This document shows positions 1 to 39,062 of a stretch of DNA of 39,062 nt, piece after piece. A program made the translations under genes and the position numbers. The stretch's first letter is position 1; every line of letters starts with the position of its first letter. The notes below the pieces were generated by a model, which was not told the DNA's origin, made no database searches, and saw nothing but the letters and a program-made list of their open reading frames with translations. The stretch spans positions 1-39,062 of the IMG/VR virus record IMGVR_UViG_3300042934_000739, one strand, 5' to 3'. This DNA is from a virus.

Positions 1-127
1 ACAGATGTTAATATCTCATTAGTACGCATTATTTTTTGTCTCTAAAAAGGTAAATCAGGTTCATACTTAGTATAAGGATACTCTTTCAATTCCTCTTCAA
101 AGACCTTCCTCCAAGGATGATTTTCAT
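1..127. repeat. Terminal direct repeat, left copy
   Basis: Bases 1-127 are identical to 38936-39062. The length of exactly 127 matches a usual assembler k-mer, so this is best read as the overlap of a circular contig and not a biological repeat. It cuts through the 3' end of the HEPN gene, which is complete at this end of the window. Confidence 0.95.
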
Positions 128-1169
128 CGAATATTATTTCATTATGTATTTTATCTACTATTTCTATATCTTTATTAATTAACCCTGTCTTGAAGTATTT
201 TTTCAGACAATTACTGATATTGTCACGATTAATTAGACAGATGGTACTCCAAAAGTACTTATTAACATATGCTATTTCTTCGATATCACCCTTTTTGATT
301 TTCTCAATAATTATATGGCTCCAATTTTCATTATCCTCGAAATTTTGCAAATGAGCATCTGTGATCCAAGTTCCAAGTTCTCCAAATCTACACTTGTTTG
401 TCTCACTATTATATTTACCTATTTTTACATTTTCCAATAATATATGCTCGATTCTAATTTTAACCGCTTTATCAACTCTATTCCAATACTCTCCTGGACA
501 CAGCTTCAATATCGTGCTTATATCATGACCACTACTGGTGTACTTTAACTCACCACTGATAACAGTATATACTTGATTAATATCAGCTTCTTCTAGTTCA
601 TCAAATAATGCCTCCAAAAAATAAGCTAGGCTATATATGTTGCCCTCTTTTCTTTTCAAGATAACCGATATCGCAATATTAGCTTTCTGGCGTTTAGGGA
701 TTTCCTTTACTAATAAATCAGAGTATTTTCTTGATTTAACATAGTTGTCATCAAATACTCTTTTCAAAAAAGCAGTCTCTTCAAAGCTCAATTTTGACTT
801 GTCAATAATTCTGAGTAAATAGTTAATAAAATATATTATTGAATCTGCGTCTTCCTTAGCATCTGTCTGTTTATCATGACTTCTGGGATTTCTAATTGCG
901 GTATATAGTCCTTTTAATATTTCTTGAATACCTTTTTGAATATTTTTCTCCGACTCAGTTTGTAACTTATTAAGCTGAATTTTTGGATTATCACCACCAA
1001 AAGCCTGTCCTACTAAGTTAGAACCATCGCCTTCTAAACCAGTTTTTTCTCTAATTGTTTCAGTTAATAAATGGATAGCATCTGAAATAGCACCTGAGTA
1101 ACTTTCATTCTGATAATTTTTTTCAATCATTTCCCATAATTCCACTTCTATATTTACCTTTAAATCCAT
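42..1169 (-). CDS. HEPN-domain protein of the TIGR02391 (Ymh) type, putative phage-exclusion RNase
   Basis: A 375-aa protein of which only the N-terminal part is recognisable. Residues about 54-100 carry the signature of the TIGR02391/Hypoth_Ymh family: a F-GG-D-NP segment at 57-62 and then I-R-N-P-R-S-H at 92-98. This gives the R-x4-H pair (R93, H98) found in HEPN ribonucleases. The family is known by sequence to belong to the HEPN superfamily, many members of which act as toxins or abortive-infection RNases. Residues 130-375 match nothing I know. I chose ATG 1169 because an AAGGGG site lies 8 nt upstream; the in-frame TTG at 1172 is less well spaced. The gene is convergent with the integrase across the circular junction, the classic place for lysogenic-conversion cargo. 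An antiphage role is inference. Confidence 0.7.
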   Translation of the reverse strand: MDLKVNIEVELWEMIEKNYQNESYSGAISDAIHLLTETIREKTGLEGDGSNLVGQAFGGDNPKIQLNKLQTESEKNIQKGIQEILKGLYTAIRNPRSHDKQTDAKEDADSIIYFINYLLRIIDKSKLSFEETAFLKRVFDDNYVKSRKYSDLLVKEIPKRQKANIAISVILKRKEGNIYSLAYFLEALFDELEEADINQVYTVISGELKYTSSGHDISTILKLCPGEYWNRVDKAVKIRIEHILLENVKIGKYNSETNKCRFGELGTWITDAHLQNFEDNENWSHIIIEKIKKGDIEEIAYVNKYFWSTICLINRDNISNCLKKYFKTGLINKDIEIVDKIHNEIIFDENHPWRKVFEEELKEYPYTKYEPDLPF

Positions 1170-1413
1170 CAATCTCGCCCCTTACCAAATGTTTACAAGT
1201 CATATCTACATTTTACAAATAGTAACGAATTAAAGCAAGAATTATGTATTAACTCAACAAACTGCTATTATATAAGGAAGAAATCTCATTTATATTTCAA
1301 GTATAAGGTTTCTTATAAAAAATGATTAGATACAGCATTATATATGAAGTTTAAAAAACACAAAATACCGCCTTGCGTAGGAGTTGGTACTCCTGAATAA
1401 AAGTCAAAATAAG

Positions 1414-1686
1414 CTATAACAGAAACCACTTGCACGAGTTATTATCAAACATCAATTTAAAAGGTACTATCAAGCCTTCAACGACACTCTCACACTTAAA
1501 GTGAAAAGCTCTCCCATCTGCTCTATTCATTGTGGAATAAGTCTTTTTGATTTCCTTTTCAATTATCTTATCTACATTTATAACATGTTTTCCTTCTGTA
1601 TCCTCAAAGCGTATTCTCCTTGGCTCTGGATTACCCTTACCATCAAATTTTGCTATACAATCAACAGGTCTTTTCTCTCCGGCCAT
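1414..1686 (-). CDS. SOS-regulated conserved small protein, function unknown
   Basis: A 90-aa soluble protein without a domain I can name. It resembles, from memory, a family of about 90-aa clostridial proteins often seen under LexA control, with an N-terminal P-V-x-C-I-A-x-F-D strand, F-K-C-E-S-V at 63-68 and a C-terminal C-K-W-F-L ending. The start is ATG 1686 with GGAGGG upstream; a longer frame to 1746 would run through the promoter. A LexA-box-like palindrome and a TATAAT lie directly upstream, so the gene should be induced by DNA damage. It sits alone between the three-gene unit and the HEPN gene. In a phage with an ImmA-type switch it could help induction, but that is a guess. Confidence 0.7.
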   Translation of the reverse strand: MAGEKRPVDCIAKFDGKGNPEPRRIRFEDTEGKHVINVDKIIEKEIKKTYSTMNRADGRAFHFKCESVVEGLIVPFKLMFDNNSCKWFLL

Positions 1687-1710
1687 GCTATCCCTCCACA
1701 CATATTTTAG

Positions 1711-1734
1711 TATATTATACCAAACATATGTTCT
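1711..1734 (-). promoter_or_regulatory. LexA (SOS) box and -10 element of the 90-aa gene
   Basis: On the + strand 1721-1734 reads CAAACATATGTTCT, matching the Firmicute LexA consensus CGAACATATGTTCG at 12 of 14 positions, with a perfect AACATATGTT core at 1723-1732. Read on the - strand, a TATAAT follows it at about 1714-1719, and the ATG is about 35 nt further on. The box therefore overlaps the -35 to -10 interval, as expected for a repressed SOS promoter. Confidence 0.8.
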
Positions 1735-1743
1735 GTTTAGAAG

Positions 1744-1772
1744 CAAAAAAAAAGAGTGTCTTTACTCTTTTT
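1744..1772 (-). terminator. Rho-independent terminator of the three-gene unit
   Basis: The stem AAAAAGAGT / ACTCTTTTT (1749-1757 with 1764-1772) has a 6-nt loop and a T-run on the - strand. It lies 3 nt beyond the stop of the 88-aa gene and separates that unit from the SOS gene. Confidence 0.75.
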
Positions 1773-1775
1773 ATA

Positions 1776-2042
1776 CTAATCTTTTAAATCGAAACTTGCT
1801 ATAACAGCTTTTGAGCAGACTACCAATACTAAAGCCGCACCTAATAGTCCAAACAATGCTAATAAAAGTAAAATAATTAAACCCTCCATTGCAGCAAGAC
1901 CTTTTATCAAATCAGTAAATATTGATTCTTTATTGAAAAAGCAATTATAAATGTACCCCAATAATATAATATCAACTAATAGATTAAATTGTCCAGGACC
2001 CACTTTCAATGATTTTACTATGTTTGCAAATAATTCATTCAT
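1776..2042 (-). CDS. Small two-helix membrane protein, third gene of the three-gene unit
   Basis: An 88-aa protein with two hydrophobic segments, about residues 20-36 and 52-76. The second is Leu/Ile/Val/Gly-rich with G-x-x-G-A-A small-residue packing. It has no recognised family. Its ATG overlaps the stop of the upstream gene by 8 nt (ATGAATGA), with a GGAGAG ribosome site, so the two are translationally coupled. The terminator follows at once. It is small enough to be a holin-like or pore-forming effector or the membrane partner of the upstream protein, but nothing in the sequence decides this. Confidence 0.7.
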   Translation of the reverse strand: MNELFANIVKSLKVGPGQFNLLVDIILLGYIYNCFFNKESIFTDLIKGLAAMEGLIILLLLALFGLLGAALVLVVCSKAVIASFDLKD

Positions 2043-2814
2043 GCTTCTCTCTCCAACCCCAGCTCTTTCTCATTAATAGTACAGTTCCACCCCAAGCAAA
2101 GGAGAGCAATATAAAGAAAGTAGCCACTTCATTAGGGATTAATACTCTACCATAAACTTCATTATATGTAATTGAAATAACAGATATAGAAAATGCAATT
2201 GCTGAAAAGAATAAGAGATTAAAGTGTATTCTTGGTATTATCATTATTCTACTCTTCATAGCTAACTCCTTTACTTTATTTGCATATACGATTCCCTTAA
2301 GCTCGTTTTTATATGCATGAATTTCGCCATCTTTTTCCAATAACAAAAGATCTTTTTCTTTTATACGTTGGGTCAATTCCTCTACTTCTATCTGTGAAAA
2401 TCTCATCCATTCTAGAAGTTTTCTATAGCTTTTATCAGAGGTAGAAATAGATTCTCCAGTTGGTATATAATCAGTATCTATTTTACTGTTATTAAAAACA
2501 CTTGAAGTGATAGCAAGTTCTCTATCAACTGCTACCAATTGACTTGTTCTATTTTCGATTCCCACTTCACTTACAACAATTCTTCTTCCTGGTTTTAACA
2601 TAGCAGAGAACTGACCTTTTACACTAATCAATTCACTGCCAGAATTCTCATAGCTTGTTATAATTTCATCTCTTTCAATATCAGTACTTTCACTTGTTGA
2701 TAAAGCAATCACACAATCTGAAATGTCTAACTTACCTTTTACATTTAATGCCTCTTCATCTAAATATATATTAGCACTTGCTCTATTATATGCATAGTTT
2801 CTTTCAGTAACCAC
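2035..2814 (-). CDS. Coiled-coil membrane protein, second gene of the three-gene unit
   Basis: A protein of about 259 aa in three parts. The first 130 residues are strand-rich and soluble. A charged coiled coil follows at about 137-180, rich in E, K and L. Two transmembrane helices lie at about 198-216 and 230-248, with a short basic tail. The soluble domain should therefore face the cytoplasm on a stalk. I do not recognise the family. Start choice is uncertain: GTG 2814 has a well-placed AGGGGTGA upstream, while the first in-frame GTG at 2823 lies inside that site. It is 11 nt downstream of the 220-aa gene and coupled to the 88-aa gene. Confidence 0.7.
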   Translation of the reverse strand: MVTERNYAYNRASANIYLDEEALNVKGKLDISDCVIALSTSESTDIERDEIITSYENSGSELISVKGQFSAMLKPGRRIVVSEVGIENRTSQLVAVDRELAITSSVFNNSKIDTDYIPTGESISTSDKSYRKLLEWMRFSQIEVEELTQRIKEKDLLLLEKDGEIHAYKNELKGIVYANKVKELAMKSRIMIIPRIHFNLLFFSAIAFSISVISITYNEVYGRVLIPNEVATFFILLSFAWGGTVLLMRKSWGWREKHE

Positions 2815-2825
2815 AGCACTCACCC

Positions 2826-3488
2826 CTATTCAAAGTTCTGGATATACTTTTTAAATTTATCGATTCCCTCTTCAATTAAGTTCGGTATAAACTTTGATGG
2901 TATATTTTCTATAGAGAAATCGATGTCAACAATATATCCCTTAATATTTCTACTTTCAGACTGGGCGTATTCTGTGGAAAGTATAATCGACTGCATTTCA
3001 CCAGCATTTGTTGCTACTCTAATTGTTTTTTCCATTTCTTTAAAAACAAAAGCATAATCTACCGTGCTTAAATTTGCAATGTTTTTTATTTTTGTTGTAT
3101 CTATATATTTCTTTAAGTGGGAAGTAGCATCCTTAATATCCATTTCTTTAAGGAAAAAAGCTCTCATTCCAAATCTTTCTACTGAATTGACATTTAGCTT
3201 ATTATTTATTAGAGTCCATTTTTCTTTGCAATCTTCTACAAAGTTATCATTTACTTTTATCATTTCATATGTATAAGCAAAACGATTAGGTGACAAAACC
3301 AATTCTTTGCCCGGCATCTCTTTTGAATGCATAGTTAATAAATCTATATTTTGTATGTTATAGTGAGGTAGTTGAGTTAAAAGCCTTGTAAAGACTTCTT
3401 GCTTTTTATCAAAAAAAGCTGGAGTAGAAGCATATCTAATTTCTGTAAACATTCTATCAATAACCCAACCTGGAAAAGAATTTTGCAT
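2826..3488 (-). CDS. Unknown soluble protein, first gene of the three-gene unit
   Basis: A 220-aa soluble protein. Its overall plan is an early E-I-R-Y segment, then F-A-Y-T-Y-E, then R-F-G-M-R-A-F-F mid-protein and a C-terminal V-D-I-D-F strand. This is faintly like the sporadic TIGR04255 family, but the likeness is weak and I would not assign it. The start is ATG 3488 with GAGGTG 6 nt upstream; the longer frame to 3536 starts with TTG, has no ribosome site and overlaps the promoter. It is the promoter-proximal member of the unit, ahead of two membrane proteins, which suggests a cytosolic sensor or regulator with membrane effectors. This is inference only. Confidence 0.7.
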   Translation of the reverse strand: MQNSFPGWVIDRMFTEIRYASTPAFFDKKQEVFTRLLTQLPHYNIQNIDLLTMHSKEMPGKELVLSPNRFAYTYEMIKVNDNFVEDCKEKWTLINNKLNVNSVERFGMRAFFLKEMDIKDATSHLKKYIDTTKIKNIANLSTVDYAFVFKEMEKTIRVATNAGEMQSIILSTEYAQSESRNIKGYIVDIDFSIENIPSKFIPNLIEEGIDKFKKYIQNFE

Positions 3489-3524
3489 TGAAAACACCTC
3501 GTAATATTTATTGTTATATATATC

Positions 3525-3553
3525 ATTCTTAACCAAATTATGTTATTTGTCAA
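3525..3553 (-). promoter_or_regulatory. Sigma-A-type promoter of the three-gene unit
   Basis: On the - strand TTGACA (3548-3553) is followed after 17 nt by AAGAAT (3525-3530, 4 of 6 to TATAAT), 36 nt before the ATG at 3488. It lies between the endolysin terminator and the first gene, so the unit can be expressed apart from the late operon, including in a lysogen. Confidence 0.6.
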
Positions 3554-3585
3554 CACATTTGTACAAGCTTAAACGCACCAAGAAT

Positions 3586-3612
3586 AAAAAAAGGTGTAGC
3601 CGAAGCTACACC
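3586..3612 (-). terminator. Rho-independent terminator of the late operon
   Basis: A perfect 8-bp stem GGTGTAGC / GCTACACC with a TTCG tetraloop is followed by seven T on the - strand. The endolysin stop codon lies inside the stem. This is the strongest terminator in the window and ends the late transcript. Confidence 0.95.
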
Positions 3613-4331
3613 ACATACAGTTTATCAAATGTCTTTTGACCTACCACGCCATCAGCTATAAGTCCTCTCTTGCGTTGAAAATCTCTAATTGCATTCTCTG
3701 TTTTTGCTCCAAAGTCACCATCAACAGTAAGTTTATAACCAAACTTATTAAGCAGTTCTTGAAGAGTCTTAACATATTGATTATTCATGCCTCTCTTAAG
3801 CACCGGAAGCTTTGGCTGTTCAACTTCCTGCTTAACAAAGAATATGAAGTACTGCTTGCACTCAGTTTCAAAGGTTCTAATATCTCCAAAGGTGCGAGCT
3901 TGTAAAGTACTAGCAGGATCGTGGACTATTATGTTCCCGTCTTTAAAATCCCACGCTAAAATATAATGCCCACCCTTTGTAAACTTCCCTTGCTTCATGC
4001 TACAGATTACATAAGCTCCTTGCTTTAAAGCTTCTATGGCATCTTGGGTACTTCCTGATTGTTTAAAAGGTATATTATATTTAACAGCTACCTTGCCAAA
4101 AAACTCCCACTCAGTGCCGTTATTTGCAGTTCTATCCTTCAATTCAATTGCTAGTTTGCACATTTCGACAGGAGTTATTTTAGGGTCCTTAACGCTGGCA
4201 ATTATCATAGCTGCAGATGTAGGACCACATCCGGAAGCTCCTATTGTTTCTTTTTTGTCACCATCAATAGTATAAGGTATCTTTCCCCACTTAGGATCTG
4301 ACTGCTTATAATATATGGGCTTCTTATTCAT
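3606..4331 (-). CDS. Endolysin: C39-like cysteine peptidase with peptidoglycan-binding domain
   Basis: A 241-aa lysin. Residues about 5-165 form a papain-like peptidase C39_2 domain: the catalytic Cys35 sits in G-A-S-G-C-G-P-T-S, His122 in G-G-H-Y-I-L-A-W, and Asp138 in V-H-D-P-A, a complete Cys-His-Asp set. Residues about 178-240 form a PG_binding_1 domain with V-D-G-D-F-G and a F-Q-x4-G-L-x-A-D-G-x-V-G repeat. It should cleave peptidoglycan peptides at the end of infection. There is no signal peptide, so export depends on the holin. It overlaps the holin gene by 8 nt and is the last gene of the late operon. Confidence 0.9.
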   Translation of the reverse strand: MNKKPIYYKQSDPKWGKIPYTIDGDKKETIGASGCGPTSAAMIIASVKDPKITPVEMCKLAIELKDRTANNGTEWEFFGKVAVKYNIPFKQSGSTQDAIEALKQGAYVICSMKQGKFTKGGHYILAWDFKDGNIIVHDPASTLQARTFGDIRTFETECKQYFIFFVKQEVEQPKLPVLKRGMNNQYVKTLQELLNKFGYKLTVDGDFGAKTENAIRDFQRKRGLIADGVVGQKTFDKLYVV

Positions 4332-4635
4332 TAAGCTTCACATCCTTATTTTGAGATTCCTTGATTGATTTATCACTCATCTTGCCGGCTGTAGCTGCCA
4401 CTAGAAAAGCATTGAATAAAGTGAGTAATATCTTAGCTACATTCGGTGGCCAGTCAGTTACTAACGTAGTTGAGATAAGTATAAGTACAGATACAAATAC
4501 AACGTATAAGTCAGTGCCTAGAATCGTAGGCCACCAAGTATTTGCCCACCTCTTTGTATATGAGACAATTAAAAAAGCCAGTGCAGATGAACCAGCCAGA
4601 GTTGATAGTGTATTCCAGTTATACATATTATCCAA
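4324..4635 (-). CDS. Putative holin with three membrane helices
   Basis: A 103-aa protein with three predicted helices at about 9-27, 41-60 and 67-84 and a short charged tail, the plan of a class I holin. It lies directly upstream of the endolysin. The start is TTG 4635, placed 9 nt after AAGGAG; the next ATG at 4626 is too far from that site. I see no certain dual start. The role is assigned from topology and position; the second small membrane protein just upstream could be the holin or an antiholin. Confidence 0.7.
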   Translation of the reverse strand: MDNMYNWNTLSTLAGSSALAFLIVSYTKRWANTWWPTILGTDLYVVFVSVLILISTTLVTDWPPNVAKILLTLFNAFLVAATAGKMSDKSIKESQNKDVKLNE

Positions 4636-4957
4636 TTTTGTTATCTCCTTTCTTTATATCCGTTGGCATATCTTTAAGTCTTTCTACCAACTCTGTAACA
4701 GTTCCATTGCCACCCAGCGCATGATATTGAATATACAATGCAGTAACATTATCCAAAGCATATATGGGGCAGCAGCCTTTATCCTGATAGTGATTATACG
4801 ATTGTATAATCCTATCTCTAAGCAGGGCTTGTATGCCTAATTTTATGGCATCCTGCTCTTTTACTTTTCTTGAAAGTTTCTTGTATGCAGCAATTAAACC
4901 TGCGCTGGTAAGTCCAAATATAACTTCAATCCAATATCTAAGTATCCACTCTTGCAT
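4628..4957 (-). CDS. Phage holin-like or lysis accessory protein with one N-terminal helix
   Basis: A 109-aa protein with one hydrophobic helix at about 8-26, a basic stretch and a soluble domain carrying C-C-P-I-Y-A near 62-67 and H-A-L-G-G-N-G-T further on. From memory, this pattern occurs in small Firmicute prophage proteins beside holins, sometimes annotated as holin. GAGGTG precedes the ATG by 4 nt. It overlaps the next gene by 8 nt, so the two membrane proteins and the endolysin form one coupled lysis cassette. Confidence 0.65.
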   Translation of the reverse strand: MQEWILRYWIEVIFGLTSAGLIAAYKKLSRKVKEQDAIKLGIQALLRDRIIQSYNHYQDKGCCPIYALDNVTALYIQYHALGGNGTVTELVERLKDMPTDIKKGDNKIG

Positions 4958-4998
4958 AATTCACCTCATTAGATTTTGTCATAATAAAAGAGCTCACC

Positions 4999-5088
4999 CT
5001 ATTGGATAAGCCCTTTCGTTCCCTTCTTTGGTTTTGATTCTATTTGTAAAACTTCTAGTCCTTTCGGCAGTTCTAAATAATTTTTCAT
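4999..5088 (-). CDS. 29-residue peptide with a strong ribosome site
   Basis: A short frame of 29 codons encodes an amphipathic, basic peptide (K-K-G-T-K near its end). Its support is the GGAGGT site 4 nt before the ATG and its place between tail and lysis genes. That ribosome site lies within the arm of a long inverted repeat (5091-5154) that could hide it. No family is known to me. It may be a real micro-protein or a leader peptide. Confidence 0.4.
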   Translation of the reverse strand: MKNYLELPKGLEVLQIESKPKKGTKGLIQ

Positions 5089-5090
5089 TC

Positions 5091-5154
5091 CGACCTCCAC
5101 ATTGTACTTCATTTATTATCCTATATTTTACAAAATAATACAATGTTCAGGTCG
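5091..5154 (-). promoter_or_regulatory. Long imperfect hairpin covering the ribosome site of the 29-aa gene
   Basis: The arms 5091-5106 and 5139-5154 are inverted repeats pairing at 14 of 16 positions, with an AT-rich 32-nt loop. In the late mRNA this would pair the GGAGGT of the small gene. There is no T-run, so a terminator is less likely than a translation control or mRNA-processing element. Confidence 0.5.
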
Positions 5155-5164
5155 CAATATTTTC

Positions 5165-5302
5165 CTATTGAGTAATTAAATCCTCTCTGCACTTATCAGT
5201 TAAATATGCATCTATGCCCTCTTTCAAGTCTGGTCTTTTACCTATGACATAATCATAGGTGTAAACTCCATCAATTATTCTTTGTCCCATGTACGCTGCC
5301 AT
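5165..5302 (-). CDS. Small XkdX-like phage protein (45 aa)
   Basis: A 45-aa protein, shorter than most gene predictors accept. Its size, its position just after the fibre-associated gene and the Y-x-Y-D-x-V...R-P-D-L-K-E-x-I-D core resemble the tiny XkdX-type proteins found at the distal end of Firmicute tail operons. Evidence for translation is strong: GGAGGT upstream and a TAATG overlap with the preceding stop. Its role is unknown; such proteins are often needed near the fibre. Confidence 0.65.
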   Translation of the reverse strand: MAAYMGQRIIDGVYTYDYVIGKRPDLKEGIDAYLTDKCREDLITQ

Positions 5303-5610
5303 TAGAATCCACCTCCGCTATTCAAAATTAAATCGTCTAGGGCAGGTTGTATTAATTCTATTTGCCTTCTCAATGATTTGTTTTCTCTAATCATGAATGT
5401 AATAGCAGGCGGTGCCAATACTTGTGTATAGCTTATAAGCTCTTGTGTTTCAGCATTGATTTCCTGAATATTGATTAAGTTTAATTCCTCATCACCAACA
5501 TTCAGATTTTCACTTGTACAAACCCCACAACCATCTCTAGCAACTATTAGGTTTTCCGCTATTCTTACGACTGTCTTTGTTGCTATATCAAATTCGATAT
5601 ATTTAATCAT
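5302..5610 (-). CDS. Phage protein downstream of the tail fibre, function unknown
   Basis: A 102-aa protein with strand-rich residues 1-65 and a helical C-terminus (residues about 70-95) ending in S-G-G-G-F. AAAGGAG lies before the ATG, and the gene sits 15 nt after the fibre gene. Short proteins in this position in myophages are often fibre-assembly or fibre-cap proteins, but no motif decides it. The Cys pair near 28-31 (C-G-V-C) is the only striking residue pattern. Confidence 0.65.
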   Translation of the reverse strand: MIKYIEFDIATKTVVRIAENLIVARDGCGVCTSENLNVGDEELNLINIQEINAETQELISYTQVLAPPAITFMIRENKSLRRQIELIQPALDDLILNSGGGF

Positions 5611-5625
5611 AATATCACTCCTTTA

Positions 5626-6990
5626 CTATTGTACTAGAAACATACTTCCCACTGTCATTGTGTTATTCACGCCCGAATATGTTGCATTGGAAGCCCTTAT
5701 TTTTAAATAGTGCGGTCCAGTGATTGCTCTTACGTCTATAACCGCACTAGTTACATGAGTGTTTTGTGTCGCAGGAGGAGTAAAAGAAGCACTTGCAGCA
5801 AAGGTTGCATTATCTGTATTTACAAGTGAGACTCCTGCTTGTATTGTTGGCGTTGCGCTTCCGGTGCTCCCTATGCTCGCAGAAAATTGAATAGTAATGA
5901 ATTGTACATCAGTTAAATCAACAGTACTTGCACTATACACTGTTAAATACGCGGCTACAGCACCGTGATCTCCTACAACGACATTCATACCACCCGAGCT
6001 TATATTAAAGGTTAAATCTATATCACTTCTGTAGTATAAAGTCATGCCTAATTGGTTCAAGTTGTTGTAAGCAACAATTTGACTAGGTATTTTTGCAACT
6101 AAAGTACCTGCAAGTCCATACGGCGCTGTCCCTACCTTAAAGTTTAATGCATTAAAATCACCATTATATAGATATATTTCTTGATTACCATCATAATAAC
6201 CCTTTGTCGGTTTGTATATAACGTAGTTTGCTTGCGCCCTCACGCCCACTGGAGCAGTTACTCCATTCGGCATTGTTCCAACTTGCTCTCCGTCCCCATT
6301 GCTGAATGGTATATCTGCTAAGACTTGTGACGGTTGAGCAGTACCCGTAGCCTTAGCTAAAATAAAAACACTATCAGTTGCTTGGTCATAATAAAAGTCA
6401 TATACTTTACCTGCTTTGACTCCGCCTATTGCTATCTGTGTGCTAGCATCCTTTTTAAAAGCTTTACCATTGATGGTCATATTTCCTGTGTTGACATTTG
6501 CAGCAAGAAAACTACCCTTTTTCTTATCGGTCAATGCTATGTCTAATAATATAGCATTTGCTGTACTACCTGCCTTGGGTATTAGTATCACATTTTCAGC
6601 CAAATGTGCAACAAGTGAAGAAGCGTCTGCTTTAGCAGCAATTTGATTCAATACGGTCGTTCTGAAATTTGGATCATCTCCAAGAGCTTCAGCTAATTCA
6701 TTCAATGTATTAAGTGCGGCAGGAGAAGAGTCCACAAGCGCAGCAATCATTGCATCAGCATAGGCCTTTGCCGCTGTTTCTGCAGCTGTAGCTTTTGTTT
6801 GTGCTCCTGCAGGAGTTTCTTTAGCTACTACAGCTACGGATATTGTATCTAATTCATCAGAAATAGCCTTCACTCCGACATCAATCTTTTCCCAGTTCTC
6901 ATTTAACATGGTCTCTATATTGAAAGTGTCAGTGCCTTCAGTGGTAGGATTCTTTTTAAGTAAGTTTAAAAACACAGTATAAATAGACAT
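5626..6990 (-). CDS. Tail fibre / receptor-binding protein
   Basis: A 454-aa protein. Residues 1-35 form a tail-attachment N-terminus (M-S-I-Y-T-V-F-L-N-L-L-K-K). An Ala-rich helical region at about 50-130 contains L-N-E-L-A-E-A-L-G-D-D-P-N-F, a common fibre motif. Residues 200-454 are a Gly/Thr/Ser-rich beta region with several T-x-N-T repeats and probably hold the receptor-binding domain. The start is ATG 6990 with GGGGGT 8 nt upstream; a longer frame to 7008 begins with TTG and reads through the ribosome site. It follows the baseplate genes, as in PBSX-like phages. I cannot tell the sugar or protein target. Confidence 0.85.
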   Translation of the reverse strand: MSIYTVFLNLLKKNPTTEGTDTFNIETMLNENWEKIDVGVKAISDELDTISVAVVAKETPAGAQTKATAAETAAKAYADAMIAALVDSSPAALNTLNELAEALGDDPNFRTTVLNQIAAKADASSLVAHLAENVILIPKAGSTANAILLDIALTDKKKGSFLAANVNTGNMTINGKAFKKDASTQIAIGGVKAGKVYDFYYDQATDSVFILAKATGTAQPSQVLADIPFSNGDGEQVGTMPNGVTAPVGVRAQANYVIYKPTKGYYDGNQEIYLYNGDFNALNFKVGTAPYGLAGTLVAKIPSQIVAYNNLNQLGMTLYYRSDIDLTFNISSGGMNVVVGDHGAVAAYLTVYSASTVDLTDVQFITIQFSASIGSTGSATPTIQAGVSLVNTDNATFAASASFTPPATQNTHVTSAVIDVRAITGPHYLKIRASNATYSGVNNTMTVGSMFLVQ

Positions 6991-6991
6991 A

Positions 6992-7513
6992 CTATGCACC
7001 CCCTGCAAATAAATTAAGCTGCTTGGTTTGCAGCTCGTTTATAGTAATGACATTATGAATTTCATTAATTAATAGATATTTATAATAATACGCAACCGCT
7101 AGGTGAGCAGGTTTTATTTCTTCTACAGCATTGTAAACATCCTGCATTGTCGGAGGTATTCCAAAGGACCCATTAAACTTGATTGTAATTACACCATCAA
7201 TAAATCCTACTTCAACTTGACCGTTTGTAAAGGCATCAACAACTATCTTTATAAGTGTACTGTCTACTTTGCCAGAGCCTCTCCATCTTGATTTTACAAC
7301 TGCCCTTCTATCTTCATAAGACTTGCTATGATTTGGCGCAATCTTGAGTTCCTTTTCATATATGTCTAAACCCCATGTTGCAGTATCGATATTGAATTGA
7401 GCCTTAATGTCTGCTATATCATAATAAACAGTGTCAAACTCAGGCCCATAAGCTCCCATAACAATTTGTATTACTTTAGAATTTGCTATATGTTCAGGTA
7501 AATAACCTAACAT
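6992..7513 (-). CDS. xkdU: XkdU-like baseplate protein (DUF2313/YmfQ)
   Basis: A 173-aa baseplate protein of the YmfQ/DUF2313 family. The marks are an N-terminal M-L-G-Y-L-P, a W-G-L-D-I-Y-E-K-E-L block near 40-50, and the R-R-A-V-V-K-S-R-W-R-G-S-G-K segment with its helix-turn region, as in Mu gp48-type wedge proteins. The start is ATG 7513, which has AAGGA 5 nt upstream; the frame extends to a TTG at 7528 inside the preceding gene. It sits between baseplate J and the fibre, where it links the wedge to the fibre. Confidence 0.85.
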   Translation of the reverse strand: MLGYLPEHIANSKVIQIVMGAYGPEFDTVYYDIADIKAQFNIDTATWGLDIYEKELKIAPNHSKSYEDRRAVVKSRWRGSGKVDSTLIKIVVDAFTNGQVEVGFIDGVITIKFNGSFGIPPTMQDVYNAVEEIKPAHLAVAYYYKYLLINEIHNVITINELQTKQLNLFAGGA

Positions 7514-7520
7514 TATGTCC

Positions 7521-8591
7521 TTACGCAATTGTTACCACCCCCGAAACAGGAACTTCATTAGTTTCAAGTGGAATATTTGCTGTACCTCCATTCACAATTA
7601 AATTGGAATAATCCAATATGCCAATGGAATTAAGAATTGCATTACCAACCAAAGCATAGCTTACAGATGTAATACCATCTTTAAAAGCAATTGATTTATA
7701 GTATTCAGAAATCTTTTTTTCAACATTTGCTAGTATTTGCTCATCTGGATATGCAGGGTCTTTAACAGCCACAAAGGATACATTCAATATTTTAGCTACA
7801 GCGCTGACCACTGTACACTTTGCACCTATAGGAGCTTCTCCATCCCCATCACCAGTAGCCCCTGGGTCAATGTACTCTTGCACTGCATCAACGAGCTCAA
7901 TGCTTGCAGTAATTTTATCTACATTGATTATTATTACTTTTACAGTGTTATCCCCATTCCACCTTGATATGACTTTTGCATCTCCAACACCAGCTACTTC
8001 TTTTGCCCAGTTTATATAATGAGCTTTGTTTCCACTTGTCGCAGGAGTTGCCAACCTTTCATAGTACCTTTCTAACAAAGATTCATCCGATTCTTCGTCA
8101 TAACCTTCACTTGTTGGCTCCGGATTAGTTACGGATATAATGCCGTCAATTGATACTGGTATAAAAACTATAGTGTTTGCAGGTACATTACCTGAAGAAC
8201 TAGGCACAACCGCTTTTATATTTACGGTGCCAGCACCAACAATGCTCTTATTTTCTGTGGCTACAAACTGAATTCTTGATTCTGTCTGAAATAAATCTCC
8301 AATAGATATATCCCCAGTTCCAAGAACATTAAGATATTTTGTAGAATAGGTTGCTCCTTTTCTAATTACTCCAGTTCTTTGATATACCCTAAGGGTTAAT
8401 TCTTCTCCTGAAAGATTATTGATGTCTAATTTTTTAACTGTATTATCTAGCTCAACATACAATTGAGTTATTTCTACTGCTCCGGGAGCTATAAACTTAT
8501 ATGTAGCGCTCCCTTCTTTTTTATCAGTATCATCTGTAATGCTTGCTAGCATCCTATCAATTATTACTTTCTCTGTTTGGGTTTCATACAC
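7521..8591 (-). CDS. xkdT: Baseplate J-like protein (XkdT)
   Basis: A 356-aa baseplate wedge protein of the Baseplate_J family. Characteristic are the N-terminal helix, R-x-G-V-x-R-K-G-A-T-Y near 70-80, the central P-x-P-T-S-E-G-Y-D-E-E-S-D-E-S-L-L-E-R block and N-K-A-H-Y-x-x-W-A-K, followed by V-x-V-x-I-x-N repeats. It forms the wedge ring around the central hub. It overlaps the next frame slightly and the previous gene by 8 nt, consistent with a coupled baseplate operon. Confidence 0.93.
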   Translation of the reverse strand: MYETQTEKVIIDRMLASITDDTDKKEGSATYKFIAPGAVEITQLYVELDNTVKKLDINNLSGEELTLRVYQRTGVIRKGATYSTKYLNVLGTGDISIGDLFQTESRIQFVATENKSIVGAGTVNIKAVVPSSSGNVPANTIVFIPVSIDGIISVTNPEPTSEGYDEESDESLLERYYERLATPATSGNKAHYINWAKEVAGVGDAKVISRWNGDNTVKVIIINVDKITASIELVDAVQEYIDPGATGDGDGEAPIGAKCTVVSAVAKILNVSFVAVKDPAYPDEQILANVEKKISEYYKSIAFKDGITSVSYALVGNAILNSIGILDYSNLIVNGGTANIPLETNEVPVSGVVTIA

Positions 8592-9006
8592 TTACATTCA
8601 CCTCCCCAAGGTCTGTTACTGCTATAAACTCAAGGCTTAATTTGTCATCATTAATACTCACAACAAGATTTTTAACACCACTAATATGGGGGTTTATACT
8701 CAAGGCCTCTTCAACATATCTTTTTGTTTCACTCTCTGCTACTTTACCCCCAAAGCTACTTCCTATCAGATTATTAAGTTCACTCCCATAGTTCCAACTG
8801 AATATTATATGTTTGTAGCGAGTTATTTTTAACGCATGATAAATCCATACTCTTAATGCTTCTAGTCCTTCAACTATAACAAGAGCTTCATCTTTCATAA
8901 CAAACTCATCATTCTTAAAATCCCAAGCATATTCGCGTGGTATCGGTAACTCATTATTAGAATTTGTAACTATATTAGTATTCTGTATAAATGGGAAAAT
9001 GCTCAT
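8584..9006 (-). CDS. xkdS: XkdS-like baseplate protein (DUF2634, gp25 lysozyme-like fold)
   Basis: A 140-aa protein of the DUF2634/XkdS family. Key features are the P-x-x-Y-A-W-D-F near 23-30, G-x-E-A-L-x-V-W-I near 47-56 and F-S-W-N-Y-G-S-E-L near 69-77, matching the gp25-like wedge proteins of contractile tails. It lies directly between the XkdR- and XkdT-like genes, the same order as in PBSX. Confidence 0.9.
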   Translation of the reverse strand: MSIFPFIQNTNIVTNSNNELPIPREYAWDFKNDEFVMKDEALVIVEGLEALRVWIYHALKITRYKHIIFSWNYGSELNNLIGSSFGGKVAESETKRYVEEALSINPHISGVKNLVVSINDDKLSLEFIAVTDLGEVNVSV

Positions 9007-9348
9007 TTATGGACTCACCACCTTACATATTACTATATAAGTCTGCTTATCTATCGTTGGCATTATCGCCAGTTTGTCACCAGCATTTAAAGACTCAACA
9101 AACTTTATCTGTGACGTATTGCTCCATAGCTCTGGATCTAATGCAGTGGTTTGAATCTGCCTTGTAAAATCTTTAAGTAGGTAATCAGCTACTAAAACAT
9201 CTTCTTTATCCAGCTGTATGCCATCGGCTTTGATTACAAGGGTCGGCTGCGGGCTTATGACCTCGCCAATAATAATAGAAGGAGGGTTTAGCTTTGCACC
9301 CTCCTCTCTCATCAACTCTAATATTTCAGAATATGGATTACCACTCAA
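9007..9348 (-). CDS. xkdR: XkdR-like protein (DUF2577)
   Basis: A 113-aa protein with the DUF2577 pattern: N-terminal helix, then a short OB-like domain containing I-I-I-G-E-V-I-S-P-x-P-x-L and L-N-A-G-D-K-L-A-I-M-P near the end. It is likely the hub tip or spike-related component of the baseplate. It abuts the XkdS-like gene without a gap and follows the hub gene. Confidence 0.88.
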   Translation of the reverse strand: MSGNPYSEILELMREEGAKLNPPSIIIGEVISPQPTLVIKADGIQLDKEDVLVADYLLKDFTRQIQTTALDPELWSNTSQIKFVESLNAGDKLAIMPTIDKQTYIVICKVVSP

Positions 9349-9354
9349 GCGAGA

Positions 9355-10377
9355 TCACTCCTTCCATTGTATAATTGCATATGTCTTCTGACTTTGTTTC
9401 TTGTTTCGGTAAGACTTTTCATCCATTATCTCGTCAAAATTAAGCTGTAAGGACATAGTATGTATACTATTCTCCCATGTATGTGTATCGGCATCTATTT
9501 GAAATACTCCAACTAGCCCAGTATATTCATCTTTAATCCCTACAGCATATCCAGTAATACACCTAACATCACCTAGAGCCTCTGCATTCCCTCTGCGTTC
9601 CACACCTTGAAGTAAGTTGTTTGCTACCTCAGTTGCGTTTACACCAGTCTCTTTTTTATATATCCTCTGAAATTTACCATAAGCCTTTATCCATTCCTGG
9701 TTGTTGACTTGGCCTATTACACTATTGGAATTTCCTATCTCATCAACAATTACTACAGCACTTATCATATTCTCGAGTGATTCAGAAAAATTGGTATTTG
9801 TAAGATTCTTTCCGCTTTCCAAAACATAATCTAGCGTGAGGGTCCCTCTTTCTATTACATAAAGTTTATTTCCCATCATAAGTGCCAAGTACTTCTTGCC
9901 ATTCTGAGTTGCAGCCTTGGTATAAGCTTTCATAATTATTTCATAACAAGTATCACCTGCAAATATATGCCTTATTAATATCCCCGTTTTTGCAAGCTCT
10001 GCTGTTTCAACACCTAAATCCTTGCATATTTTAGCAGTTATGCTTTCAGCTGGCATATCTTTGATATTGTAAAACGCTTCATTTTTAAGCAAATATATAC
10101 CCGCATCATAAGCAGTTATGTTTATTTCATTTCCGTTAGATGCTTTGTTCTTTGTAAAAATGTAGCCTGTAAAAATCAAAATGTCGTTATCATAAAACTT
10201 AATCATGTTGCCAAGAGATATTTCTATGTTTTGAAGATAAGAATCCGTGGCAGATGAAACAATATCAAACTCAATCTTTCTTGCTGCTTGCTGATAATCA
10301 CCTGACCATTTCACTTTGTTTATATATTGGGTTATATCTTTTTGCCCGCCAGAACTAATTAAGATGAGCTTGATCAT
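9355..10377 (-). CDS. xkdQ: XkdQ-like baseplate hub protein
   Basis: A 340-aa hub protein of the XkdQ/YqbQ family (late-control D / T4 gp27-like). The N-terminus has the D-I-T-x-Y-I-N-K-V-x-W-S-G-D-Y-Q-Q-A-A-R pattern, then I-x-x-G-N-M-I-K-F-Y-D-N-D. The middle carries A-Y-D-A-G-I-Y-L and the typical resume of A-K-I-C-K-D-L-G-V. The ATG overlaps the stop of the LysM gene (ATGA). It anchors the baseplate to the tail tube. Confidence 0.9.
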   Translation of the reverse strand: MIKLILISSGGQKDITQYINKVKWSGDYQQAARKIEFDIVSSATDSYLQNIEISLGNMIKFYDNDILIFTGYIFTKNKASNGNEINITAYDAGIYLLKNEAFYNIKDMPAESITAKICKDLGVETAELAKTGILIRHIFAGDTCYEIIMKAYTKAATQNGKKYLALMMGNKLYVIERGTLTLDYVLESGKNLTNTNFSESLENMISAVVIVDEIGNSNSVIGQVNNQEWIKAYGKFQRIYKKETGVNATEVANNLLQGVERRGNAEALGDVRCITGYAVGIKDEYTGLVGVFQIDADTHTWENSIHTMSLQLNFDEIMDEKSYRNKKQSQKTYAIIQWKE

Positions 10378-10997
10378 AGTTTAAGCACCTGCCCCGGATA
10401 TATAAGGTTTACATCTTTAATGGTATTTTTACTAGCTATTTGTGTATATTTACTACCATCACCAAATAACTTTTTAGCAATTCCCCACAAGGTGTCCCCT
10501 GACTTGACAGTATAAGTTTTAGGAGTCTGTTTTTCTGTTTGCCTGTTAGCTGTCATATAAGTCAAGGATAAGCTATTTGTGGCGACTTGCATTTGGTCTA
10601 TAAACCGATATTCTTTTAAGGATAATGTAAAATAGACATCCCTTGTTCCATCCTGCTCTCCATACGTGAAACTTTCTATGCAGCAGGCTAAATTTACGTC
10701 CGTTTCAGTGATTATTAACCTCAGAGGCTTTCCACTTTTTCGCCATGACTCTATCATTTTTACGCATTCATATGGATTCGGGAAATCTCTATACTGACAA
10801 AATGGGTAGAATTGTGCAGGGAAGAAAGTTGCAATTTCAATGGATGAAAGCTTTTCTTTTCCAATAAGCGCTAACTCTCCAAAATCGTTGACGTTCACAA
10901 CAGATATAGCCGTACCTTTCTTAATAGTAAAATCAGCTGGGGGCACTGGTAATTGAAGAGATTCCGCCTTGTTATTAAATGTTAACCAGAATTCCAT
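10374..10997 (-). CDS. xkdP: XkdP-like LysM protein of the tail
   Basis: A 207-aa protein. Residues 1-140 are the XkdP-type N-terminal domain (P-V-P-P-A-D-F near the start, F-P-x-P-Y-E-C-V-x-x-I-E-x-W). Residues about 157-206 are a LysM domain beginning Y-T-V-K-S-G-D-T-L-W-G-I-A and ending N-L-I-Y-P-G-Q-V-L-K-L. It probably sits near the hub and binds peptidoglycan during injection. Its ATG overlaps the stop of the tape-measure gene as TAATG. Confidence 0.92.
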   Translation of the reverse strand: MEFWLTFNNKAESLQLPVPPADFTIKKGTAISVVNVNDFGELALIGKEKLSSIEIATFFPAQFYPFCQYRDFPNPYECVKMIESWRKSGKPLRLIITETDVNLACCIESFTYGEQDGTRDVYFTLSLKEYRFIDQMQVATNSLSLTYMTANRQTEKQTPKTYTVKSGDTLWGIAKKLFGDGSKYTQIASKNTIKDVNLIYPGQVLKL

Positions 10998-12856
10998 TAA
11001 AATGCACCCCCAAAAGCTAATTTTGCTTTGATCAATTCATTTTTGAACTCTATTGCTACTTTCTTGATGTCGCCCTCTTCCCTTATGGTTATTGGACCAT
11101 TCATATTGACAATAACGCTACCATCCCCGCTTGATTGATTTGTTTCCTGCTTAGTAAGAACTTTTTCACCTTCATGTAAAAGCGCTGGGTAGTTATTATA
11201 AGGTACTCTAGACATCCCAAATGCCTTTGGCTTATTCAAATGTTTAAAAGGATCTCTAAATAAAGCTCTTAGTATTGGATTTTCAGAGTCTCCAAAAGCC
11301 TTATCTGTAATATTGTTCAATATTCCAAACAACGGGTCTTGAGGCATATCATATGTTTTCCCCTCAGCTTCAATTGTTGGGTTGCTGCCAACTAGAGAAT
11401 CAGTAATGCCTTTGCCCATTGCGCCACCTATTTGCAAACCTAAGGTTGCAAACTTAGGTACGTATTCAGTAGCAACATCTATGATAAGGTCCAATGCAGC
11501 TCTTGTACCATCTGCGAATGCGTTCTGTAATTTTTCGCCGCCCTCTCCATCAAACCAAGTCTTTACACCTTGGTACATATCTTCAAGGATGAACTTTATC
11601 TTTCCACCTAAATCAGCATTCATAAATGCAGGATTGTTAAACAGTTTATCAAAGTACCTATATAACGCATCTGCTTTTTTCCCAACCCAATCGCCAATAG
11701 TTTTACCCACTTCAATGAGTTTGCTTTGCATTTTTTCAAGGCCATCTTCATTTTCATTTAAGCCATCTAGAAATTTAGTCATATATGGTAATATACCATC
11801 CTTGATACCGCCACCAAATGCAGCAAATATATTGAGGTTTGCAAAGTCTTTGAAAGAACTCACTAATCCGAATAAAGTTCTAGATTGCTTAATCATCATG
11901 CCTGAATAGTCCTGCCTCATACCTTTTCTAATCGATTGAATTGCTTTATCGGCAGGGATTAGTCCATTCTCTGCAAGCTTCATAGTTTCTGCTGTAGTTT
12001 TACCTATAGCTCCAGCTATATATCTCCATGCTCCAATACCATTTTCAGCTAATTGGTTTATTTCTTGTGCTGATACTTTGCCTTTCTGTTGCATTTGTCC
12101 TAATGCACGGATAATGTTCTCCATACCCTCTGTACCTCTACCAGTACCGGATGCGGCGTCTCCTGCATCAGTTAGCAGACTCAACATATCATCTTGCTTA
12201 AATCCCATTGCCATGGCATATTGTGCATTCTTAGACAGATCCATAAATTCAAATGGAGTATCGATGGCAAAAGCAGTTAAATCTCTCATCATCTTTTGAC
12301 CAGCTTCACGACTTTTTAGCATGGTTTCGAAGGCCATCTGAGTTTGCTCCATCTGTCCTGCTATATTAAGAGAATGTATTATTCCCGCAGTTCCCCCAGC
12401 TGTTACACCAGCAGCAACTGCCATAGCTCCCCATTTCAATATGTTGGCCATCTTATTTTTTATACTATCAAGAGGTCTACTTGCATTGTCTTTAATCCTA
12501 ATTTCTGGCTCAACCTTTTTTCTATCCATTTCGCTGAGCTTTTTCATAGTTGCATTAATAGCTGAATCTGTTTGCTTCATTTGCAACTTAATTTCACGTT
12601 TCTTTTTTAACGTTTGGTCAAGCTCATTTTTAAGCTTATCATCAAGCTTGTCAGCACTCTTTTCGAGTGTTTTAAGAGCTTTATCAGCTGTCTTATTGTC
12701 CATTTTTAAATTCCACTGCTTGAGGTACAATGAGTCCAACTGTTTTTTCGTTGCTTCAGTGTCAGTCTTAAATTGTTTTTGTTGTTTTGAAATATAATTA
12801 AGACCATTGCTAAATCTATCTTTCAGAGTAAATATAACAGAAATGTCTCTGGACAA
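10997..12856 (-). CDS. Tape measure protein
   Basis: A 619-aa tape measure protein. Residues about 15-125 form a long charged coiled coil, followed by a Gly/Ala-rich hydrophobic stretch at about 137-165. Residues about 170-330 match the tape-measure domain, with M-A-F-E-T-M-L-x-S-R-E, T-P-F-E-F and L-A-E-N-G. The C-terminus has L-L-H-E-G-E-K-V-L-T-K-x-E, a segment common in such proteins. At about 1.5 angstrom per residue it implies a tail of about 90-95 nm. The start is TTG 12856 with a full GAGGAGGTGA upstream; the site overlaps the end of the frameshift extension. Confidence 0.92.
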   Translation of the reverse strand: MSRDISVIFTLKDRFSNGLNYISKQQKQFKTDTEATKKQLDSLYLKQWNLKMDNKTADKALKTLEKSADKLDDKLKNELDQTLKKKREIKLQMKQTDSAINATMKKLSEMDRKKVEPEIRIKDNASRPLDSIKNKMANILKWGAMAVAAGVTAGGTAGIIHSLNIAGQMEQTQMAFETMLKSREAGQKMMRDLTAFAIDTPFEFMDLSKNAQYAMAMGFKQDDMLSLLTDAGDAASGTGRGTEGMENIIRALGQMQQKGKVSAQEINQLAENGIGAWRYIAGAIGKTTAETMKLAENGLIPADKAIQSIRKGMRQDYSGMMIKQSRTLFGLVSSFKDFANLNIFAAFGGGIKDGILPYMTKFLDGLNENEDGLEKMQSKLIEVGKTIGDWVGKKADALYRYFDKLFNNPAFMNADLGGKIKFILEDMYQGVKTWFDGEGGEKLQNAFADGTRAALDLIIDVATEYVPKFATLGLQIGGAMGKGITDSLVGSNPTIEAEGKTYDMPQDPLFGILNNITDKAFGDSENPILRALFRDPFKHLNKPKAFGMSRVPYNNYPALLHEGEKVLTKQETNQSSGDGSVIVNMNGPITIREEGDIKKVAIEFKNELIKAKLAFGGAF

Positions 12857-12860
12857 GTTC

Positions 12861-13079
12861 TCACCTCCTCATCATACCTAGCATTTCAATAATATATGGG
12901 CATGTAGGCTTTCCATTAAACCTTTTGAACAAATCGGTTTCATCTTCTATCTCTTGTTCAAAGAATGCTCTGATAAATACCTGCTCTCCATTTGGCATAT
13001 TATATATGACAGAAGGTCTTATCCTCCCACGCTTCCAATAATGATACATCATTTGGACAAGACCATCTGTCTTTATTCG
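12861..13079 (-). CDS. Frameshift extension of the tail assembly chaperone
   Basis: A 72-codon frame reached by -1 frameshifting from the XkdN-like gene. It is open from the slippery site to the stop at 12861. As a separate gene it would start at an ATG-ATG pair near 13052, which has no convincing ribosome site. The peptide contains Y-H-Y-W-K-R-G-R-I-R-P and E-M-L-G-M-M-R-R. As in lambda gpG-gpGT, the longer product should bind the tape measure. The fusion would be about 204 aa. Confidence 0.75.
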   Translation of the reverse strand, partial: RIKTDGLVQMMYHYWKRGRIRPSVIYNMPNGEQVFIRAFFEQEIEDETDLFKRFNGKPTCPYIIEMLGMMRR

Positions 13080-13474
13080 TTTTTTATTTCTGCAACTGCA
13101 TCATCATTGAAGCCAGTTAGATCAGAGACAACTCTATATAAGCTTAAAATCTCTCCAGGCAACAAAAATTTATCATCTTTCAGTAATTCATTTGGAGTAA
13201 CAGCTTTGAACTTCTCGCACAACTCTTTACTTTTTAGTGAAGGGTCCTTAACACCTTCTATTACTGTTAACCTTCTCATTTGGGCAATATCTTGTTCTCC
13301 ATCATTTTCAGAACTCTCATTGATATACTGAAGTTGATTACTATCAAGGCCCTCGCAAGTAAATATAATCTTTTGACCAAAAACCTTAGAAAGTCTCTTT
13401 ATTTCAACCTTTTTTGTAGGCTTCTTAATTTTTGATACATCTTCTTTCAATAACAAGTCTAAAATATTATTCAT
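13073..13474 (-). CDS. xkdN: XkdN-like tail assembly chaperone
   Basis: A 133-aa helical, acidic protein of the XkdN/YqbN family, the contractile-tail counterpart of lambda gpG. It starts M-N-N-I-L-D-L-L-L and has the V-x-x-P-S-L-K-S-K-E-L-C-E-K-F segment followed by P-x-E-L-L-K-x-x-F-L-x-G-E-I. GGAGGT precedes the ATG. Its last codons include the slippery run for the -1 shift, four codons from the stop. It guides tail-tube polymerisation around the tape measure. Confidence 0.9.
   Translation of the reverse strand: MNNILDLLLKEDVSKIKKPTKKVEIKRLSKVFGQKIIFTCEGLDSNQLQYINESSENDGEQDIAQMRRLTVIEGVKDPSLKSKELCEKFKAVTPNELLKDDKFLLPGEILSLYRVVSDLTGFNDDAVAEIKNE
13079..13085 (-). promoter_or_regulatory. -1 ribosomal frameshift site A-AAA-AAC
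   Basis: The - strand reads A AAA AAC in the correct phase (ATA AAA AAC in the zero frame), a classic X-XXY-YYZ heptamer. A zero-frame stop lies one codon after it, and the -1 frame is open for 72 codons. Gene position (between tail tube and tape measure) is where this shift is conserved in tailed phages. Confidence 0.85.
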
Positions 13475-13505
13475 TATTTGACCTCCATGATTTATATTTA
13501 AAGGG

Positions 13506-13529
13506 AAAGGGCAGCTTTCGCCACCCCTT
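13506..13529 (-). terminator. Attenuator hairpin after the tail-tube gene
   Basis: Directly at the tube stop codon the - strand folds as AAGGG-(G)-TGGC-GAAA-GCTG-CCCTT, a stem of about nine pairs with two wobbles, one bulge and a GAAA tetraloop. It is followed by a pyrimidine-rich TTTCCCTTT rather than a pure T-run. It is likely a partial terminator or an mRNA-stabilising 3' end. Confidence 0.55.
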
Positions 13530-13956
13530 ATTGTGGTTGTATTTCGTCTAGGTAATCATAATCCTCAAAAGTGAAAGGACACTCAATTTGTCCAGGTTTT
13601 GCATTTTCCCAATCCGCTAATGTAAGATCATCAAAGCTAACGGATTTTAGGACCACTCTTTCCGAACCAAAAGCATCCGGATCAGCAAGTTTTGATATTA
13701 TTGTAACTCTTACATCTTTGCCGTCTTTAAGCATCTGTTTAAGCTTCAGCGACATTCTACTGTTTATCTTGTTCATTTTAACTGAGCCTTTGCCATCCCA
13801 ACCAGTGACCTTTTTGCTTGTGCCCAGTTTCCCGCATATGGGTACATCTTCTTTCTTGATGTCGATTTTAGCTTGTAGACCAAAACAGTCGGCAAGCTTA
13901 TCACTGTCCATCCAAACCTCGCCAAAGGTACCGTTTATAACTCTTTTACCATCCAT
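13528..13956 (-). CDS. xkdM: Tail tube protein (XkdM)
   Basis: A 142-aa tube protein of the XkdM family: N-terminal V-I-N-G-T-F-G-E-V-W-M-D, then a K-x-D-I-K-K-E-D-V strand and G-W-D-G-K-G-S-V-K-M-N-K, ending in the F-x-F-E-D-Y-D-Y-L motif usual for the family. It assembles into the inner tube of the contractile tail. AGGAGGGG precedes the ATG. It lies 13 nt after the sheath gene, and a hairpin follows it. Confidence 0.93.
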   Translation of the reverse strand: MDGKRVINGTFGEVWMDSDKLADCFGLQAKIDIKKEDVPICGKLGTSKKVTGWDGKGSVKMNKINSRMSLKLKQMLKDGKDVRVTIISKLADPDAFGSERVVLKSVSFDDLTLADWENAKPGQIECPFTFEDYDYLDEIQPQ

Positions 13957-13969
13957 CTAACACCCCTCC

Positions 13970-15040
13970 TTAAACGTTAATTCCAAGGCTAATATCTTCT
14001 ATTGCATCTAACGGTTTTATCTGTGCGGCCAAGAACACTTGGTCGTCTGTATTAGCTTCTTTGATTTGCTGAGCAGTCATTGTAGAAATATCTATTCCTT
14101 TATCCTGCAGATAGTTCTCTTGTGTAACTTCATCGATGGCAACGCTATTTATTGCTTTGTTATCCAGCAATCCATCGGCAATAAGTTGCTCAAAATAACC
14201 ATTTATTGCTGTTATAAGCAGGCACTTGTTATCATATGAGTTTGAGAACTTGCCTATATAGTTACCTTCAGCTGTTTTCTTTATATCTCCATAGATAAGG
14301 TCCAGAATGTCCACAACCTTTATCTTCTTAAACGAATCTCCTTTATCTTGAGTAGTAGTCTGCAAAGAGTTCACTGCTCTTGCTACCTTAACTTTTTCCC
14401 CATCATGGAAGATTTCAAACTTACCTGCATCTATTGCAGTATCAAGTTGAGCTTTTGTTAACCTTGGAGAAACATCAGTTACCTCTGGAAGCACTTGGAA
14501 TGTTGCACTCATATTCAGTGGAGTACCCGCAAGCAAACCAGCTATTCTTGGACAGTACTCAACATTTGAATAAGGTATTTCTCCTACTTCTATTGTATCT
14601 GTTGTAAAATTAATGATTCCTTCATTGTCGCCTGCGCTATCTGGAAGAACTGCTTTTACCTTTTTATTTAGATTTTCTCTTATGCCTTTTATCCATGTTG
14701 CAATATCAGCAACATCTTCAGCGGCGATATCTACTACAGCAAGATAATCCCATTTTACTGTTTCGAGATATGCTTGCGCTTCTGTATAATCTGCACTTGC
14801 TGTTGGCTGCACGTAAATCACAACTTTTGAAGGCGGCTTAACTCCACCTATTAATGCGAATTTAATTGCATCCTTATTTGAATCTGACAGAGTGGCAGGG
14901 ATATCTGCGACAGTTAATATCTCTTTGAATCCATTGTTTGTTGCATCCTTCATAACAAGAGCTACTATGCCTCTTTCCCCTCTTTTTATGGCAGTAATTC
15001 CAGTTGATTTGAATTCTATGTTTATATTTGGTAATGGCAT
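13970..15040 (-). CDS. xkdK: Tail sheath protein (XkdK)
   Basis: A 356-aa sheath protein of the XkdK type. The N-terminus P-L-P-N-I-N-I-E-F-K-S-x-G-I-T-A-I-K-R-G-E-R-G shows the usual opening. Mid-protein C-P-R-I-A-G-L-L-A-G-T-P and R-A-V-N-S-L-Q-T-T lead to the C-terminal D-I-S-x-M-T-A-x-Q-I-K-E-A-N-T. It shows that the phage is a myovirus with a contracting tail. GAGGAGGT precedes the ATG. Confidence 0.95.
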   Translation of the reverse strand: MPLPNINIEFKSTGITAIKRGERGIVALVMKDATNNGFKEILTVADIPATLSDSNKDAIKFALIGGVKPPSKVVIYVQPTASADYTEAQAYLETVKWDYLAVVDIAAEDVADIATWIKGIRENLNKKVKAVLPDSAGDNEGIINFTTDTIEVGEIPYSNVEYCPRIAGLLAGTPLNMSATFQVLPEVTDVSPRLTKAQLDTAIDAGKFEIFHDGEKVKVARAVNSLQTTTQDKGDSFKKIKVVDILDLIYGDIKKTAEGNYIGKFSNSYDNKCLLITAINGYFEQLIADGLLDNKAINSVAIDEVTQENYLQDKGIDISTMTAQQIKEANTDDQVFLAAQIKPLDAIEDISLGINV

Positions 15041-15055
15041 TTAATTACCTCCTCG

Positions 15056-15493
15056 CTATTTTATATTTACTTTGCCTATAAGCTCATAAACTTCTGTATC
15101 CATGGGCCTATCTTCAAAGTACTGTAAATTTATCGATATATATACCTCATTATCTCTGGGTCCTCCAGTAGTCTTTGTGATTTTTACTGCTCTGTCTCCA
15201 ACATTAATATATCCTTTGCGGAATATGTTTTTTACTGTATCAGATACTAAATATTGGTTTTTAGAATCAGCTATGTAATAGTCGTCCACCGGAGCAAAGT
15301 ATACAATCTGAATTGACATTTCTTCTTCTGTGATTGAAATGTTATTATCTTCTGAGCCACTTGAGATAAGCTCAATAAAAAAAGAAGGCCTTTCAAAACC
15401 TTCTGGTATGTTTTGTATGTAGAACGTACTTGCAGGGAACTTGCTAAGAATTAATCCATTTATCTCATCTATAATATTCTGTATTGTTATCAT
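15056..15493 (-). CDS. Tail terminator-like protein (DUF6838/YqbJ type)
   Basis: A 145-aa protein with an opening helix (I-I-D-E-I-N-G-L-I), then P-x-G-F-E-R-P-S-F-F-I-E-L and I-Q-I-V-Y-F-A-P, the pattern of the Firmicute tail-terminator family. It should cap the tube and join it to the head. Its ATG overlaps the preceding stop (ATGA), and GGAGGGG lies upstream. The order connector, gp10-like, terminator, sheath is that of other Xkd-type phages. Confidence 0.8.
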   Translation of the reverse strand: MITIQNIIDEINGLILSKFPASTFYIQNIPEGFERPSFFIELISSGSEDNNISITEEEMSIQIVYFAPVDDYYIADSKNQYLVSDTVKNIFRKGYINVGDRAVKITKTTGGPRDNEVYISINLQYFEDRPMDTEVYELIGKVNIK

Positions 15494-15918
15494 TCAAGTT
15501 CCCCTCCGATCATATCAACAAAATACTCTGCCATCATCATCAAGTCACCTTTGGATTCATTCATGCCCTTTTCAAACATATGCTTTCCTCGCACGAATTT
15601 TACTCCATCTTTTGTCTTTACTACGTGTCCCTCCTCAACAAGATGTGCATGCGGGGCACGATGACCAGTTACTCTCCCGGAATAATCAGCCTTAACAGCT
15701 GCATATCCACCTTTGCTACCAATCTTTACATACATGGCTTCTTTTAGATGTGAGCCTTCTGTTCTATCTTCATCATAAGGCGTATTATCCTTGACGTTGG
15801 TCAATATAAGATCTCCTGCCTTCTCATGAAAAATCCTTCTCTCTTTCGGGAGTTTTTCAAGCAGCTTATCAGTTTTTAGCAATAATTCATCAAAGCCTTT
15901 CATTTCTATGCTGCTCAT
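15490..15918 (-). CDS. HK97 gp10-like tail completion protein (XkdI)
   Basis: A 142-aa protein of the HK97-gp10_like family. It has G-F-D-E-L-L near the start, an early long helix with K-A-G-D-L-I-L-x-x-V-K, and the typical S-H-L-K-E-A-M-Y-V and H-A-H-L-V-E-E-G-H blocks. It joins head and tail. AAGGATG lies upstream at the end of the previous gene. Confidence 0.87.
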   Translation of the reverse strand: MSSIEMKGFDELLLKTDKLLEKLPKERRIFHEKAGDLILTNVKDNTPYDEDRTEGSHLKEAMYVKIGSKGGYAAVKADYSGRVTGHRAPHAHLVEEGHVVKTKDGVKFVRGKHMFEKGMNESKGDLMMMAEYFVDMIGGELE

Positions 15919-15921
15919 GAT

Positions 15922-16563
15922 TTACACATCCTTCTTCAGTGTGATTTCCACTTCTGTATGATGATTTCTCGGCTTGTATAGCATTGAAGCAGTATATTTC
16001 ACATCGTCGATTTCTAATAAGTCACCAGGTCTTATATCCATAATTGATTCACCGTAGAGCAAGTACCCAGCTTTAATAGTTGCATTTGGGGATTCTTGTT
16101 CATAACTATCATTCTTACGAGTAAATGTGCAAGGATATTTTGCCATCAGTTGCGGCTCTTTTATAGGTCTATTTAATGAGTCTTTATTACCCGATAACCT
16201 GTAAACCTTGCAAATCTTATCTAATTCCAACACTTCTCCGCACAAAAGATGCGTTTCTATATGTTTTGCTTTTTCATCAGAAACAAAGAAAATATCAAAA
16301 CATCTTGAACCAACTTTTATCCTCATGAGTTCAGCGAGTGCCGAATTATATCTAGTCTTTATACGAGTTGAGGCTTCTTGATTAATATTGTCAATCTTTC
16401 TTATAAGCCTACTACTCTCTAATTGGTCAATAGCAGCCCATAAAGGAAATGCATCATCCCATACTTCCCTGGTAATACCCTCTGCATCAACTATCGAGGT
16501 ATTTGTTTTATTATGGATTGTTATTTTATGCCTATATTCTGCTGGGTTTATGATGTTCTTCAA
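15922..16563 (-). CDS. Head closure protein with extra C-terminal DUF3599-like domain
   Basis: A 213-aa protein. Residues 1-105 match the SPP1 gp16-type head closure family: I-N-P-A-E-Y-R-H-K-I-T-I-H at the start and W-A-A-I-D-Q-L-E-S-S-R. Residues about 135-213 look like the YqbH/XkdH (DUF3599) domain: Y-P-C-T-F, then I-K-A-G-Y-L-L-Y and G-D-L-L-E-I, ending P-R-N-H-H-T-E-V-E-I-T. I chose TTG 16563 because AGGAGG lies 9 nt before it and it gives the family's normal N-terminus. The frame runs on upstream to 16650, but only inside the preceding gene. Confidence 0.8.
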   Translation of the reverse strand: MKNIINPAEYRHKITIHNKTNTSIVDAEGITREVWDDAFPLWAAIDQLESSRLIRKIDNINQEASTRIKTRYNSALAELMRIKVGSRCFDIFFVSDEKAKHIETHLLCGEVLELDKICKVYRLSGNKDSLNRPIKEPQLMAKYPCTFTRKNDSYEQESPNATIKAGYLLYGESIMDIRPGDLLEIDDVKYTASMLYKPRNHHTEVEITLKKDV

Positions 16564-16576
16564 CGCATTACACCTC

Positions 16577-16867
16577 CTATGTTGCGGCTGGCAATGCTTT
16601 TGCATGAAGTTGTGCAAGTAAGTTAGTAAGCCCATAATTATTTTCTCCAACCTTACCTATCATAGCAGGATTTTCAAACCACTGAACCAAAAGTATCGAT
16701 GCAGCCATCTTAGCCACAGCGTCCACTGGTTCTAAATCCCAATCCTTACCTGTACCCGTCTTAATGTACTCATCAATTGCAGGAAGGAGTATATTCAATT
16801 GTGGGTAGTCAGATGCATTATCAAGCCTCAACATGTCTGCAGCCTCTTGTGGAGTTAATATACTCAC
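16577..16867 (-). CDS. Head-tail connector protein (gp6-like, XkdG/YqbG region)
   Basis: A 96-aa helical connector of the HK97 gp6/SPP1 gp15 type: L-T-P-Q-E-A-A-D-M-L-R-L near the start, L-L-P-A-I-D-E-Y-I near 28-36, and a helix with V-A-K-M-A-A-S-I-L-L-V-Q-W-F. It adds the adaptor ring below the portal. The start is GTG 16867 with GGCGGTGA upstream. Confidence 0.85.
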   Translation of the reverse strand: MSILTPQEAADMLRLDNASDYPQLNILLPAIDEYIKTGTGKDWDLEPVDAVAKMAASILLVQWFENPAMIGKVGENNYGLTNLLAQLHAKALPAAT

Positions 16868-16897
16868 TTAAATCACCGCCTTATGGCTAGTTGCTTA

Positions 16898-17275
16898 TTA
16901 ATTTTCTTTATCTTTGTCATTCGCTGAATCTTTTATTTTATCACCAGTCTCATCTGCCGCCTTATCCTCAAGCTGTTTCTCAAGCACTAAAATCTTTTCA
17001 TTAGCCAACTTCAGCTCACTTTCGGCTTTTTCTAGCGAGGCATTCAATTGTTCTATTCCTTCATTTTCGAGCCCACTTTCAAAATCACAACTGTATGGCA
17101 TTAATACTATCTTGACGCCGCTTCGTTCTTCCTCAAACCTTATTTTCCCCGACAATTGCTCATGCTCAACATCAGTCAGTGCTTTTAAAGCCCTAAATAC
17201 CAATATTGTTTCATTTCCATTTTCAATCTTATCTATTTGTTGAACTTTACTGTTTGATTTTCCGTTTTTAGGCAT
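16898..17275 (-). CDS. Small protein between capsid and connector, coiled coil
   Basis: A 125-aa protein. Residues 1-75 are strand-rich and residues about 77-110 form a charged coiled coil ending in a K/D/E-rich tail. The start is ATG 17275, placed 6 nt after GGAGGT; the longer frame passes through that site. No family is known to me. Its place just after the major capsid gene, behind an attenuator hairpin, suggests a head decoration or head-completion role, but this is unproven. Confidence 0.7.
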   Translation of the reverse strand: MPKNGKSNSKVQQIDKIENGNETILVFRALKALTDVEHEQLSGKIRFEEERSGVKIVLMPYSCDFESGLENEGIEQLNASLEKAESELKLANEKILVLEKQLEDKAADETGDKIKDSANDKDKEN

Positions 17276-17330
17276 GTTTTCCACCTCCATGTAAAAGTTT
17301 TTATAAGTTTTCATTTGATTATATCTAATT

Positions 17331-17352
17331 AAAGAGGGGCATTAAGCCCCTC
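17331..17352 (-). terminator. Attenuator hairpin after the major capsid gene
   Basis: A perfect 7-bp GC-rich stem GAGGGGC / GCCCCTC with a 5-nt loop lies 10 nt past the capsid stop, followed on the - strand by TTTAATTAG. The short T-run suggests partial termination. It would leave more capsid than downstream mRNA. Confidence 0.7.
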
Positions 17353-17361
17353 CTATATTTA

Positions 17362-18630
17362 TTAAGTTGCTGCTACTTTCTTGATTCTAACAAATCCCTT
17401 GTAAGCTGCAACATTACCGCCAGCCCAAATGCTTCCACGGTATGCGATTTGTCCAGACTTAAATTTGAAATCTCTGCTTTCTTCTATAGTCAATGGTGAG
17501 AAAACAGGCATTTCATAACTCATTAGATTTCCATAAGCCATACAATAAGTACCTGCAGCAGTTGCAACAGCAGATAATGCAGGACATACGCTGTTTAGGA
17601 TATACTGAACACTGAAACTGCCTTTGGATGATATTGTGCCTGTATTTCCATTAATCGTGATCTCATAAAGCTTCTCACCATCCAAAGTTCTGATTGCTGC
17701 GAAAGCTGCAAGGTCAGCTTTAGAAAGTATCAATACAGCGGTTCCTTCAACGTCTTCATCTCCGCCATAACCAAATACAATTTTATCTAAAGTATCTTCG
17801 TCTATTTCAGATATTTCTATATCTGATGCTGCTGGGATGACGTTAGCAGGAGCATTTTTAATTCCTACAAACGCATTGGCTCCGCCAGCACCAGCGAATA
17901 TCATCTTTGCAAGCTTCTTTCTAATAGCTATACGGACATTCTTAGCTACAAGCGCTTGATAGTTGATGTTTGGAAGCTTTGTTGCTTCATCAGTGATTTC
18001 GGTATAGGCAGTAATTTTAGCCTTACCAATCTCAACATAGTCCGTTACTGGATCAGTGTCTGTATAATCCCCTGTCTCAGTTGTATAATCGCCTTCACCA
18101 AAAGAAACTTCAAAACCTTTTGTATAGCTTTCACCACCTGGAAGAGGAACAGCATTGACTCTATCAATTAAGCTAGATACTTCGTTAAAAGTTTCATTTA
18201 AGTTGTTGGCATATTTTTTTTGAACAATTAAGTCTCCACTGGCAATTGTAACAGCTCTTTCTTCTGCGCTTTCTTCCATAGATACCACTATGGCTTTACC
18301 AGCCTTTAAGTCTGCGCCTCTGGCTTCAAATTTATCGGTTAGTTCCTTACTGCGTTGCTCGTTCTGCTTGCCATCAAAGCCATATGTTCCCATAGGCTTA
18401 AGTTGCCCAACAGGTATTGTTTGTGATCTTTGCTCTAGAGGATTTTCCTCTGCTTCATCTGGAAGAGCATCAATCATGCTGCGAAGCTCTGTAATTTCAG
18501 TATTTAATGTATCGAGTTCGGTGTTTATTGAACGCAACTCTTTGATGTCCTCAGTTGAATTAGCCTTGGTTCCAAGTTCAGCTTTTCTGCTTTCCTTTTT
18601 AGTCAGTAGTTCCATTAATTTCTTTTTCAT
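17362..18630 (-). CDS. HK97-family major capsid protein with N-terminal scaffold
   Basis: A 422-aa HK97-fold capsid protein. Residues 1-60 are a coiled coil (delta domain) acting as scaffold and removed by the protease; a plausible cleavage zone lies near 100-115. The mature part has the L-P-G-G-E-S-Y-T region, the A-x-T-E-I-T-D-E-A strand near 215-223, and the C-terminal F-K-S-G-Q-I-A-Y-R-G-S-I-W-A-G-G. AAGGTGA precedes the ATG. It lies after portal and protease in the usual HK97 order. Confidence 0.95.
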   Translation of the reverse strand: MKKKLMELLTKKESRKAELGTKANSTEDIKELRSINTELDTLNTEITELRSMIDALPDEAEENPLEQRSQTIPVGQLKPMGTYGFDGKQNEQRSKELTDKFEARGADLKAGKAIVVSMEESAEERAVTIASGDLIVQKKYANNLNETFNEVSSLIDRVNAVPLPGGESYTKGFEVSFGEGDYTTETGDYTDTDPVTDYVEIGKAKITAYTEITDEATKLPNINYQALVAKNVRIAIRKKLAKMIFAGAGGANAFVGIKNAPANVIPAASDIEISEIDEDTLDKIVFGYGGDEDVEGTAVLILSKADLAAFAAIRTLDGEKLYEITINGNTGTISSKGSFSVQYILNSVCPALSAVATAAGTYCMAYGNLMSYEMPVFSPLTIEESRDFKFKSGQIAYRGSIWAGGNVAAYKGFVRIKKVAAT

Positions 18631-18639
18631 TTTATCACC

Positions 18640-19293
18640 TTAACCCTTCAGTTTTATTTGTGTTTTTAGTTTCATTACTTCCAGCTCGCTTTTAGAGTTA
18701 TCCAACTCAGACCTGGCATTATCCAATGCCATTATTGCATTATCCAATGCAGACTGGTCACGGGCCGATATATCAGTACCGCTGTAAGCCGGCATATTAA
18801 CCGCACCTACTTCGTATACTTTACGAATTTTTAAGATATGTCTTGTAGGCATATCTGTGTCTAAATCTGTCCATTTTGCATCCGCAATGGTAAAAATAAA
18901 AGACATGCCATCCATGTCTCCGCGTTTTATTGAGCTATACAAGCTCCTTGCTTCCGAATTCTCCTCGGTGTCAAGTCTAGCTTTTACATAGAGCCCTTTA
19001 TCATCTGTTTGCAATTGCATTGTAGAGTTTCCATTGTTTCTGCGACTTCTTGCAATAGGTATCTTTCTTAAATCATGATTGACGCAAAATAGCACATCAT
19101 CAAAGTCAGTGCCATCAAAAGCACCCCTTTCAATCACTTCATAGAAGTAATCTCCTATACTTGTTTTTTGATCATATACTGCGGGATGGCCATCGACTGT
19201 TTTTTCTTCATCCGCAGCTCTAAAATCCGTAACTCCAAAGCTTCTCTTGATTATTTCATCATTGCCTGGTAGTTTGTTTTTATTCTTTGACAT
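18640..19293 (-). CDS. HK97-family prohead protease
   Basis: A 217-aa serine protease of the prohead protease family. His73 in C-V-N-H-D and Ser131 in D-G-M-S-F-I-F form the expected catalytic pair, with a Glu in the later Y-E-V-G-A-V-N-M-P-A-Y block. The last 40 residues are helical and may be removed by self-cleavage. It cuts the capsid scaffold domain. AAAGGAG lies upstream of the ATG; it overlaps the portal gene by 14 nt. Confidence 0.93.
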   Translation of the reverse strand: MSKNKNKLPGNDEIIKRSFGVTDFRAADEEKTVDGHPAVYDQKTSIGDYFYEVIERGAFDGTDFDDVLFCVNHDLRKIPIARSRRNNGNSTMQLQTDDKGLYVKARLDTEENSEARSLYSSIKRGDMDGMSFIFTIADAKWTDLDTDMPTRHILKIRKVYEVGAVNMPAYSGTDISARDQSALDNAIMALDNARSELDNSKSELEVMKLKTQIKLKG

Positions 19294-20539
19294 TCTTATC
19301 AGGCTCCTTTCCAGCTCTTTTCATTTGATATTCACTTACTAAGCTAACATCTATATAATTAAGAGACATTGTTCTTTTACTTCCACTGCCATCCTCTAAT
19401 GGCGGATATCCTAATATGGCCAACTTCTGGTCATCAGTTAGCAACCCTTGCTCTCCTGTAGTCTTTAGTAACTCTAGCTTGGTTTTTGTGCTTAAATACA
19501 TCATATCCTTTTGATAAAACACAATCTCATTTCCAACGTCTAACTCTCGCTGTGAAAAAATGGTCTTGGAGAAAGCTTGGCCAAGACTTATTATTATAGG
19601 CTCTAATGTCTTCTCGTAAAATGCCTGATATTGTTCATCGGTAAAGTCACCTTTAAGAATTGGAACTGATACCCCATAATAATTAAGCACTTTACTTTGT
19701 AAGAATTCCAAAGTTTCTTTGTCTATCAATTTAGGATCTACGCTTAGATTCACATAGTCACCTTTAAGGTCCATAGGTAATATCCCAGATTTCCCTGCTG
19801 CCATGGCACTCTCAAATCTGGCACGTTCCTTTTGCTGGCTTTCATCGTCAAGCATTGTATTAATTTTGAGTATCCCACGTATCGACAAGCTTGTTTTTAT
19901 AGCTTTCTCTAGTCCTTGCAACACTGTATCGTTTATTTCCAATACTTTTAAGAGAGCTGAATTATCTGGTTGGCCGTTTAATCCTCCGCCCATAATGTCA
20001 TTTATGGAATATTTCTTTCTCAAGTGAATAACTTCATTGTAAGGCAATGTGAATTTGTCACCATTTACAAAACGTAATTCAACAAATAGCTTTTCACTTG
20101 CATCCTGCAGGAAAATCACTTCCGTTGGATTAAGAGGATAAAACCCTGTATACTCTCGCTCTAATTCACCGTTATTACCAGTTTTGTTAATATAGGTTGG
20201 ATAGATAAAGGCATTGTAGTTCATCATAAGTAACCAAATGACCTTTTCTATAAAATCTCTTGTAGTCATTAGCTGATTTGGTGCAAATTTAAATAACCTG
20301 TTAAGGCAGCTCTTCACATTTGCCTGCATACCTTTGCTATCTGTCCTAATATGCTTTGGTTTAAGCTTGCTACACTCGGTAGCAATAACATCAATGCACA
20401 TCTGCACCACATCGGAAGCATATATACTTGTACCAAACTGAGAAAATGCTGGATTGTATCCATCCAGGAACTTAGCGTATTGCTTCTGTGTGGCGTCCCT
20501 GTTTGAAAACACATTCTTAAATAAGTCTTTTAAGGCCAA
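19280..20539 (-). CDS. Portal protein, HK97 family
   Basis: A portal protein of about 419 aa forming the dodecameric vertex through which DNA enters. It has the N-terminal V-V-Q-M-C-I-D-V-I-A segment, W-L-L-M-M-N-Y-N-A-F-I-Y, the H-L-R-K-K-Y-S block and the C-terminal Q-G-L-L-T-D-D-Q-K-L-A-I-L-G-Y-P-P, all usual for the family. I favour TTG 20539 because AAAGGGGTGAT lies 4 nt upstream; ATG 20545 and GTG 20548 fall within that site. It lies just after the large terminase. Confidence 0.93.
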   Translation of the reverse strand: MALKDLFKNVFSNRDATQKQYAKFLDGYNPAFSQFGTSIYASDVVQMCIDVIATECSKLKPKHIRTDSKGMQANVKSCLNRLFKFAPNQLMTTRDFIEKVIWLLMMNYNAFIYPTYINKTGNNGELEREYTGFYPLNPTEVIFLQDASEKLFVELRFVNGDKFTLPYNEVIHLRKKYSINDIMGGGLNGQPDNSALLKVLEINDTVLQGLEKAIKTSLSIRGILKINTMLDDESQQKERARFESAMAAGKSGILPMDLKGDYVNLSVDPKLIDKETLEFLQSKVLNYYGVSVPILKGDFTDEQYQAFYEKTLEPIIISLGQAFSKTIFSQRELDVGNEIVFYQKDMMYLSTKTKLELLKTTGEQGLLTDDQKLAILGYPPLEDGSGSKRTMSLNYIDVSLVSEYQMKRAGKEPDKNVKE

Positions 20540-20552
20540 TACCATCACCCCT

Positions 20553-22277
20553 TTACGCTGTTCTTTTTACTAGTTCAAGGAACTCTGTTCTGTTATCTAT
20601 ATAGATTCTATAAGCAATAATCATTGTTACAGCACCATCAATCTTCTTATCATCTTTACCTTGTACTTTTACAGGCATAATCTCCATCTTGGAATTCATA
20701 TTCAACGCTGTATTTTCCAAGCACCACTTATCTATGGGATTATCATTGTAAATTATAAGGTCACTCTTTAGATCTTTTTCAACCAAGTTCATAGGCTCCG
20801 ACATGCTTCCGAATTCTTGGGCAACACGCTGGCAATCAAAGCCGTATTCCTCCATTTCTTTTACCCAGTAAATTGCAGACCATTTATCATAGCCAGTCTT
20901 GAAGAAACGAATGCCATATTCCTTAAACAATTTATAGAACCATGCTGTTACATGTCTAAAATCATTTTCATTGCCATCAGATACAACGATGTGTCCATCC
21001 CTGATCCAGCCTTCAAACATTTTTCTATCAGTTTCATTAAGATTGTCCAACTTTGATTTAGGAATAAAGTACTTCTGAACGAAATATTTTTTATTGCTGC
21101 CAGGCTTCATGAGCAATGCCTTTGCACTTGCAAGATCTCCTGTCTTTGATAGGTCAACTGCACCGATTGCGAAGCAGTTTCTAAAATCTTCAATATTGAA
21201 CTTCTCTTCATTCTTAATGTCCTCAGGTGCCAACCATGCAGTTGCATTGTTTTGCTTCACATTGAAATCTTTTGATAGAACAAACACACGCATCTGCTTG
21301 CTTGTCTTTGCCTCATCAATCATTTTTCTAAGGAAACTCCACTTTTTTATAGTTCCTACTCCAGGATTACTTTTCGGCCACATTTTTTCGTCTTGCCATA
21401 TTTCTGCTTCACAATCCTGAGTGTAAAGCCATATCAGCCATCGAGGACGCTCTAATTCACCATTCAACACTAAGCGTGCTTCTTTCATCCTGTCATCAAG
21501 ATACCCATCATTAATAACGCCTTCTGTTGTGAGCTCATAATACAGAGGCTCATCTTGTGTAGACAAAGCCTGCCTTATTGGCATTACCGAAGTATTGTCC
21601 TTCATTTCATGGACTTCATCTACTGAGCCAACACCTATATTACGGCCTTCCTTAGCTCCTGTCTTAGCTGATATCTTTCGGATGCTTCCTTTGTTTTTAT
21701 ATGAGAACTTACCTGTGTGCTTTGGTTTCTTTGGATTTCCAAAGTAAATACCCTTAATATTTTTTCTTGTTACCTTTGCAAGGTTTTTGCTTGCCTCACG
21801 CATTGCATCTATAGCTTGGAACATTAAATCAGCCTGTTCGTAATCATTGCTTGAACAAAGTATCTTTAATCCCAATGGGCCACAGAAAAAATCAGCTAGA
21901 TTAATAGCTGATATAAAAGGTGTCTTTCCATTTTTTCTTCCTACCACATATAACGCATCTTGATAAAGTCTAATGTCACGGCCTACCTCTTCATCATATA
22001 TTTTGAAGCTATACATAGCCTCAATAAAAGCCTTTTGAAATAGCATTAATATAAATGATTTGCCGGCAAAAGGAGCTTCGTAGTGTTTGCACTCTGTTTC
22101 TATAAACTTAATTCTCTTATGAGCATCTTCCATTTCAAATTTAATAGCAGGATTGTCGAAATGCCCAAACAGTATATTGAGCATTTGCATGAGTTCACGA
22201 CCTATAATAATTTCACCAGTTTTACACTTATGAATGTATTCTAATAAATATGAATGGGTACCATCATGTTTAAACAT
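20553..22277 (-). CDS. terL: Terminase large subunit
   Basis: A 574-aa packaging motor of the Terminase_1 (HK97-like) type. The ATPase domain has a Walker A-like V-G-R-K-N-G-K-T at 112-119 and a Walker B V-D-E-V-H-E with D220 and E221. The C-terminal nuclease begins with A-V-D-L-S-K-T-G-D (D375), with further Asp in G-Y-D-K-W (about 468) and D-G-A-V-T near 550. AGGTGA precedes the ATG. With an HNH gene and small terminase upstream, cos-type packaging is likely. Confidence 0.96.
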   Translation of the reverse strand: MFKHDGTHSYLLEYIHKCKTGEIIIGRELMQMLNILFGHFDNPAIKFEMEDAHKRIKFIETECKHYEAPFAGKSFILMLFQKAFIEAMYSFKIYDEEVGRDIRLYQDALYVVGRKNGKTPFISAINLADFFCGPLGLKILCSSNDYEQADLMFQAIDAMREASKNLAKVTRKNIKGIYFGNPKKPKHTGKFSYKNKGSIRKISAKTGAKEGRNIGVGSVDEVHEMKDNTSVMPIRQALSTQDEPLYYELTTEGVINDGYLDDRMKEARLVLNGELERPRWLIWLYTQDCEAEIWQDEKMWPKSNPGVGTIKKWSFLRKMIDEAKTSKQMRVFVLSKDFNVKQNNATAWLAPEDIKNEEKFNIEDFRNCFAIGAVDLSKTGDLASAKALLMKPGSNKKYFVQKYFIPKSKLDNLNETDRKMFEGWIRDGHIVVSDGNENDFRHVTAWFYKLFKEYGIRFFKTGYDKWSAIYWVKEMEEYGFDCQRVAQEFGSMSEPMNLVEKDLKSDLIIYNDNPIDKWCLENTALNMNSKMEIMPVKVQGKDDKKIDGAVTMIIAYRIYIDNRTEFLELVKRTA

Positions 22278-22291
22278 ACTGCGTCACCTGC

Positions 22292-22618
22292 TTAACTATA
22301 CTCATCAAGATCATCATCCTCTTCAACTGTAGCTTTTAGCCTAATGCTGTTTAGCTTATTTGTTATACTTGCATAGCTTTCAGATAACCTGGCATATTCT
22401 TTCACAGCTGGCACCTGCTTCTGCAGCTCTGGATGCTGAGGATGAACTTTTATAGCACCGGATAGTTCAATTGTCTGTTCTAAGTCAAAGCACATGGAAT
22501 GTAAAAAAGCCGCCTTTTGGATTAATCCTTCAGCTGCCTTTTTTGTTTCATCATCCTTTTCTGCAAACAATTCGTTCCATCTTGTCAGTTCTTCTTGGTA
22601 TTCAGCGCTCTTTTTCAT
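22292..22618 (-). CDS. terS: Terminase small subunit (P27-like)
   Basis: A 108-aa helical, acidic-tailed protein directly upstream of the large terminase. Helices with L-I-Q-K-A-A-F-L and a central P-E-L-Q-K-Q-V-P-A-V-K-E-Y-A-R-L segment fit the P27 small-terminase family. It should recognise the packaging site, which may be the intergenic stretch just upstream. ATG 22618 is 11 nt from GGAGG; the TTG at 22627 is too close to it. Confidence 0.8.
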   Translation of the reverse strand: MKKSAEYQEELTRWNELFAEKDDETKKAAEGLIQKAAFLHSMCFDLEQTIELSGAIKVHPQHPELQKQVPAVKEYARLSESYASITNKLNSIRLKATVEEDDDLDEYS

Positions 22619-22627
22619 TTTTCTCAA

Positions 22628-22722
22628 ATCCTCCAGGGAATTTCAAATTTTTCACCGTGCGTGCAAATTGGGTATGATACACGGTCTTGGAGTTAATGCC
22701 ATATTTATTTGATAGGGGGGTG
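22628..22722. other. Candidate packaging (cos) region
   Basis: This is a non-coding gap of about 95 bp between the HNH and small-terminase genes. It holds inverted arms ACCGTG (22654-22659) and CACGGT (22680-22685), and a run of six G at 22715-22720. In HNH-bearing phages the cos site often lies here. The exact cut cannot be read from the sequence. Confidence 0.35.
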
Positions 22723-23406
22723 TTAAGCAACGTAATCATCGAACCACTTATTTATATACTTGGTCCACTCTTCCTTCATGCATTGCCTGCTATCGTCCAT
22801 GGCCAATCTATTGATGCATTCTATCTTACTTACATCACAAAAGATTATCTCTGCTCCTATGTCATCAGCAGTCTTCTCACGCTTATACTTGTCAGCATAT
22901 CCGCCTATTATCCAAGCATTATGCCATTTACCATACCTAGTCTTTATATGATCTATAAGTTGATTATGTACAGCCATGACATTACTGAATAAGTTATCTG
23001 GTTTACTATATGTATCTTGTAGAGATAACGCTTGATATAACATGTCCATATCTATTACTATATCTCCACGCTTCATATTATCCTTTACATATGTTTTCTT
23101 TCCAGACAATGGAGCTCCATAAACAATGTATACGCTGCGTGCAGATTGATATCCGAAACGATTGTGTATTTTATTATGGCAATCAAAACAAACAACTTCT
23201 ATATTGACAGGGTTTAATGATATTGATACATCATGCACATTCTCAGGTGTAAGCTCTTTCTTGTGGTGTAGAATAATATCCTTTGGATTTGCAATGACAC
23301 TCTTACACTTCACACACTTTGGACCACGTTCACCAATGATGTATAGCCTAAACTTTATCCATGCCTCAGAAGCATAAAAACTTTTTAGTATTGCATACTT
23401 AGCCAC
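22723..23406 (-). CDS. HNH endonuclease fused to a P-loop kinase-like domain
   Basis: A 227-aa two-domain protein. Residues 1-85 form an HNH nuclease: zinc pairs C31/C34 and C73/C76, catalytic H47-H48, the L-N-P-V-N-I-E-V-V-C segment, and a last H81. Residues 94-227 begin with a Walker A loop G-A-P-L-S-G-K-K-T (97-105), followed by D-I-V-I-D-M-D and a later D-D-S-R, like nucleoside or polynucleotide kinases. HNH proteins beside terminases help cut cos ends; the kinase-like half is unusual and might act on DNA ends. The start is GTG 23406 with GAGGTGG upstream. Confidence 0.85.
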   Translation of the reverse strand: MAKYAILKSFYASEAWIKFRLYIIGERGPKCVKCKSVIANPKDIILHHKKELTPENVHDVSISLNPVNIEVVCFDCHNKIHNRFGYQSARSVYIVYGAPLSGKKTYVKDNMKRGDIVIDMDMLYQALSLQDTYSKPDNLFSNVMAVHNQLIDHIKTRYGKWHNAWIIGGYADKYKREKTADDIGAEIIFCDVSKIECINRLAMDDSRQCMKEEWTKYINKWFDDYVA

Positions 23407-23992
23407 TGTCTACCACCTCACCTCCAACCAAAGTTCTACACAATATATCTGGAACATCATCGTGTGTGCTGCTCCATCTAATGCCATACTTTCTTATCAT
23501 GCTCTCAAAGTCTTCCACATCATGATCCTCTATCTTAAAGCCTCTTGGTCCAACTCCGATGTGCTTTAACTCATGAAGCATCAGCAATTTCTTTTGGTTG
23601 TCTGTCAAATGTTCTATGTTGGGTTCGTAAAAAGTTATTAAGAAATCAAAAGGAAGATATGCTGTAAATGTACCTTTAACTATTCTGCAATCAGCATTAA
23701 CTGCTTTGCCCTTATCTTTCTTTGATTCATAACCTCTGATGTAGCCTATTCTAATTTCATAGGCTTTAATAAAGTGCAGTTCAGGAATAGCCTCTATTAC
23801 TTTTTTACCTAAAACCTCTAAGTCTTCAGCTATTTCATAATCAATTAGATACAACTCTTCTCGTAAATCTTTTATTATAAGAGTCTTCTCAGCATTTCTT
23901 TCAGCGTTATATATCTGATACAACTTATTTAATGCTGCGCACGGTTCATCACAATCACTTTCACATTTATCGCAAATATCATTATCTGGCAT
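23399..23992 (-). CDS. Putative phage metallopeptidase with N-terminal Cys cluster
   Basis: A 197-aa protein. A zinc-peptidase motif H140-E-L-K-H144 lies in L-M-L-H-E-L-K-H-I-G, with a possible third ligand at H157. It fits the small phage metallopeptidase family (SprT-like fold) often seen next to packaging genes. Residues 7-18 contain four Cys (7, 10, 14, 18) that may bind zinc. The role is not known; either protein processing or DNA-protein contact is possible. It overlaps the HNH gene by 8 nt. Confidence 0.8.
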   Translation of the reverse strand: MPDNDICDKCESDCDEPCAALNKLYQIYNAERNAEKTLIIKDLREELYLIDYEIAEDLEVLGKKVIEAIPELHFIKAYEIRIGYIRGYESKKDKGKAVNADCRIVKGTFTAYLPFDFLITFYEPNIEHLTDNQKKLLMLHELKHIGVGPRGFKIEDHDVEDFESMIRKYGIRWSSTHDDVPDILCRTLVGGEVVDSG

Positions 23993-24000
23993 ACTTTAAA

Positions 24001-24459
24001 TCACCACTCTTTTGATTCCAACTCTTTTTCTCTTAGCGCCAGTTCTTTCTTTTTTATTTCCATCGCTAAAGGATTGTCTGACCAATCTCCTCTGTTTCTG
24101 TTATATAACCACACCTTTGCCGCTCCCACATCAGGAGCAACCTCTTTGGTTATTCTTTTTGTCACTTGCAACTCTTTTTGTTTGGTTTTCGGGTCAAATA
24201 CCATTTCCTCAACGAGCTCTGTAACCGTGTAACCAAGCGCCCTTTTAAGAAAAGCATTCTCAACTTTTATGTCCACAATCTGCTTATTTTCTTTTAAAGT
24301 GCTAAGTAGTGCTAAGTGCTGCTTTTTGTAGTTCCTAAAAGATGCATAAGAAACCCCTAGTTTTTGGGCTATTTTACTTTCTGTCATACCCTCTCTAGCC
24401 CACGCTGAGACCTCTAATAATCTGGGTTCTACGTGTGTTTCATATTTTCTTTCAGACAT
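24001..24459 (-). CDS. HTH protein at the start of the packaging genes, possible DNA-packaging adaptor
   Basis: A 152-aa protein. Residues about 8-45 are a helix-turn-helix (A-R-E-G-M-T-E-S-K-I-A-Q-K-L-G-V-S-Y-A-S-F). The middle has V-E-N-A-F-L-K-R-A-L-G-Y, and the end is a charged helix. Similar proteins sit upstream of terminases in many Firmicute prophages and are called transposase-like or small terminase. With a P27-like small subunit also present, this one may instead be a regulator or a second DNA-binding packaging protein. ATG 24459 has AGGTG 6 nt upstream. Confidence 0.75.
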   Translation of the reverse strand: MSERKYETHVEPRLLEVSAWAREGMTESKIAQKLGVSYASFRNYKKQHLALLSTLKENKQIVDIKVENAFLKRALGYTVTELVEEMVFDPKTKQKELQVTKRITKEVAPDVGAAKVWLYNRNRGDWSDNPLAMEIKKKELALREKELESKEW

Positions 24460-24490
24460 CACCTTCACCTACTTTTTATTTTGTATCTGA

Positions 24491-24601
24491 ATGCACCTTA
24501 TCATAAATTCTGGTGCATAAGTTATTTTTATAAAAACCTTGCAATTACTAATTTGTACACACCACTAACAATGTAATGCACATTTTTTATTTATGGTGCA
24601 T
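24491..24601. promoter_or_regulatory. Two ATGCAC...GTGCAT dyads upstream of the HTH gene
   Basis: The gap 24460-24603 holds two inverted repeats with the same arms: ATGCACC (24491-24497) with GGTGCAT (24512-24518), and ATGCAC (24576-24581) with GTGCAT (24596-24601). The spacers are 14-16 nt and AT-rich; the copies lie about 85 bp apart. This looks like a paired operator or a terminase/recombinase binding site. I see no clear sigma-A promoter here. Confidence 0.5.
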
Positions 24602-24603
24602 TG

Positions 24604-25158
24604 TTAATAAATTTTTAGACGTTTTATTGCTTGGTTTGCTGTTTCTTGATTTATTCCTATATATCTTAAAGTTACGCTCGGATCGGAGTGATTGAATATT
24701 TCCATTAGAGTTGCCACATCCTTAAATTCTTTATAAAAATGATATCCAAAAGTCTTTCTGAGTGTATGATTCCCGATATTTTCTAAGCCGAATTCGTAAG
24801 CTGCCTTATTTAAGATTCTGTAAGCAGTTGATCTATTCATAGGCTTACCAGTTTTCTTTCTGGACTTAATTAAGTATTCTTCAGGGTCTTTGTCTTTGCA
24901 ATATTCTTTAAGCACTTTTTTTAATATTGGATTAATCTCATTTGCAGATTGCTTACCGGTCTTTTTTTCTCTAATGTTTATTGTGTTTCTGTTTTTTACA
25001 TCAGAGATTCTAATTTTCAAAATATCCGATATTCTCTTGCCGGTATATATCCCAACCATGAACATGATATAATCTCTTTCATTTTGCTCCTTAAAATAAT
25101 GCGCCATGGACCTGACTACCTCAGGATCTCTAATCGGCTCAACAAAATTCAATTGCAT
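24604..25158 (-). CDS. Mini tyrosine recombinase (catalytic domain only)
   Basis: A 184-aa tyrosine recombinase with a full set of active-site residues: R42 (T-G-K-R), K66 or K69 (K-K-T-G-K), H131 and R134 (H-T-L-R-K), H157 (F-N-H-S-D) and Y166 (L-R-Y-I-G). It lacks the usual N-terminal arm- and core-binding domains, having only about 20 residues before the catalytic fold. The phage already has a serine integrase, so this is probably not the integrase. Similar short recombinases occur at the start of late operons in Firmicute phages and may act in regulation or multimer resolution. It overlaps the Cys-rich gene by 10 nt. Confidence 0.85.
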   Translation of the reverse strand: MQLNFVEPIRDPEVVRSMAHYFKEQNERDYIMFMVGIYTGKRISDILKIRISDVKNRNTINIREKKTGKQSANEINPILKKVLKEYCKDKDPEEYLIKSRKKTGKPMNRSTAYRILNKAAYEFGLENIGNHTLRKTFGYHFYKEFKDVATLMEIFNHSDPSVTLRYIGINQETANQAIKRLKIY

Positions 25159-25307
25159 TCACCTGCCTTAATGCACGCAGGCATCAAACATACGAACTTG
25201 TAATCTTGCCATCTACCACACCAGCATCCATTGCACTTATGAGCAGATTTCTCCTCATTGAGCTCTTTATCACTTTTTGGTTTTGCTTTTAAAGATTTAT
25301 TATTCAT
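25149..25307 (-). CDS. 52-aa Cys-rich protein
   Basis: A 52-aa basic N-terminus followed by six Cys: C25, C28, C30, C40, C45 and C51, in a C-x2-C-W-C-G-R-W segment and a later pair. It is a likely small zinc-binding protein. The ATG at 25307 has GGGTGAT upstream; its stop overlaps the recombinase start. It is the first gene after the terminator that divides early from late genes. No family is recognised. Confidence 0.65.
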   Translation of the reverse strand: MNNKSLKAKPKSDKELNEEKSAHKCNGCWCGRWQDYKFVCLMPACIKAGECN

Positions 25308-25320
25308 AAAATCACCCAAA

Positions 25321-25347
25321 CAAAAAGCCCAGGTACTTAACCTGAGC
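25321..25347 (-). terminator. Terminator between early and late genes
   Basis: An 8-bp stem GCTCAGGT / ACCTGGGC with one wobble pair, a 5-nt loop and a TTTTTG tail on the - strand. It follows the sigma-like gene by about 75 nt and should end early transcription. Confidence 0.85.
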
Positions 25348-25368
25348 CCGATTTATATTTCTTTCTAG

Positions 25369-25393
25369 TTTATAGAATAAATCTTTTTGTCAA
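25369..25393 (-). promoter_or_regulatory. Possible late promoter just before the terminator
   Basis: On the - strand a TTGACA (25388-25393) and TATAAA (25369-25374) are separated by only 13 nt, shorter than a normal 17. If used, an activator would be needed, and the transcript would meet the terminator about 20-30 nt later. This is weak evidence. Confidence 0.3.
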
Positions 25394-25420
25394 TCTTGTA
25401 ACCTCACAAAAACCGCACTC

Positions 25421-25840
25421 TTAAGTTTTTGTTCTTCTGCTTACTTTCTCAATATAGCTAAAAGAATACATTAGCTCATCAGCAATTTCTTGTGTAGACA
25501 TATCTTCAATATCTCTTAAATATGCAACCTTGAAATCTATGTTATCAAGCTGCACTACCTTTACATAAGTATCTATTTTTAACTCCTTTAAGTTTTGCAG
25601 AGTACCTGTCTCAAGTTCAACCAATGTTTCATATTTCTCTGCATATAAATAAATTCTGTCAAAACTCATTGCATTTCCATTGCCGTGTGGCTGACCATCA
25701 TAATTTATTGCGCTAATTTCGTGCGGAGCATCTTTATGAAGTAATTGTTTGTAATATTTTAGTTGATTCGTTACTACCGCTAAGAAATCTTCATGCATTT
25801 CGATCTGCAGATTGAGGTCCTTATAAGATTTAAAATCCAC
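25421..25840 (-). CDS. Sigma-70 region-4-like regulator, probable late-gene activator
   Basis: A 139-aa protein. Residues 1-100 are helical and not recognised. Residues about 105-137 form a helix-turn-helix like sigma region 4 or ArpU/RinA regulators: Y-L-R-D-I-E-D-M-S-T-Q-E-I-A-D-E-L, then S-F-S-Y-I-E-K-V-S-R-R. It is the last early gene, directly ahead of the early-late terminator, where late activators sit in Firmicute phages. The start is GTG 25840 with GGAGGGAGGAG upstream. Confidence 0.75.
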   Translation of the reverse strand: MDFKSYKDLNLQIEMHEDFLAVVTNQLKYYKQLLHKDAPHEISAINYDGQPHGNGNAMSFDRIYLYAEKYETLVELETGTLQNLKELKIDTYVKVVQLDNIDFKVAYLRDIEDMSTQEIADELMYSFSYIEKVSRRTKT

Positions 25841-25867
25841 TGCTCCTCCCTCCTTTTGTTTCCACTT

Positions 25868-26224
25868 TTAAGCTGTTTTATATTCCGTAACTATGTAATC
25901 ATACTTGTTACTAGATCCCTTCGTTAAAATATATATTGGTTTCCTATCCTTTAATGCCCATCTATACTCTTCCATACAGCCTTTGGATTTTTGCCAATTC
26001 TCACAGAGGATGATTGCATCACAAGCGTTATATAAATGCTTGCACTTCTCCATTGCCTCTTCATCATCCAGTATAGGCATTATTGATATTGGATTAACTA
26101 ACTTAATGTCCTGATGGATTAACATGCTAAGTTCAATAACCTTTGCACTAATTATATTTTTCTTCAATTCACCAAAGCTTGTATATGGGTGGCTTAAATA
26201 ATATAATTTATTTTTATCTAACAT
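25868..26224 (-). CDS. DUF4406 protein (nucleoside deoxyribosyltransferase-like fold)
   Basis: A 118-aa protein with the opening Y-Y-L-S-H-P-Y-T-S, then P-I-S-I-M-P, and the C-D-A-I-I-L-C-E-N-W-Q-K-S-K-G-C-M-E-E-Y pattern of DUF4406. The fold is related to nucleoside 2-deoxyribosyltransferases; the E-E-Y-x-W-A segment corresponds to the usual nucleophile region. It may act on nucleotides during phage replication; the substrate is not known. GGGGGAGG precedes the ATG. Confidence 0.85.
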   Translation of the reverse strand: MLDKNKLYYLSHPYTSFGELKKNIISAKVIELSMLIHQDIKLVNPISIMPILDDEEAMEKCKHLYNACDAIILCENWQKSKGCMEEYRWALKDRKPIYILTKGSSNKYDYIVTEYKTA

Positions 26225-26293
26225 TGATTCCTCCCCCTTATAAATTATTGAGAATGATGCTTTCTATACGCTTATTTATTGAAATGTGCAGCA

Positions 26294-27013
26294 TCATACT
26301 GCAGGTAATTTACATATTCTAATAACTGATTTCTGATAAATTTCTTCATCCTGCTCAATGCAGAAAAATCTTCTATTTGTTTTCATACAAGCTTCTGCTA
26401 GACTTCCAGAACCACTGCAGTTATCCAGTACTAAATCATCTTCATTGCTATAAGTCTTTATTAGAAACTCCAATAGTTCTACTGGCTTTTCTGTCGGGTG
26501 CAAAGGTTTATTTACTACAGAATAGAATAAAACATCTGTTGGGTATCTTTCTGTGCTACCCCCACCACTACTGCAGTTATCTGCTTTACCGTAATTACTG
26601 CCTGTATGCCTTGTATAGAAGTTATTTACTGGCTTATGCCCTTCTGTTTTCTGCGGATTATAAACTGGTTGATTTTTATAAAATACCAATATATCTTCCG
26701 TTGCTTGCATTGGCATTCTGTTTACATTTAGGTGTCCTGTAGCTCTATTCTTAACCCAAGTATATTTGTATCTATACATATCTTTGTTACTTAGTATCAG
26801 CTCTGCAGTAAATACTCCTTTTGAGAATAATAAGATGGCACCATTGTCCATGATAATCCTTTTGTATTCGTTCCATAGTGGTTCAAGGGGTATTTTCCTA
26901 TCCCATTCGTTTTGAGTCATTTCAAAGGGTAAATCACATAGTATTAACCTCACTGATTTATCATTTATAGACTTCATTTCTTTGAGACAATCACCTAATA
27001 CAATCCTATTAAT
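26294..27013 (-). CDS. Orphan DNA methyltransferase (beta class), probable AUU start
   Basis: A 239-aa site-specific methyltransferase. Motif IV is D-L-P-F (27-30), a variant of DPPY, and motif I with D-N-C-S-G-S-G (197-203) comes last, the beta-class order, with H-P-T-E-K-P-V before it. No restriction gene adjoins it, so it may protect phage DNA. The start is odd: GGAGGT stands 7 nt before ATT 27013, and starting there gives the family's usual opening (M)-N-R-I-V-L-G-D-C-L. A TTG at 27028 lies ahead of the ribosome site. Confidence 0.85.
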   Translation of the reverse strand: MNRIVLGDCLKEMKSINDKSVRLILCDLPFEMTQNEWDRKIPLEPLWNEYKRIIMDNGAILLFSKGVFTAELILSNKDMYRYKYTWVKNRATGHLNVNRMPMQATEDILVFYKNQPVYNPQKTEGHKPVNNFYTRHTGSNYGKADNCSSGGGSTERYPTDVLFYSVVNKPLHPTEKPVELLEFLIKTYSNEDDLVLDNCSGSGSLAEACMKTNRRFFCIEQDEEIYQKSVIRICKLPAV

Positions 27014-27055
27014 TGCTGCCACCTCCAACGACGCATTTTATTCATGTAGTTTAAC

Positions 27056-27418
27056 TTAAATTGTTTTCCCTCCATGCCTATAGGGCCTCGTTTTGTTATA
27101 CTCATGTTTTATTCTTATTGCTGCTTCTATGTCAATTTCTTCTTTGCCACAAAAATCAAGTATTCTTATAATACAATCAGCAAGTTCTATGGCAATCCCC
27201 TCTGGCTTCATTCCTTCTTTTATGCCACATACTTGTTCCCCTGTTGTTTTATCAATATAATATGTTTCTGTTGGACCTTTGCCAGCTCTGTATTCCTCTA
27301 ACGCTTCAGACAATTCACTATGGCAAAGAGCTATAATATCTCCAAAACTTCTTTTATCCTCCCACCAACCATGCTCTACAGCATTTTTATGTATTTGTTC
27401 ACTTAATTTATTTAGCAT
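27056..27418 (-). CDS. MazG-like nucleotide pyrophosphohydrolase
   Basis: A 120-aa helical protein with the MazG metal-binding motifs: H-S-E-L-S-E-A-L-E-E-Y near 32-42 and I-E-L-A-D-C-I-I-R-I-L-D near 77-88. These give the E-x2-E-x-E and E-x2-D patterns for magnesium. It hydrolyses NTP or dNTP to monophosphate and pyrophosphate. Phage MazG may clear altered nucleotides or lower alarmone levels. GAGGAAT precedes the ATG. Confidence 0.88.
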   Translation of the reverse strand: MLNKLSEQIHKNAVEHGWWEDKRSFGDIIALCHSELSEALEEYRAGKGPTETYYIDKTTGEQVCGIKEGMKPEGIAIELADCIIRILDFCGKEEIDIEAAIRIKHEYNKTRPYRHGGKTI

Positions 27419-27454
27419 TAAGATTCCTCACTTTCTTTAATCAGTATTTTTTCA

Positions 27455-28510
27455 TTAAACGACTCTCTCGCCCATCTTGCCGAGTAATGTATTAATAGCA
27501 TTTTTATACTTAATATGGGCCTCTTCATCAGTCCCAGATATTTCAGCTAATACTCCAAGAAGCTTTTGAAAGTCTTTGACCAATTCTTCGAAGTATATTG
27601 AAAATTTCTCTGCTGCTCCAACCATTAGAGCTTTCTTCCTAAGTTCTTCCAACTCTCTTTCTACTTCTTCCGGCACCTTCTCTATGGTTGCTACCGAGGT
27701 TTCAATAGGCTTGTCCTTAATCTGATTTTCAAGGTCCAGTATTTTTTCGTAAGCCTCTTTAAGTTCGCTCTCAGCTTTTTCTATTGAAGCTGTTAACTTC
27801 TCAGTCTCTTCACTATTCCCAGTATCCTCAGCTTCTGTAAATTTGTTCTTCATATCTTCTATGGAGCGTCTCAGTCTATTAATTTCCATGACTGATTTTT
27901 CCTCTTCTTGCCTAAGTGTTTCCTGGAGCTTCTTTACATTAGCCTGAGTCTCCCTAAGAACTCTTTCGCTAAGTCTATTATCAGACTCAGCTTTTTGTTT
28001 TTCTTCAAGTAACTTCAGCGCTTCTTCTGACTTGTTATTTGCTATATTCTTGAACTCATTCATTTTATTAAGGGCTTCATCCCTCTCTTTTATTGCCAAC
28101 TGCAGCTCCCTAGTGGACATATTATCTAGATCATTATTCTCTATAAACTTTTCTCGCTCTTCTTCTGGTAGTCCAAGCAAGGAAATGGCTTGTGTATAGT
28201 TTAAATTGGCAAGCGCTTGCGATTTTGCATTGTCACCTAAAAGCGTTAATTGGTCAGCTCCATATTCTTCAAATATCCTCATTAGGTTGGTTGCAGTTCT
28301 TTGAGAATAATCAACTGACTCTTCAAGCCACTTACCCCACTCGCCATGAGCTACCAGCGTCTTTGCTTCTAGTAACCTGCGACCTATTTCTATACTGTTA
28401 TAAAGCATCATCTTTCTAGTCTGGTTTTTAATATTGTTAATCTCAGCTGCTATTAGCTCTGGTGTCCTGCCTATAAGCATTGATGGATTATTGACCGTTA
28501 AATCATTCAT
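27455..28510 (-). CDS. DUF3102 protein with long coiled coil
   Basis: A 351-aa protein. Residues about 10-145 match DUF3102: I-A-A-E-I-N-N-I-K-x-Q, I-G-R-R-L-L-E-A-K, and H-G-E-W-G-K-W-L-E-E-S-V-D-Y-S-Q-R-T-A-x-N-L-M-R. This region has a ParB/KorB-like DNA-binding look. Residues 145-290 are a coiled coil rich in E, K and L. The C-terminus is helical. It is common in the replication region of Firmicute phages; its role is not proven. GAGGAGG precedes the ATG. Confidence 0.85.
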   Translation of the reverse strand: MNDLTVNNPSMLIGRTPELIAAEINNIKNQTRKMMLYNSIEIGRRLLEAKTLVAHGEWGKWLEESVDYSQRTATNLMRIFEEYGADQLTLLGDNAKSQALANLNYTQAISLLGLPEEEREKFIENNDLDNMSTRELQLAIKERDEALNKMNEFKNIANNKSEEALKLLEEKQKAESDNRLSERVLRETQANVKKLQETLRQEEEKSVMEINRLRRSIEDMKNKFTEAEDTGNSEETEKLTASIEKAESELKEAYEKILDLENQIKDKPIETSVATIEKVPEEVERELEELRKKALMVGAAEKFSIYFEELVKDFQKLLGVLAEISGTDEEAHIKYKNAINTLLGKMGERVV

Positions 28511-28526
28511 AGTTTTCCTCCTCTTA

Positions 28527-30131
28527 TTAAGCCGGTATGGCTACCTTAGTTTTGGGTTGTTTTTTCTCTAACACCTGACTTGTATATACTTTAATAAATT
28601 CTGATACATTCTTATCTGGAGCTTTATGACTCTTACCTTGCACTTGCAAAATAACGTTATTATTACTTAATTCCACACAATAATATGGCTTGTCCGGCTC
28701 GGATGAATTACGGATGAACAGGATGTTTGTTTTTCCTGATGCATACTTGGTTATGTATCCATTACCATAATTTCCAACACAGATTGTTAAAGCCTTCCCC
28801 TCGTCTATCATTTCTCTTGTACTTTTCGCAGGTCTGATTATTAAGCCATTACATTCAAAGCAATACTTTTGTAAACCATTTAGCCTAGCTGCTATCTTTT
28901 TATCCAAGAACTTGTTCTCTTCAGTTTTTACTCTCGAGATTGATTCTTGATGAGCAGTAAACAAATCTTTCGGGTATAGAATACGTTCATCTTTAAGATT
29001 CATTTCCAGCGTTATGCAATCTGCAATATAGTCTTTCCAAGATGTTAATACATTGACATCTGAAAAAAAGTGTTTTGATTGTTCTAATCGCTGCTTAGAA
29101 ATATATGAGTTTATTTTTCGCAAAGTGGAATACTTATGGACCTTTTGTAGATCTTGAAAATAGTATACATATTTACTAGCAATACGCTCAATGTCATGAT
29201 GTGATAGATTTGAGCTATCCTTTTTCGCCATTTGATAAAGTCTTAAGAATAAAGGATCTACTTCAGTTTTCAGGTTTTTTAATTCATTTAACTGTTTTTT
29301 ATCAAGTCTGAAAACCTTATCTATACTTTTACCGTTCCAATTTATTGAGCTATACGTGTTATTCCCTAGCAATTTTGCTTCAACTAGATTTGGAAAGCCT
29401 AACTTTGTGATGTACTCAATACAAGGATATTTGGAGTAAAGGTCGAAAAATTTCACCATATCATCATAAAGATAGTTTTCCCAAGTGCTGTATTGGAATG
29501 GCGTTCCTTCTACTGCAGTTCTTATGCTTTGGACCGAGCAATCGACCACACTATTAGGATGACTTAGGAACCAAGTCTTATAAAACGAATGCACGTTTTT
29601 ACATTTCTCTAGTTCACCAGAATACATCTCGTTTTTTCCTTGCCAAGTTGAATAATATACATATCTTTTCATCATTTTGGAGTTGCCTATTTCAAATACA
29701 TATAATGTTTTATCTGCATATTTAGTCTGAACTTTCTTATAGTCATATCTGTAATCACGTACAGCATGAATTCCTCTGGCAATTATTACTTTTGGATCTA
29801 CTTCTGATTTTTCAAAGTATACAAAATATGCTTCATCTATCATCGTCTTGCGACCCATACCACTTGATTTGACTTTGCAATTGCTCTTACAACCTGGACA
29901 TTCGTACTGCATATTATGCTTAAGTTTTTCTGTTTTATATTCACGCTTACAATGAGTGCAATATGCAAATTGTTGTTTGCCTATCCTATGTGTAAACAAA
30001 TATCTTGATGTCTTAAATACCTCATCGATCGCATACTGTTTTAAATCTGAACTATATTTCTTAGAGAAGTGTGATAGGAAATATTCGTTTTCCTTTTTCC
30101 TTAGTTTTTCATAACTATCTTTTTTAGCCAC
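28527..30131 (-). CDS. pcfJ: PcfJ-like protein
   Basis: A 534-aa protein. An N-terminal zinc ribbon has C58, C61, C78 and C81. Residues about 380-520 match the PcfJ family: R-P-A-K-S-T-R-E-M-I-D-E-G-K-A-L and C-V-G-N-Y, then G-K-T-N-I-L-F-I-R and P-D-K-P-Y-Y-C-V-E. PcfJ is known from conjugative plasmid pCF10 but its activity is not settled. Here it lies 13 nt after the PcfK/AcrIIA9-like gene, keeping the plasmid pair. The start is GTG 30131. Confidence 0.88.
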   Translation of the reverse strand: MAKKDSYEKLRKKENEYFLSHFSKKYSSDLKQYAIDEVFKTSRYLFTHRIGKQQFAYCTHCKREYKTEKLKHNMQYECPGCKSNCKVKSSGMGRKTMIDEAYFVYFEKSEVDPKVIIARGIHAVRDYRYDYKKVQTKYADKTLYVFEIGNSKMMKRYVYYSTWQGKNEMYSGELEKCKNVHSFYKTWFLSHPNSVVDCSVQSIRTAVEGTPFQYSTWENYLYDDMVKFFDLYSKYPCIEYITKLGFPNLVEAKLLGNNTYSSINWNGKSIDKVFRLDKKQLNELKNLKTEVDPLFLRLYQMAKKDSSNLSHHDIERIASKYVYYFQDLQKVHKYSTLRKINSYISKQRLEQSKHFFSDVNVLTSWKDYIADCITLEMNLKDERILYPKDLFTAHQESISRVKTEENKFLDKKIAARLNGLQKYCFECNGLIIRPAKSTREMIDEGKALTICVGNYGNGYITKYASGKTNILFIRNSSEPDKPYYCVELSNNNVILQVQGKSHKAPDKNVSEFIKVYTSQVLEKKQPKTKVAIPA

Positions 30132-30144
30132 ATCCTCACCCCCA

Positions 30145-30528
30145 CTACTTCAATAAGTCTTTAAGACTAATATCAAAGTCTACCGATGCTTTTCTCTCAA
30201 TAACTGGATTTTCTTTACTTTGCTCTATGGCCACTGTTGCTGTTGCTGTTGCAGTCGCTGTACTATTTATTCCAAAGTATTTTAAGACTATTGTAAAACC
30301 TTCCTGATCTGCCAGTACTGCACAGTTATTGACCTTCTTTTGAGAAGCTGCTTGCCTCATTGCATCCAGACTTTTAACTATCGACTTATCAGCTGCAAGT
30401 ATTTTCTCTGCTGCTTCAGGGTTAACTTTTAAATATTGCAGTAAGAAGCTTCCTACTGCCTGTATATATGAATTATTCTTACTTTGGTTCATTTCAGTTT
30501 CTATCTTTAATATGGCTTGATTAAACAT
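30145..30528 (-). CDS. PcfK / AcrIIA9-family protein, possible Cas9 inhibitor
   Basis: A 127-aa protein. Residues about 20-87 carry the conserved core of the PcfK-like family that includes AcrIIA9: Y-I-Q-A-V-G-S-F-L-L, then P-E-A-A-E-K-I-L, D-K-S-I-V-K-S-L-D-A-M-R, and C-A-V-L-A-D-Q-E-G-F with Y-F-G-I at 84-87. Residues 90-98 are a Thr-Ala repeat, and the tail ends D-I-S-L-K-D-L-L. AcrIIA9 is known to block Cas9, but most family members are untested and may have another job with PcfJ. AGGAGGT precedes the ATG. Confidence 0.82.
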   Translation of the reverse strand: MFNQAILKIETEMNQSKNNSYIQAVGSFLLQYLKVNPEAAEKILAADKSIVKSLDAMRQAASQKKVNNCAVLADQEGFTIVLKYFGINSTATATATATVAIEQSKENPVIERKASVDFDISLKDLLK

Positions 30529-31489
30529 TTAGATTACCTCCTGCATTTAAGTTTTCTCTTCGTTCAGCTTTTATTTTTTCAATGTCTTCATCGCTGACAG
30601 AGCGTTTTATTTTGTTATTTTCAAGCAACAGCTCCTCTAATGCATTTCCATCATATTTTCTGTTTGCGAAGTTGTTAAAGCTATTACTGTTTCCTTTTGA
30701 GTTATCTTTTTGACTCTGCACTTTAGTCTTTTTTTGCATATTCCTTTTTTCTTCATGTTCTTTGTATTGCTGCATAGTCATTATGCCATTGTTCACCCAG
30801 TTGACAAGAATTGCCTCCGTATATCTCAAGTCAAATTTTTGACCTTTAACTGCTATAGATAAAGCTTCAATTACTAAATCTGCTTCCGTACCATCATCAA
30901 GAAAAGATAGTAACATGTGCACTTGTGCAGGTACTGCTCTTACTCCAAAATTTTTTTTATAGAAGTCCATTATTTTTTTAACTTCAGCTTGTTGAAAATC
31001 AGGAGGAGTAGGAGGGTTTATACTCTCCTCTTCTTTACTTTCCTTTACTATACTTTCCTCTCCTTTCCTTTGAGGGGTTTCCACGTCGGAAACTATACCA
31101 TAAAAGGGGTTTCCGACGTGGAAACTAGGTTTTTTCGGAGTTTCCGACGCCCTTTTCTTATAAAGTTCAGCTAAGTTGTCAACAAATTTTTGCACCCATA
31201 GAATTTTTTGACCCCAAAGTTCTTGATCTATTGCTCCTAGTTCACTTAATGTATTAAGTATCTTAAGCGCTTTTTCTTCATCTACACGTGTTTTTGCTAA
31301 TAGAAACTTCCACTCAGCAAGATTATTGCAGTTATAATAATGACCTTCTGTAGCCCCAAGAATTTCTAATAATTTAAACCAAAATGCATATCCATCATTT
31401 CCAAAACTTGATTCAAGAATAAATATAGTTTTGCCACTTAATACAAAGTGAGGAAAATATTCTGCTGTTTGTTTCTTTGGTCTTGCCAC
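30521..31489 (-). CDS. Replication initiation protein: Lin1244/DUF4373 plus DnaD-like domain
   Basis: A 322-aa initiator. Residues about 8-105 match the Lin1244/Lin1753 (DUF4373) N-terminal domain: Y-F-P-H-F-V-L-S-G-K, G-Y-A-F-W-F-K-L-L-E-I-L. A linker of charged repeats covers 110-165. Residues about 165-245 are DnaD/DnaB2-like, with I-M-D-F-Y-K-K-N-F-G near the start and Y-x-E-A-I-L-V-N-W near the end. It should load the host helicase at the origin, which may lie inside this linker (31077-31149). The start is GTG 31489 with GGGGAGGTGA upstream. Confidence 0.88.
   Translation of the reverse strand: MARPKKQTAEYFPHFVLSGKTIFILESSFGNDGYAFWFKLLEILGATEGHYYNCNNLAEWKFLLAKTRVDEEKALKILNTLSELGAIDQELWGQKILWVQKFVDNLAELYKKRASETPKKPSFHVGNPFYGIVSDVETPQRKGEESIVKESKEEESINPPTPPDFQQAEVKKIMDFYKKNFGVRAVPAQVHMLLSFLDDGTEADLVIEALSIAVKGQKFDLRYTEAILVNWVNNGIMTMQQYKEHEEKRNMQKKTKVQSQKDNSKGNSNSFNNFANRKYDGNALEELLLENNKIKRSVSDEDIEKIKAERRENLNAGGNLNV
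31077..31149. other. Candidate replication origin (iterons inside the initiator gene)
   Basis: A 17-bp inverted pair, 31077-31093 and 31109-31125, is perfect: GTTTCCACGTCGGAAAC and GTTTCCGACGTGGAAAC. A third partial copy GTTTCCGACG lies at 31140-31149. A pyrimidine-rich tract (about 31021-31070) adjoins it. The repeats encode part of the linker (residues about 122-138), where protein sequence is free to vary. Origins inside initiator genes are usual in Firmicute phages. Confidence 0.6.
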
Positions 31490-31502
31490 CGTATCACCTC
31501 CC

Positions 31503-31557
31503 CTGATAGAGTGGATCAGTAGCCACCCTTATATGTTTGTAATTTCAAAAAAATTAC
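31503..31557 (-). promoter_or_regulatory. Two small hairpins in the leader of the initiator gene
   Basis: CTGAT/ATCAG (31503-31518) lies just before the ribosome site, and GTAATTT/AAATTAC (31539-31557, 5-nt loop) further upstream. They could modulate initiator translation. There is no T-run for either, and the evidence is only the repeats. Confidence 0.3.
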
Positions 31558-31591
31558 GATATACTTAAAATGAGATTTTAATTTGAGCCAT

Positions 31592-31765
31592 CTAGCCTTG
31601 AGCTGTGGCTTTTTCTTTTGCATTTTTCCATTCTGCTATTGCAACCACCCAACCAGGACTCATATGCTCAATGTTGTTTCTGTTAATCTGCACTATTATA
31701 GCTTTTGACTCATTGATTTTCTTAGGTGGCTTGCTCAATCGAGCATTCTTATTTTTCCTTGGCAT
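31592..31765 (-). CDS. Small basic protein (57 aa)
   Basis: A 57-aa protein with a very basic N-terminus (P-R-K-N-K-N-A-R and P-P-K-K) and a short C-terminal helix with W-V-V-A-I-A-E-W. The start is ATG 31765 with AAGGGAG about 8 nt upstream; the GTG at 31774 is too close to that site. It lies between other small early genes and the initiator. No family is known to me. Confidence 0.5.
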   Translation of the reverse strand: MPRKNKNARLSKPPKKINESKAIIVQINRNNIEHMSPGWVVAIAEWKNAKEKATAQG

Positions 31766-31778
31766 GCCCTCCACTCCC

Positions 31779-31877
31779 TTAACTTAGTAATTTTACATAT
31801 AAGTAAAATACAAGGCTAAATGCTATTACTGTAAATGAACCGTAGAATAGAACATCTTCAATCTTACGTGTTAGCAC
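31779..31877 (-). CDS. 32-aa single-helix membrane peptide
   Basis: A tiny frame with one hydrophobic helix of about 20 residues (F-Y-G-S-F-T-V-I-A-F-S-L-V-F-Y-L) and basic ends. The GTG start at 31877 has AAGGAG 9 nt upstream; an ATT directly before it would be closer still. It overlaps the previous gene by 14 nt. It might be a small membrane regulator; it could also be chance. Confidence 0.4.
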   Translation of the reverse strand: MLTRKIEDVLFYGSFTVIAFSLVFYLYVKLLS

Positions 31878-32037
31878 AATCGGAAGCTCCTTCCATAGGT
31901 TTGTCCGCTGATTTAAGTTCTTCAATTACAGCCAAACATCCAACTTGAAATTTCTCATATACAGCCACACTAACTTGCGACTTTGCAATAGCATACATAA
32001 ACGCTCTAACTAGTAAAGTTGCCTCTGCATCTCCCAT
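31864..32037 (-). CDS. Small helical protein (57 aa)
   Basis: A 57-aa mostly helical protein. The ribosome site AAAGGAGGG lies 6 nt before the ATG and is among the best in the window, so translation is likely. It has two Cys (34 and 54) and no known motif. It belongs to the run of small early genes of unknown role. Confidence 0.6.
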   Translation of the reverse strand: MGDAEATLLVRAFMYAIAKSQVSVAVYEKFQVGCLAVIEELKSADKPMEGASDCANT

Positions 32038-32050
32038 TTATATCCCTCCT

Positions 32051-32428
32051 TTATTCATATAATCCAAGATCGTCTGGTATCCAATATCCGTATGTAGAAA
32101 GGTCTTCTTCCTCAACCCAACCTGGTACTATACAAATCTCATCAAATTGAATAGGTATTAGTTGTTTGTTATCTCCAACTGAGTAATATAAAACTTGTCC
32201 ATCCAAACGATATTTTGATATATAGAAATGATTTATCCAGCCTGCTCTTGTGTAATGAAAGAGTGTAAATTCACCATCTACTATCTCTGGCTTAGTAGCG
32301 ATTGTAGCTGGCAGTTGCTTCAGTTCGTGTATCGTTTCTTGTTGAATTGCTATAGCAGCAAGCATTACAGCGAATATAATTATTAAACAAAGCATTAAGG
32401 TCTTAAATCTAGTCATGTTTGTAATCAT
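32051..32428 (-). CDS. Membrane-anchored early protein (125 aa)
   Basis: A 125-aa protein with an N-terminal signal anchor (residues about 9-28, L-M-L-C-L-I-I-I-F-A-V-M-L-A-A) and a strand-rich outer or cytosolic domain with many aromatic residues (Y-I-S-K-Y, Y-Y-S-V, Y-G-Y-W). AAGGAGG is 7 nt from the ATG. Early membrane proteins of this kind can act in superinfection exclusion, but nothing proves it here. Confidence 0.65.
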   Translation of the reverse strand: MITNMTRFKTLMLCLIIIFAVMLAAIAIQQETIHELKQLPATIATKPEIVDGEFTLFHYTRAGWINHFYISKYRLDGQVLYYSVGDNKQLIPIQFDEICIVPGWVEEEDLSTYGYWIPDDLGLYE

Positions 32429-32452
32429 TTTGGACCCTCCTTAAAATTTAGG

Positions 32453-32695
32453 TTAGTTATTCATAAATATCTTTTCTCTCTTTGATGCAATTGGACTTTC
32501 CATAAAAGCTAGGCATATATTTTGACCCTCTCTGCCTCCGCAGTTCCCCTTGTTGAATTTTAATCTCTGGCATATACGGCATTCTGATGCAAGCTTTGTA
32601 AACTCAACATCTTTTAATATCTTTATCTCGAATTTGCTTTTAGGCGGCTTTATTTCTTTAACCTTATCTTTTTCAACTTTTACAATGTTAGACAT
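32453..32695 (-). CDS. Small Cys-containing protein (80 aa)
   Basis: An 80-aa protein: a lysine-rich first 25 residues and then a cluster of Cys, C39-R-I-C42 followed by C52 and C61, possible zinc ligands. AAGGAGG is 6 nt from the ATG. Similar small Cys proteins occur in clostridial phage early regions; I cannot name a function. Confidence 0.65.
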   Translation of the reverse strand: MSNIVKVEKDKVKEIKPPKSKFEIKILKDVEFTKLASECRICQRLKFNKGNCGGREGQNICLAFMESPIASKREKIFMNN

Positions 32696-32800
32696 TTGAA
32701 GCCTCCTTCATGTAATTTTTATAATATTTATCAGACTCTTAACCCGAAAGACGGGCAATATTTTGTTTTAGTATCTCTCCTTTCTGCTTGTCCTCCCTTA

Positions 32801-32809
32801 TGGTAAAAT
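32801..32809 (+). promoter_or_regulatory. Extended -10 promoter of the + strand small gene
   Basis: TGGTAAAAT matches the extended -10 form TGnTATAAT with one change. The -35 region (TTTCTG, 17 nt upstream) is poor. Transcription would start about 7 nt later, leaving a leader just long enough for the AGGAGGTGA ribosome site. Confidence 0.45.
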
Positions 32810-32832
32810 TTAATTAAAAGGAGGTGACTATT

Positions 32833-33057
32833 ATGAGTAAAAATTTCGATTATCCTCATGCTGCCTATTGCCCTTATCTAGAAAATAAACACATGATTTT
32901 TGTGAATTATGCTGAAATACCTATAGCAGGCAAATCTTCGCCGGAGTATAAAAAGATGGGCTATTCTTGTAATCAAAGCGAAAATTGCCCCCAGTCTTTT
33001 AGGGATGAGCATGGCCGGTGTCAGGTTTTCTTGCAGGCCCCGAACCAACCTTTATAG
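32833..33057 (+). CDS. Small Cys-rich protein on the opposite strand of the early operon
   Basis: A 74-aa protein with Cys at about 13, 46, 51 and 63 in Y-C-P-Y, S-C-N-Q-S-E-N-C-P and H-G-R-C. It has a near-consensus ribosome site AGGAGGTGA 5 nt before ATG 32833; an earlier GTG (32824) falls inside it. It runs opposite to all neighbours and overlaps the end of the next - strand gene by 59 bp. It looks real and perhaps conserved in clostridia. It may be expressed in the lysogen, where the early operon is off. Confidence 0.65.
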   Translation: MSKNFDYPHAAYCPYLENKHMIFVNYAEIPIAGKSSPEYKKMGYSCNQSENCPQSFRDEHGRCQVFLQAPNQPL

Positions 33058-33349
33058 GGACACTGGTCATGTCTGATAATTTAAAGAGTGTAGGCCATGG
33101 ATCTAAAATATCTACAATTTTGCCTTCTAATGAACCCGGTTGTTTGCACCACTTGTTTATACACTCCTCGCAAGCGTCCGGGACATTTTCTCTCCCTTTC
33201 ATAACAACTTCCGTGTAGTGGCTAATGTGTCTTGCAATGCATTCAAGTTCATTAGGTGTAAGTTCGTTTGGTTGAGCTGGAACTCGACCTTCCAGTTCAG
33301 CTATTTTCTTTTTTGGTTCATCTACTCTTTGCTCCGGTGTTTTTTTCAT
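32999..33349 (-). CDS. Small early protein with C-x2-C...C pattern
   Basis: A 116-aa protein. The first 25 residues form a charged helix, followed by P-N-E-L-E-C-I-A-R-H-I and C-E-E-C...C (A-C-E-E-C-I-N-K-W-C), which may bind metal. The start is uncertain: ATG 33349 has AAGGCGGG upstream; ATG at 33370 also has a purine-rich site. The 3' end overlaps the convergent + strand gene. No family is known to me. Confidence 0.5.
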   Translation of the reverse strand: MKKTPEQRVDEPKKKIAELEGRVPAQPNELTPNELECIARHISHYTEVVMKGRENVPDACEECINKWCKQPGSLEGKIVDILDPWPTLFKLSDMTSVPIKVGSGPARKPDTGHAHP

Positions 33350-33399
33350 ATATATCCCGCCTTTCCACATATTCCCCTTTACATTCAACACTCGTGAAC

Positions 33400-33618
33400 T
33401 TATGCGCTATTTTGATTTGAAACTTCAAATTTAGTCATAAGATTTTCTATAGGAACTTCAAATAATTCAGCCATGTTTTTATATTCTTCTGCTGTAAATG
33501 CTGCCTTTCCATTTTCCTTTTTGTTATATGTCTGAATAGTAACTCCGAGCAAATCTGCCATATCTTGTTGAATTAACCCTTTTAAACTTCTTAAGCTTTT
33601 CAAATATCTATTAGCCAT
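33400..33618 (-). CDS. Cro-like XRE-family regulator
   Basis: A 72-aa protein made almost wholly of an XRE helix-turn-helix (residues about 12-62): L-K-G-L-I-Q-Q-D-M-A-D-L-L-G-V-T-I-Q-T-Y and F-E-V-P-I-E-N-L. The size and early position fit a Cro-type repressor or an early regulator. AAAGGAGGT precedes the ATG. A hairpin with a T-run lies just upstream, so it may depend on read-through or antitermination. Confidence 0.8.
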   Translation of the reverse strand: MANRYLKSLRSLKGLIQQDMADLLGVTIQTYNKKENGKAAFTAEEYKNMAELFEVPIENLMTKFEVSNQNSA

Positions 33619-33636
33619 GGTTGCACCTCCTTTCTA

Positions 33637-33690
33637 CAAAAAATTAAAAGCCGACTACAAAGAATACTAAAAAGCAATTCTGTAATCGGC
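33637..33690 (-). terminator. Terminator or attenuator ahead of the Cro-like gene
   Basis: On the - strand a 12-bp stem (arms 33650-33661 and 33679-33690, wobbles included) is followed by TTTTAATTTTTT. It lies after the first two early genes and just before the Cro-like gene, a place for a regulated stop like lambda tR1. Confidence 0.75.
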
Positions 33691-33724
33691 TTCGGCTCAG
33701 GCTCAAAGGCTCGGGCTCACGCTC
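33690..33724. repeat. Short GGCTC repeats
   Basis: The + strand has five closely spaced GGCTC/CGCTC units with 1-3-nt spacers directly next to the hairpin. No reading frame with a start covers them. They may bind a protein that acts on the adjoining terminator, or be a relic of slippage. Confidence 0.45.
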
Positions 33725-33741
33725 ATAATATTGAGTTTTAT

Positions 33742-33891
33742 TTAGGCTAACTTATAGCCAGTTGTGTTAGTTTGGCTAACCTCTGATATATCCAATGATT
33801 CTATCTCGCGACGGTATTTAATTAATAATTCTGCTATCAGATCAGTAACTTTTTCATACTGTACGTTTTTTATTATATTAATCTTCTGCAT
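33742..33891 (-). CDS. Small helical protein (49 aa)
   Basis: A 49-aa protein, mostly one helix (T-D-L-I-A-E-L-L-I-K-Y-R-R-E-I). AGGGGG lies about 8 nt before the ATG at 33891. It is the second gene of the early transcript. No family is known to me. Confidence 0.55.
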   Translation of the reverse strand: MQKINIIKNVQYEKVTDLIAELLIKYRREIESLDISEVSQTNTTGYKLA

Positions 33892-33950
33892 ACCGTCGCC
33901 CCCTTTTAGTAAATTTTATGTATGAAAGATTTTGTACTATTCCATTTTAT

Positions 33951-34154
33951 TTAAGATGCTGCTGCCTCATTTCCTTGCTCATGTTCTTCTACCTCATGAC
34001 TAATATTTATCCTTAATTCGATTTCATTACCGCACTTCTTACATTTAATAAAAACTTGTAACGACATAGCTCCATCAGCAAACTGACATATTTTTTGACC
34101 ACAACAAGGACATGTGAACCAATGTCTTTCGGTATTTGTGTTTTGTTTGTTCAT
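33951..34154 (-). CDS. Com-like zinc-ribbon protein
   Basis: A 67-aa protein with two C-x2-C knuckles (C-P-C-C-G near 15-19 and C-K-K-C-G near 38-42), the plan of a zinc ribbon like phage Mu Com. Com-type proteins bind RNA or DNA. It is the first early gene, directly under the main early promoter. GGAGGGG precedes the ATG. Regulation of early mRNA is possible but not shown. Confidence 0.75.
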   Translation of the reverse strand: MNKQNTNTERHWFTCPCCGQKICQFADGAMSLQVFIKCKKCGNEIELRINISHEVEEHEQGNEAAAS

Positions 34155-34171
34155 AAACTCCCCTCCAAAGT

Positions 34172-34270
34172 TTTCATTTCGTTAACTTTAAGTTCATTAT
34201 AGTTTTCATTTATTAAACTGTCAACACTTTTTTATAATATTTTTAACTTTTTATTTCATTTTGTTAACTT
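34172..34270. promoter_or_regulatory. Three operator-like repeats
   Basis: TTTCATTTCGTTAACTT (34172-34188) and TTTCATTTTGTTAACTT (34254-34270) differ at one base; a weaker copy, 34204-34220, matches 13 of 17. The first covers the early start point, the second the early promoter spacer, the third abuts the repressor -35. They are the likely binding sites of the XRE repressor. Confidence 0.75.
34196..34224 (-). promoter_or_regulatory. Main early promoter
   Basis: A consensus promoter on the - strand: TTGACA (34219-34224), 17-nt spacer, TATAAT (34196-34201), about 42 nt before the zinc-ribbon gene. Two operator repeats overlap it. It is the strongest promoter seen in the window. Confidence 0.9.
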
Positions 34271-34273
34271 GCT

Positions 34274-34301
34274 TTGATATTTTCTTCCATATATATATAA
34301 T
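34274..34301 (+). promoter_or_regulatory. Repressor promoter
   Basis: TTGATA (34274-34279), 16-nt spacer, TATAAT (34296-34301), 25 nt before the GTG of the repressor. An operator repeat ends 4 nt upstream of the -35, so the repressor may regulate its own gene. Confidence 0.75.
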
Positions 34302-34325
34302 GATTATATAAAGGGGGTTGACGAA

Positions 34326-34736
34326 GTGCAAACATTTGGTGAGAGACTTCAAGCATTAAGAAAAGAAAAAGGGTTAACTGGTGAGGAATTAGGAAAGATT
34401 TTTAGTGTTACTAAATCTGCTGTTTCTAATTGGGAAAATAAGAATAGATTTCCTGATGAAAATATGCTTAAAAAGCTCGCTGAATTTTTTAATGTTACTT
34501 TAGATTATTTGTTTGGTAGAAGCGATATCCCAAACCCCTATAAATCAGAAATTAAGCCAGAAGCGATAATAGATGCTGAAAGCTTATATAAAGTTGACCC
34601 AGAAATGCTTATACAAATGTGTAGGGCTACAGACCTTCCAGAGCAAGAGAGACAAAAAATAAAAGAATATTCTGCATTACTTATTGAAAAATTTCTTAGA
34701 GAAAGAGCTGAAAAGGAAAAGGATCATGATAAGTGA
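34326..34736 (+). CDS. XRE-family phage repressor (ImmR-like)
   Basis: A 136-aa repressor. Residues 1-65 are an XRE helix-turn-helix (L-T-G-E-E-L-G-K-I-F-S-V-T-K-S-A-V-S-N-W-E, then L-D-Y-L-F-G-R-S-D). The rest is a helical oligomerisation part without the Ala-Gly/Ser-Lys self-cleavage motif of LexA-type repressors. Inactivation should therefore depend on the following metallopeptidase. The start is GTG with AAGGGGG upstream. It divides from the early operon across the operator region. Confidence 0.9.
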   Translation: MQTFGERLQALRKEKGLTGEELGKIFSVTKSAVSNWENKNRFPDENMLKKLAEFFNVTLDYLFGRSDIPNPYKSEIKPEAIIDAESLYKVDPEMLIQMCRATDLPEQERQKIKEYSALLIEKFLRERAEKEKDHDK

Positions 34737-35277
34737 TTATCGTCTTGGCATTATAACCGCTAAAATACAGGAATTACACGAACAATTAAAAATAGCAGAA
34801 TATCCGGTAAAAATGCCAGCTCTCTTAAAACAGTTTTACAGTGATAAAATAATAATAAAGCAAGTTGAATTTCAAGGCAGCGCAGACGTAGTGGCTAATT
34901 ATGATCCAGTACATGATGTGACTGCCATTATTATAAATAAAAGTAGGACTAGCCCTCGCTTACATAAGAGATTGAATTTTTCTCTAGCACATGAACTTGG
35001 ACACATCGCATTAGAACATTATAAATTTTATGCTAGTACAGATAAAGCAAAACTAGACTACATTGAAGAAGAAGCCAATGAGTTTGCTGGACAGTTTTTA
35101 GTACCAGAAAAGCAGTTTATGATTCGGCCTTATGATATACACTGGTTATCTGATATCTTTTTTGTATCTACAGAAGTAATTCAGAAAAGATATCTCAATA
35201 TAAATAAAATTAATAATAGTTCTAAATCAGATAAAAAATTGGATATGATTATTGATCGATATTTGTTCGATGTTTAA
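34726..35277 (+). CDS. ImmA/IrrE-type metallopeptidase
   Basis: A 183-aa zinc peptidase with H-E-L-G-H at 89-93 and a downstream E-E-E-A-N-E-F-A-G-Q-F-L helix holding the third ligand. In ICEBs1 the ImmA protein cuts the ImmR repressor to trigger excision; this pair has the same order. The start is ATG 34726 with AAGGAAAAGG upstream, overlapping the repressor stop by 11 nt; the open frame begins further upstream but inside the repressor. Confidence 0.9.
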   Translation: MISDYRLGIITAKIQELHEQLKIAEYPVKMPALLKQFYSDKIIIKQVEFQGSADVVANYDPVHDVTAIIINKSRTSPRLHKRLNFSLAHELGHIALEHYKFYASTDKAKLDYIEEEANEFAGQFLVPEKQFMIRPYDIHWLSDIFFVSTEVIQKRYLNINKINNSSKSDKKLDMIIDRYLFDV

Positions 35278-35351
35278 GTTAATAAATAAGATATTGATAT
35301 AGTGTATTTGAGCCTTTTGGAATATTAAAATTAATATAAAGAGGTGTTAAG

Positions 35352-36341
35352 ATGAATATGCGTATAGTTATTGGTATTGACGAAAATGGCAATTTTTACT
35401 CAGAGTTTATTAATGAATCTGATGTGAAACCTGAAAAGCGTTCTAAGGGAAAAAGTCAACTTGAATGTATTGATGATTATGTCGTTGTAGACTTAGAAAC
35501 TACCGGACTTGATCCACACTATGATGAAATTATTGAAATTGGGGCTTTGAAGGTTAAAGGCGGATTAATAGTAGATCAGTATAATACCTTAGTAAAACCT
35601 GATAACGAAGTAGATGATTTTATAACTAGTTTAACAGGCATAACAAACGAAATGTTAAAGAAAGCTCCAAAAATTGATAGCGTACTCCCAGAATTTTTAA
35701 GTTTCTTAGGCTCAGAAGTACTTGTGGCTCACAATGCGAATTTTGATGTAAACTTTTTATTTGACAACTGTAAGAATATTCTTAATGCATCTTTCTCTAA
35801 TAATTTCATCGACACAATGAGAATGAGCAGACATCTTTTTAAGGATTTCAAAAATCATAAATTAAGAACACTGATAGAGAATTTTAAAATTGGTGACATT
35901 GTATCTCATAGATCAATATCCGATTGTATGCATACATATAAATGTTATGAATATATGAAAAATCATATTGAGTCAAATAATATAGATTTTAATGCACTAA
36001 CTAAGTCAAGTTTTTCTACAGTAAAAGCGAAAGATATCACCACAAAAGTCGAGTTATTTAATACAAGTCATCCTTTTTACGATAAAACTTGCGTATTTAC
36101 AGGTACATTAGAAAAAGTGCAAAGGAAAGAAGCTATGCAACTGGTTGCCGATCTAGGCGGTGTTTGTGTGGATGGTGTTAACAAGAAGGTAGATTTTCTT
36201 ATCCTTGGCAATAACGATTACTGCGCCTCAATTAAGGATGGTAAGAGCAACAAACAAAAGAAAGCAGAGCAATATATACTTGAGGGGTATGATATAACAA
36301 TTATATCTGAAAATGTATTTTATGAAATATTAGCTATGTAA
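35352..36341 (+). CDS. DEDDh exonuclease with C-terminal BRCT domain
   Basis: A 329-aa protein. Residues about 40-205 are a DEDDh 3'-5' exonuclease (DNA polymerase III epsilon type): D47 and E49 in V-D-L-E-T-T-G-L, D132 in N-A-N-F-D, H186 and D191 in H-R-S-I-S-D. Residues about 240-328 are a BRCT domain (C-V-F-T-G-T-L-E, D-L-G-G, V-D-F-L-I-L-G). The first 38 residues are not recognised. It is cargo between repressor and integrase; a DNA repair or defence role is possible. GAGGTG precedes the ATG, and a terminator follows. Confidence 0.88.
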   Translation: MNMRIVIGIDENGNFYSEFINESDVKPEKRSKGKSQLECIDDYVVVDLETTGLDPHYDEIIEIGALKVKGGLIVDQYNTLVKPDNEVDDFITSLTGITNEMLKKAPKIDSVLPEFLSFLGSEVLVAHNANFDVNFLFDNCKNILNASFSNNFIDTMRMSRHLFKDFKNHKLRTLIENFKIGDIVSHRSISDCMHTYKCYEYMKNHIESNNIDFNALTKSSFSTVKAKDITTKVELFNTSHPFYDKTCVFTGTLEKVQRKEAMQLVADLGGVCVDGVNKKVDFLILGNNDYCASIKDGKSNKQKKAEQYILEGYDITIISENVFYEILAM

Positions 36342-36348
36342 GCAACTT

Positions 36349-36372
36349 AATGCCTTAGGGCATTTTATTTTA
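36349..36372 (+). terminator. Terminator after the exonuclease-BRCT gene
   Basis: A 6-bp stem AATGCC/GGCATT with a TTAG loop is followed by TTATTTTA. It isolates the exonuclease gene from the membrane-protein gene. Confidence 0.75.
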
Positions 36373-36433
36373 CAAAAACTTAGACAAGCAGGGCAATATT
36401 TTAACATAAACCACTCTTAAAGGAAGTGAATAA

Positions 36434-37378
36434 ATGCCATTTATTTTTGCCGTAGCTTTAATAATATCCAGTGTATATTTTTTATATAGTCTGTTTAAGG
36501 TATTTGACCTTATCGGTGACAAAGTTGAATATATTATTGACAATGCAAATAAGATTTTTATGAAAAAATCAGTAAAAAAAGATCAGGATCACAGCAGCCT
36601 CTTTACATCAATTTTCGTCGAAATTTTCAATTTGATAATTAATCACTTATTAAAACAAAAACCTTTAAAGATGTTTATCTACTCTACAATTGCGATTTTA
36701 GTAATATTATTGATTTCTTTTCCTAACTTGTTTCATCAACCACAAGAAGGGCTTATAGCACTCGCAGCATTTTTTATAGTGTTTAAAACAATTACAGATT
36801 TCATTTGTCATATAGCAAAACATGAGTTTATTGGTAACTTTTATTTTGATTTTGCTTATGTAATTTCCCATGCTTTATTAATGTCACTTTACTTATTTGC
36901 TTCCCTCGCAAAAGATATTGACAATGGTGATGTAAATTTTATATCAATAGTTATACTATTAGTAATAGTTCTATATCCATTATGCAAATATGCTAAAACA
37001 TTATTTGATGAAAAAACTAAAAAGATCAACTTCATTATAATTCTTAGCTTGTTGATAGTTTTTGAATTAACGATATTCTTATTTTTCGGGGCTTATAATA
37101 TATCTTCAAATAGAGATTATTATAATTTGATAACTTTTGATGATTATACACTAACAATGCTAAAGATTATTCAAATTGGAACGACAAATGTTTTTAACTA
37201 TCCTGGTGTAACGACTGATATATCTTATACAATTCAATACTTAATAGGTTTTTTATTGCATGTAATAATATTAGGGTATTTTATTTCTTATGTACCCTCT
37301 AAGATAATGCAACAAGAAGAAAAAAGACCTTTTCTACACTATGTTAGGGTTAAGAGACATACATCAATTGACCAATAA
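36434..37378 (+). CDS. Seven-helix membrane protein, function unknown
   Basis: A 314-aa protein with about seven hydrophobic segments near 4-22, 78-96, 105-125, 137-160, 168-186, 198-218 and 265-290, and a charged cytosolic loop at about 25-75. A loop before the last helix (F-D-D-Y-T-L-T-M-L-K-I-I-Q-I-G-T-T-N) is faintly like a channel pore, but lacks the T-x-G-Y-G filter, so I do not call it a channel. Position between repressor and integrase suggests a lysogen-expressed exclusion protein. AAAGGAAGTG precedes the ATG. Confidence 0.7.
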   Translation: MPFIFAVALIISSVYFLYSLFKVFDLIGDKVEYIIDNANKIFMKKSVKKDQDHSSLFTSIFVEIFNLIINHLLKQKPLKMFIYSTIAILVILLISFPNLFHQPQEGLIALAAFFIVFKTITDFICHIAKHEFIGNFYFDFAYVISHALLMSLYLFASLAKDIDNGDVNFISIVILLVIVLYPLCKYAKTLFDEKTKKINFIIILSLLIVFELTIFLFFGAYNISSNRDYYNLITFDDYTLTMLKIIQIGTTNVFNYPGVTTDISYTIQYLIGFLLHVIILGYFISYVPSKIMQQEEKRPFLHYVRVKRHTSIDQ

Positions 37379-37410
37379 CGAGATTTAAATATACCGAATT
37401 GAGGTGTAAT

Positions 37411-38928
37411 ATGAAAGCAGCCATATATGTACGTGTATCAACTGAAGAACAAGCTAACGAAGGAATGTCTGTATCTGGACAGATTGAAACCCTTACACAA
37501 TACTGTAATTTGTTTGGACTTGAAATATATAGCATATACAAGGACTTAGGTATATCTGGTAAGGATACAATTAATAGGCCAGGGCTTAATCAATTAATTG
37601 AAGATAGCAAAAATGACTTGTTTAGTTCTGTACTAGTATGGAAAATATCACGTCTCAGCCGGAGCTTAAAAGATTTATTAAACATTGTTGATATGTTTGA
37701 TAAAAGTGGAGTAAACTTTATCAGCTATTCTGAAAAATTTGACACCTCTACTCCAGTAGGGAAAATGACACTTCAATTATTAGGATCCATAGCAGAATTC
37801 GAAAGAAATACTATCATTGAGAATGTAAAGATGGGATTGAAGGAACGTATAAGGCAAGGCAATAAATCAGGTGGACATATATATGGCTATGATTGGAAAG
37901 ATAAGAAGCTTATTATAAATGATCACGAAGCTGATGCAGTAAGAACTATATTTGACTTGTATGTAAATAAAGAATATAGCTTACATTCGATAACAAAATA
38001 TCTAAATGATAGTGGCTATAAAACAAAGAGAGATATTCGATTCACTCATTTTTCTGTGGGTGTAATACTTAAAAATCCTACTTATATAGGGTTAGTTAGA
38101 CATAACACAAATACCGAAAATGAGTATACGGTCCAAGGAAACCATCCCCCATTGATCAGTGAAGAAATTTATAATGCAGCGCAATCTCGTAGGAGCACCA
38201 GGTCTACCTTGACTCAGCGCAATCATGAAGAAGGAACTTTCCTCCTCACTGGACTTATAAGGTGCCCTTTGTGCAATAGCCCTTTATGTGGAACATATAA
38301 CACTGCAAATAAAACAAGTACTACCGGTAAGAATTATAATTATAGATACAGATATTACAAATGTAATAGAGAAACCGCAAAACATGATTGCAAGCTTGGT
38401 TATATTTCTGCTGATAAACTCGAAAACAAAGCAATTGCTATAATTTTGGGACTCGCTGAAAACACCAACCTTATTGAGGATTCTATTACAAAGACAAATA
38501 AAGAAGCCGAGAAAGATTTAGCACCAATGGAAAAGCAATTGAAGCACATTGAGTCACAACTTGTAAAATTGGAGAAAACTAAAAATAGTTATTTCGAAAT
38601 GTTTGAATCCGAAGAGATAAATGATAAGAAGATATTTTTAGAAAGACTTAATAAGATTGAAAGTGAAATACAATCACTATCATCAAAGCGCACAGAATTA
38701 GCCAGAGAGGTAGAAATGCATAGAAGTAATCCAATAGCATTAGAGAAGGCATTATTTACTATAGATGCCTTTGTGAAGCTTATACAAGTTGCCTCTATAG
38801 AGGATAAAAAAAGACTAATTCGTACAATTGTCCAAGAGATCAAACTTACTAATAATAAAGATATTGAATATATCAAATTATGGTTAGATAATGAGTCTGG
38901 AAAAGCTTTGACTTTCTCTCAGTCATGA
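37411..38928 (+). CDS. int: Large serine integrase
   Basis: A 505-aa large serine recombinase. The catalytic domain opens A-A-I-Y-V-R-V-S-T-E-E-Q with Ser10, then S-R-L-S-R and the G-x-M-T-L-Q-L-L-G-S-I-A-E-F-E-R helix. A recombinase domain (about 160-260) is followed by a zinc ribbon with C-P-L-C...C...C and a long coiled coil with further C-terminal helices. It catalyses attP-attB integration. The start is ATG 37411 with GAGGTG upstream; the frame extends to a TTG at 37399. The stop lies 7 nt before the circular junction. Confidence 0.96.
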   Translation: MKAAIYVRVSTEEQANEGMSVSGQIETLTQYCNLFGLEIYSIYKDLGISGKDTINRPGLNQLIEDSKNDLFSSVLVWKISRLSRSLKDLLNIVDMFDKSGVNFISYSEKFDTSTPVGKMTLQLLGSIAEFERNTIIENVKMGLKERIRQGNKSGGHIYGYDWKDKKLIINDHEADAVRTIFDLYVNKEYSLHSITKYLNDSGYKTKRDIRFTHFSVGVILKNPTYIGLVRHNTNTENEYTVQGNHPPLISEEIYNAAQSRRSTRSTLTQRNHEEGTFLLTGLIRCPLCNSPLCGTYNTANKTSTTGKNYNYRYRYYKCNRETAKHDCKLGYISADKLENKAIAIILGLAENTNLIEDSITKTNKEAEKDLAPMEKQLKHIESQLVKLEKTKNSYFEMFESEEINDKKIFLERLNKIESEIQSLSSKRTELAREVEMHRSNPIALEKALFTIDAFVKLIQVASIEDKKRLIRTIVQEIKLTNNKDIEYIKLWLDNESGKALTFSQS

Positions 38929-38929
38929 T

Positions 38930-38949
38930 ATATTAACAGATGTTAATAT
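38930..38949. other. Inverted repeat at the probable attP
   Basis: ATATTAAC-AGAT-GTTAATAT, perfect 8-bp arms and a 4-nt centre, lies just after the integrase stop and runs across the circular junction (also bases 1-14). Large serine integrases usually have attP next to their gene, with an inverted-repeat site of about 50 bp, so the site should lie within about 38929-38976. The crossover dinucleotide cannot be read. Confidence 0.5.
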
Positions 38950-39062
38950 CTCATTAGTACGCATTATTTTTTGTCTCTAAAAAGGTAAATCAGGTTCATA
39001 CTTAGTATAAGGATACTCTTTCAATTCCTCTTCAAAGACCTTCCTCCAAGGATGATTTTCAT
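38936..39062. repeat. Terminal direct repeat, right copy
   Basis: Identical to bases 1-127. Removing one copy gives a circle of 38,935 bp. It holds the last part of the HEPN gene only as a duplicate. Confidence 0.95.

Follow-up and report, generated by a model that had tools for sequence, protein, structure and literature searches.

The question raised by this locus is whether a small PcfK-family protein encoded beside PcfJ in a phage is an early inhibitor of Cas9, or whether it shares a DNA-processing role with PcfJ to which any inhibition of Cas9 is incidental, the two possibilities put forward in an earlier note on this DNA. The window, i.e. the whole 39,062 nt stretch of IMG/VR record IMGVR_UViG_3300042934_000739 that was analysed, is a temperate phage by gene content, with genes for a terminase, portal, major head protein, tape measure, tail proteins and endolysin, along with a repressor beside a metallo-protease-like gene and a large serine integrase. 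Two integration-type genes were present, one encoding a 184-aa protein that matched phrog_216 (phage integrase family) beside the terminase genes (24604-25158) and the other the 509-aa serine integrase at the opposite end of the window (37399-38928).

The PcfK-PcfJ pair lies in a phage replication block

Both open reading frames were located at the positions given by the earlier note, with PcfJ adjoining PcfK, and the replication setting that it had described was also borne out. The start of PcfK overlaps by 8 nt the end of the upstream gene for a DnaD-type, helicase-loader-like protein, and a gap of 16 nt separates the end of PcfJ from a downstream DUF3102 gene (Table 1). The pair is part of the replication block of the phage, in the order DnaD-type gene, PcfK, PcfJ, DUF3102.

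Table 1. Features of the PcfK-PcfJ locus, in window coordinates.
Feature	Position	Strand	Evidence
DnaD-domain replication initiation / helicase-loader-like protein	30521..31489	-	PF07261 3.6e-14; phrog_2562 2e-40; TIGR01446
PcfK-family protein, 127 aa, ATG start	30145..30528	-	phrog_7445 E=7.9e-11; AcrIIA9 family through RefSeq naming of relatives
PcfK helical core, aa 1-87	30268..30528	-	alignment of relatives and structure model
PcfK linker, variable, predicted disordered, aa 88-117	30178..30267	-	alignment, model, tandem repeat
PcfK C-terminal tail FDISLKDLLK, putative docking, aa 118-127	30148..30177	-	alignment; clade motif FDVxL[DE]D[FL]L
PcfJ, 534 aa, GTG start	28527..30131	-	PF14284 E=9.9e-34; phrog_8470 E=1.2e-96
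PcfJ zinc ribbon, C58 C61 C78 C81	29889..29960	-	four cysteines
PcfJ C-terminal domain (PF14284), aa 418-527	28551..28880	-	GNAT-like fold in model; invariant C451, Q496
DUF3102 coiled-coil protein, third gene of block	27455..28510	-	PF11300 5.5e-57

Identity and domains of PcfJ

By sequence, the larger protein is certainly PcfJ, scoring 116.7 bits with PF14284, for which the cut-off is 25. Its AF2 model (pLDDT 93.9) consists of a zinc ribbon, a helical middle and a conserved C-terminal domain, in which E444, G445, Y455, R474 and E487 are nearly invariant. Structure comparison of the C-terminal domain returned GNAT acetyltransferases in nearly all of the best 50 VIA matches, the best at Z 7.0 and rmsd 3.4 over 101 aligned residues, a level (Z <8) that can represent a common arrangement. 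Foldseek gave an E-value of at best 0.17 for the same domain, there was no Pfam GNAT match in the window PcfJ, and a PDB profile search with PcfJ gave weak zinc-ribbon-type matches only (E>0.05). The GNAT-like fold of this domain is a lead from the structure model.

Most PcfJs have H450 and N502, as opposed to I450 and H502 in the window PcfJ, its sister L015 and the relatives L098 and L099. The double change also occurs in Paenibacillus and other PcfJ relatives, and the site in the window protein may be rearranged rather than dead. Positions 450 and 502 were considered as a coupled pair and not singled out (mutual information rank 1210 of 3935), leaving the swap as an observation only.

The 127-aa protein is a divergent PcfK

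The earlier note had assigned the smaller protein a PcfK/AcrIIA9-family core and had held that the absence of a PF14058 match would speak against it. Such a match was indeed absent for the window PcfK alone, even at E<=10, and the gathering cut-off was not reached, although PF14058 weakly matched 7 of the 8 sequences in the first alignment of relatives (best E=0.0015). Judged by sequence, the curated model does not extend to the window clade. Single-sequence searches of NCBIfam and PDB gave no useful match, a PDB profile search found nothing, and no match was found by tblastn against the INPHARED phage set. A profile built from 57 phage-clade PcfKs, with no pCF10 sequence among them, had the PcfK of pCF10 as its sole match among 158 ORFs (E=9e-9), and the pCF10 PcfJ beside it was matched at 2.6e-42 in a profile search. 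The reciprocal profile, from pCF10-type PcfKs, also picked up the phage PcfKs. Plasmid relatives with 34-47% identity to the window PcfK bear the RefSeq name 'Cas9 inhibitor AcrIIA9 family protein' and have PcfJ directly behind them, and the PcfK-like and PcfJ-like proteins of phage ctkvU4 were the top structure matches of the window PcfK and PcfJ models. Because its relatives match PF14058 weakly, and because of the RefSeq naming and the profile match to pCF10 PcfK, the protein is classified as a divergent PcfK, at family level only; the proposed core is upheld by family profile, relatives and RefSeq names, and not by the window sequence alone. No Bacteroidota PcfK, likely the AcrIIA9 clade, was reached among the plasmids or viral contigs searched.

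Conserved core, predicted disordered linker and lineage-dependent tail of PcfK

The alignment and model point to an architecture that appears to be new, in which the helical core of PcfK is joined by a predicted disordered linker to a conserved tail whose type depends on the lineage. Within the core, K8, E12, G26, K48, S53, M57, A61, D74, E76, G77, V81, L82 and Y84 are invariant over 54 relatives. The model is weak overall (mean pLDDT 72), with pLDDT 83-89 at aa 1-60 and lower values beyond, and a fold search with it, in which the best match had Z 4.3 and was to unrelated helical proteins, was accordingly given no meaning. The linker varies in length among relatives. In the window it includes a stretch, ATATATAT, encoded by 4.7 copies of the 6-nt tandem repeat CTGTTG (30234-30261), and slippage at this repeat could alter the linker length. 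In the tail of the window clade, F118 and L122 are nearly invariant, and this tail aligns at the same place as the clamp motif QL[SD]LF of pCF10-type PcfK.

The published sliding-clamp consensus, QL[S/D]LF, is exemplified by the C-terminal QLSLF of B. subtilis PolC (PMC12309361). A Q..[LIM][FL] pattern was found within the last 30 aa of 15 of 18 divergent pCF10-type or Alicyclobacillus PcfKs, compared with 56 of 2085 other ORFs (p=1e-20) and a shuffled expectation averaging 0.37; the remaining three PcfKs, which do not fit the pattern, have the ends EIDLF, KMSLF and DDQLSF. Clamp tails also occur in phage PcfKs, namely those of Listeria phage B054 (gp61, QLDLL), Streptococcus phage 315.3 (QLDLF) and Erysipelothrix phage SE-1 (QLSIF). 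The idea that residence on a plasmid or in a phage decides the tail type was rejected, as it is contradicted both by these phages and by a Cytobacillus plasmid (L005) with an FDVxL tail. In one element (L105), a methyltransferase-like gene beside PcfK (1498-3162) likewise ends in QLSLF, and its product may be a second clamp binder of that element. A QL[S/D]LF-type motif is absent from the window tail, which has neither Q nor F at the key places. No report of a clamp-type PcfK tail or of its exchange was found in the open-access literature searched.

Tail type changes with the gene behind PcfJ

With the window excluded, and with tail classes that were defined after inspection of the tails, an FDVxL-type tail was present in 84 of 85 loci with DUF3102 behind PcfJ and in none of 19 loci without it. 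The presence of DUF3102 changes seven times when mapped onto a PcfJ-only tree. Well-supported branches of this tree give five independent pairs, and in every one of them tail type switches along with DUF3102 (sign test p=0.0625, the smallest value possible with five). The window tail departs from the pattern by a K at a D/E position and was classed by hand in the first pair test, and a rerun without the window gave the same result. In place of DUF3102, three loci (L013, L039, L079) have a 652/653-aa polymerase-like ORF behind PcfJ and two (L089, L096) a 782/783-aa primase-like ORF, names that are a reading of the sequence with no family search behind them. The tails of close kin without DUF3102 are IDFEFDDLL, LDFEFEDLL, IDFDFDALL or IDAEFEAMM. 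In two phages (L115, L119), a PcfK with the tail LQLDLDSLLDF is followed by PcfJ and then by a 291-aa coiled-coil protein that is DUF3102-like by eye.

This tracking of the third gene by the PcfK tail suggests a docking peptide. The association may also mark lineage rather than contact, because nearby genes share history. Because the clamp motif is absent from the window tail, the association is the only pointer to its ligand, for which the DUF3102 protein of the window is a candidate.

PcfK is always followed by PcfJ

Relatives of PcfK were recovered from 56 viral loci, 39 genome loci and many plasmids, and the core of pCF10 PcfK was matched in 441 plasmid records. PcfJ lies directly after PcfK, often overlapping it, in all 112 loci with a readable downstream side; three further loci without PcfJ behind PcfK, outside the 112, are ones in which the sequence ends there. 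PcfJ occurs without a recognisable PcfK in Enterococcus phage EFDG1 and Bacillus phage Bp8p-C. Because of this pairing, and because PcfJ is also found alone, PcfK depends on PcfJ and not the reverse, as would be expected of a partner or adaptor and not of an anti-CRISPR that acts on its own. The neighbours of the relatives include genes for a replication initiator, DnaC, SSB, RusA, LigA or RecD-like proteins. The occurrence of PcfK-PcfJ in phages is itself already present in public annotation (Listeria phage B054 and others).

Proposed function and alternative explanations

No account of PcfJ or PcfK function was found in the open-access literature searched. The second possibility raised by the earlier note, a shared DNA-processing role with PcfJ, is supported in outline by the invariant pairing, the replication neighbours and the clamp-motif tails in most pCF10-type relatives. 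A possible explanation for these observations is that PcfK is an adaptor tying PcfJ to replication proteins, with the pair forming an accessory module for replication or DNA processing, and this is considered to have about an even chance of being correct. PcfJ would be the working, probably enzymatic, part of the two-protein module and would most likely act on DNA or a protein at the fork or at a transfer intermediate, to which PcfK would bring it. The helical core of PcfK would contact and serve PcfJ, and the C-terminal tail, on its disordered tether, would dock onto a replication protein. The most likely ligand of the tail would be the host sliding clamp DnaN for pCF10-type plasmids and for the Listeria, Streptococcus and Erysipelothrix phages, and in the window clade the FDVxLxDLL tail would most likely dock onto the DUF3102 protein or something tied to it. 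Some members would then have the Cas9 inhibition reported for AcrIIA9 as a separate trait or an incidental one. Somewhat more tentatively, at a little below an even chance, PcfK may be a general adaptor with an exchangeable docking peptide, directed to the sliding clamp in plasmids and some phages, to DUF3102 in the window clade and to polymerase or primase modules in others, such that the name 'AcrIIA9 family' would be misleading for most members.

The CRISPR types of hosts, which the earlier note had proposed to check, were surveyed in 36 host genomes carrying a window-clade PcfK locus. Cas1 was present in 14 of these and full-length Cas9, over the model cut-off, in one, which is a MAG. With Cas9 in 8 of 299 genomes of the Bacillota background there was no enrichment (Fisher p=1), in a comparison that has low power for enrichment, covers sequenced carriers rather than the further strains open to infection by a phage, and draws on hosts of clade relatives rather than of the window phage. 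Host Cas9 is neither needed nor enriched for PcfK carriage and PcfK was never seen without PcfJ where the neighbour was readable, and the suggestion of a dedicated, early Cas9 inhibitor is not supported. Some hosts of the wider PcfK family, namely Listeria, Streptococcus and Enterococcus, often have Cas9, and RefSeq extends the AcrIIA9 name to plasmid relatives, both of which favour a true early anti-CRISPR against the Cas9 of a type II host, with PcfJ a mere travelling neighbour. The PcfK domain carried by AcrIIA9 points the same way, but an Aca neighbour is found in only 0.3% of AcrIIA9 homologues (PMC6739104), and together with the host data, the constant pairing with PcfJ and the ordered conservation of the PcfK core and tail this makes such a role for the window PcfK very improbable. 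A dual use, in which PcfK is the replication partner of PcfJ and in some lineages, being small and helical, binds Cas9 as well, would join the invariant pairing to the inhibition of Cas9 reported for AcrIIA9 (PMC6739104; work by Uribe as cited in PMC6739867). Cas9 binding as a side activity of PcfK may be compatible with its sequence, but the present analysis lends no support to such binding by the window clade, and dual use is regarded as possible, if rather doubtful.

A further explanation concerns the tail rather than the protein as a whole: FDVxLxDLL could still be a clamp ligand, altered in sequence, for the clamp of the host or of a phage, or it could be an acidic tip of the SSB type, with the DUF3102 association marking lineage only. 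The tail occupies the same aligned place as QLSLF, and T4 gp55, gp33 and gp43 bind their clamp via hydrophobic-acidic C-termini (PMC2988020). However, the key Q and F are gone from the tail, a DnaN-like protein is encoded in only 2 of 32 clade records, the window not among them, and tail type and DUF3102 change together in each of the five supported pairs, such that this explanation appears unlikely.

Implications and comparison with known systems

The label 'Cas9 inhibitor AcrIIA9 family' has been given by homology to plasmid and phage proteins that, counted together with those resembling them, number in the hundreds. If most of these are PcfJ adaptors docking on replication proteins, surveys of anti-CRISPRs are misled by the label, and simple assays of peptide binding to DnaN and DUF3102 could test what PcfJ and PcfK do.

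The PcfK-PcfJ pair of pCF10 (Enterococcus faecalis) resembles that of the window in gene order and in the homologous PcfK core and PcfJ C-terminal half, but pCF10 PcfK is a 258 aa protein with an extra N-terminal domain and the clamp-motif end EQIDLFECV, and its locus has a conjugative setting and no DUF3102. The window PcfK is linked to AcrIIA9 through the PcfK domain (PMC6739104) and the RefSeq name of relatives; AcrIIA9 is reported to inhibit Cas9, whereas the hosts of the window clade mostly lack Cas9. Closer in setting are the pairs of Listeria phage B054 (gp61-gp62), Streptococcus phage 315.3 (SpyM3_1131-1130) and Erysipelothrix phage SE-1 (gp08-gp07), near replication genes in B054 and SE-1 and near recT in 315.3, which differ from the window in their clamp-motif PcfK tails (QLDLL, QLDLF and QLSIF, respectively). 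A C-terminal docking peptide of the kind proposed for PcfK is present in B. subtilis PolC (QLSLF) and in T4 gp55 and gp33 (PMC12309361, PMC2988020), and that of gp55 is carried on a divergent linker (PMC2988020); unlike the PolC peptide, the tail of the window PcfK has a non-canonical motif.
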